Shown here: positions 1 to 37,300 of the stretch, piece by piece
How positions within the stretch are numbered: position 1 is the first letter of the stretch
Layout: the number at the start of each line of letters is the position of its first letter
Virus record (IMG/VR): IMGVR_UViG_3300023196_001274
Coordinates: 1 to 37,300 of that record
Origin: a virus
Length of the DNA: 37,300 nucleotides
Reading direction: 5' to 3' (one strand)
Notes under the pieces: model-generated
Database searches by the model: none
What the model was told of the DNA's origin: nothing
What the model saw: only the letters and a program-made list of their open reading frames with translations
Made by a program: the position numbers and the translations under genes

Positions 1-2
1 AA

Positions 3-101
3 AGCAACAAAGAGGTTTGGATTCACACTATTGGAATTATTGAAGGAGTTGTTTTGTCTATATTTGGATATTTTTACGGTTCTTCAGTTAAAAAGAAGTA
101 A
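3..101 (+). CDS. Small membrane protein, C-terminal fragment
   Basis: The window opens inside an open frame whose last 32 codons can be read before a TAA stop at 99-101. The visible part carries one hydrophobic segment of about 18 residues (from TIGIIEGVV to FGYFYG), followed by GSS and a triple-lysine end. This is the layout of a short single-span inner-membrane protein with a basic tail. The start lies outside the window. It is followed by about 65 bases of AT-rich leader before the next gene. It could belong to the early or lysis genes of the preceding segment. The function is not recognised; the reading frame itself is fairly secure because the hydrophobic pattern is coherent. Confidence 0.5.
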   Translation, partial: SNKEVWIHTIGIIEGVVLSIFGYFYGSSVKKK

Positions 102-104
102 TAA

Positions 105-138
105 TTGAACAAAAACTGTGATAATATGATTATATTTA
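105..138 (+). promoter_or_regulatory. Candidate Bacteroidetes-type promoter
   Basis: A TTG at 105-107 is separated by 23 bases from TATATTTA at 131-138. This is close to the Bacteroidetes consensus of TTG, 17-23 bases, then TAnnTTTG; the final G is an A here. It would give a leader of roughly 20-25 bases before the ATG at 168. In DNA this AT-rich such a match can arise by chance, so it is only a candidate. Confidence 0.25.
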
Positions 139-167
139 GGGTATATAAATCTTAAATATAATTTATT

Positions 168-512
168 ATGAAAAAATTAATTTTATTACTAGCTATTACT
201 TTTTCAACAAGTTTGTTTTCACAGGAAAACAAGTTTAATGGAGTTTGGAAACAAGATTATTCTGATTATTTATTACATATAGATTTATCTGAAAAAAAAG
301 AATACAAAATATATCTTTATAATAGTGATAATAAAGACATGTTTTTTGAAAACGTAGTTGATTACAATAAAGAAAAAATAAAAACTGTAGCCGTTTTTTC
401 AGATGGTAGTAGTTATTCTTGTGAATACACAATAAAAAACAAAGAAACTATTACTTGCTTTTTTAATGAAACAAAAGAAACATTAATATATAAAAAAATA
501 CAAACTAACTAA
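168..512 (+). CDS. Secreted hypothetical protein with signal peptide
   Basis: A 114-residue protein with a clear Sec signal peptide: MKK, then a hydrophobic core (LILLLAITFSTSLF) and a likely signal peptidase I site after FSQ near residue 19. There is no lipobox cysteine. The mature part (about 95 residues) begins NKFNGVWKQ, a pattern often seen at the first strand of small lipocalin-like beta barrels, and contains alternating strand-like segments and two cysteines (around 86 and 97) that could form a disulfide in the periplasm. The gene has its own AT-rich leader and possible promoter (105-138), unlike the tightly packed genes that follow. A phage-encoded periplasmic protein could affect superinfection or envelope integrity, but that is inference. 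The family is not recognised. Confidence 0.75.
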   Translation: MKKLILLLAITFSTSLFSQENKFNGVWKQDYSDYLLHIDLSEKKEYKIYLYNSDNKDMFFENVVDYNKEKIKTVAVFSDGSSYSCEYTIKNKETITCFFNETKETLIYKKIQTN

Positions 513-522
513 CACTAAAAAA

Positions 523-978
523 ATGAAAAAAGCAGGACCATACATGCAAAAAGCAGGCAAAGGCCCAAGAATGGAAACAGGCGCAGGAATTCCTAAGCAA
601 TTTATGGGCCCAGCAATGCACGAGCCAGGACATGAAAAAAATGACTACAAGGTTAATGAATCTGGAGATCAAGTTGCCATTAGAGATACCGCTACTGATG
701 GTTTTTACCATCCAACAGAAGCTGGTTTAGCAGTGTCAAAAAAAATAGGCAGCAAACCTAGAGAATTTAAAGGTGCTGTGTTTGGTTTTGATCAAAGTGA
801 AAGAGCGCCAGGCTATAGAACACCTGGTGGTGAAATGATCAGAGCAAACAATCCTAGAGAGTTAGAAAAACTAAAAACACAATACAACAAAGATTTATCA
901 ATTCATACTCAACAAGAAAACCGAAGAGTAGAACGCGGCAATATAGCTAGAGGTTATACTGGTAAAGCAATTAAATAA
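523..978 (+). CDS. Hypothetical Gly/Pro/Lys-rich small protein
   Basis: A 151-residue hydrophilic protein. The first 40 residues are low in complexity and rich in Gly, Pro, Met and Lys (GPYMQKAGKGPRMETGAGIP, then GPAMHEPGHE) and are probably disordered. The middle has a more ordered part (DGFYHPTEAGLAVSKKIG, GAVFGFDQSERAPGYRTPGG), and the end is charged. It has no membrane segment and no signal peptide. It begins 10 bases after the previous stop and is followed by an AT-rich leader to the next gene, so it looks like the first member of the late structural operon. A minor virion or assembly role is possible from position only. No known family is recognised. Confidence 0.7.
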   Translation: MKKAGPYMQKAGKGPRMETGAGIPKQFMGPAMHEPGHEKNDYKVNESGDQVAIRDTATDGFYHPTEAGLAVSKKIGSKPREFKGAVFGFDQSERAPGYRTPGGEMIRANNPRELEKLKTQYNKDLSIHTQQENRRVERGNIARGYTGKAIK

Positions 979-1007
979 CAAACAATTAATCAATTAAATT
1001 TAATCAA

Positions 1008-1289
1008 ATGGGAAAAACAAAAACGTTAAAAACAGTAATCTCTAAAGAACATTTAGAAAAACTAACAACTCAACAAGGTGCTTTAAATGAAATCATAACC
1101 CGCATTGGGATGATTGAAACAGAGAAGCATAGCTTGCTTCACCGTATTGGTGATGTCAACAAAGCCGTAGAAGAATTTAAGGTTGAACTTGAAGAGGAAT
1201 ATGGCCAAGTAACAATTGACCTTAGTACTGGAGAGTACGAGCCAATTAAAACAGAAGTTGAGGATGCTGTCGAAGATCAGGAAGATTAG
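1008..1289 (+). CDS. Hypothetical coiled-coil protein
   Basis: A 93-residue protein, almost entirely helical by pattern. Residues about 12-65 have heptad spacing of Leu, Ile and Val (EHLEKLTTQQGALNEIITRI, then a second helix ending FKVELEEEYG), suggesting a two-helix coiled coil. The acidic tail (VEDAVEDQED) is probably disordered. The segment EYGQVTIDLSTGEY resembles a short beta hairpin seen in small marine phage proteins of this kind. It starts after the leader TTAATCAAATTTAATCAA-like, free of Shine-Dalgarno. It lies in the block of small genes just before packaging genes. Function unknown. Confidence 0.7.
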   Translation: MGKTKTLKTVISKEHLEKLTTQQGALNEIITRIGMIETEKHSLLHRIGDVNKAVEEFKVELEEEYGQVTIDLSTGEYEPIKTEVEDAVEDQED

Positions 1290-1317
1290 TATAGGATCTG
1301 ATTATAAAAACGACGCA

Positions 1318-1491
1318 ATGCATTATTCTATTGGTCAGACAGTATACGGTGGGCATGAAATAGCCTACATCACTCTTGACGAAGAAGATAGTTCTTATAA
1401 TATTCATATTAAAAAAGACAACGAGGTAATGCCATGGAAGAAATTTAATTCTAACATGGCTATCTCTGTTGAGTATGATCTGGAATATTAA
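1318..1491 (+). CDS. Small hypothetical protein
   Basis: A 57-residue protein from the ATG at 1318. The frame stays open upstream to ATGs at 1216 and 1264, but those would overlap the previous gene by 74 and 26 bases. The sequence from 1318 (MHYSIGQTVYGGHEIAYI) reads like a proper beta-rich N-terminus, so the later start is preferred. The protein looks like a small beta barrel: strand-like segments GHEIAYITLDE, SYNIHIKKDNEV and MAISVEYDLEY. Its stop overlaps the start of the next gene by one base (TAATG), which suggests translational coupling with the co-chaperonin-like gene. Function unknown. Confidence 0.6.
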   Translation: MHYSIGQTVYGGHEIAYITLDEEDSSYNIHIKKDNEVMPWKKFNSNMAISVEYDLEY

Positions 1492-2099
1492 TGAATAGTT
1501 TATATGATTTTATTGTTAGGCCTTACAATGGAAATAGATATGAAAATTCCATTAAAGTCGCTGACAAAGAACTAGTATTAAATACTAAAATAGAGGCCTT
1601 TAAAGCTGTTAACAATATAGCTGAAGTTATAGCCGTGCCGTTAGCCTTTAAAACAAATATCAAAGTTGGTGATAAAATTATTATTCATCACAATGTGTTT
1701 AGAATATTTTACGACATAAGAGGTAAAGTTAAAAACAGTAGATCTTTATTTAAAGATGACACGTTTTTTGTATCAGTTGATCAAATATATATGCATGGTG
1801 ATATTGGTAATTGGAAAGCTTTTGGAGACAGATGCTTTGTAATGCCATTAAAAAGTAACGACTCTCTAACGCTTGATAAAGAACGAGAGCTTATTGGTAT
1901 ACTAAAGTATGGTAATAGCTCGTTAGAAGCGCTTAAAATAAGCCCTGGTGATCTAGTTGGTTATACTCCTTACGGAGAATTTGATTTTATTATAGATGAT
2001 CAGCGATTATATTGTATGAAATCAAATGATATCGTGATAAAATATGAATACCAAGGAGATGAAGTTGAAAATAATCCTAGCTGGGCAAGTCGCAGTTGA
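1491..2099 (+). CDS. Tandem GroES-like co-chaperonin
   Basis: A 202-residue protein that appears to hold two GroES (Cpn10) folds in a row. The second (about 108-187) is the clearer: DRCFVMPLK, then GILKYG, KISPGDLVGYTPYG, and YCMKSNDIVIKYE follow the GroES order of N-terminal strand, KVGDxVxF loop and final MSESDILAIVE strand. The first (about 7-100) shows IVRPYNG, IAEVIAVP, IKVGDKIIIHHNVFR and TFFVSVDQIY. GroES is normally about 97 residues and acts as a seven-membered cap on GroEL; phages such as T4 (gp31) supply their own to fold the capsid protein. Location just before terminase, portal and capsid genes fits a capsid-folding role. The domain assignment is from remembered motifs; binding to host GroEL is inferred. 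Confidence 0.7.
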   Translation: MNSLYDFIVRPYNGNRYENSIKVADKELVLNTKIEAFKAVNNIAEVIAVPLAFKTNIKVGDKIIIHHNVFRIFYDIRGKVKNSRSLFKDDTFFVSVDQIYMHGDIGNWKAFGDRCFVMPLKSNDSLTLDKERELIGILKYGNSSLEALKISPGDLVGYTPYGEFDFIIDDQRLYCMKSNDIVIKYEYQGDEVENNPSWASRS

Positions 2100-2319
2100 G
2101 GAATTAATAAAGGTAGCACAAGAAAAGATCGTTGACTCAGGTGATGATATTTCCGCTGACAGACTTAAGAATGCTGCCGCTACAAAAAAACTAGCTATAT
2201 TCGACGCTTTTGAGATTCTAAATAGAATTCAAGACGAAGAAGATATACTTAACGAGAAACCCAAAGAAGTAAAAGAAGAAAAGTCTTTTAAGGGTTTTGC
2301 AGAAGGGAGATCTAAATAA
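2059..2319 (+). CDS. Small helical protein, possible small terminase
   Basis: An 86-residue protein from the ATG at 2059; an upstream ATG at 2044 would add five residues (MNTKE). The gene overlaps the end of the co-chaperonin gene by 41 bases, and its stop overlaps the terminase start by one base (TAATG). It is helical: IILAGQVAVEELIKVAQEKI, then RLKNAAATKKLAIFDAFEIL, then a charged, likely disordered tail (KPKEVKEEKSFKGFAEGRSK). Its size, helical character and position directly before the large terminase are what one expects of a small terminase subunit, which recognises phage DNA. There is no clear helix-turn-helix motif, so this remains positional inference. Confidence 0.6.
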   Translation: MKLKIILAGQVAVEELIKVAQEKIVDSGDDISADRLKNAAATKKLAIFDAFEILNRIQDEEDILNEKPKEVKEEKSFKGFAEGRSK

Positions 2320-4529
2320 TGTACGAGCAAACTTTATATAAAGTTTTAGACAGCCACATTAATCCTAAGGTAATCAGCAAGTTAAACCGCTATAACAAGT
2401 GGGAGTATGGCTATAACAAGGATCACGATGTAGTTGTTATTAGTAAAACCGGAAAAATAGGTGAGATCTATGAGATACAGGGTCTTGCTATTGCTCTTCC
2501 GGCTGAAAACAATACACATAAGTTTGAGTCTAATAGATGGGAATTCAGTGAATACCCTAAAGAGCTTGAGAAAATTAAAACAGTATTTGACTGGAAAGAA
2601 TATTCCTCAGAGTTTCAAGAGAAATGGTTCGACTACATAGACAATGAGTTCAAGCTAAGAGACGAGGGTTTTTGGTTTTACAACAATAGTAATCCAACAT
2701 ATATAACAGGTACACATTACATGTATCTACAATGGAGTAAGATTGACGTGGGTAAGCCTGATTTTAGAGAAGCCAATAGGTTGTTCTTTATATTTTGGGA
2801 AGCTTGCAAAGCGGATAACAGATGCTACGGCATGTGTTACCTTAAAAACCGTCGATCTGGATTTTCATTTATGGCATCTGGCGAGACAGTTAATCAAGCC
2901 ACAATATCAAGTGACGCTAGATTCGGGATACTATCTAAGTCAGGACCCGATGCAAAGAAAATGTTTACGGATAAAGTAGTACCGATCTCGGTTAACTATC
3001 CTTTCTTTTTCAAACCTATACAAGACGGTATGGACCGTCCAAAATCAGAACTAGCATACAGAGTACCAGCATCTAAGTTTACTAGACGTAAGTTAGATGT
3101 AAATGAAAAGCTAGAAGACATTGAAGGTCTTGACACTACTATTGACTGGAAAAATACCGGGGACAACTCCTATGATGGAGAAAAGCTAAAGCTTTTAGTA
3201 CATGACGAAAGTGGTAAGTGGGAAAGACCAAATAATATTTTAAACAACTGGCGCGTAACTAAAACTACACTTCGATTAGGTTCTAGAATTATCGGCAAGT
3301 GTATGATGGGTTCGACCTCAAATGCTTTAGACAAAGGTGGGGATAACTTCAAGAAATTATACAATGATTCAGACGTTACTAAACGAAACGCCAATGGACA
3401 GACTCGCACGGGATTATATTCTCTGTTTGTACCTATGGAGTGGAACTACGAGGGATACATTGATTCTTATGGACTACCTGTATTCGACACACCAGAAAAA
3501 CCAGTTGAAGCACCAGACGGATCAAAAATAGAAATAGGTGTACTTGATTATTGGCAAAATGAAGTTGACGGCTTAAAACATGACGCAGACGCTTTAAATG
3601 AATTCTACCGTCAATTTCCAAGAACAACACAACACGCTTTTAGAGATGAGACTAAACAATCATTGTTTAACCTCACTAAAATATACGAGCAAATAGATTA
3701 CAACGAAGACGTCAACAATAAGTCCATGGTTACCACTGGTAGTTTTCAGTGGGAAAATGGAAAGCAAGATACTAGGGTTTTATTTGTGCCTCATAAAGAC
3801 GGCAGGTTTATAATAAGTTGGGTGCCACCTTTTTATATGCAAAACAAAGTTTTGATTAAAAATGGTACTAAGCACCCCGGCAATGAGCACTGTGGCGCTT
3901 TTGGATGTGACCCTTATGATATATCAGGTACTGTAGATGGTAGAGGATCTAATGGATCGCTACATGGTCTTACTAAGTTTTCAATGGAAGACGTGCCACC
4001 TAGTCATTTCTTTTTAGAATATATAGCTAGACCACAGACTGCTGAAACATTTTTTGAAGACGTACTTATGGCTTGCGTGTTTTACGGCATGCCAATACTA
4101 GCAGAAAACAATAAGCCTAGGTTATTATATCATTTCAAAAGAAGAGGTTACCGTGGTTTTGCAATGAACAGACCAGACAAAGTTTGGAATAAGTTATCTG
4201 TAACGGAAAGAGAAATAGGTGGAATACCTAACTCAAGTGAAGATATAAAGCAGGCGCACGCTGCGGCGATAGAGTCATATATAGAGACTTACGTTGGTTT
4301 TAGAGAAATTGAATATGGAGACATGTATTTCCAGCGAACACTAGAAGATTGGGCTAAATTCAATATAAACAATAGAACAAAGCACGATGCTTCGATTAGC
4401 TCCGGACTAGCGATTATGGCTTGTAACAAACACCTTTACATCCCAACAGCACCCGTTGAAAGAAAAACTTACGACTTAGGAATTAAAAGATATGACAATA
4501 GCGGTGCTTTGTCTAAAATAGCAAAATAA
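2319..4529 (+). CDS. terL: Terminase large subunit
   Basis: A 736-residue DNA-packaging motor. The ATPase half has a deviant Walker A, KNRRSGFSF at about 176-184, of the Arg-rich type seen in many phage terminases in place of GKS/T. It is followed by a segment ARFGILSKSG, and a Walker B LLVHDESGKW with D296-E297. The C-terminal nuclease half has a RNase H-like motif GAFGCDPYD with D531, an acidic E596 in ILAENNKP, and D690 in KHDASISSGLAI. These are the expected three acidic metal-binding positions that cut concatemers. It is larger than a typical terminase (about 450-600 residues), owing to an N-terminal extension of about 120 residues (KWEYGYNKDHDVVVISKTGK region). The portal gene starts immediately after the stop, so the two are coupled. 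Confidence 0.93.
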   Translation: MYEQTLYKVLDSHINPKVISKLNRYNKWEYGYNKDHDVVVISKTGKIGEIYEIQGLAIALPAENNTHKFESNRWEFSEYPKELEKIKTVFDWKEYSSEFQEKWFDYIDNEFKLRDEGFWFYNNSNPTYITGTHYMYLQWSKIDVGKPDFREANRLFFIFWEACKADNRCYGMCYLKNRRSGFSFMASGETVNQATISSDARFGILSKSGPDAKKMFTDKVVPISVNYPFFFKPIQDGMDRPKSELAYRVPASKFTRRKLDVNEKLEDIEGLDTTIDWKNTGDNSYDGEKLKLLVHDESGKWERPNNILNNWRVTKTTLRLGSRIIGKCMMGSTSNALDKGGDNFKKLYNDSDVTKRNANGQTRTGLYSLFVPMEWNYEGYIDSYGLPVFDTPEKPVEAPDGSKIEIGVLDYWQNEVDGLKHDADALNEFYRQFPRTTQHAFRDETKQSLFNLTKIYEQIDYNEDVNNKSMVTTGSFQWENGKQDTRVLFVPHKDGRFIISWVPPFYMQNKVLIKNGTKHPGNEHCGAFGCDPYDISGTVDGRGSNGSLHGLTKFSMEDVPPSHFFLEYIARPQTAETFFEDVLMACVFYGMPILAENNKPRLLYHFKRRGYRGFAMNRPDKVWNKLSVTEREIGGIPNSSEDIKQAHAAAIESYIETYVGFREIEYGDMYFQRTLEDWAKFNINNRTKHDASISSGLAIMACNKHLYIPTAPVERKTYDLGIKRYDNSGALSKIAK

Positions 4530-6941
4530 ATGAAGGTATACACTAACACAAACAGTTCTTTTCCTAGCCAAGTAGTTAGCGACGCAGAAAAAGCTAGCTA
4601 TGACTATGGTCTACAGGTATCTAGAGCCATTGAACAGGAATGGTTTGATCAGGGAAGAACAAACCAGAACAGATACCAAACTAACTGGAACAACTTTCAC
4701 CAGTTAAGATTGTATGCTAGGGGAGAGCAATCTATACAGAAATACAAAGATGAATTGTCTATTAACGGCGATTTGTCTTATTTAAATTTAGACTGGAAAC
4801 CTGTGCCTGTCATCTCTAAGTTTGTAGATATTGTTGTAAATGGTATATCTCAAAAGACCTACGATATCAAAGCTTTTGCTCAAGACCCCGAATCACTAAA
4901 GAAAAGAACACAGTACGCTAACGCAGTTGCAGAGGATATGTTTGCCCAAGATCTCATACAGCAGGCTATGCAAACAACTGGGCAGGATTTATCTAGAACA
5001 AACATACCTCCTGATGAATTACCAGAGACGATAGAAGAACTAGAGCTTCACATGCAGTTATCTTACAAGGAATCCATTGAAATAGCCGAAGAAGAAGCTA
5101 TAAGCAGTGTTTTGTCTCAAAATAAATACGAAGAAACAAGAAAAAGATTAAACTATGATCTAACCGTTTTAGGTATTAGCGCTGTTAAAACAAATTTTAA
5201 TGTTTCAAATGGCATTACAATAGATTATGTTGATCCAGCTTACATGGTTTATTCATATACTGAAGATCCTAACTTTGACGACATTTACTATGTTGGCGAA
5301 GTGAAGGCAATTACTATCCCGGAACTAAAGAAACAATTTCCAGATTTATCTGAAGAAGAGCTTTATAAAATACAACAAATGCCTGGCAATCGCCAATATG
5401 TAACTGGTTGGGGTAATTATGACGAGAACACGGTTCAAGTATTATATTTTGAATATAAAACTTACATGAATCAGGTATTTAAAATAAAAAGAACAGATAC
5501 TGGTTTAGAGAAAGCTTTAGAAAAAACCGATGAGTTTAATCCTCCGCCAAATGACAATTTTGAAAGAGTATATAGAACTATAGAAGTATTATATTCTGGC
5601 GCTAAGGTTTTAGGCACAAATACTATGCTTAAATGGGAGTTGTCTGAAAATATGACAAGACCTTTTGCCGATACAACTAAGGTTGTCATGAACTATAATA
5701 TCTGCGCTCCAAGAATCTACAAAGGCCGCGTTGATTCTTTAGTTAATAGAATAACTGGTTTTGCTGATATGATTCAGTTAACACATTTAAAGCTACAACA
5801 AGTAATGTCTAGAATTATACCTGATGGTGTGTTTTTAGATATGGACGGTTTAGCAGAGGTTGATCTTGGGAATGGCACAAACTATAATCCAGCTGAGGCG
5901 CTTAACATGTACTTCCAAACTGGTAGTATTGTTGGTAGATCTTTAACTCAAGACGGAGACGTAAACAGAGGTAGAGTACCTGTTCAAGAGTTAACATCGT
6001 CATCTGGTCAAGGAAAAATACAGTCGCTAATACAAACTTACCAGTACTACTTACAAATGATTAGAGATGTGACTGGTTTAAACGAAGCTAGAGATGGTAG
6101 TAACCCAGACAAAGACTCTCTGCTAGGGCTGCAAAAGATGGCCGCTAACGCGTCAAATGTAGCGACAAGACACATAAACCAAGCCAGTAACTTCCTTACT
6201 CTTAAAACGTGTGAAAATATTTCTCTTAAAATAGCAGATGTTTTAAACTTTCCTTTGACTAGAAATTCTTTAATGGAAAGTATTTCAATATATAACGTTG
6301 AAACATTAAATGAAATCAGTAATTTAAATTTACACGATTTTGGTATTTATTTAGAACTAGAACCTGATGAAGAGGAAAAAGCGCAACTAGAGCAAAATAT
6401 TCAAATAGCTCTTCAATCTGGTGGCGTAGATTTAGATGATGTTATTGACATCCGACAAATTAAAAATCTAAAACTAGCCAACCAACTTCTTAAATTAAGA
6501 AAGAAAAAGAAACAAGAAGCAATGCAGCGGGCTCAAATGGCTAACATCCAAGCTCAAGCTCAGGCTAACGCGCAGGCGGCAGAACAAGCCGCTATGTCTG
6601 AGGTTCAAAAACAACAGGCATTAACTCAGGAAAAAGTCAATATTGAACAAGCAAAATCTCAATTTGAAATTCAAAGAATGCAAACAGAGGCTCAGATTAA
6701 AAGAGAATTAATGGCCGAAGAGTTTAATTACCAAATGCAGTTGGCTCAGATCAGGGCTAATGCAGAAAAAACCAAAGAGCAGGATATTGAAGACCGTAAA
6801 GACAAAAGAGTAAAAATACAAGGTACACAACAAAGTGAACTTATAGATCAAAGAAAAAACGATACATTACCCAAGAACTTTGAGTCAGCCGGTAATGATA
6901 GTTTAGGAGGTTTTAATTTAGAACAGTTTTCTCCTAAATAA
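4530..6941 (+). CDS. Portal protein
   Basis: An 803-residue portal, placed directly after the terminase and before the scaffold and capsid genes. The N-terminal part has a helical clip/stem-like region (NWNNFHQLRLYARGEQSI) and LDWKPVPVISKFVDIVVNGI, a motif typical of podovirus portals. The middle has mixed alpha/beta (DYVDPAYMVYSYTEDPNF) and the stem region GRVDSLVNRITGFADMIQ. From about 645 to 770 runs a long helix rich in Gln and Ala (QAMQRAQ, AQANAQAAEQAA, SQFEIQRMQTEAQIKRELMA), probably a coiled-coil barrel extending into the capsid as in P22-type portals. Twelve copies would form the DNA channel. The length and barrel fit a large podoviral portal. The last 30 residues are likely disordered. 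Confidence 0.88.
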   Translation: MKVYTNTNSSFPSQVVSDAEKASYDYGLQVSRAIEQEWFDQGRTNQNRYQTNWNNFHQLRLYARGEQSIQKYKDELSINGDLSYLNLDWKPVPVISKFVDIVVNGISQKTYDIKAFAQDPESLKKRTQYANAVAEDMFAQDLIQQAMQTTGQDLSRTNIPPDELPETIEELELHMQLSYKESIEIAEEEAISSVLSQNKYEETRKRLNYDLTVLGISAVKTNFNVSNGITIDYVDPAYMVYSYTEDPNFDDIYYVGEVKAITIPELKKQFPDLSEEELYKIQQMPGNRQYVTGWGNYDENTVQVLYFEYKTYMNQVFKIKRTDTGLEKALEKTDEFNPPPNDNFERVYRTIEVLYSGAKVLGTNTMLKWELSENMTRPFADTTKVVMNYNICAPRIYKGRVDSLVNRITGFADMIQLTHLKLQQVMSRIIPDGVFLDMDGLAEVDLGNGTNYNPAEALNMYFQTGSIVGRSLTQDGDVNRGRVPVQELTSSSGQGKIQSLIQTYQYYLQMIRDVTGLNEARDGSNPDKDSLLGLQKMAANASNVATRHINQASNFLTLKTCENISLKIADVLNFPLTRNSLMESISIYNVETLNEISNLNLHDFGIYLELEPDEEEKAQLEQNIQIALQSGGVDLDDVIDIRQIKNLKLANQLLKLRKKKKQEAMQRAQMANIQAQAQANAQAAEQAAMSEVQKQQALTQEKVNIEQAKSQFEIQRMQTEAQIKRELMAEEFNYQMQLAQIRANAEKTKEQDIEDRKDKRVKIQGTQQSELIDQRKNDTLPKNFESAGNDSLGGFNLEQFSPK

Positions 6942-6970
6942 ACAATTAACTAATTTTATATTATTATATC

Positions 6971-8107
6971 ATGTCAACACAAGAAAAACAAGAAGGTGAT
7001 TTCAAAATGAAAAAACCCAAAGCAAAGCAATTAGGCAAAGTCAACGAGGTTGTCAAAGTAGATCTGAAACAACCTGAACCAGAAGCCCCTATTAAAGTAG
7101 ACTTAACAACTCCAAAACAAGAGGTTGTTGAAGAGAAAGTAGAGGACAAACAAGAAGAAAGTGTGTATAGCACTGAAGAGCAACCTGTTATTCAAGAAAT
7201 AACCGAGGAAGAAGTTGCACAAGAGGTTTCGGAAGTTACTCAAGAACTACAGCAAGCAGTAGTAGAAACAAAAGAAACAGGCAAAGCCTTACCTGAAAAC
7301 ATTGAAAAATTAGTTTCTTTCATGGAAGAAACTGGTGGAACAGTTGAAGACTATGTGAGACTTAATGCTGATTATTCTCAAGTAGACAGTAACACGCTGT
7401 TAAGAGAGTATTATAAGCAAAGCAAACCGTATTTAGATAATAGTGAGGTGAATCTTTTAATAGAAGATAACTTCCAATACGACGAAGATTTAGATGATGA
7501 GCGAGACATCAGAAAAAAGAAACTCGCATATAAAGAAGAGGTGGCTAAAGCCCAGAGTTTTTTAGAGCAAACAAAGAGTAAGTACTACGACGAAATCAAG
7601 TTGAGACCCGGCGTAACTCAAGAGCAAAAAAAAGCAACGGACTTTTTCAACCGATACAATGAAGAGCAAAATACAAGGACTCAGCAGCACGAGACTTTTA
7701 AAAACCAAACTAAACAATTACTCAATAACGATTTCAAAGGTTTTGATTTTAATTTAGGTGAAAAAAAGTTTAGATACGGTATTCAAAACGCGTCTCAAGT
7801 TGCAGAAACTCAGTCTGATATTAGAAATGTAATCGGGAAGTTCCTAGATGACAAGGGTAATGTTAAGGACACTAGTGGTTATCACAAAGCCATGTATGCC
7901 GCAATGAATGCAGATAAAATAGCAAGTCATTTTTACGAACAAGGGAAGTCTGATGCAATTAAAGAAGTTGTATCAACATCGAAAAACCCAAGCACCAATG
8001 AGCCAAGAAAAGCTCCAGGTGATGTTTATATTAATGGTTTAAAAGTTAAAGCAATCAGTGGGGCAGATTCTTCAAAACTTAAAATTAAAACAAGGAAATT
8101 TAACTAA
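6971..8107 (+). CDS. Scaffolding protein (probable)
   Basis: A 378-residue, strongly hydrophilic protein between portal and capsid, the usual position of a scaffold. The first 110 residues are Glu, Val, Gln and Pro rich and low in complexity (EEVAQEVSEVTQELQQAVVE), probably disordered or coiled. The central part is helical (NIEKLVSFMEETGGTVEDYV, DLDDERDIRKKKLAYKEEVA). The basic C-terminus (VKAISGADSSKLKIKTRKFN) fits the positively charged tail that scaffolds use to bind the capsid protein. The leader is AT-only (6942-6970). Scaffolds have little sequence conservation, so the call rests on charge, helices and gene order. A protease or other head function is not indicated. Confidence 0.72.
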   Translation: MSTQEKQEGDFKMKKPKAKQLGKVNEVVKVDLKQPEPEAPIKVDLTTPKQEVVEEKVEDKQEESVYSTEEQPVIQEITEEEVAQEVSEVTQELQQAVVETKETGKALPENIEKLVSFMEETGGTVEDYVRLNADYSQVDSNTLLREYYKQSKPYLDNSEVNLLIEDNFQYDEDLDDERDIRKKKLAYKEEVAKAQSFLEQTKSKYYDEIKLRPGVTQEQKKATDFFNRYNEEQNTRTQQHETFKNQTKQLLNNDFKGFDFNLGEKKFRYGIQNASQVAETQSDIRNVIGKFLDDKGNVKDTSGYHKAMYAAMNADKIASHFYEQGKSDAIKEVVSTSKNPSTNEPRKAPGDVYINGLKVKAISGADSSKLKIKTRKFN

Positions 8108-8129
8108 TTAAAAATTAAAAATAAAAATT

Positions 8130-9599
8130 ATGGCTAATGTAAGTCCTGTGTTTGGATCAATTATTCCTTCACAACAACAACAAACCTTAAGTTCAAACTA
8201 TTTGAACTTTACCGACGGTACTTCTGATTTTGCTCAGCAGTATCTTCCTGAAATTTACGAACAAGAAGTAGAGCGTTACGGTAACCGTACACTTTCTGGT
8301 TTCTTACGAATGGTTGGCGCTGAAATGCCAATGACATCTGACCAAGTTGTTTGGTCTGAACAAAACCGTCTACACATTGCATACAACGCTGTTGTCGCTA
8401 CTGTAGCTGGAGCTGTTGGAGCAAAAGTATCTACATTGACAATTCCTGTCGGTGGTTCTGGAGCTACTCTTATTCAAAACGTTGTATCTCCTGGTTCTAC
8501 TCTTGTAGTTATGAATCCTGCTACTGGTGCTGAGTTAAATTGTTACGTAGTAGCTTCTGGTGCAACCCCTGGTTCTGCTTTAGCTGCCGGCGTTTTAACC
8601 GTTGCCCCTTATACTCAAGAAGCTCTTGATGGTAGTGGTGGTGGAGCTGCTGAGGTTGATTTAGTTACTGGCGGCCCTGCTCTTAAGATCTTTGTATATG
8701 GTTCTGAATATGCAAAAGGAACTACTGATGCAAACCGTATTTCAGTTACTCCATCTTTCACTCAATACTCAAACTCTCCTATTATTATCAAGGACAAATA
8801 TGCTATCAATGGTTCTGACACTGCTCAGATCGGTTGGGTAGAAGTTTCTACTGAAGATGGTACTGGAGGATTCCTTTGGTATTTGAAAGCTGAGTCTGAA
8901 ACTCGTTTACGTTTCGAAGATTACTTAGAAATGGCAATGGTAGAAGGTGAATTGAAATCAGGTGGTTCAACTGCAAATGTTAAAGGTACAGAAGGTCTTT
9001 TCGCTGCTATTAAAAGTCGTGGAAATGTACTAGTTGATTTTACAGCTGCTACTGGATTAGCTCAATTTGATAGTATTCTTAAGAATCTAGACACTCAAGG
9101 TGCAATTGAAGAAAACATGCTTTTCTTAAATCGCGAAACTAGTTTAGATTTTGATGATATGCTAGCTGGTATTGGTGCTGGTGCTGTTTACGCAGGGGGT
9201 AGCTCTTATGGTGTGTTTGAGAACTCTTCAGAAATGGCTTTAAATCTTGGATTTAGTGGTTTCCGTCGTGGTTCTTATGATTTCTATAAGACTGACTGGA
9301 AATACTTAAACGATGCTTCTACTCGTGGTGGTGTTGCTGATGCTGGCATCGAAGGAGTACTTGTTCCTGCTGGAACATCTACTGTTTACGATCAAATCTT
9401 AGGAACTAATATTCGTCGTCCTTTCTTACATACTCGTTATCGTGCTTCACAGACCGATGATCGTCGTATGAAAAACTGGATCACTGGTTCTGTAGGTGGA
9501 GCTTACACTTCTGATCTTGATGCAATGGAAGTGCACTTCCTTTCTGAAAGATGTCTTGTAACCCAAGCTGCTAACAATTTCGTATTGTTCACAGACTAA
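8130..9599 (+). CDS. Major capsid protein
   Basis: A 489-residue protein following the scaffold. It begins with SPVFGSIIPSQQQQTLSS, then FAQQYLPEIYEQEVERYGN, a pattern of HK97-fold podoviral capsid proteins. Residues about 80-185 form a Gly/Ala/Val-rich beta segment (AVGAKVSTLTIPVGGSGATL, PGSTLVVMNPATGAELNCYV) that looks like an inserted surface domain. The rest alternates helices and strands (LRFEDYLEMAMVEGELKSGG). Codon use is unlike its neighbours: of 19 Arg codons, 16 are CGT and only one is AGA, whereas nearby genes use mainly AGA. This is the usual mark of very high expression. The A-rich leader at 8108-8129 and the terminator just after the stop agree. Confidence 0.88.
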   Translation: MANVSPVFGSIIPSQQQQTLSSNYLNFTDGTSDFAQQYLPEIYEQEVERYGNRTLSGFLRMVGAEMPMTSDQVVWSEQNRLHIAYNAVVATVAGAVGAKVSTLTIPVGGSGATLIQNVVSPGSTLVVMNPATGAELNCYVVASGATPGSALAAGVLTVAPYTQEALDGSGGGAAEVDLVTGGPALKIFVYGSEYAKGTTDANRISVTPSFTQYSNSPIIIKDKYAINGSDTAQIGWVEVSTEDGTGGFLWYLKAESETRLRFEDYLEMAMVEGELKSGGSTANVKGTEGLFAAIKSRGNVLVDFTAATGLAQFDSILKNLDTQGAIEENMLFLNRETSLDFDDMLAGIGAGAVYAGGSSYGVFENSSEMALNLGFSGFRRGSYDFYKTDWKYLNDASTRGGVADAGIEGVLVPAGTSTVYDQILGTNIRRPFLHTRYRASQTDDRRMKNWITGSVGGAYTSDLDAMEVHFLSERCLVTQAANNFVLFTD

Positions 9600-9606
9600 T
9601 TACCTT

Positions 9607-9655
9607 AGTAATATTACCCCTGTCTTATCGATGGGGGTAATTATTACTTTTATTT
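9607..9655 (+). terminator. Intrinsic terminator after capsid gene
   Basis: Left arm 9607-9620 (ending ATTACCCC) pairs with right arm 9634-9648 (GGGGTAAT onward) over 14 base pairs with one bulged base at 9642. A loop of 13 bases separates the arms and a T-rich run (TTTTATTT) follows. It lies 7 bases after the capsid stop and probably limits transcription into the next gene or stabilises the capsid mRNA end. Confidence 0.8.
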
Positions 9656-9677
9656 AACTATTTAATTTTATTATATT

Positions 9678-10511
9678 ATGAAAACAACAAACACAAATCC
9701 AAAGCCACAAAAGGCTGTTGAAGAAACAATGGTTAAAACTGCTAAAGCAGAACCAAAAAAAGAAACAAAACCAGTTGATACCTGGGAGATAAAAGATAGA
9801 ATGTATATTGTTGTTGGCCACGCGCCACTAACATTAACAATATCTTCAAGACATACTTCGCGCCATCCATTATTGTGGTTTGACGAAGAACAAAGAATGC
9901 AAAGAGAGCTTAGATATGCTACAAACCAAAACTCACCATTTGCTGATGAGCAAAAAGGAGAGTCTACACTTGGTCATATTATGTTTAAAGATGGTGTTTT
10001 ATTTGTTAAGAAAGAACAACAAAATCTTCAAAAATTATTGTCTTTGTATCATCCATTAAGAAATAATAAATACTACGAGCACAATGCCGTAGCTATTGCC
10101 GAGTACGAGCTAGATGATTTAGAAATTCAAATAGACGCAATGATGGCTGCTAGATCAATGGAAGTTGACGCCGCTGAAGCTATCTTACGTGTGGAGATTG
10201 GATCAAAAGTATCTGAAATGACTTCAAAAGAAATAAAAAGAGATCTTCTTTTGTTTGCAAAAAGAAATCCAGATTTATTTATTGAACTAGCAAATGACGA
10301 TAACGTACAGCTTCGCAATGTAGCTGTTAAGGCAATTGAAGCAGGGATAATTAGATTATCTCAAGATCAACGCTCGTTTCATTGGGGCACTAATGACAGG
10401 AAACTAATGAACGTACCTTTTGATGAAAATCCATATTCAGCTATGGCTGCGTGGTTTAAAACTGACGAAGGAGTTGAAGTCTATAGAAGTATAGAGAAAA
10501 ACTTAAAATAA
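9678..10511 (+). CDS. Conserved phage protein, virion-region, unknown role
   Basis: A 277-residue protein lying between capsid and connector genes. The first 35 residues are Lys/Glu/Pro rich and likely disordered. From about 40 it is well ordered: DRMYIVVGHAPLTLTISSRH, HPLLWFDEEQRMQRELRYA, STLGHIMFKDGVLFVKKEQQ and the motif LLSLYHP. Residues about 180-235 look like two HEAT-like helical pairs (SKEIKRDLLLFAKRNPDLFI, NVQLRNVAVKAIEAGI). I recall closely similar proteins in the same position in marine phages, where they are annotated only as hypothetical. A role in head completion is possible from position. It is bracketed by two hairpins (9607-9655 and 10523-10560), so it may form its own transcription unit. 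Confidence 0.8.
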   Translation: MKTTNTNPKPQKAVEETMVKTAKAEPKKETKPVDTWEIKDRMYIVVGHAPLTLTISSRHTSRHPLLWFDEEQRMQRELRYATNQNSPFADEQKGESTLGHIMFKDGVLFVKKEQQNLQKLLSLYHPLRNNKYYEHNAVAIAEYELDDLEIQIDAMMAARSMEVDAAEAILRVEIGSKVSEMTSKEIKRDLLLFAKRNPDLFIELANDDNVQLRNVAVKAIEAGIIRLSQDQRSFHWGTNDRKLMNVPFDENPYSAMAAWFKTDEGVEVYRSIEKNLK

Positions 10512-10522
10512 CATGTAATACT

Positions 10523-10560
10523 AATATAGGGGTAGCCGCGTAATGCGGCTTCCTTATATT
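10523..10560 (+). terminator. Terminator-like or processing hairpin
   Basis: A hairpin with outer arms AATATA (10523-10528) and TATATT (10555-10560), an imperfect middle, inner arms AGCCGC (10534-10539) and GCGGCT (10545-10550), and a five-base loop. It follows the stop at 10511. The bases after it (ATAATAAAAAAAC) are not a T run, so it may be an mRNA processing or stability element and not a true terminator. Confidence 0.5.
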
Positions 10561-10576
10561 ATAATAAAAAAACAAG

Positions 10577-11341
10577 ATGGCGTTAAACGTAGATACAGTT
10601 TATAAGACAGTATTGCTAATAATGAACAAGGAGCAGAGAGGTTATGTTACCCCTGACGAGTTCAACAAAATAGCAACACAGGTTCAGTTACAAATCTTTG
10701 AAAATTATTTCGAAGATTACACACAGCAATTACGCACGCCTCAGAATACGAGCGAATACTCGGAAAGACTTAAAGAGTTAGATAATAAAATATCTATATT
10801 CAAAACAACAGCAACGGGAGCACAGCTAACATATGTAGCTTCTACACCCGCGTATTTCCAAGGACCTACATTCATTTCGGCCGCTATGCCTCCTGGTCAA
10901 TCTCCACAAACATCCGTTTATAAACTTGGTACAGTTATTTATAAAGCTGAAACACAGTATGAAATAGAATGCCAAAGAGCCCAGAAAAATGATTTTCTTT
11001 TATTTAATAAATCTCCGCTTACTAGACCCACGGCAAGTTTTCCTCAGTATTTATGGGAAAATGAGCGCATTACTATATACCCTCAGTCAATAAATAATGT
11101 AAACGATATTACTATATCTTATATTAAAAAACCGCAAGACGTGGTATGGGGTTATACGCAAAGCGGCAACGCGTATATTTACAACGCTACACTTTCGCTT
11201 TGGCCTGAATTAGACTCAACAGAACAGGTTAATTTTATACTTAAAGTGTTAATGTATATGGGTATAGTTGTAAATGACCCGCTTATTATACAAGCTGCGG
11301 CTCAAGAATCACAAAAAATAGAAGTTAACGCTAAAAGCTAA
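10577..11341 (+). CDS. Head-tail connector / ring protein (probable)
   Basis: A 254-residue protein. Its N-terminus, LNVDTVYKTVLLIMNKEQRG followed by YVTPDEFNKIATQVQLQIFE, forms a compact helical domain that I recall at the start of an adaptor-like virion protein common in marine and crAss-like podoviruses. The middle is beta-rich (PAYFQGPTFISA, IYKAETQYEIECQ), and the C-terminal part contains the motif QYLWENERITIYPQS followed by ISYIKKPQDVVWGY. Such a helix-then-beta pattern suits a ring between portal and tail. It abuts the next gene with only 6 bases between them, in agreement with paired ring proteins. The exact ring assignment cannot be made without structural comparison. Confidence 0.65.
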   Translation: MALNVDTVYKTVLLIMNKEQRGYVTPDEFNKIATQVQLQIFENYFEDYTQQLRTPQNTSEYSERLKELDNKISIFKTTATGAQLTYVASTPAYFQGPTFISAAMPPGQSPQTSVYKLGTVIYKAETQYEIECQRAQKNDFLLFNKSPLTRPTASFPQYLWENERITIYPQSINNVNDITISYIKKPQDVVWGYTQSGNAYIYNATLSLWPELDSTEQVNFILKVLMYMGIVVNDPLIIQAAAQESQKIEVNAKS

Positions 11342-11347
11342 TAAGAT

Positions 11348-12586
11348 ATGCCTATTCCTAATGGCGGTTTAATTACCGAAACTAATCAACAATATTACGA
11401 GGGTGCTCAGGGATTTCAACAAAATGCAGGCGGTACTTTAACCTCTTTCACAACTACGTTTGATACTGACTTAGCCTTTGGTAGCTATAACCCTGCCAAC
11501 GATAGTTATATTTTAAATAACTTTAAACTATATACAAGCGCTACTGGATTAGCTGGTACTTATACGGAATATGTTTTAGCTTACACGGTAACTGGTAACA
11601 CAATAAGCTTTACCCCAGCCGCGAACACTTTTGTTGTTGTTCAACTAAAGTCTTTAGAGGGAGGTAAATACGGACAAACAACAGCTGAAAAAGCTTTTGG
11701 CACCGCTGTTAATGAAAACTACGGTAGCTATTCATACATAACATTAAACGATGTTATAAATAACTTTCTTATTGCCTACGTTGGCCAAGACAAGCTTATA
11801 CCAAGTGTAAAGAGAACTGATGTTATTTTTCACGCCAAGCGTGGATTACAGGAGTTTAGCTACGACACCTTAAAAAGTATTAAGTCTCAAGAACTTACAG
11901 TCCCACCAAGTTTAAGCGTTATAATCCCACAAGACTACGTTAACTACGTGGCTGTATCTTGGATTGATAGATTAGGCGTTAAACGACCAATTTATCCAGC
12001 AAACGACTTACATGTAAATCCTTACGAAATACCTATCCAAGACTCAACTGGGATGCCAACGCAAGATGACATTGGAGACAACCTAGAGGGAACATCTCAA
12101 ATAAACCAAAGATGGAACGCTGCTAATGTTATGTTTATAAATGGCGGTTGGGCGTTAGTTGATTACAATCAAGGAATGGACTATGGTGGCTACGGTGGTA
12201 ACAACGTGATGAACTTCTACGGGCAGCAATATGGTCTTGATGGCAAATACTCTCAAGTCAACGGCTGGTTTACTATAGATCCTAGAGAAGGCATGATGTC
12301 TTTTTCTAGCAACCTAAGCGGAGCTCTTATACTCTTAGAATACATATCTGATGGTTTAGCATATGAACTAGATACTAAGGTTCCTAAGATGGCAGAAGAA
12401 GCTTTGTATGCTCATATTTCGCATGCTATTATAGCTTCAAGAATAAACCAACCAGAGTATATAGTACAAAGACTTAAAAGAGAACGAAGTGCTAAATTAA
12501 GAAATGCCAAGATTAGACTTTCTAATATTAAACTAAGTGAGTTTATTCAAGTTATGAGAGGTCAATCTAAATGGTTAAAACATTAA
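11348..12586 (+). CDS. Tail ring / tube-type virion protein
   Basis: A 412-residue protein with two parts. The first 120 residues hold a beta module (ITETNQQYYEGAQGF, TFDTDLAFGSYNPANDSYIL, FTPAANTFVVVQLK) that resembles a mobile beta domain of marine phage virion proteins. From about 135 it has a helical then beta part: LNDVINNFLIAYVGQDKLIP, IFHAKRGLQEFSYDTLKSIK, LTVPPSLSVIIPQDYVNYVA, then a helical end (EEALYAHISHAIIASRI, RRERSAKLRNAKIR-like). The second part is a family I recall next to the connector in uncultured marine podoviruses. The gene lies between the connector and the muzzle gene, which fits a tail ring or tube. The N-terminal module may decorate the outside. Function is inferred from order. 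Confidence 0.65.
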   Translation: MPIPNGGLITETNQQYYEGAQGFQQNAGGTLTSFTTTFDTDLAFGSYNPANDSYILNNFKLYTSATGLAGTYTEYVLAYTVTGNTISFTPAANTFVVVQLKSLEGGKYGQTTAEKAFGTAVNENYGSYSYITLNDVINNFLIAYVGQDKLIPSVKRTDVIFHAKRGLQEFSYDTLKSIKSQELTVPPSLSVIIPQDYVNYVAVSWIDRLGVKRPIYPANDLHVNPYEIPIQDSTGMPTQDDIGDNLEGTSQINQRWNAANVMFINGGWALVDYNQGMDYGGYGGNNVMNFYGQQYGLDGKYSQVNGWFTIDPREGMMSFSSNLSGALILLEYISDGLAYELDTKVPKMAEEALYAHISHAIIASRINQPEYIVQRLKRERSAKLRNAKIRLSNIKLSEFIQVMRGQSKWLKH

Positions 12587-12591
12587 ATTAA

Positions 12592-15500
12592 ATGGCTGAA
12601 ATTAAAAATACTTTTATACGCTCTAAAATGAACAAAGATCTTGATGATCGCCTTGTTCCTACTGGAGAGTATCGAGACGCTTTGAATATTTCTATAAGTA
12701 GATCAGAAGGTGACGATGTTGGAGCTTTGGAAAACGTGCTTGGTAACGATTATATTTTTCAGGGACAAAACAACCACACGTGTATTGGGTATTTTAGTGA
12801 TTCCAACACTCAAGTTATTTATTATTTTGTGACAAACTATATAGATTCTTCTATAGATAAGATTTCTAACTTTGCGCCACTAGATAGCGAGTGCTCTATT
12901 AGAGCGTACAATTTTAAAAATAACCAAAACACTGTTTTAGTCGAAGGCCCTTTTTTAAATTTTTCAGCAAACAAACCTATAACAGGCGTGAATGTTGTTG
13001 AAGATCTTTTATTTTGGACAGATGATAGAAATCAACCAAGAAAAATAAATATTGATAGCGCTTTTGAGTTCCCAGCTAGACAAGGCGTAAGCGGTAGCGG
13101 ACAAGGAGCCGTTGGGGTAAATCCTTACTACACGACAGAAGATCAAATATCTGTAGCTAAGTATTATCCTTGGAAACCAATAAGCTTAATGAACATTAAC
13201 GAGGTGGCAGCTGGAGCGACTCCAACAACCTCAACAATGTCAAACCCTTCACAAGAGCGCATACCGTTAGACCAACCTACGGCACCCATTCCGCCAGGCA
13301 GCGCAATCACAACGTATAATAACCCAGACTATGATGTTAATTTCGCTGGAGATCCTGATTATTTGTCTGATAAATTTATACGCTTAAGCTATAGGTTTAA
13401 GTTTGACAATAACGAATACTCCTTAATAGCGCCGTTTACCCAACCTTGTTTTATACCAAAACAAAATGGGTATTTTTTATACGAAGGAAGTGACCCAACT
13501 AAAGGTGACCAACAAAAGGCCTACAGAAGCACAATTGTGAGTTTTTTTGAAAACAATGTAACCCAAATGTTGGCTAACATTGAGCTTGAAACCACCACGC
13601 CTGATATAGATTTAAAAATAAAAGAAGTAGACATATTATACAAAGAATCTGATGGCTTATCTATTAAGGTAATAGAATCAGTGCCTATAAATCAAGTGTT
13701 AGCAAGCATGCAGGCCAACGCGGCAGCTGGTGGGAATCCACGGGTTTTTACGTATAAATATATCTCTACAAAACCGTACAAAACACTTCCAGACGATCAA
13801 TTGCCAAGGGTATATGATCAAGTACCTGTCAGAGCGCTTGGGCAAGAGGTTTCTGGCAATAGGGTTATATATGGTAATTTTACAACAAAAGGCTCTTCGT
13901 TAAATAAAATTGACTATAGTGTTTTGTTTGGAGATAAAACACCATTGCTTGGCGTGAGTCAGAAAGAATACCCTAACCACACATTAAAACAAAACAGAAA
14001 CTATCAAGTTGGCTTTGTGCTAGCGGATAGATTTGGTAGACAATCAAGTGTTATATTGTCTTCTAATGACGCTGCGGTTATAAGCGGAGGTATTGCTTAT
14101 GGAGGATCAACAATATATGTTCCTTACAAAAACGGAGGAACTTCTATTATAGACTGGCCTGGTTACGCCTTAAGAACACTAGTCAATTCATTAATCCCAA
14201 CCAAATCTCAAGCAGGTATTAGCGGTTATCCAGGAATCTACAAAGACTCTAACGCTAGTGTAGATTATTTTTTATTAAATACACTTGGCACTGGTTATTC
14301 CACCGGAACAAATATAGCTACAACGGGTGGCACTGGAACCGGTTTAACCGTTGATATATTAGCTGTATTTGGTGGTAAAATAGGTTCATTAATCATTAAT
14401 AATCCAGGCTCTGGATACACAAATGGCGATCAGATAACAGTTACCGGTGGTAACGTGGACTGCACACTAACTGTCTCTGTTGATCCTGCTAATCCTATGG
14501 GTTGGTATACTTATAAAATAGTCGTAAGACAAACAGAGCAAGATTACTATAATGTCTACCTACCAGGTATATTAAATGGATACCCTAGAACATATATTGA
14601 TAGTGAGGTAACGCCGCCGGCTGTTAACACCGTGTTTGAAAGAGGAGAAACAGCTAATATTGTACTATATAATGACAATATAAATAAAATACCTAGAGAT
14701 TTAAACGAAGTAGGTCCTGACCAAAAACAATATAGAAGTGCGGTTCGTTTGTTCGGTAGAGTTTCACCTATAAACTACTCAACTCCTACCCCAAATGTAA
14801 TAAACTATAATAAACAATATTACCCAAGCACCGTAGGTGATTCAGTCACGTCTATATCTACTTTAGCAGATACAAACTATAACGGCACAACGCTAGGTGA
14901 TATAACAGAACTAGATACAAGTGGGGGAGCTGGTAATCACCAGGCGCTCTCTGCTTATTCTCTTGAATATCCTGAGTTTTATCAAAGTAATACAAATCCA
15001 CTAATAGCAAGAATTTCTACAGAAAAACAAATAGGTAAGTGGAACACGGCTCCAGCAACTGGTTATAAAAACACGCTAGCCGTGTATGAAACAGATCCGG
15101 TGGAATCTTTATTAGATATTTACTGGGAAACAACTTCTTCTGGTAGAATAAAAGACTTAAATAAGGCTATTTTAGATGGTGGTTTTTTAGGCGCTATAGC
15201 AACTTCTGGCTATCAATTTAACTTAAGTGAGGCTGGCGCGCCAACCACTAATTGTTTTGCCAGCAAGGTATCTGCTATAAATGGCCTTGGTAATATTATA
15301 TACGACAATATAGACTTTACGCTTGTTGGTGTTACTGATGGTAACGGTGTTAACGTAACTAGTAGGTTTGAAATATATAAAATAACACCAGGTATTCCAT
15401 CGCCAACCACGCCTATTGGTTTTAACATAAGAACAAAAGCAGGTGAATATTTTTATGTCGGTCAAGATGACGAGCCTATAACATTCACTTTTGTTGTAAA

Positions 15501-16503
15501 TTGTGAAAACACAGACGGCGGTAACACGTACAACGGTACTATTGTGTTAAATGATGACTGCCAAATAGACAATGTTGCTCCTAATTTTTATATAAATAAT
15601 TCATGCGGTAGTAATTTACTTAGCCAAAACTACCCAAACAGAATAATCACTTTACCCAATATCAATGAACCAAAAAATGGCGACGTTAAAGTTTGGACTT
15701 TTTATGCGCAAAATGGGTCAAACTGCTCTGGTGGTTTACAAAAAGAAGAAGTAATATTCACGCTAAAAGAGGACGGCGTTGAATACACGCAGGGCGAAGG
15801 AAAGTATTTTATTGTTCCTAAAGTAGGAGATCAAGAAGGCAACCAAGACTGGTCTTCAAACCCAGGCGCATGTCAAGTTTATTGTAGAAATGGAGCAGAA
15901 CCAACCGCTTTATCCCCGCTGTCAACGTTATTGATAACAGCTAAAGACGCTAATGGAACTAGAGACACTGAAAATACTTTTACACTAGAGCAAACAGTTA
16001 CAGAATACATCGGACCACAAGCTTTTATTAATTCATTAAACCCTGTTTGCATAGTAGGACCATATAACACTGGAACTAATCAATATGAATTAATAACATT
16101 AAGATACGAGGTTGTCTGGAGTAATTTAATTATTGGTAATACTATCGATGTAACTTATAGTTCTAGCTTATCAAACCAAGGGGCTACGTGGGGCAACCCA
16201 GGCGATCCATGTGGTGTTCCTGGCATGCCTACCGGTGGCGGTAATGTTTCAAATGGATCTTTTGTGGCAACGGCAGCAACACAAAGTTATTATATAGACA
16301 TAAGATTTGAGTTTATATACAACTTCCCGCCATACGGTGGCTACTACAGTAAAGAAAACATTGAAATAGCTTCTTATGACGCTACTGGTAATTATACGGG
16401 TAATATTTTAACAACTATATTCACAGGCAACGAGGCGTTGTATAGTGCTGTGGAAAACCTAGAACAAGCAGGAACACCTTGCCCTTGTATTCCTACTCCG
16501 TAA
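12592..16503 (+). CDS. Tail stabilisation / muzzle protein, N-terminal part
   Basis: A 1303-residue protein. Residues 12-50 carry KMNKDLDDRLVPTGEYRDAL and EGDDVGALENVLGN, the signature start of a large tail stabilisation ('muzzle') protein in crAss-like and marine podoviruses. A beta-propeller-like region follows (FSDSNTQVIYYFVTN, VEDLLFWTDDRNQPRKI). At about 565-630 is a pair of repeats, each built on GTGY or GSGY followed by TGG, a short beta module common in marine phage virion proteins. The last 400 residues are rich in Cys, Asn and Gly, look like Ig-type domains, and end in CPCIPTP. The part that normally follows is encoded separately in the next gene, 29 bases on. A receptor-facing role for the Cys-rich region is inferred. 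Confidence 0.78.
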   Translation: MAEIKNTFIRSKMNKDLDDRLVPTGEYRDALNISISRSEGDDVGALENVLGNDYIFQGQNNHTCIGYFSDSNTQVIYYFVTNYIDSSIDKISNFAPLDSECSIRAYNFKNNQNTVLVEGPFLNFSANKPITGVNVVEDLLFWTDDRNQPRKINIDSAFEFPARQGVSGSGQGAVGVNPYYTTEDQISVAKYYPWKPISLMNINEVAAGATPTTSTMSNPSQERIPLDQPTAPIPPGSAITTYNNPDYDVNFAGDPDYLSDKFIRLSYRFKFDNNEYSLIAPFTQPCFIPKQNGYFLYEGSDPTKGDQQKAYRSTIVSFFENNVTQMLANIELETTTPDIDLKIKEVDILYKESDGLSIKVIESVPINQVLASMQANAAAGGNPRVFTYKYISTKPYKTLPDDQLPRVYDQVPVRALGQEVSGNRVIYGNFTTKGSSLNKIDYSVLFGDKTPLLGVSQKEYPNHTLKQNRNYQVGFVLADRFGRQSSVILSSNDAAVISGGIAYGGSTIYVPYKNGGTSIIDWPGYALRTLVNSLIPTKSQAGISGYPGIYKDSNASVDYFLLNTLGTGYSTGTNIATTGGTGTGLTVDILAVFGGKIGSLIINNPGSGYTNGDQITVTGGNVDCTLTVSVDPANPMGWYTYKIVVRQTEQDYYNVYLPGILNGYPRTYIDSEVTPPAVNTVFERGETANIVLYNDNINKIPRDLNEVGPDQKQYRSAVRLFGRVSPINYSTPTPNVINYNKQYYPSTVGDSVTSISTLADTNYNGTTLGDITELDTSGGAGNHQALSAYSLEYPEFYQSNTNPLIARISTEKQIGKWNTAPATGYKNTLAVYETDPVESLLDIYWETTSSGRIKDLNKAILDGGFLGAIATSGYQFNLSEAGAPTTNCFASKVSAINGLGNIIYDNIDFTLVGVTDGNGVNVTSRFEIYKITPGIPSPTTPIGFNIRTKAGEYFYVGQDDEPITFTFVVNCENTDGGNTYNGTIVLNDDCQIDNVAPNFYINNSCGSNLLSQNYPNRIITLPNINEPKNGDVKVWTFYAQNGSNCSGGLQKEEVIFTLKEDGVEYTQGEGKYFIVPKVGDQEGNQDWSSNPGACQVYCRNGAEPTALSPLSTLLITAKDANGTRDTENTFTLEQTVTEYIGPQAFINSLNPVCIVGPYNTGTNQYELITLRYEVVWSNLIIGNTIDVTYSSSLSNQGATWGNPGDPCGVPGMPTGGGNVSNGSFVATAATQSYYIDIRFEFIYNFPPYGGYYSKENIEIASYDATGNYTGNILTTIFTGNEALYSAVENLEQAGTPCPCIPTP

Positions 16504-16532
16504 CAAAATAAAAAAACAAGTAATTATAAAAT

Positions 16533-18245
16533 ATGGCTGCAACATTAGAAGTATCTTATTTTAACTCATATTGGATGAAGACCGTTAACAATGCCGGTAC
16601 TGGTAGTTATGACGCTGCGCCGGTATGGCCAAATGGATATCCATATAATCAAGCAGAGCCGATAACTGGCGTTGGTGCTTTTCCAGGAAATGCCGCGGAC
16701 GAAACAGGTGATACCTCAACTGGTCCATATGAAATAAACTGGTTTATAGAAGAGTCTAGAATAAGAGGGGGATATAACAATGTTCAAACAGATCTAGGCG
16801 TTAGAGCTTACATAGTAGAAGAAGTTACAAGTCAGCAAACCAGAAATAACTCTTTAATATATTCTGGGGTTTACAACTCAAGAACAGGTATTAATAGCAC
16901 AAATCAATTTTCTGTCGGGCAAGACATAACTAAAAGCTTAGACCCAGCTAATGGATCCATACAAAAACTATTTGCAGAAAACACAAACTTAACTATATTC
17001 CAAGAGAAAAAAGTTAGCTCGGTGTTGATAAACAAAGACGCTATATATACAGCTGAAGGATCACCGATGCAGACTACTTCTAATCTCGTTATGGGACAAG
17101 TACAGCCATATCTTGGTGAATATGGTATATCAAGAAACCCAGAATCATTTGCTGTGTATGGTTTCCAGAAATACTTCACAGACAAGGACAGAGGGGTTGT
17201 TTTAAGGCTGTCTAGGGATGGTATTACAGAAATATCAAACTATGGTATGCTTGATTATTTTAGAGACAATCTAAACGCTCTAAACGAAAACAATGTTTGG
17301 GATTTTACTGTTCCAGTTGGTAACGCTGAAACACCAGTGCTTCAAAGCTATATCATAGAAATAACAGGTACGGATGTTAGTAGTTTATTTATTGGCATGC
17401 AGGCTTTTGTAAACAACGCGGCGCAGGGTGTTATTACTAAGATTAACTTAGGACCTTTTATAGGTTTAAAAACCGCAGAAATCACCTTAAGTAGAAAAAC
17501 ATCAGTCACAACCTCTGATGAGGTTTATTTCAGAGTCACTGCACCGGCTAAAATATTAGGTGGTTATGATATTCATAATAAAAATTATGTATTATCTTTA
17601 CAGCAGGCTCCAACATACGCTAATCAAGAGGTTGGGGATTATCAAACACTAGCGTTTGACGAGTTAATAAATGGATGGTCTAGTTTGTTTTCTTACAAGC
17701 CAACACAGTTGCTGAGCTTAAGAAGTACTTATTACACAATTAAAAACGAAAGCATTTGGTCTCACTACTCAAACAATGTAGATAGAACTAATTTTTACGG
17801 TATATATGGTGGAGCTAATATAACATTTATATTTAATCAAGACTCTGGCATTAACAAAGTGTTCAAAACCGTAAACTACGAGGGCGACAACGGGTGGCAA
17901 GTTAATTCATTTGTTTCAGACGCAACTGGTAAAGACGTAAGACCAAACAGTTCTGCTTGGAGGTTCTTGAGTGATACGACTCAGGACGTTCAAAGTTATT
18001 TAGAAGGCGCTTACACTGAAAATGGAATACAGTATTATGCTGGTTTTATGAGAAAAGAAAACAAATACTATGCTAATCTTATTAATACTTCTGCTGCTCA
18101 ACCAGGTGAGGTTATTTTTGGCCAGCAAGTGTCAGGGATAAAAGGTAGGTTTTCAACGGTTAAATTTTCAATAGATAATTCTACAGACTTTGGAGGATTA
18201 AAAGAGCTTTGGAGCGTTGGCTCTACTGTAACTTATATAAGATAA
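16533..18245 (+). CDS. Tail stabilisation / muzzle protein, C-terminal part
   Basis: A 570-residue protein that matches what I remember as the second half of the marine-phage muzzle family: NWFIEESRIRGGYNN, FSVGQDITKSLDPANGSIQK, NLTIFQEKKVSSVLINKDAI, YGISRNPESFAVYGFQKYFT, LRLSRDGITEISNYGM. Near the end are TYYTIKNESIWSHYSN, TVNYEGDNGWQVNSF and SAAQPGEVIFGQQVSGIKG, typical of the propeller and tail-tip region. In related phages I recall these follow the MNKDLD start on one chain. Here a new ATG and an AT-only leader (16504-16532) separate them, and the first 70 residues (PVWPNGYPYNQAEP) are new sequence. The two products probably assemble together in the tail. Confidence 0.75.
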   Translation: MAATLEVSYFNSYWMKTVNNAGTGSYDAAPVWPNGYPYNQAEPITGVGAFPGNAADETGDTSTGPYEINWFIEESRIRGGYNNVQTDLGVRAYIVEEVTSQQTRNNSLIYSGVYNSRTGINSTNQFSVGQDITKSLDPANGSIQKLFAENTNLTIFQEKKVSSVLINKDAIYTAEGSPMQTTSNLVMGQVQPYLGEYGISRNPESFAVYGFQKYFTDKDRGVVLRLSRDGITEISNYGMLDYFRDNLNALNENNVWDFTVPVGNAETPVLQSYIIEITGTDVSSLFIGMQAFVNNAAQGVITKINLGPFIGLKTAEITLSRKTSVTTSDEVYFRVTAPAKILGGYDIHNKNYVLSLQQAPTYANQEVGDYQTLAFDELINGWSSLFSYKPTQLLSLRSTYYTIKNESIWSHYSNNVDRTNFYGIYGGANITFIFNQDSGINKVFKTVNYEGDNGWQVNSFVSDATGKDVRPNSSAWRFLSDTTQDVQSYLEGAYTENGIQYYAGFMRKENKYYANLINTSAAQPGEVIFGQQVSGIKGRFSTVKFSIDNSTDFGGLKELWSVGSTVTYIR

Positions 18246-18249
18246 TTAA

Positions 18250-18660
18250 ATGGAATTAAATATTAGACGATTACAAGAGTCAGATTGGGATACATTAGTA
18301 AAGTGGTGGGAATGGTGGCCTGAGTGGGTTAATCCCGCGAAAGACTTTTTACCAGATAATGGGACCGGTGGTTTAATGGTTGAAAAAAACAACCAACCAA
18401 TAGTCGCTGGCTTTATATATTACACAAATTCAAAAGGAGCTTTATTGGAGTGGATTGTTTCAAATCCAGAATACAAAGAAAAAGACAGAAAACAAGCTCT
18501 TGAACTATTAATAACAAGCGCAGAAGCAGTCTGCAAATCTCAAGGTGTTAAATATTTGTTTTCAATAGGAAGAAATAAACACTTGATAGGCGTACATAAA
18601 AAACTAGATTGGGTGGTGGATGAAAAACCATCTTATGAAATAACAAAAAAAATAAACTAA
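18250..18660 (+). CDS. GNAT-like acetyltransferase-fold protein, degenerate
   Basis: A 136-residue protein with the order of a GNAT fold: RRLQESDWDTLVKWWEWWPE at the start, a central hairpin IVAGFIYYTNSKGALLEWIV, then NPEYKEKDRKQALELLITSA and a final strand with WVVDEKPSYEI. GNAT enzymes move an acetyl group from acetyl-CoA to an amine. However, the usual pyrophosphate-binding loop R/QxxGxG/A is replaced by KEKDRKQ, with no glycine. Catalysis is therefore doubtful and a structural role possible. The gene sits 4 bases after the muzzle gene and 1 base before an internal virion gene, an odd place for a metabolic enzyme. I recall similar GNAT-like genes in this position in marine phages. Confidence 0.72.
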   Translation: MELNIRRLQESDWDTLVKWWEWWPEWVNPAKDFLPDNGTGGLMVEKNNQPIVAGFIYYTNSKGALLEWIVSNPEYKEKDRKQALELLITSAEAVCKSQGVKYLFSIGRNKHLIGVHKKLDWVVDEKPSYEITKKIN

Positions 18661-18661
18661 C

Positions 18662-19417
18662 ATGGCAGCAGTAACAGCGGTAGTAAGTGGAGCGGTAATG
18701 ATCGGCGGCGCGGCAATTTCCGCATCGGCAGCGGGGAAAGCAAGTAGAAAAGCAGATAGAAAAGCAAACGCTGCTGCTAGAGAAGTTGAAGCTTTAAGAA
18801 ACTCTAGACAAGAAGTAACAAATCCCTATAGAAACATTAGTGATCTAAGCGGTTTGGCGACTGACTTAAGTGGCCAAATGAGTAATCCATTTAATTCCCT
18901 AGGCGTAGCTACTAAATCAGCTGAAATCCAAATGGAACAAACTGACATAGCACTGGCAAACACCTTAGATACATTAAGATCCACTGGCGCTAGCGCAGGT
19001 GGCGCTACAGCATTGGCCCAAGCCGCGCTACAAAGCAAGAAAGGCGTTGCAGCTAGTATTGAACAGCAAGAGGCTCAAAACGATAAATTACGCGCGCAAG
19101 GAGAACAACAGCTGCAGCAACAAAAAATGTCTGAGCAACAAAGATTACAATCAATTGCTATTTCAGAAGGTCAAAGAGTACAGTCTGCTGATGCCGCTGG
19201 TCAGCAATTTATGTTTCAAGCTGAAGAATCTAGAACAAATATGGATCTTAACAGAGCTGCCGGTGTTCAACAGCAACAACAACAGATGTCCGCTCAAGCT
19301 AATCAAAACAAGGCCGCAGCGTGGGCTGGTGCTGTTCAAGGCATTGGTAATTTAGCTGGTTCTGTTATTAGCGCAGAAGGTCAAGCGCAGAGCGGCGGTA
19401 AAAGCTTGTTTGATTAA
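18662..19417 (+). CDS. Internal virion protein, T7 gp14-like
   Basis: A 251-residue protein. The first 25 residues (AVVSGAVMIGGAAISASAAG) form a Gly/Ala-rich hydrophobic helix, followed by a basic segment (KASRKADRKANAAA). The rest is a long helical, Gln/Ala-rich region (IEQQEAQNDKLRAQGEQQ, SEQQRLQSIAISEGQRVQS) with a second small-residue hydrophobic segment near the end (AAAWAGAVQGIGNLAGSVIS). This is the pattern of T7 gp14-type core proteins, which leave the head with the DNA and insert in the outer membrane to start a DNA channel. It precedes two other likely ejected proteins. No sequence identity is claimed; the call is by composition, helices and gene order. Confidence 0.68.
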   Translation: MAAVTAVVSGAVMIGGAAISASAAGKASRKADRKANAAAREVEALRNSRQEVTNPYRNISDLSGLATDLSGQMSNPFNSLGVATKSAEIQMEQTDIALANTLDTLRSTGASAGGATALAQAALQSKKGVAASIEQQEAQNDKLRAQGEQQLQQQKMSEQQRLQSIAISEGQRVQSADAAGQQFMFQAEESRTNMDLNRAAGVQQQQQQMSAQANQNKAAAWAGAVQGIGNLAGSVISAEGQAQSGGKSLFD

Positions 19418-19471
19418 TCAGACCCAATAGATTAAAACAGATGAATATTTATAATAAAATAAAAAAATAAA

Positions 19472-21211
19472 ATGGGAGCATACGAAAATCCACAACCAAT
19501 TATAGACAGATCTGGAGAAATATGGGGCCAAGCTATCGCTAGTTTCGGCACTAGCATTGGCGCGGGCATAGCTCAAGCCGCTACTTATAGAGCAGCTGCT
19601 AAGAAAGAACAAGAAGCCGAAGACCAAAGAATACAAGCTATAGGTTACGAAATTGAAGAGAAAACTTGGGACGAAGCTAACATAAACTACCAAAAAGTAC
19701 TTGAAAAAAACCCTTCTCTAGCGGATCAATTCAAAGCAGAAACTGCATTGCTTTTAGATGGAGATGGAACAGAGGAAAACCGCGGGGCCATTTGGGCTCA
19801 AACCCAACTAGCGACAGCGAGGAATCTTTCGAAAGAAGATAGAAAAAAATATAGAGACATAGCGCAAAGAGCTGTAGATTTTCAAAACGTAGTACAAAGT
19901 GGTGGTGCTAATATAATGGCTGATCTTGAAGACATGAAAAACATAAAGCCTGGAGACGTCGGCTCAACACATTACTATGTTGGAGATACACTCATGGACA
20001 GGTTAAAGTCTCAATTTAGTTCTGCTGTTTTAAGTAATCAAAAAATCCCTGGGGCTGAAACAAAAAAAAGCCTTAAACCAGATGAAAATGGAAACGCGAT
20101 TGTAGGCGTTGAAACAGTTTTCGACACAACAACAGATGCTGGTAAAAAAATGTTAACAGATTTTCCAGAGTTAGCGGATCAAGTTAAAGATGGTAAGTTA
20201 GTATTTAATTGGAGTAGAAATATCATGGAGATCGGTGATGGATTTATAAGAGAAATACCAAAAGGAGCAGATCCAACAATTGTTTTTCAGAATTCTAACG
20301 CCACAGATGCTTCAGATGTTTTAACACCCAACATGTTTTTACCAAGCAAGATAACTAGAGAGAAAAGTGGCGCTAAGGGTATTGATCAAGTTTTCACCGA
20401 CAACATCATAAATACACAGGGCTTGAAGGACGACAGTGTTTTTCAAGCACAAATACATGCAACTGTTAGCGCTAGAATAGCTGAAGACCCAGGTAACTTA
20501 AGGTCTTATATGCAAAATACTTTAAAAATGGGACCTGGTTATGATTACTCTGGTTTTATGAAGCTTCCTGCTGATAAAAAAATAGAAATATTAAAAAAAG
20601 AAGAAGAAGATAGGGTTATAGGAGTAAAGTTAGCTAAATATGGCTCTAGATCCGCGACTAAAGAAGACGTTGCTTTTTTTAATGTTAACGCTAAAAATAT
20701 ACAAAGCGGCGAAGTTGGCAGCGTAACCATTGAAGAAGGAGAACAAATATATTTTCAAAGAAAAGAAGCTAATATGAACGCTGAAACACCAGCTTCAGCA
20801 ACCCCGCTAAAAGACTGGCAGGCTAAAGCAGAACAGAGAATTCCACAATACAATCAAACAGCTGAATTTGTAAATACAATAAATGATACAGAATCTGATT
20901 TAACGCCAATAAAAAAATCAGAAAAAATAGCACAAGAATTAAATAGGTCTACAGAAGGTAAAAATTATATTACCGGCGATCAGTATGCATTACAAAGCAA
21001 GGATGTAAAAGGAAAGAGCTTTGCTGAAAGATCAGCTTTTCTTCGTGAACAAGGAATGTCACCTTTCAACGTGTACAACGCCAATGATCAAAATGATTTT
21101 GTAAACGTTGTTGATCCAATTGATTTATTTAACGATTTGTTATCTAAAAAAGGATTTACCACTGACGCAATAAATTACATCGAACAAAACTATTCACAAT
21201 ATAAAGAATAA
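19472..21211 (+). CDS. Internal virion protein, probable ejection protein
   Basis: A 579-residue hydrophilic protein between the gp14-like and giant ejection-protein genes, and so in the place of T7 gp15. Residues about 20-45 have a small-residue helix (AIASFGTSIGAGIAQAATYR) followed by a charged coiled coil (AAAKKEQEAEDQRIQAIGYE). The central part contains mixed helices and strands (GVETVFDTTTDAGKKMLTDF, DGFIREIPKGADPTIVF), and the C-terminus is helical (DLFNDLLSKKGFTTDAINYI). There is no catalytic motif or signal peptide. It starts after a poly-A rich leader (19440-19471) and is followed 5 bases later by the next gene. Likely job: part of the DNA-ejection conduit, by position only. Confidence 0.6.
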   Translation: MGAYENPQPIIDRSGEIWGQAIASFGTSIGAGIAQAATYRAAAKKEQEAEDQRIQAIGYEIEEKTWDEANINYQKVLEKNPSLADQFKAETALLLDGDGTEENRGAIWAQTQLATARNLSKEDRKKYRDIAQRAVDFQNVVQSGGANIMADLEDMKNIKPGDVGSTHYYVGDTLMDRLKSQFSSAVLSNQKIPGAETKKSLKPDENGNAIVGVETVFDTTTDAGKKMLTDFPELADQVKDGKLVFNWSRNIMEIGDGFIREIPKGADPTIVFQNSNATDASDVLTPNMFLPSKITREKSGAKGIDQVFTDNIINTQGLKDDSVFQAQIHATVSARIAEDPGNLRSYMQNTLKMGPGYDYSGFMKLPADKKIEILKKEEEDRVIGVKLAKYGSRSATKEDVAFFNVNAKNIQSGEVGSVTIEEGEQIYFQRKEANMNAETPASATPLKDWQAKAEQRIPQYNQTAEFVNTINDTESDLTPIKKSEKIAQELNRSTEGKNYITGDQYALQSKDVKGKSFAERSAFLREQGMSPFNVYNANDQNDFVNVVDPIDLFNDLLSKKGFTTDAINYIEQNYSQYKE

Positions 21212-21216
21212 CAATT

Positions 21217-24200
21217 ATGCCAAGATATAAAACTAGTTCAGGAGATATATATAATATTCCTGAGGAAAAATTACAAGGTTTTTTAGTTAAATATCCAGAC
21301 GCTATTTTATTAGAAGAAGAGGGAAAGCTAAACGGTCCTGCGGAGGAGACTGCAGTTGCAGGGCCAATAACAGAGGCGCAGCAAACAGCAGTAGACACGG
21401 AATCTCCATTGGAAGATGGTTCTTTGGACTTACTACCAACTGAAGTATTTACTATAGACGGTAAAAATGTAAGTAAAAAAGAATTTGATAAATATACGGC
21501 TATTCAAGAAGCCGTGAAGACAACTGAACAGTTAGAAAGTGAAGATCCGTCGGTTTTTGATAAGATTGGCTATGAATTATTTAAAACAAAGCAATACGTC
21601 TTTAATGCTTTGGGAGACATACCAGAGCGAGCTAAAAAAGTTTACTTAGAAACACAAGCTGTAAGTAATGATTGGATAAAAAAAGTAGCTGGAGAAGATG
21701 CTGCTGATTTTTTATTTGGTGAAAATATACCTGAAGGTTCTATTGCCTATATAGACCCAGAAAGCAATAAACAGGTTTTGTACTCTGAAAACCCTGATAA
21801 ATGGAAAGAATTAAATGCTTTAAACCAAAGAACTGATACCTACGTAAAAAGTGTATATGCTGGATCTGACCAAGAGCTTGGTGCTGCTGCTGACAAAAAA
21901 TACATAGAAGTAATGAAACAAGCTGATAAGCTTGGTAAAGAAATGCAGTATACCGGTGCTGGTATGACCGCCGGGTTTAAAGGATTAGTTGGCGCTGAAG
22001 GATATGAAGAGTATGGTGCCGCTGATTTACTGGCTGGTGGTTTTAACGCGGTATTTAATGTTTTAGAAACAGCTGTTCCAGCCGTTCTAACTAGAGGCGC
22101 TAGTATTTATCCACAAGTGGCGGCTCCAATGTTTGCCGACTATAACAGAACAAAAGCGGAAACATTATATCCTAATTCAGAAAATGCTTTAGAGCTTTTG
22201 GTTGAAAACAATGAAGTTGAATTTACAACACCAGCAATATTATCAACAATTGCTGTTCAGTCTGAGAGACTTGGTTTAAAAGGTTTATCAAATTATATAA
22301 TGAGAGCTCCTTTAGCAAGTAAAGGTATTTTAAACATGGCTAGATTAGCCACCGTGAGCTCTGGAGAAGGAATGGTAGAAGTTTCGCAAGGTATAACAGA
22401 TACTATAAATAATACTATTGCACAAGGTAAAACATCAGCAGAAGTATCTGAACAAATTGTTAAATACATTGGTTCTGATCAAGCCCTAGACGATTTTTTA
22501 GGTGGTTTTGTTGGGCAAGCAGGTGTTGGGATAGGTGGTAGAGCTATAAATAGAGCGCTGCGTGGCGGTAGTCAAGGCCAAGCAAAAGTAAACACACTGC
22601 TGACAGATCTTGAGAAATTAAAAAACGAAAAAAAACAAGCAAAAAATAAAATATCCAAAGATGTTATTCAAGAAGATATAGCTCAAAAAGAATCTGAGTT
22701 AAAAAAATATATAGAAGAAAACAAAGAGGTATCTAAAAAACTAACAGAACAGGAAAAACAAGAGTTGTTAAATTTATTAGACGAAAAAGACGCTTTATAT
22801 TCTCAAGCATTTGATTTAAGAACTCAAAAAAGTGAAAATTCAATATCCAATAAAGACTATGGTTACGCGATAAGAAGTATTAATAACCAAGCAAAGCAAA
22901 AAGACAATAGGATAGATGAGATTAGACAAGACGCAGCCAAGAGAGAGATTGAAGTAATAGCAGAAAAAGTATCAAAAGTTTCTAAATTGCTTGGAGGAAA
23001 AGCACTTCAAATTTTTGAAACAACAGAAGAATATATAGAAGCCGTAGCAAAAGACCAAGACGTAGATGTTCAAGAAGCTAGATCTATGATAGGAGAAGCA
23101 GAAGGCGTCTTTGCCGGCGCAGGAAACATATTTATCGACAAGCAACAAGCGGCTAAGGTTGGTAATATAGGTGTTGCTGCTCACGAGTTTTTGCACCCAG
23201 TGTTAAACGCTTTGGTTGGAGATGTTAATCAACAAGTCGAAATAGTTAACGGTTTTGAAAAAATACTATCTAAAGATCAAATAGCAAAGGTAAATGAAAA
23301 ACTAGAAGCTTATAAAGACGAGAAAACTGGCAAACTAGATCCTAGCGTTAGAGCTTCTGAATATCTAACTATTTTTTCCAATGCTATAATAAATGGTGAC
23401 ATACAATATAACGAAGGTATATTTACCAGAATAGGTGATTATATACGTGGTATTTTAGGAAAATATGGTTTTAAAAACGCTAATTTTGAAACAGGTAAAG
23501 GTGTTTACAATTTCTTAAAAGAATATAATAAAACGATTCAGAAAGAAGAAGGAATAAGTCAAAGAGCTTTAGATTTGATTAAAAAGCGCGAAACAGAAAC
23601 TGGTGTAAAAGTTTCAGAGGTTGGTGTGCTAGAAGGACTTCAAGCCTCTCAAACAAAATTAACAGAAGAGGATTCCACGTTAGTAGGAGAGCAGGTCACT
23701 AAAATAAAAGAACTACAACAAGAAGGCGAAGCACTTGCTAAAAAATACGGTAAAGACTTTATTAAATCATCTACACAAACTAGATTAGAGCAAAAGTTAA
23801 CTGAAACAGTTGAGCCAGCCTTAAACGCTTTAGCTGAAAATACAACAAAAAGACTTTACGATAAAATAGCTCCAGACGCAAAGAGAAACGTGTCAAGAGC
23901 CGAATATTTAGAATCATTGAAAGCCGACTGGACTTCTATGATAATAAATGAATATGATCCTACAAAACAAAGTGTTGAGAAGTTTTTGTCAACACGTGGT
24001 AACCTTCGGGCAAATAGCCTCGCGAAGAAGCTAGGTATTGAAGACGCTGAACAAGGTGGCATTAAAAAAGATGTTACAGAGCAGAAAGATTTAATGGCAG
24101 ATGAAACAACTGTTGAAATAGAAAAAGCTCCATCAAAACTTATTGATCCAACTGATTTAATTACCAACCCAGATAGAAAAAATAAATATATAGAGGCTGT

Positions 24201-27200
24201 TAAGTCAAAAATAAAAGACCTCACGCCTAAGCAACTATCTTTCAAGGCTTTAAAAGATTTAGCCCCAGAGGTAACAGCTGAGTTATTTGGCGTACCACTT
24301 AAAAAAATAATAGATGCAACCGCTAATTTAAGTAAGGGTGATGCTCTAAACGCTCAGATTTTTATAAATAAAAATGCAGAAAAGCTATTAAAGCTTTTAC
24401 CAGAAGGGGCGGTTCTTGGCGCTGCTAGTGATAAATTAATAGGCACATCGACAGGTGTTCCTAGAAAATTGCTTGAAGCTTTTTACGAAAAACAAGATAG
24501 AATAACAATTGACGCTGGTTTGTTTCCATTTGTTAAAAAGAAAAACATATCAAAAGAAGATTTCTTAAATACATTTGGTATTGTTGATGGTAAAAAAGAT
24601 ATTGATTTTAATCCTAGATCTGGAGAGGCACAGGCTATAAAAGGATTAATGTCAATGTTTGGTAATATTATGACCAACACAGTTGTAAGACAAGAAATGT
24701 CTAAGCAACCTGGAACAGAAGCAGCCGTGCAAGATATAGCTGCTGGCAAATCTCAATTACAGTTTAGTACAACTGCGCAAAGAAACGAAGCTTACAGAGG
24801 AGCTAAAGCTATTAGTGAGCACGGTGTTGATTCTAAACAGTTTAAAGATTTAAATGTATCCAAAGAAGTAAAGCAATTATTAAAAAAGTTAGCTAATAAA
24901 AAAGTTATTACTGGTAATACATTTAATGGAATAGTGTACGAAGAAATAACTTCAAGTGATATAAAAAAATATGCTAAAGAATTAGGATTAGACTTGAAAG
25001 TTTTAAGCAACAAATCTGCTGGTTATGATAGCACCAAGCCAGACATACAAATTAAAGCAAAAAGAGAGATTGGAGATGATGTTATTGTAAATTTAGAAGT
25101 AAAAAAAGATAAATATGCTAGATTCGGTAGTGTTACTTTTAGATTTAATTTTGAGAACTTTGATAAACCTAAAATAGAAATAGTACAAAATAGAAAAATA
25201 GTAAAACCTGGTGAAATACAAAATGAAGAGGTTTTTACGTCTATTTTAAACGAAGCTATTCCTTATATTAAAGAAATTTTAACTACAATAAACGAAATAG
25301 AAGGCACTAATTACAATAGTTTTCCACTTGGTTCTAAAATAAAATCAACAACTTTTCAAAAACTAAAACAAACAAGTGCTTTTGCAAGTTTAAAGTCAAT
25401 ACAAAAAGGACTTAATTCTTCTGTAATAGCTCAACACTACAATAAAAAAGGTAATTACTATATACAAATTGGCAAGTCTGGGTTATATTATTTAGGGGAA
25501 GATGTTTATAACACAGGTGTTCCAAGATTAGATGTTGTTTTTAGTGGAAGTATAAATTTAAAACGTAGTGGTATAAAAGACGGTATGACCACAATTAGCT
25601 TGAGATCTGAGCCAAAAATAAAAAAAGCGGGTCAACTTAAAAAATCAAATATTGATTTAAATACAAAAGAAGGTGTTAAAGAGTTTGACGAAAAAGTAAA
25701 AACTTCTACTTTTCAATTTTCTAAAACAGCAAAAGCTACAAAAGAAAAAATACTAGATACTCAATTTAACAGTATTCTTGAAAACAAAACTGGTATTGCT
25801 TCTGGAAAAGAATACAGTGACGCAAGAGCCGAGGTAGTTGGTGCTAGTAAAGGTAAATTTAATTGGTTTATTCCGCCTACAGCTGAAGACTTTGTTGGGT
25901 TGTTATATCAATTTCTAGGCAAAGGTAAAGAGGGTGACAAGCAAATGGCTTGGTTTAAGGTTAACCTATTAAATCCTTATGCTAGAGCAATGAGTGCTAT
26001 TACTAGAGAAAGAGTTAGTATTGCTAGAAATTACCGAGCGCTTAAAAAAGAATTGAAAATTGTACCTAAAAACTTAAAGAAAAAAGTTCCAGGTGAAGAT
26101 TTTACAGTTGAACAAGCCTTAAGAGTACACATATGGGTTAAGCAAGGGTATGACGTTCCTGGTTTGGACAATGCTGATAGAAAATCTATCAACGACTACA
26201 TTGACTCAAGACCTGAGTTAGTTGAGTTTGCTGATAAAATGATATTACTAAACAAGGATTACGCCAAACCAAAAGATAGCTGGTTAGCAGGTACGCTAAC
26301 AACAGACATGTTAGAGACACTTAACACCACAAGACGTGCTGAGTTTTTAAAAGAGTGGCAAGAAAATGTTGATGTTGTATTTAGCGATAAGAATTTAAAT
26401 AAAATAGAAGCCGCTTATGGTTCTAGCTTTAGATATGCTTTAGAGAATATACTAACTAGAATGAAAACTGGTAGAAATAGAAGCTATGGCACTGACTCCT
26501 TGACAGGTAGGGTTACTGATTGGTTAACAAATTCTATTGGTGCTATCATGTTTTTCAACACTAGATCAGCAGTGCTACAGACGCTCTCTGCTGTTAACTT
26601 TATAAACTTTGGCAGTAACAATATATTAGCCGCTGGTAAGGCTTTTGCTAACCAAAAACAATTCTGGGCAGATTTTAAAACGCTATATAATTCTGACTTT
26701 TTAGTTGACAGACGCGACGGGCTTAGATTAAACGTCAATGAAAGTGATATTGCTGACATGGCTAAAAACGGAGGTGTTAAGGGTGTTGTGGCTGAGTTAT
26801 TAAAACTAGGTTTTACACCAACTCAAATAGCAGATAGCTTTGCTATTTCCTCTGGAGGAGCTACATTTTACAGAAATACTCTTAACCAGTATCTAAAAGA
26901 AGGTGTTGACCCTAAGGTTGCGGAAGAATTGGCTTTTAGAGAATTTAGAGAAATAGCCGAAGAGTCACAGCAATCAAGTAGACCAGATAGAATTAGCGCT
27001 CAGCAAGCAGGTCCACTAGGGCGTATTATATTAGCCTTTGCCAACACACCAGCTCAGTATGCTAGATTAATGAAAAAAGCCGCTAGTGATCTTAAGAATG
27101 GTCGTGGGGACGCTAAGACAAACGTATCTAAGCTTATATACTACGGAGTAGCTCAAAACCTTATATTTAATGCCATGCAACAAGCTTTATTTGCTATGGC

Positions 27201-27750
27201 TTTTGGCGACGACGAAGAGGAGGAAGAAACAGAGCAAAAGAAATATATTAACATAGCTAATGGTATGTCCGATAGTATTCTGCGCGGTATGGGTATTAGT
27301 GGTGCTATTGTTTCAGTGCTTAAAAACACAGCTAAGAAGCTGATTGAAAGATCTGAAAATAAACAACCAGACTATGCTGAAAACGCATTGATGGAATTGT
27401 TGAAAATATCACCACCGGTTTCATCTAAAGCTTCTAAGATTAAAAATGCGTTAAGATCCTACGAGTGGGATAAAGATGAAATGTATGAAAAAGGCTTAGC
27501 GTTAGATAATCCGGCATATTTAGCCGCTGGTAATGTTTTATCAGCAGCGACTAACGTACCTCTTGACAGAGTAATTAAAAAAGTCACAAACGTCAAAGAC
27601 GCCATGGATGAAGATGTTCAATTGTGGCAACGAATAGCCATGATAGCTGGTTGGCAAGCCTGGGAATTAGGTATAAAAGAAGAAAAGAAAGCCAAATCTA
27701 AAGGATCAAGTTTTAAATCAACAAGTTTTAAATCAACAAAATTTAAGTAA
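21217..27750 (+). CDS. Giant ejected virion protein with protease and nuclease motifs
   Basis: A 2177-residue polyvalent-type protein, probably injected with the DNA. Residues 1-35 hold a short motif (YNIPEEKLQGFLVKYPDA) that I recall at the start of such proteins. A coiled coil spans about 465-600. At 656-660 is HEFLH, a zinc-metallopeptidase HExxH motif; E715 in ASEYLTIF is a possible third ligand. At 1275-1296 lies a PD-(D/E)xK pattern: P1275-D1276, then E1294-V-K1296, followed by RFGS. From about 1530 is a large helical domain with hydrophobic helices (GAIMFFNTRSAVLQTLSAVN and IYYGVAQNLIFNAMQQALFA), a candidate membrane-interacting region. The tail SSFKSTSFKSTKFK comes from a DNA repeat. 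Enzyme activity is inferred from motifs only. T7 gp16 is an analogue, not a homologue. Confidence 0.8.
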   Translation: MPRYKTSSGDIYNIPEEKLQGFLVKYPDAILLEEEGKLNGPAEETAVAGPITEAQQTAVDTESPLEDGSLDLLPTEVFTIDGKNVSKKEFDKYTAIQEAVKTTEQLESEDPSVFDKIGYELFKTKQYVFNALGDIPERAKKVYLETQAVSNDWIKKVAGEDAADFLFGENIPEGSIAYIDPESNKQVLYSENPDKWKELNALNQRTDTYVKSVYAGSDQELGAAADKKYIEVMKQADKLGKEMQYTGAGMTAGFKGLVGAEGYEEYGAADLLAGGFNAVFNVLETAVPAVLTRGASIYPQVAAPMFADYNRTKAETLYPNSENALELLVENNEVEFTTPAILSTIAVQSERLGLKGLSNYIMRAPLASKGILNMARLATVSSGEGMVEVSQGITDTINNTIAQGKTSAEVSEQIVKYIGSDQALDDFLGGFVGQAGVGIGGRAINRALRGGSQGQAKVNTLLTDLEKLKNEKKQAKNKISKDVIQEDIAQKESELKKYIEENKEVSKKLTEQEKQELLNLLDEKDALYSQAFDLRTQKSENSISNKDYGYAIRSINNQAKQKDNRIDEIRQDAAKREIEVIAEKVSKVSKLLGGKALQIFETTEEYIEAVAKDQDVDVQEARSMIGEAEGVFAGAGNIFIDKQQAAKVGNIGVAAHEFLHPVLNALVGDVNQQVEIVNGFEKILSKDQIAKVNEKLEAYKDEKTGKLDPSVRASEYLTIFSNAIINGDIQYNEGIFTRIGDYIRGILGKYGFKNANFETGKGVYNFLKEYNKTIQKEEGISQRALDLIKKRETETGVKVSEVGVLEGLQASQTKLTEEDSTLVGEQVTKIKELQQEGEALAKKYGKDFIKSSTQTRLEQKLTETVEPALNALAENTTKRLYDKIAPDAKRNVSRAEYLESLKADWTSMIINEYDPTKQSVEKFLSTRGNLRANSLAKKLGIEDAEQGGIKKDVTEQKDLMADETTVEIEKAPSKLIDPTDLITNPDRKNKYIEAVKSKIKDLTPKQLSFKALKDLAPEVTAELFGVPLKKIIDATANLSKGDALNAQIFINKNAEKLLKLLPEGAVLGAASDKLIGTSTGVPRKLLEAFYEKQDRITIDAGLFPFVKKKNISKEDFLNTFGIVDGKKDIDFNPRSGEAQAIKGLMSMFGNIMTNTVVRQEMSKQPGTEAAVQDIAAGKSQLQFSTTAQRNEAYRGAKAISEHGVDSKQFKDLNVSKEVKQLLKKLANKKVITGNTFNGIVYEEITSSDIKKYAKELGLDLKVLSNKSAGYDSTKPDIQIKAKREIGDDVIVNLEVKKDKYARFGSVTFRFNFENFDKPKIEIVQNRKIVKPGEIQNEEVFTSILNEAIPYIKEILTTINEIEGTNYNSFPLGSKIKSTTFQKLKQTSAFASLKSIQKGLNSSVIAQHYNKKGNYYIQIGKSGLYYLGEDVYNTGVPRLDVVFSGSINLKRSGIKDGMTTISLRSEPKIKKAGQLKKSNIDLNTKEGVKEFDEKVKTSTFQFSKTAKATKEKILDTQFNSILENKTGIASGKEYSDARAEVVGASKGKFNWFIPPTAEDFVGLLYQFLGKGKEGDKQMAWFKVNLLNPYARAMSAITRERVSIARNYRALKKELKIVPKNLKKKVPGEDFTVEQALRVHIWVKQGYDVPGLDNADRKSINDYIDSRPELVEFADKMILLNKDYAKPKDSWLAGTLTTDMLETLNTTRRAEFLKEWQENVDVVFSDKNLNKIEAAYGSSFRYALENILTRMKTGRNRSYGTDSLTGRVTDWLTNSIGAIMFFNTRSAVLQTLSAVNFINFGSNNILAAGKAFANQKQFWADFKTLYNSDFLVDRRDGLRLNVNESDIADMAKNGGVKGVVAELLKLGFTPTQIADSFAISSGGATFYRNTLNQYLKEGVDPKVAEELAFREFREIAEESQQSSRPDRISAQQAGPLGRIILAFANTPAQYARLMKKAASDLKNGRGDAKTNVSKLIYYGVAQNLIFNAMQQALFAMAFGDDEEEEETEQKKYINIANGMSDSILRGMGISGAIVSVLKNTAKKLIERSENKQPDYAENALMELLKISPPVSSKASKIKNALRSYEWDKDEMYEKGLALDNPAYLAAGNVLSAATNVPLDRVIKKVTNVKDAMDEDVQLWQRIAMIAGWQAWELGIKEEKKAKSKGSSFKSTSFKSTKFK
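27708..27747 (+). repeat. 15-bp tandem repeat encoding SFKST tail
   Basis: AAGTTTTAAATCAAC occurs at 27708-27722 and again at 27723-27737, with a third, imperfect copy at 27738-27747. It encodes the last residues (SFKST, SFKST, KFK) of the giant virion protein. A basic Ser/Phe/Lys tail of this kind may be a packaging or capsid-binding signal. Confidence 0.8.
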
Positions 27751-27771
27751 AATAAATAACTAACTAAAGAA

Positions 27772-27930
27772 ATGACTGACACGGATTTGAAGATATACTT
27801 TATAAACTCGGTTACATTGGCTCTTAATTTTGCCGAAATAGAACTAGGATTAAAGATTATTTTAACAATTACGGCTATTGGATATACCGCGTCAAAGTGG
27901 TGGCTCATGCTTAAAAATAAGAAAAAATAA
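27772..27930 (+). CDS. Holin-like one-span membrane protein
   Basis: A 52-residue protein, ATG at 27772 and TAA at 27928-27930. It has a polar start (MTDTDLKIYFINS), one hydrophobic segment (IELGLKIILTITAIGYTASK) of about 18-20 residues and a basic end (WWLMLKNKKK). The stop is immediately followed by the ATG of the endolysin gene, so the two are translated together. Size, single membrane segment, basic tail and neighbour fit a small holin, which forms the hole in the inner membrane that lets the endolysin reach the cell wall. Holins are not conserved in sequence, so the identification is by context. Confidence 0.65.
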   Translation: MTDTDLKIYFINSVTLALNFAEIELGLKIILTITAIGYTASKWWLMLKNKKK

Positions 27931-28398
27931 ATGGAAAAAATCAGTGATCATATCTCTTACAGAGAAGCAACGTTCTCTGAAACCGCAACAAGGCAAGACA
28001 TTGATAACACACCTAGCGAGGATCAATTATGTAGAATGAGCACTTTAGCAGAAAACGTGTTCGAGCCTCTTAGAGCTTACGTAGACGGCCCAATCAAGAT
28101 CAACAGCTTCTTTCGTTCAATGGCTTTAAACCGTGCGATTGGTGGCGCTAAATCATCTCAGCACATGCGTGGTGAGGCAATTGACATCGACGATACCTTT
28201 GGGTGCATGTCTAATAAAGATATGTTTGTATTCATCAAAGATGAATTAGACTTTGATCAGCTTATATGGGAGTTTGGTAATGACGAAAACCCCGATTGGG
28301 TTCATGTGAGTTATGTATCGCCTGAGAATAACCGTAGAAAAGTTTTAAAAGCATTGAAAATTAATGGAAAAACAACCTATAAATTAATGGACGTATGA
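27931..28398 (+). CDS. M15-family peptidase endolysin
   Basis: A 155-residue zinc peptidase of the M15 family (VanY / D-Ala-D-Ala carboxypeptidase type; also phage L-Ala-D-Glu endopeptidases). Zinc ligands follow the SxHxxGxAxD pattern: H78 and D85 in SSQHMRGEAIDID, and H125 in PDWVHVSY. E114 or D122 could serve as the catalytic acid. The core begins with INSFFRSMALNRAIGGAKSS, also typical. The single catalytic domain, with no signal peptide or binding domain, is usual for phages of Gram-negative hosts. It cuts peptide cross-links of peptidoglycan for lysis. It follows the holin-like gene directly, and its stop overlaps the next small gene (ATGA). Confidence 0.9.
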   Translation: MEKISDHISYREATFSETATRQDIDNTPSEDQLCRMSTLAENVFEPLRAYVDGPIKINSFFRSMALNRAIGGAKSSQHMRGEAIDIDDTFGCMSNKDMFVFIKDELDFDQLIWEFGNDENPDWVHVSYVSPENNRRKVLKALKINGKTTYKLMDV

Positions 28399-28508
28399 AG
28401 ACTACAAAAAATTCCCCTTGTTGGAAAGGGTACGAAATGATAGGTATGAAGAAAAAAGGTAAAAAAAATGTACCGAATTGCGTACCAGTTAAAAAGAAGA
28501 AAAAATGA
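28395..28508 (+). CDS. Tiny Lys-rich protein with CWKGYxMxGMKKKG motif
   Basis: A 37-residue peptide starting at 28395 (ATG overlapping the endolysin stop as ATGA) and ending at 28508. It contains SPCWKGYEMIGMKKKGKKN, then VPNCVPVKKKKK. Two cysteines (C9 and C29) flank a highly basic stretch. I recall the same pattern, CWKGY, then G-K-K, then VPNCVP, in many marine phage proteins, both as a tiny gene and at ends of larger virion proteins; function unknown. The conservation of Cys, Trp, Gly and Pro argues for a real gene. Charge and position suggest interaction with DNA, nucleic acid or membrane, but that is open. Confidence 0.6.
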   Translation: MKTTKNSPCWKGYEMIGMKKKGKKNVPNCVPVKKKKK

Positions 28509-28582
28509 AAAAGCTTATTGACAAAATACAAGCAACTTGGAATAGCTTAATGTACAAGCTAATGTTTAAAAACTATAAATAA
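28505..28582 (+). CDS. Tiny basic amphipathic peptide
   Basis: A 25-residue frame that starts at 28505, its ATG overlapping the previous stop (ATGA), and ends at 28582. The sequence MKKLIDKIQATWNSLMYKLM continues to FKNYK. It can be drawn as a single amphipathic helix with Ile, Leu, Trp and Met on one face and Lys on the other, like small membrane-active peptides. It is the last gene of the late arm, 48 bases before the terminator. Given its length it could be a chance frame, although the ATGA coupling chain supports translation. Confidence 0.4.
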   Translation: MKKLIDKIQATWNSLMYKLMFKNYK

Positions 28583-28629
28583 GGAACAAAGAAAAATGGG
28601 CGTACCATACCCAAAGTTCCTGTAACCAG

Positions 28630-28659
28630 AAAGGGCCCTCATTACGAGAGCCCTTTTTT
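28630..28659 (+). terminator. Strong intrinsic terminator of the late arm
   Basis: AAAGGGCCCTC (28630-28640), loop ATTAC (28641-28645), GAGAGCCCTTT (28646-28656), 11 base pairs with one mismatch, followed by T's to 28659 (six T's in all). This stops plus-strand transcription before it runs against nrdA. On the minus strand only a short T run follows, so it is mainly one-directional. Confidence 0.88.
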
Positions 28660-28660
28660 G

Positions 28661-28710
28661 ATATGTATACATTATTCAATTATTTATACATATTGGTTTT
28701 TATATGTATA
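28661..28710. repeat. Three ATATGTATA elements in alternating orientation
   Basis: ATATGTATA occurs at 28661-28669, its reverse complement TATACATAT at 28685-28693, and ATATGTATA again at 28702-28710. The second and third form a perfect 9-bp hairpin with loop TGGTTTTT. Such an array could bind a dimeric protein or act as an end-processing signal, or be chance in AT-rich DNA. Confidence 0.5.
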
Positions 28711-28771
28711 AAAAAGTCATAACTTTTGGCCTTTAGTCACCACGTAACAAGCAGTCAGGACATGTATAGCA

Positions 28772-30490
28772 TTATCCATCGCAAGATAAACAATCAGGAT
28801 CCATAGCTGCCGCGGCAATATCTCCTCTCAGCACAGACTCAGTGCGGACATAGTACAAGGTCTTGATGCCTTTTTTCCACGCTTCCATGTGAACTTGATT
28901 AATCCACTTAGGAGTTGCTTCACTAGGGAAAGCTAAATTCAAGCTAACCGACTGATCCACATACTGTTGCCTTATACCCGCCTGATTAACCAATTCAAGT
29001 TGATTGATTTCTTTAAAAGTTTTGAAAACTTCTTTAGCAGTAACTTCGTGCGCCATTTGTATATTATCCAGCTCACTGATATCCTGAACCGAACCACCGT
29101 CAGCCAGTATTTTATCCCAGATTTCATTTGTATTTAATTTGTGTTTTTTTAAGAGTTTAACTAATGTTGGGTTTTTTCTGATGAACGTGCCCTTCGCGCT
29201 TTGTTCAGTAAATACGTTAGCCGCCCAAGGTTCAATGCCAGGCGATATGTTACCAGACAACTTAGAGTTACTAACAGTGGGCGCGATTGCGCGTAAATGA
29301 GTATTACGTAAGCCAGTACCGACACACCAAAGAGGTTCGCCATAAGTTTCTGCCAAAGCCATTGAGGCTCGTTCGCTTTCAATCTTGAACTGCGAAAAAA
29401 TCTTCCGAGTTTCAAACTGAGCCAGTAAGCCTTCGAAAGGAAGGCCTTTCTCTTGGAGATATGTGTGCCATCCGAGTACTCCCAGTCCCAATGCTCTCCC
29501 GCGTTGCGCAGATCGAACAGCGTTCTCGAACCCACGTAAACCTTTGGCTCTTTGAATAAATTCCTCCATAACTCCATCAAGAAACCAGATAGCGTCATAT
29601 ATAAGGTTAGTGTTCTTCCATTCTTCATATTTTGCTAGATTTAATGATGATAAGCAGCAAACAAAGCTATGATTCTCATCTGTGTGTAATGTAATCTCAC
29701 TACAGATGTTAGTCATATGTACCTTTAGTCCGTTGACTTTATATGCTTGCGGATTTGCTTTATTAGTATTTCCTTTAAATAGTATGTACGGTTCTCCAGT
29801 TGCTTTTCGCTTTCTAAGTAGTTTACTCCATCGATCCCTAGCTCCCGCATCTCCTTGTTCAAGCTTTCGCATAAACTTATCGCCAACAACTGCGCATTGA
29901 TGTAGATTAAGGCTTTGTCTGTTGACGTCCCCTTTAGGTTCTCGTATGTCAAGCCAGTCGAGAAAGTCATCGTGCTCAATGTTAATATTGACTGAAGCAG
30001 CTCCGCGTCGAACTGAGCCTTGATTCGTAGCAAGTATAGTGGAATCATAGATTTTACAAAATGGTACAACACCATCAGATGTGCCGTTGTCTGTTATTTT
30101 AGCGCCAGCGGGTCTGATCATGTTAACACCGATACCAACTCCACCGCCGTGCTTAGCGAGTAGCATCATCTCTAAATTCTTTCCACCGATCTCTTGGATA
30201 CTATCTCCAACATCGATACCAAAGCAACTGATTGGTAGACCACGATCAGTACCTGTATTCGATAACACCGGAGAGGCTAGGCATAGCCAACCTTTCCAGA
30301 TATAATCAAAGAAAACATCTGCTAACTCAGGCTTATAAAGCCTACGAGCGACGCTGCTAGCAACGCGCATATAAGCAGCGCGAGGAGTTTCCCCATAAAG
30401 AAGATAACCTCCAGCGATTGTTTTCTTGTAAACGTCCGTGTTACCCCATTCAGGGTAATCTTCACCCTTGATCCAATCATTATCCCACAT
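28772..30490 (-). CDS. nrdA: Ribonucleotide reductase class I, large subunit
   Basis: A 572-residue NrdA that reduces ribonucleoside diphosphates to dNDPs. The key residues are all visible: C89 (PISCFG, matching E. coli C225), N261/C263/E265 in NICSEITL (N437, C439, E441), C278 or C279 (C462), the radical-transfer pair Y546-Y547 in LYYVRTESV, and the C-terminal redox pair C567 and C570 in DCLSCDG. It is shorter than E. coli NrdA (about 760) because the N-terminal ATP cone that senses dATP is missing, so it probably escapes feedback inhibition. It is the last gene of the leftward operon, 1 base after the tiny membrane peptide gene. After the stop, the same frame continues with a Cys-rich stretch (see findings). 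Confidence 0.93.
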   Translation of the reverse strand: MWDNDWIKGEDYPEWGNTDVYKKTIAGGYLLYGETPRAAYMRVASSVARRLYKPELADVFFDYIWKGWLCLASPVLSNTGTDRGLPISCFGIDVGDSIQEIGGKNLEMMLLAKHGGGVGIGVNMIRPAGAKITDNGTSDGVVPFCKIYDSTILATNQGSVRRGAASVNINIEHDDFLDWLDIREPKGDVNRQSLNLHQCAVVGDKFMRKLEQGDAGARDRWSKLLRKRKATGEPYILFKGNTNKANPQAYKVNGLKVHMTNICSEITLHTDENHSFVCCLSSLNLAKYEEWKNTNLIYDAIWFLDGVMEEFIQRAKGLRGFENAVRSAQRGRALGLGVLGWHTYLQEKGLPFEGLLAQFETRKIFSQFKIESERASMALAETYGEPLWCVGTGLRNTHLRAIAPTVSNSKLSGNISPGIEPWAANVFTEQSAKGTFIRKNPTLVKLLKKHKLNTNEIWDKILADGGSVQDISELDNIQMAHEVTAKEVFKTFKEINQLELVNQAGIRQQYVDQSVSLNLAFPSEATPKWINQVHMEAWKKGIKTLYYVRTESVLRGDIAAAAMDPDCLSCDG

Positions 30491-30491
30491 A

Positions 30492-30578
30492 TTATTTATC
30501 TACTTTATACTTCATTGCAAACATCACCATTACGAATGACACTACAAAACCTGTTAATAAAAAACTATTCACTGTCAT
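30492..30578 (-). CDS. Tiny membrane peptide
   Basis: A 28-residue frame from the ATG at 30578 to the TAA at 30492-30494. MTVNSFLLTGFVVSFVMVMF is followed by AMKYKVDK. One continuous hydrophobic span with a basic end gives a typical small inner-membrane peptide with N-terminus out. It overlaps the end of the upstream coiled-coil gene by 14 bases and lies 1 base before nrdA. Its location in the nucleotide operon is unexplained. The hydrophobic pattern makes it likely real, but length limits certainty. Confidence 0.5.
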   Translation of the reverse strand: MTVNSFLLTGFVVSFVMVMFAMKYKVDK

Positions 30579-30783
30579 TTTCTTTTTCTTTAGCCTCTTT
30601 AGCTTTTTCGCTTAGTTGAAAAATAGCACCGTCATAACCAGGCATAAGCTTGATAGTCTCAAGCGTGCCAACGGATAAATCCCTTAGGTAAGCGTTTTCA
30701 TCTAGTATTCTCTGCACCACGTTAATGAGTGCTTGAATCTTTTTTTCTTGTAAGTCAGCCTTACTTTGTTTTTGTCCTTTCAT
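30565..30783 (-). CDS. Small coiled-coil protein
   Basis: A 72-residue protein, basic at the start (MKGQKQSKADLQEKKIQ), with a hydrophobic-heptad helix (ALINVVQRILDENAYLRDLS) and a charged end (KAKEAKEKENDSE). A central motif reads VGTLETIKLMPGYDGAIFQL. There is no catalytic motif. It overlaps the upstream dioxygenase gene by 4 bases (ATGA). It might be a small DNA-binding or regulatory partner, but no family is recognised. Confidence 0.7.
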   Translation of the reverse strand: MKGQKQSKADLQEKKIQALINVVQRILDENAYLRDLSVGTLETIKLMPGYDGAIFQLSEKAKEAKEKENDSE

Positions 30784-31346
30784 TTTTTTATTTTATAAAA
30801 CATTACAAACACTACTCTTGGTTCCTTAAATTCATTTGGATACTTGCTATGAAAGTAATTACATGGGTATGATATCAACCTATTTTGCTTATGACCTATT
30901 ATAGATTTCAACTTCCACTTTGACATGTCATTAGAGTCATTTGAAATCATTTCGTTAAACAACTTGACGTTAATTTTCTCATCAAATACTTCTCCATATT
31001 TTTCATGAGACCAAAAAGCAGTTCCGTTTAATTCATTTTCGTTTTCTTTTGAAACATACAAAACCAAAGCTCTATCAGGTTGTTGATTATTTATAATAGA
31101 ATCATTATGAATCCTCCAATCTTTGTCTTGATTTTCTTTAGCTTCTCTAAAAAAACATAATATATTTTCAACTTCTTTGCCCTCTATCTCAGATACTTTA
31201 TTTAAAACTAAATCAATAAAATCTTCAGAAGCATATTTAACCCAAAATGATTTGCCTGGGGTGTCTACTTTTTCAAAAGAACTGCTGTCGTTATTTAATA
31301 TTTTTATTAAATCATCGTCTAAAAAATTATCTTTTATGTAAATCAT
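30780..31346 (-). CDS. 2OG-Fe(II) dioxygenase
   Basis: A 188-residue protein from the ATG at 31346; an upstream TTG at 31352 would overlap the nrdB end further. It shows the full set of the 2-oxoglutarate/Fe(II) dioxygenase family: the HxD iron ligands H80 and D82 in WRIHNDS, the distal H166 in NYFHSKYP, and R177 in EPRVVFVMFY for 2-oxoglutarate binding. Its layout, with a 'GTAFWSHEKYG' segment in the middle, resembles prolyl-4-hydroxylase-like phage enzymes. It hydroxylates or oxidises an unknown substrate, perhaps a protein, or a DNA base or nucleotide. It lies between nrdB and nrdA, with TGATG coupling to nrdB. Because such enzymes need O2, iron and 2OG, it points to an aerobic host. Confidence 0.85.
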   Translation of the reverse strand: MIYIKDNFLDDDLIKILNNDSSSFEKVDTPGKSFWVKYASEDFIDLVLNKVSEIEGKEVENILCFFREAKENQDKDWRIHNDSIINNQQPDRALVLYVSKENENELNGTAFWSHEKYGEVFDEKINVKLFNEMISNDSNDMSKWKLKSIIGHKQNRLISYPCNYFHSKYPNEFKEPRVVFVMFYKIKK

Positions 31347-32314
31347 CACCAAATATCTTCAAAATCCTCACCCTCGCCCGCTTTACTGTAATCCGTAGAC
31401 CTAATAGCAAAGAAATCAGTATGAGTGTGACCGCCAGTGAGATGATAAAACCAATCAAGATTACTGGCAGCAGATCCGTTAAAAACAAAATGCCCAGATA
31501 AATCGGCATAACCAAGTTCCACGAGTTTTTCATTTGCTCTCTTTTTTATAAAATGCTTTAAGTCATTAGCAGATATACCTTCGATATCCCCCATCTCAAA
31601 CATCTTATCAATGTATTTAATCTCGAGATCAACCATTGTCTCAGCCGCTTTGATTATATCAGCCTTGCATAGATGCGCTAGTTGATTGTTCTCTTCGCAC
31701 ATATGGCGAAACAACTGACAGCCCATCTTACTGTGTAATGACTCGTCACGAACGCTCCACTTCATTTGCTGCCCAATACCCTTCAAAAGATTTCTCATTT
31801 GAAAAGAATATAATACAGCAAAAGCGCTATAAAGGCTAACTCCTTCCGCAAAAGCACTAAAAACAGCAAGAGAACGAGCAATTCCAACATGGGATTCCCC
31901 GTCGTATGCCACCAGGTTTTCGAACCTATCAGCCGTTGCAGGCTCGTGTAAAAACGCTTCATAATCTTCTAGTCCTAATGTTTCATTCAAGTAGCTGTAT
32001 GCTACAGCGTGTACTGTCTCTTGGCTACCAAACATCATAGCCATTTGTTTTATCTCATGCTTCGGAAACCAAGATACCACTTTTTGGGTCCAATAATCGG
32101 ACACTGCACATTCTGTCTGAGCGAAGCCAAGTAAAATGTTTCCAACAAGATTTTTTTCTTTTGGGGTAAGTTTTTCATTCCAGTCTTTAATATCTGATTG
32201 CATTGAGATCTCTGTGTGCAGCCAAAATGCCTGCGCCTGCTTTAGCCAACCCTCTGTGTAGTATACTGGATACTCAAAAGGCTTATAAGCTATTCTTTCA
32301 TCAAATAATCCCAT
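31346..32314 (-). CDS. nrdB: Ribonucleotide reductase class I, small subunit
   Basis: A 322-residue NrdB, the di-iron radical subunit that pairs with NrdA. Ligands in order: E68 (FAQTECAVSDYW), E99 and H102 (SQETVHAVAY), E157 (FAEGVSLY), and E191 and H194 (RDESLHSKMG). The radical tyrosine is Y106, four residues after H102, as in E. coli (Y122 after H118). The first ligand is Glu, where E. coli class Ia has Asp84; this is acceptable but notable. The C-terminal end (EGEDFEDIW) is acidic with a terminal Trp, suitable for binding NrdA. Length is close to the family (about 320-375). The stop overlaps the dioxygenase start. Confidence 0.93.
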   Translation of the reverse strand: MGLFDERIAYKPFEYPVYYTEGWLKQAQAFWLHTEISMQSDIKDWNEKLTPKEKNLVGNILLGFAQTECAVSDYWTQKVVSWFPKHEIKQMAMMFGSQETVHAVAYSYLNETLGLEDYEAFLHEPATADRFENLVAYDGESHVGIARSLAVFSAFAEGVSLYSAFAVLYSFQMRNLLKGIGQQMKWSVRDESLHSKMGCQLFRHMCEENNQLAHLCKADIIKAAETMVDLEIKYIDKMFEMGDIEGISANDLKHFIKKRANEKLVELGYADLSGHFVFNGSAASNLDWFYHLTGGHTHTDFFAIRSTDYSKAGEGEDFEDIW

Positions 32315-32482
32315 TTATAGTTCTGTTATTGTTTTAATTGTCTGTAAATTAACTTTCCAAGCTTTGATATAAGCTAATAAATCAGCTTTTCTTGTGGACA
32401 TATCTACATTAGACATGTCATCTAACACGTCGTCAGCAAATACCCCTATGGTCTGAAGCATTGTTTCTCTATCTTCCTCCAT
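32315..32482 (-). CDS. Small acidic helical protein
   Basis: A 55-residue frame, ATG at 32482, TAA at 32315-32317, directly against the nrdB start. It is helical and acidic at first (MEEDRETMLQTIGVFADDVL, DDMSNVDMST) then more basic (RKADLLAYIKAWKVNLQTIK). The ATG overlaps the previous small gene's stop (TAATG), which supports translation. Possible small adaptor or inhibitor protein; not recognised. Confidence 0.6.
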   Translation of the reverse strand: MEEDRETMLQTIGVFADDVLDDMSNVDMSTRKADLLAYIKAWKVNLQTIKTITEL

Positions 32483-32643
32483 TATTTGTCTATTATAATA
32501 GCCACATCAAAAAACGGCATGTATAGCACGTGAATAGTTGATTCCTCATTATTGTAAGTTCTAAAACCTACAACAATACCAGGGTAAACTCCTAGCTGTA
32601 TTGTCCAACCTTTATCTTCCTTGTCCTGTGTATTTTTTGACAT
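32482..32643 (-). CDS. Small beta-rich protein
   Basis: A 53-residue frame, ATG at 32643. Its start MSKNTQDKEDKG is polar, then strand-like: WTIQLGVYPGIVVGFRTY, STIHVLYMPFFDVAIII, DK. This looks like a three- or four-strand sheet; the LYMPFF motif near the end is distinctive. It overlaps the upstream basic-peptide gene by 32 bases and the following gene by one base (TAATG). Function unknown. Confidence 0.6.
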   Translation of the reverse strand: MSKNTQDKEDKGWTIQLGVYPGIVVGFRTYNNEESTIHVLYMPFFDVAIIIDK

Positions 32644-32752
32644 AATTTTTACTTGTTTTAGATTTACTATTTTTAGTTTTGGCGTGAACGCCTGGTCTTC
32701 TTTTAGTTACTTTCTTATACGTAACAATGTTGGTTGTTTTTGCCTTAGCCAT
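32612..32752 (-). CDS. Small, very basic protein
   Basis: A 46-residue frame, ATG at 32752, TAA at 32612-32614. Sequence: MAKAKTTNIVTYKKVTKRRP, then GVHAKTKNSKSKTSKNYVKK and a YTGQGR end. I recall a conserved tiny protein in marine phages with the same 'RPGVHAKTK', 'SK-SKNY' and 'GQGR' features. About a third of the residues are Lys or Arg, so it may bind DNA or RNA, for example as a histone-like or ribosome-associated peptide. Overlaps both neighbours. Confidence 0.6.
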   Translation of the reverse strand: MAKAKTTNIVTYKKVTKRRPGVHAKTKNSKSKTSKNYVKKYTGQGR

Positions 32753-32918
32753 AACATTTGATATTATATTTATCCTGTATCTCTACAAGTTCACTGAACT
32801 TGACTTTGCCTCTAGTCATCATAGACCATTTAACCCATTTGTCGATCTGGCGCTCGACGTATTTTTGTCTAGCTAATTTCTTCGAGTTAGCTGGATCATG
32901 TCGATTGTTTTGTCGCAT
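32745..32918 (-). CDS. Small basic helical protein
   Basis: A 57-residue frame, ATG at 32918, TAA at 32745-32747. MRQNNRHDPANSKKLARQKY is followed by VERQIDKWVKWSMMTRGKVK, then FSELVEIQDKYNIKCYG. It is helical and positively charged. It overlaps the end of the upstream nuclease gene by 46 bases and the start of the next small gene by 8. Good amphipathic pattern and consistent coupling argue for a real gene. Function unknown. Confidence 0.58.
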   Translation of the reverse strand: MRQNNRHDPANSKKLARQKYVERQIDKWVKWSMMTRGKVKFSELVEIQDKYNIKCYG

Positions 32919-33319
32919 TCTGTTTGATTTTGTGGTTTATATAATACCCTATTGTCACTATTATCGTGCATCCATTTTTTAAACATCTTCCAACGTAGTG
33001 GAAATGATTCGTTGGCTCGACCCTTGCATTCTATAATAAAGTCTTCACCAATAAAATCTGGAGTGTATTTGATGTTAAGTATTTTCTTGCAACCTCTGTT
33101 TCTGTATTCCCCCTTGCCGTTGGACTGTCTCTCGATAGATTCACTAGCGAACTCAAAAGCAGGTAGTAGCTCAAATGTTTGACCTTCGTAGTCAGCTTTG
33201 ATCTTAGCTTTTTTTAAGGCCATATACATATATCTCTCAAGACCGGAAGCAAAGTTGATCCCATCATATGTTATCCGCTTTGCCCGTACTGGTCCTTTTT
33301 TTTTAGATCTCTTTTTCAT
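32873..33319 (-). CDS. PD-(D/E)xK nuclease, DUF1064-like
   Basis: A 148-residue nuclease of the PD-(D/E)xK fold. Visible active residues: E28 in ASGLERYMYM, P87-D88 in YTPDFI, and E97-C-K99 in FIIECKGR, then LRWKMFKKW. This arrangement matches phage proteins of the DUF1064 type, thought to act as endonucleases or Holliday-junction resolvases in replication or packaging. The first 16 residues are highly basic (MKKRSKKKGPVRAKR), useful for DNA binding. It overlaps both neighbours slightly. Within the replication operon it most likely resolves branched DNA before packaging. Confidence 0.83.
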   Translation of the reverse strand: MKKRSKKKGPVRAKRITYDGINFASGLERYMYMALKKAKIKADYEGQTFELLPAFEFASESIERQSNGKGEYRNRGCKKILNIKYTPDFIGEDFIIECKGRANESFPLRWKMFKKWMHDNSDNRVLYKPQNQTECDKTIDMIQLTRRN

Positions 33320-33596
33320 TGTTCACGTCAAGAATATCTAAGTCTATGAATTTATTAATTAATGCTTCTTCGGTTAGATCATGGATCTCTTCCTTAGCAG
33401 CTTGAATATATAACACTGCATCCATTAATTCTTCTTGAACGTCATTAAGGTATTTGAACAAACCTTTGAGCTTTGTGGTACGTTCCTCGTGTAATGTTGT
33501 GCCATACTTGGCGTAGCCAACATTTGATCTTGATACGAATTTCTCAACAACTCGTTCAACAACAGGGTCTCTAAATACTATTGATTTTTTTATCAT
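33303..33596 (-). CDS. MazG-like nucleotide pyrophosphohydrolase family
   Basis: A 97-residue protein with a short all-helical MazG-type pattern: YAKYGTTLHEERTTKLKGLF, then YLNDVQEELMDAVLYIQAAK. The EExxD spacing (EELMDA) and the preceding acidic residues are those of small phage dATP/dGTP or dUTP pyrophosphohydrolase relatives. MazG-type enzymes convert NTPs or (p)ppGpp to monophosphates. It overlaps by 4 bases the end of the GIY-YIG/MazG fusion gene. Two MazG-like proteins side by side is unusual. The family is probable; the substrate unknown. Confidence 0.68.
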   Translation of the reverse strand: MIKKSIVFRDPVVERVVEKFVSRSNVGYAKYGTTLHEERTTKLKGLFKYLNDVQEELMDAVLYIQAAKEEIHDLTEEALINKFIDLDILDVNNEKEI

Positions 33597-34396
33597 AACG
33601 TTACTTTTTTCCAGTGATCAGTAGTTCCGCTTGGGAATGACTGCTGTTTTACGAACGTTCCGTTAACCATACTACCTTGCCTAGATTTAATTACATTGTA
33701 GGCAGATTCAATACAGTCTTCTATATTATGACCTCTTAGTTTAGCTAAGTTAGTTAAAACAACAACCATGTCGCCAATAGCGTCTATAACTTCTGGTTCA
33801 TCATTTTTAAGTATAGCTTGAGCTAACTCACCAGCTTCTTCCATTAATTTAATATACTGAGTTCTAGCGTCACCAGATTTATATATACCTTTTTCAGTGG
33901 CCCAATCTCTAATATTGTCGTAAATATTAACAAATGTTTGATCATCTAAGAAAGCTTCGTGAAAAGCTTTGTTATAGACATAACAGCGGTCTCTATCGTA
34001 CATCGACACCTTGGCATTGGATAAAATCCAGGGGATATTTTCGTCAGTGATTTCAAACTCTAGGCCATCAGGCGTTTGCCATGATAAGCCCTTGAGATCC
34101 ATTAACCTGCCTTTAAGTTTGTTAAGCGGGCATGGAAACGTGGTAGTAGCTTCTGTTGCTCTTGGTAACATTGGGTTTGGGTTTTTATTAAACAAATTTT
34201 TATATAATTTTCTGTCTACTTTATACCCGTATAAAAATTGAAGCTCTAACTCCTTGCGTGAAACGTAATCAATGTCAACGCTAGAATCTAGAACTTCATA
34301 TTCTCCCTTCTTGTATCCTTGCGTTACAGTAACCCGTTTATTAAGATCACGTGTGACCCCAATCTTTTTACCTGGTATGTGATAAATATAATACAT
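33593..34396 (-). CDS. GIY-YIG-like plus MazG fusion protein
   Basis: A 267-residue protein with two parts. Residues 1-60 resemble a GIY-YIG nuclease: YYIYHIPGKKIGVTRDLNKR with R16, and a later Glu (E49 or E51 in SRKELELQF) at the place of the catalytic Glu. GIY-YIG proteins cut DNA. Residues 170-240 are a MazG pyrophosphohydrolase domain: KLMEEAGELAQAIL (E187, E190), then EPEVIDAIGDMVVVLTN (E202, D205, D209). Between lies a linker (FNKNPNPMLPRATEATTTF) and a small domain. I recall a similar fusion in marine phages. The gene starts 5 bases after the ThyA-like stop. What joins these activities is unknown: nucleotide clean-up linked to host DNA degradation is one possibility. Confidence 0.75.
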   Translation of the reverse strand: MYYIYHIPGKKIGVTRDLNKRVTVTQGYKKGEYEVLDSSVDIDYVSRKELELQFLYGYKVDRKLYKNLFNKNPNPMLPRATEATTTFPCPLNKLKGRLMDLKGLSWQTPDGLEFEITDENIPWILSNAKVSMYDRDRCYVYNKAFHEAFLDDQTFVNIYDNIRDWATEKGIYKSGDARTQYIKLMEEAGELAQAILKNDEPEVIDAIGDMVVVLTNLAKLRGHNIEDCIESAYNVIKSRQGSMVNGTFVKQQSFPSGTTDHWKKVTL

Positions 34397-34401
34397 TTTT
34401 C

Positions 34402-35049
34402 TTAAAGTTTATTGTTATATAAGTGTAAGTTATTCGCAAAATGATAATAAGTTCCTACGCCGATAGAAAGCCTGTCTGCAACCATCTGCTGCAGCATTGA
34501 AAAACAGTACTGATCATTGCAGAAACCGTACCAGAGGTCGTTAGAACGCATCATGACGGACATATTAAGCTTTTCATCTAAGATATAAAAATGTATAGCA
34601 TAAGTACATGGCGTATCACTATTATATTTAATAAACTCTTTGCCGTCGAATATAGATATTGAAGCTTGTCTACTCTCAGAATTTTTCTTAAGCTTGTTGA
34701 TAGCAATATCTAATTGATAGTCTCTGTTCCATTGCCATCCGTAATTAGACATGACCATTCCAGCTTGGTTAGCCATCTTCTTCCAGATACCAGGTATCTT
34801 ACCGTATATCTCACCTAGCTTCTTCAAGCTATTGTCTCCAGATAGATACCACAGCCACTCAGCTTGAGCATATGCGTGGTTCCAAGCTCTTGTTCTGTGA
34901 ACAATATGATTGTCCATAGGATTTTCTATTTCAAAACCTACATTAAACAAAGCTTTGGTATCGCCAAATTTAACCCCAGTATTTCTGATAACCTCGTTGA
35001 AGTATTCAAAAGCATCTGTGGCGTTTTCAAATTTATTTTTTAGTTCCAT
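34402..35049 (-). CDS. ThyA-family dNMP (hydroxy)methylase
   Basis: A 215-residue enzyme of the thymidylate synthase fold. Catalytic C148 (DTPCTYAIHFYI) and the phosphate-binding R168-S169 align with E. coli C146, R166 and S167 at a constant offset of two, as do H209 and Y211 (HLY) with H207 and Y209. At the position of N177, which selects dUMP, there is D179 (GFCNDQY). As I recall, T4 dCMP hydroxymethylase also has Asp there, so dCMP may be the substrate and the product methyl- or hydroxymethyl-dCMP. The C-terminus ends four residues after HLY, about 50 shorter than E. coli, so the closing segment is missing. Overlaps upstream gene by 17 bases. Confidence 0.83.
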   Translation of the reverse strand: MELKNKFENATDAFEYFNEVIRNTGVKFGDTKALFNVGFEIENPMDNHIVHRTRAWNHAYAQAEWLWYLSGDNSLKKLGEIYGKIPGIWKKMANQAGMVMSNYGWQWNRDYQLDIAINKLKKNSESRQASISIFDGKEFIKYNSDTPCTYAIHFYILDEKLNMSVMMRSNDLWYGFCNDQYCFSMLQQMVADRLSIGVGTYYHFANNLHLYNNKL

Positions 35050-35272
35050 ATTTGTTATAATAGTATAAATAATACTCGTTCATTTTGTCGTCAATATCAG
35101 ACTTAAGATAGCTATCTGGGCTTTTGTGTTTCTTACCATTAAACTCTATAATTATATACCAAGCACCGGGTTTCGGGCCTCTAGCTATAGGGCTAGGATA
35201 TATTTTAATATTGTTGTGGATACACCAATAAAAAGCTTGAAACTCGCTTTCTTCGTCTTTATAACTACCCAT
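35033..35272 (-). CDS. Small hypothetical protein
   Basis: A 79-residue protein. Strand-like segment GAWYIIIEFNGKKHKS sits between a polar, aromatic N-terminus (DEESEFQAFYWCIHNNIKIY) and a helical end (SDIDDKMNEYYLYYYNKYG). It lies between the primase-helicase (directly abutting) and the ThyA-like gene (17-base overlap). No known family is recognised; it may be a small partner of the replication proteins. Confidence 0.68.
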   Translation of the reverse strand: MGSYKDEESEFQAFYWCIHNNIKIYPSPIARGPKPGAWYIIIEFNGKKHKSPDSYLKSDIDDKMNEYYLYYYNKYGTKK

Positions 35273-36994
35273 CTATAGTTCCCATGGCATTTTTTCGCTA
35301 TCACCTATTTGCAGTTGCTCGTGTGGTACAAAGCAACCAGATTTATGCTCCCATTTAAAATGAGCTTCAGCTCCATTCTCTCCAAGGTTTTGGAATTTAA
35401 CCTTAAGTACTTTAGCCTTAACAGTTTTAGCCTCATAATCCCTGTGGATCAATAGCCCGTGATATGAAGCATCATACCACTCACCACCGCCCTTGATGTT
35501 ATACATGTTTGGTTCTTCAATTTTACCGTCTTTGTCCTTATACATCTTAGTAGGGTGAGCAACAACAATAACAAGCACATCATATTTCTTAGCAAATATT
35601 TCTATTTTACTTAGATACTCTAACGTATAAACGTTAACATCACCTGAAGCATCCTGTGCTCGTACCTTGTTGAAGGGGTCAATAACCAAACACTTGATAC
35701 CCTTGCGTTTAACTAGTTCAGCGCCTTTGCGTAAAACAGCATCCAATGTGTAACGTTCCATATCAATGAAGAAGAAATTGCTATTAACGTGATCCGCAAT
35801 CTGATTCCATTTATCAGTGTGTATATCTTCAGCTGTTGGCATATCTTGCCATACCTTACGCATCAGCTTATGAGCATGTAAATATGTTGGTTGGTTTTCT
35901 GGGGAAGCATATGCTGTTTTCCAGTCATAATTTTGGTTATAACCAATAACCATTTGGTCTACGAAATCTGATTTACCAGAGCTTGGAATGCCAGTAACAG
36001 TAATGAATTGGCCAGTATAAGTAGAAAAGATGCTATCAAAATTGGCCAAACCCACTTGATAGCCAGGTTTGAAACCGTTTCGGACAAAGTCCGTGACTTC
36101 GTCTTCAACATCTTTGAACGTCGTAACATTTTCGAGTGGCACCGGTCTTGCTCCGGTAATACGCTGCGCCAGTTTTTCTTTTCCATATTTTAATAAGTAT
36201 TCGTTTGCATCTTTACAGTCTTCAAAGCTAGCTAAATAACAGGTCTCAGAACCTAGTCGTCTGACTAACTCTGACTGTAATGCTTGCCCAGCTTCATCTG
36301 AATCAACAGCAATGATTATTTTTTCTTTGCCCTCAAAATAATCAATGCAGTTGTCCAGGTATTCTAAATTGTTGGTGTTTAATGTAGCACCGTTTGGTAC
36401 CGATATAACATTAGTTATTCCGGCCTCGTGTATAGCAAGGACATCCATTTCGCCCTCTACTATAACACAGTAGTCAAAACCAACAATACTATTAATATTA
36501 TAGAAGACTTTCTCAGCCCCCTTATATAATTTAAAGTTCTTTCTTCCATCACGATACTTAATATTAATAAGTTGATCGCCCATGAAATAATTAAACTTTA
36601 TGACATTCTCGGTTTTACCGGTTTGAGGCATATACTCAGGACTGTTGCTAATACCTAAACTAGCAACAGTCTCTTGAGATATTCCTCTTGTAGCAAACCA
36701 TCCCAGTACTTTTACGTCAACACTGTTAGTTAGTGTGGGAACTTCAGGTCGAACATATTCTTTTTCTGAAGCACCCTTGCGTTGGTAAGTGTGTAACTGG
36801 AATGACTTATTACAATTGTGGCAAGTTCCGAGACCACGTTCCCAATCATAAGAAGCACATTTAGCTTTTACGTTCTTGGGTTTTCTATCAGGTGAACACA
36901 AGGGGCAGATTCCTTGTTTTTGTCCAGCTTCTAGATCGTGTTGATTGAACTTATCAATCAAGAAACCATTGATCTCTGTATTGTTTACTTGCAT
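35273..36994 (-). CDS. Primase-helicase, T7 gp4-like
   Basis: A 573-residue fused primase and replicative helicase. The N-terminal zinc finger has C30, C33, C58 and C61 (CPLC, CHNC). The Toprim primase core has E180 in VIVEGEMD and the acidic pair D231/D233 in IAVDSDEAG. A linker joins it to a RecA-like DnaB-family helicase with Walker A GIPSSGKS (335-342), Walker B LVIDP (D439), and H480 in VIVVAHPTK, then GGGEWYDASYHGLL. Size matches T7 gp4 (566 residues). It unwinds DNA at the fork and makes primers. No DNA polymerase lies in the window; it should be beyond 37300. An AT-only leader precedes it on the minus strand. Confidence 0.93.
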   Translation of the reverse strand: MQVNNTEINGFLIDKFNQHDLEAGQKQGICPLCSPDRKPKNVKAKCASYDWERGLGTCHNCNKSFQLHTYQRKGASEKEYVRPEVPTLTNSVDVKVLGWFATRGISQETVASLGISNSPEYMPQTGKTENVIKFNYFMGDQLINIKYRDGRKNFKLYKGAEKVFYNINSIVGFDYCVIVEGEMDVLAIHEAGITNVISVPNGATLNTNNLEYLDNCIDYFEGKEKIIIAVDSDEAGQALQSELVRRLGSETCYLASFEDCKDANEYLLKYGKEKLAQRITGARPVPLENVTTFKDVEDEVTDFVRNGFKPGYQVGLANFDSIFSTYTGQFITVTGIPSSGKSDFVDQMVIGYNQNYDWKTAYASPENQPTYLHAHKLMRKVWQDMPTAEDIHTDKWNQIADHVNSNFFFIDMERYTLDAVLRKGAELVKRKGIKCLVIDPFNKVRAQDASGDVNVYTLEYLSKIEIFAKKYDVLVIVVAHPTKMYKDKDGKIEEPNMYNIKGGGEWYDASYHGLLIHRDYEAKTVKAKVLKVKFQNLGENGAEAHFKWEHKSGCFVPHEQLQIGDSEKMPWEL

Positions 36995-37008
36995 TGATTT
37001 AATTTAAT

Positions 37009-37101
37009 TTAATAGTTAGAGTCTTCTAAACAGTCTGGGCATATGTCACAAAAGTCGTAATCTTGTACTTCCATAACATTCCCGCAAAATTCACATTTCA
37101 T
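37009..37101 (-). CDS. Tiny zinc-ribbon protein
   Basis: A 30-residue frame from the ATG at 37101 to the TAA at 37009-37011. MKCEFCGNVMEVQDYDFCDI is followed by CPDCLEDSNY. Five cysteines include a CxxC near the start (C3, C6) and a CxxCxxC cluster (C18, C21, C24), which can hold one zinc ion. Its ATG overlaps the stop of the SSB gene (TAATG), consistent with coupled translation. A role as a small DNA- or protein-binding zinc ribbon is likely but unproven. Confidence 0.65.
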   Translation of the reverse strand: MKCEFCGNVMEVQDYDFCDICPDCLEDSNY

Positions 37102-37300
37102 TAGAACGGAAGGTCGTCCTCAACTTGCTGAGGTGCAGCTGCTTGTCGTTGTGGCTGCCCGGCATCTTTACGAGGAGCTGCGTCTACATTTTGCCCGTTA
37201 GTCCAAACAACCTGAACGTTACCTAAGTAAGTTTTCTGTGATTTGGCTTCGCGTTCTTCTTTTGACTGTTCAATAACCACTGGGCCATTGTTTCCGAATT
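37101..37300 (-). CDS. ssb: Single-strand DNA-binding protein, C-terminal fragment
   Basis: The last 65 codons of a gene that runs off the right edge. The chain ends ...QQAAAPQQ-like low-complexity linker (QPQRQAAAPQQVEDDLPF), and the terminal DDLPF is the classic acidic tip of SSB proteins, used to dock polymerase, primase and other partners. Upstream, GNVQVVWTNG fits a last strand of an OB fold. The position directly before the primase-helicase supports it. The catalytic-free OB core lies outside the window. Start not visible; stop at 37101-37103. Confidence 0.85.
   Translation of the reverse strand, partial: FGNNGPVVIEQSKEEREAKSQKTYLGNVQVVWTNGQNVDAAPRKDAGQPQRQAAAPQQVEDDLPF

Follow-up and report, generated by a model that had tools for sequence, protein, structure and literature searches.

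A 215-aa protein encoded by a marine phage is very probably a T4-type dCMP 5-hydroxymethylase of compact, tail-less build, as predicted from its residues and modeled fold. The window (the whole stretch of DNA that was analyzed, a 37,300-base phage entry of IMG/VR) is linear and probably incomplete. Judged by the published signature residues, the protein counts as a dCMP hydroxymethylase, here with unusual, lean genomic surroundings (Table 1). Its family, fold, alignment register, active-site residues, conservation, and gene order are established computationally, as is a genomic slot in which every readable gene has Asp at the cytosine site. The actual substrate and product we infer, and by our own estimate cytosine is almost certainly the substrate. 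Pfam, PHROGs, and NCBIfam all assigned the protein to the thymidylate synthase (TS) family, with the NCBIfam thymidylate synthase cut-off lying far above its score (best 79 bits vs. 327). In a sequence search against PDB, the CMP hydroxymethylase MilA (78 bits) ranked above T4 dCMP hydroxymethylase (66 bits) and E. coli ThyA (51 bits). The AlphaFold2 model of the protein had a mean pLDDT of 93.3.

Table 1. Coordinates of the genes and active-site codons discussed, given as positions in the window
Feature	Position	Strand	Evidence
TS-family gene, predicted dCMP 5-hydroxymethylase, 215 aa	34402..35049	(-)	PF00303, E 1.4e-24; PDB sequence matches; residue table
Asp179 codon (ThyA Asn177 / T4 Asp179), cytosine-selecting residue	34513..34515	(-)	Alignment; Asp in 88/88 family rows
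Cys148 codon, catalytic nucleophile	34606..34608	(-)	Alignment; kept in 88/88
Asp145 codon (T4 Asp145; ThyA Leu143), water-activating signature residue	34615..34617	(-)	D..CT in 88/88; role according to the available part of PMC6400193
TOPRIM primase / DnaB-like helicase, upstream edge of the slot	35273..36994	(-)	Domain matches; upstream in 50/50 loci with room
79-aa ORF between helicase and TS-family gene, overlapping the start of the latter by 17 bases	35033..35272	(-)	
N-terminal domain (GIY-YIG-like by eye) + MazG domain, candidate dCTP/dNTP pyrophosphatase	33593..34396	(-)	PF03819 9.2e-7, PF01503 3.5e-5
97-aa conserved ORF after the MazG gene	33303..33596	(-)	59/59 loci with 7.5 kb downstream
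Holliday-junction-resolvase-like / DUF1064 nuclease	32873..33319	(-)	Domain matches; 59/59 loci
NrdB, class I ribonucleotide reductase small subunit	31346..32314	(-)	PF00268 1.8e-58; 45/59 loci
NrdA, ribonucleotide reductase large subunit	28772..30490	(-)	PF02867 8.6e-92; 45/59 loci

The initial annotation had read a gap-free alignment to ThyA that puts Asp179 on Asn177, and the MAFFT alignment agreed, with no one-sided gap between Cys148–Tyr211 of the window protein and Cys146–Tyr209 of ThyA. Its statement that T4 dCMP hydroxymethylase has Asp at the same place was correct: the stretch from Cys148 to Asp179 was gap-free against gp42 with Asp179 falling on Asp179, and HMMER paired these residues likewise. 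No gap placing Asn178 on the key site was needed, and T4 itself carries Asn178-Asp179 in register. CampHawk, SS9, CN2, and Molly have Asn at the key site but one extra residue, and a register error with Asn178 at this site was rejected. The chain, noted earlier to be about 50 residues short, ends 4 residues after Tyr211, compared with 55 after Tyr209 in ThyA and 28 after Tyr218 in T4 gp42. A frameshift or pseudogene as the source of the early stop was ruled out, since all 80 fetched loci, read to the stop codon, terminate at the same place to within a few residues.

In total, 516 contig stretches encoded relatives of the protein. Family rows (n = 88) comprised the window, the 80 loci, and seven stretches from MAG contigs. 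Invariant in 88/88 were Y56, E60, W82, SNYG, D..CT, C148, T149, MRSND (R168-S169-N170-D171), D179, H216, and Y218 (T4 numbering); conservation of D145 was counted by the D..CT motif, positions 144–145 being misplaced in the column alignment. Met occupied position 85 in 87 of the 88 rows. MAG labels of the relatives included Flavobacteriaceae, Saprospiraceae, and Sphingobacteriaceae, but also Aliivibrio and Halieaceae; Bacteroidota are the likely hosts of the carrier phages. One record (G037) carries two PF00303 genes.

Two residues act as a switch code across the family: D145 with D179 in T4, MilA, and VPE25, D145 with N179 in CampHawk, SS9, and CN2, and L143 with N177 in ThyA. Phages of the CampHawk and SS9 types presumably contain 5hmU, and the hallmark of dUMP hydroxymethylases of 5hmU phages, Asn at the 179 site, was absent from the window protein in the residue alignment. 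The ThyA hallmarks Asn177, Leu143, and the C-terminal tail were likewise all absent, and Met stands at the Trp83 site of ThyA, so that the bulky Trp is missing. According to the available part of the T4 ternary-complex paper, Asp145 together with Ser94-x-Tyr96 is the signature of hydroxymethylation, with Asp145 activating water, while Asp179 selects cytosine and the missing tail is the main structural difference from ThyA (PMC6400193). In the window protein, Asp145 lies three residues before the catalytic Cys (D145-T-P-C148), Ser101-Asn102-Tyr103 corresponds to T4 Ser94-x-Tyr96, and Glu64 corresponds to T4 Glu60. The MetaGPA study found that Asp177 and residue 147 mark contigs of cytosine-modified phages, with PRA-PH co-occurring (PMC8670742); at this second diagnostic position, 147, Thr is present in T4 as in the window protein. 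Together, Asp179, Asp145, the Ser94-x-Tyr96 signature, and this Thr support the proposal of the initial annotation that the gene is a candidate dCMP hydroxymethylase. Among 30 active-site and neighboring positions, 24 were identical to the window protein in T4 gp42, 13 in ThyA, and 11 in the dCMP hydroxylase AfhB.

Preference for deoxyribose is suggested by Ser169 and Arg123, both present in the window protein. The ribose switches of MilA lie at the equivalent sites, and Ser with Arg is the deoxy state, as far as described in the accessible text of PMC5175136; the hallmarks of a MilA-type CMP hydroxymethylase, Ala at the 169 site and Lys at the 123 site, were absent. Several ligand contacts seen in T4, all outside the published signature, are not kept: Arg177, Arg220, Lys28 (THF), and Arg124 (phosphate). 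They are replaced by C or A at 177, by N, D, K, or E at 220, and by Q, H, or K at 124 in 87/88 rows; V85 of T4 is Met in the window family, and the Lys28 site was unaligned. The pair R-Q at 123–124 was found in SS9 and CampHawk too.

For the chemistry of the enzyme, we follow what has been published for T4, MilA, and ThyA. By this analogy, Cys148 would attack C6 of dCMP, with the cytosine held and protonated by Asp179 and dUMP disfavored. A one-carbon unit from methylene-tetrahydrofolate would be activated through Glu64. Water, not hydride, would then be brought in by Asp145 with Ser101-x-Tyr103 to give 5-hydroxymethyl-dCMP, in a site that would be open to water without the ThyA tail, as in T4. 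Deoxynucleotides would be provided by ribonucleotide reductase (RNR), and the adjoining MazG-type enzyme probably converts dCTP to dCMP, which would both supply the substrate and remove plain C. Host kinases would raise hm-dCMP to hm-dCTP, the host replisome would insert it into phage DNA, and hm-dC there may block restriction at C-containing sites. By our own estimate, hmC is rather likely to be present in virion DNA.

The MazG fusion was the next window-homologous gene, within 360 bases, in all 77 loci with room for it. Its E-E-x-x-E and D-x-I-G-D residues are conserved, and it is a candidate dCTP pyrophosphatase. The model of this protein had a pLDDT of 87 and a pTM of 0.43; plausible matches to known structures were obtained for the MazG part only and were weak, DCTPP1 among them. 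Its N-terminal domain, GIY-YIG-looking and conserved, is followed by a middle domain. Homologues of NrdA and NrdB were missing from 14/59 loci, and one relative, G048, has a class II-like (B12) RNR instead (L100:5090-6283). Between NrdB and NrdA lies a 190-aa ORF (30780-31352, minus strand) with an H-x-D...H...R pattern by eye, like that of 2-oxoglutarate/Fe(II) oxygenases; it matched Pfam DUF6445 below the cut-off only and had zero matches in five relatives, and a TET-like action of its product on hmC would be a bare guess.

The relatives (30–31 records, e.g., G001, G003, G008, G016, and G048) are approximately 70 kb phages with genes of primase/helicase, ERF annealing protein, exonuclease VIII-like protein, and sigma factor. 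G016 has, in addition, genes of an ATP-dependent DNA ligase, a cytidylyltransferase, and a DAHP-synthetase-family protein (L098:7378-8217, L099:996-2939), perhaps a sugar pathway. T4 supplies its own kinase, gp1, and the T-even phages, the best-known cytosine-substituted phages, encode a polymerase, a kinase, and sugar transferases themselves. None of these helpers was found in the relatives. The DNMK nucleotide kinase (PF21448) was detected in 0/31 records by a profile that does match in T4 (control), and a glucosyltransferase in 0/31 by PF09198, which covers the T4 type only and matched in four of the seven named phages used as control. Carbamoyltransferase was absent from 31 records, DNA polymerase A or B from 30–31, and ThyX from 30; overall, PF09198, PF21448, PF02543, PF00476, PF00136, and PF02511 gave zero matches in 30–31 records, some of which are perhaps fragments. 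Among early-strand genes of the window and of five near-complete relatives, the helicase was the sole enzyme seen with a Walker-A motif (G/A-x4-G-K-S/T), the remaining motif matches being in non-enzyme-like or unrelated ORFs. Since no phage polymerase or kinase was found, the host replisome and, if hm-dC enters DNA, host kinases are apparently used. This reliance on the host is the weakest link of the pathway.

The small set of helpers allows another reading, to which we give a low but appreciable probability: 5-hydroxymethyl-dCMP is made, but without useful replacement of C in DNA (a pool effect or low incorporation), no phage kinase being at hand. It keeps the enzyme assignment, and the pathway alone differs. 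The near-complete relatives, which have no recognizable nucleotide kinase, DNA polymerase, or sugar transferase, favor it; the persistence of the Asp enzyme in its slot beside the MazG gene and the weak avoidance of C-palindromes in carriers speak against it. The mean observed/expected ratio of C-containing 4-mer palindromes was 0.924 (0.880–0.989) in carriers (n = 13), 0.692 (0.551–0.968) in sister non-carriers (n = 8), and 0.744 in four named isolates lacking TS genes (Mann–Whitney, carriers vs. sisters, p = 0.0025; vs. sisters and isolates, p = 0.0004), a contrast of a single carrier clade with other phages, across unmatched hosts. AT-only 4-mers shifted likewise (carriers 0.990 vs. 0.928) and AT-only 6-mers in the opposite direction (0.886 vs. 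0.964). Values obtained later, which do not make a clean control, were 0.949 for a hydroxymethyl-type phage (G073) and 0.874 for a methyl-type one (G074), and 0.928 and 0.918 for two fragments without slot coverage (G075 and G076). No TS-family gene was present in 24/24 sister-type records examined. The weaker avoidance in carriers agrees with protected cytosines, though confounded by clade, and the modified cytosine may protect phage DNA from restriction. One non-carrier sister without a TS-family gene, G067, was as unbiased as the carriers (0.968) and may have other protection.

As to the enzyme itself, comparison of the model with known structures gave Z scores of 24.7 for MilA, 24.4 (9iqc) and 23.8 (9iqu) for AfhB, 21.6 for T4, and 20.9 for ThyA; rows with a Z difference below 1 (MilA and AfhB) were treated as tied. 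An AfhB-type FAD-dependent dCMP 5-hydroxylase, as in Mosigvirus-like phages, would give 5-hydroxy-dCMP without folate. It was weighed seriously because the structure comparison placed it above T4, and AfhB too is short and has Asp179. The PDB titles of 9iqc and 9iqu name a riboflavin/FAD-dependent monooxygenase with dCMP and the phage HY126 dCMP hydroxylase AfhB, although the AfhB entry carried the label thymidylate synthase in the sequence search; a protein of Shigella phage JK45 is nearly identical to AfhB (536 bits to 9iqc). A 2026 paper describes, in its available portion, a 5-hodCMP synthase as a TS homologue with a different activity (PMC13390438). AfhB (PDB 9iqc, 9iqu, 9ir2) shares with the window protein the TS fold, the short C-terminus, Asp179, and the cytosine substrate, but has its own states E145, N171, F218, T94-F95, and V175 and lacks Trp82, whereas D145, D171, Y218, S-N, G175, and W82 are found in the window family just as in T4. 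Asn171 and Phe218 of AfhB stand where folate-using members have Asp and Tyr. None of E145, N171, F218, and T94-F95 occurs in the window protein, by a comparison made here rather than by a published definition. The two are 21.7% identical, and AfhB matches at less than half as many of the compared positions as T4. No arabinose or chorismate genes, as found beside AfhB-type genes, were seen in the window operon. On its residues AfhB was set aside, and we regard its chemistry as improbable for the window protein.

A tree of 39 rows, from which BF486P2_long was omitted, placed the window family sister to the T4 gp42 group (support 91/80, not starred). In AU tests, alternative groupings with AfhB (p = 0.047) and VPE25 (p = 0.049) were both marginally rejected, and that with MilA was rejected at p = 0.007. 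Overall identity of the window protein was 36% to VPE25, 33% to MilA, and 27% to T4. T4 gp42 (PDB 1b49, 1b5e, 6a9a) shares Asp179, Asp145, Ser94-Asn95-Tyr96, Glu60, Ile81, Trp82, Arg123, Thr149, Ser169, Asn170, Asp171, His216, and Tyr218 and lacks the ThyA tail; the window chain differs in being 24 residues shorter after Tyr218 and in the loss of Arg124, Arg177, and Arg220, and the window-related phages in that the kinase, polymerase, and glucosyltransferase of T4 were not found. MilA (PDB 5b6d, 5jnh), the best match in sequence and fold, shares D145 and D179 but has Ala176 and Lys133 for ribose where the window protein has Ser and Arg. Unlike the window protein, MilA bears an extra C-terminal helical domain, according to the accessible text of its description (PMC5175136).

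Among isolates, the closest enzyme was the deoxycytidylate 5-hydroxymethyltransferase of Bacteroides phage BF486P2 (OP172667), with 48.8% identity, the same signature, and 13 more C-terminal residues. This phage has a second TS-family gene (L082:17156-17917) with D145 and D179 but Leu at Glu60, possibly a divergent or inactive partner. The TS-family enzymes of VPE25 and ATCCB, the next-closest named relatives (35–36% identity), have D145, D179, and S-x-Y in common with the window protein; they differ in their long C-terminus and in their neighbors, which include a nearby T4-type beta-glucosyltransferase gene and, upstream, a P-loop-like gene.

The position of the gene gave evidence from outside its sequence. 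A census was anchored on the 80 nearest helicase loci, so as not to select on the TS gene, and the next gene was read. The slot between helicase and MazG held a short hydroxymethylase-type enzyme in 46 loci and a full-length ThyA-type enzyme in 33, and was cut by the contig end in one. Asp was present at the cytosine site in 79/79 readable slots, from three TS lineages. All 33 full-length enzymes (28 distinct sequences; L426 represented by its C-terminal 156 residues only) had Leu143, Asp177, and a ThyA-like C-terminus. They formed two lineages, one of them beside Asn-type ThyA (95/87) and both separate from the hydroxymethylases (100/99). Mapped onto the helicase tree, the hydroxymethyl label changed at least nine times, six of these changes being forced by well-supported branches.

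The full-length enzymes (G074 and L348 type) share with the window protein the Asp at the cytosine site and a MazG/pyrophosphohydrolase neighbor, and differ in Leu143 and the longer C-terminus; by their residues, those of G074 (L339:3402-4190) and of loci L348-L426 are predicted dCMP methylases. Similar to them is the thymidylate synthase of AXL1, the sequence used here for the Xp12 type, with Asp177, Asn (no Asp) at 143, a longer C-terminus, and a neighbor of this MazG/pyrophosphohydrolase kind, also a predicted dCMP methylase; AXL1 is related to the 5-methylcytosine phage Xp12, according to the available part of PMC9206674. The window protein could in principle likewise yield 5-methyl-dCMP, for the change of Asn177 to Asp lets ThyA methylate dCMP (cited in PMC8670742), and such ThyA-like Asp enzymes occupy the slot in 33 of 79 relatives. 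Asp145 in place of Leu143, Met in place of Trp83, and the absence of the tail with which ThyA closes for hydride transfer make this outcome improbable for the window protein itself, the full-length slot enzymes having Leu143 and the tail throughout. Of the two modified bases named in the initial annotation, 5-hydroxymethylcytosine is thus the one supported for the window protein, and 5-methylcytosine is predicted for phages with the other slot enzymes. An ordinary thymidylate synthase supplying dTMP, which the database labels and the lack of any other visible dTMP maker such as ThyX might suggest, was ruled out by Asp at the Asn177 site in all 88 family rows and all 79 slots whatever the TS lineage, by Asp145, by the missing tail, and by scores far under the NCBIfam cut-offs, and we leave it only a negligible probability.

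The retention of Asp through many replacements in the slot is support, independent of the gene's own sequence, for the cytosine reading of the predicted hydroxymethylase, and it leads to a prediction of 5mC for the other phages of the group. Swapping of the slot gene, with every replacement read being set for cytosine, suggests that the DNA of these viruses has its cytosines disguised. We see about an even chance that the slot is interchangeable for cytosine modification, so that relatives alternate between 5hmC and 5mC genomes by means of host kinases and replisome, perhaps selected by modification-dependent host defenses. The new elements here are the slot census and the occurrence of hydroxymethylase-type and ThyA-type enzymes in one position, all with Asp at the cytosine site; no published account of such a slot was found in a literature search that only brushed this question, nor was a description of this phage group found. 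This shorter enzyme, with far fewer helpers than in T-even phages, is carried by hundreds of phage contigs, most of them marine and probably from phages of Bacteroidota. If the assignment is true, modified cytosine would be widespread among ocean phages, with consequences for long-read and bisulfite-type assays of viral DNA, and the group would be a natural experiment on the choice between 5hmC and 5mC. It also becomes possible to test whether the CMP kinases and the replicative polymerase of the host handle hm-dC nucleotides.

Full-length enzymes with Asp177 also occur outside the slot, as seen in the uncultured phage MedDCM-OCT-S28-C10 (L428), a marine T7-like phage unrelated to the window. 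Its "thyA" has Asp177 and adjoins genes of dTMP kinase (thymidylate kinase), dCMP deaminase, and NTP pyrophosphohydrolase.
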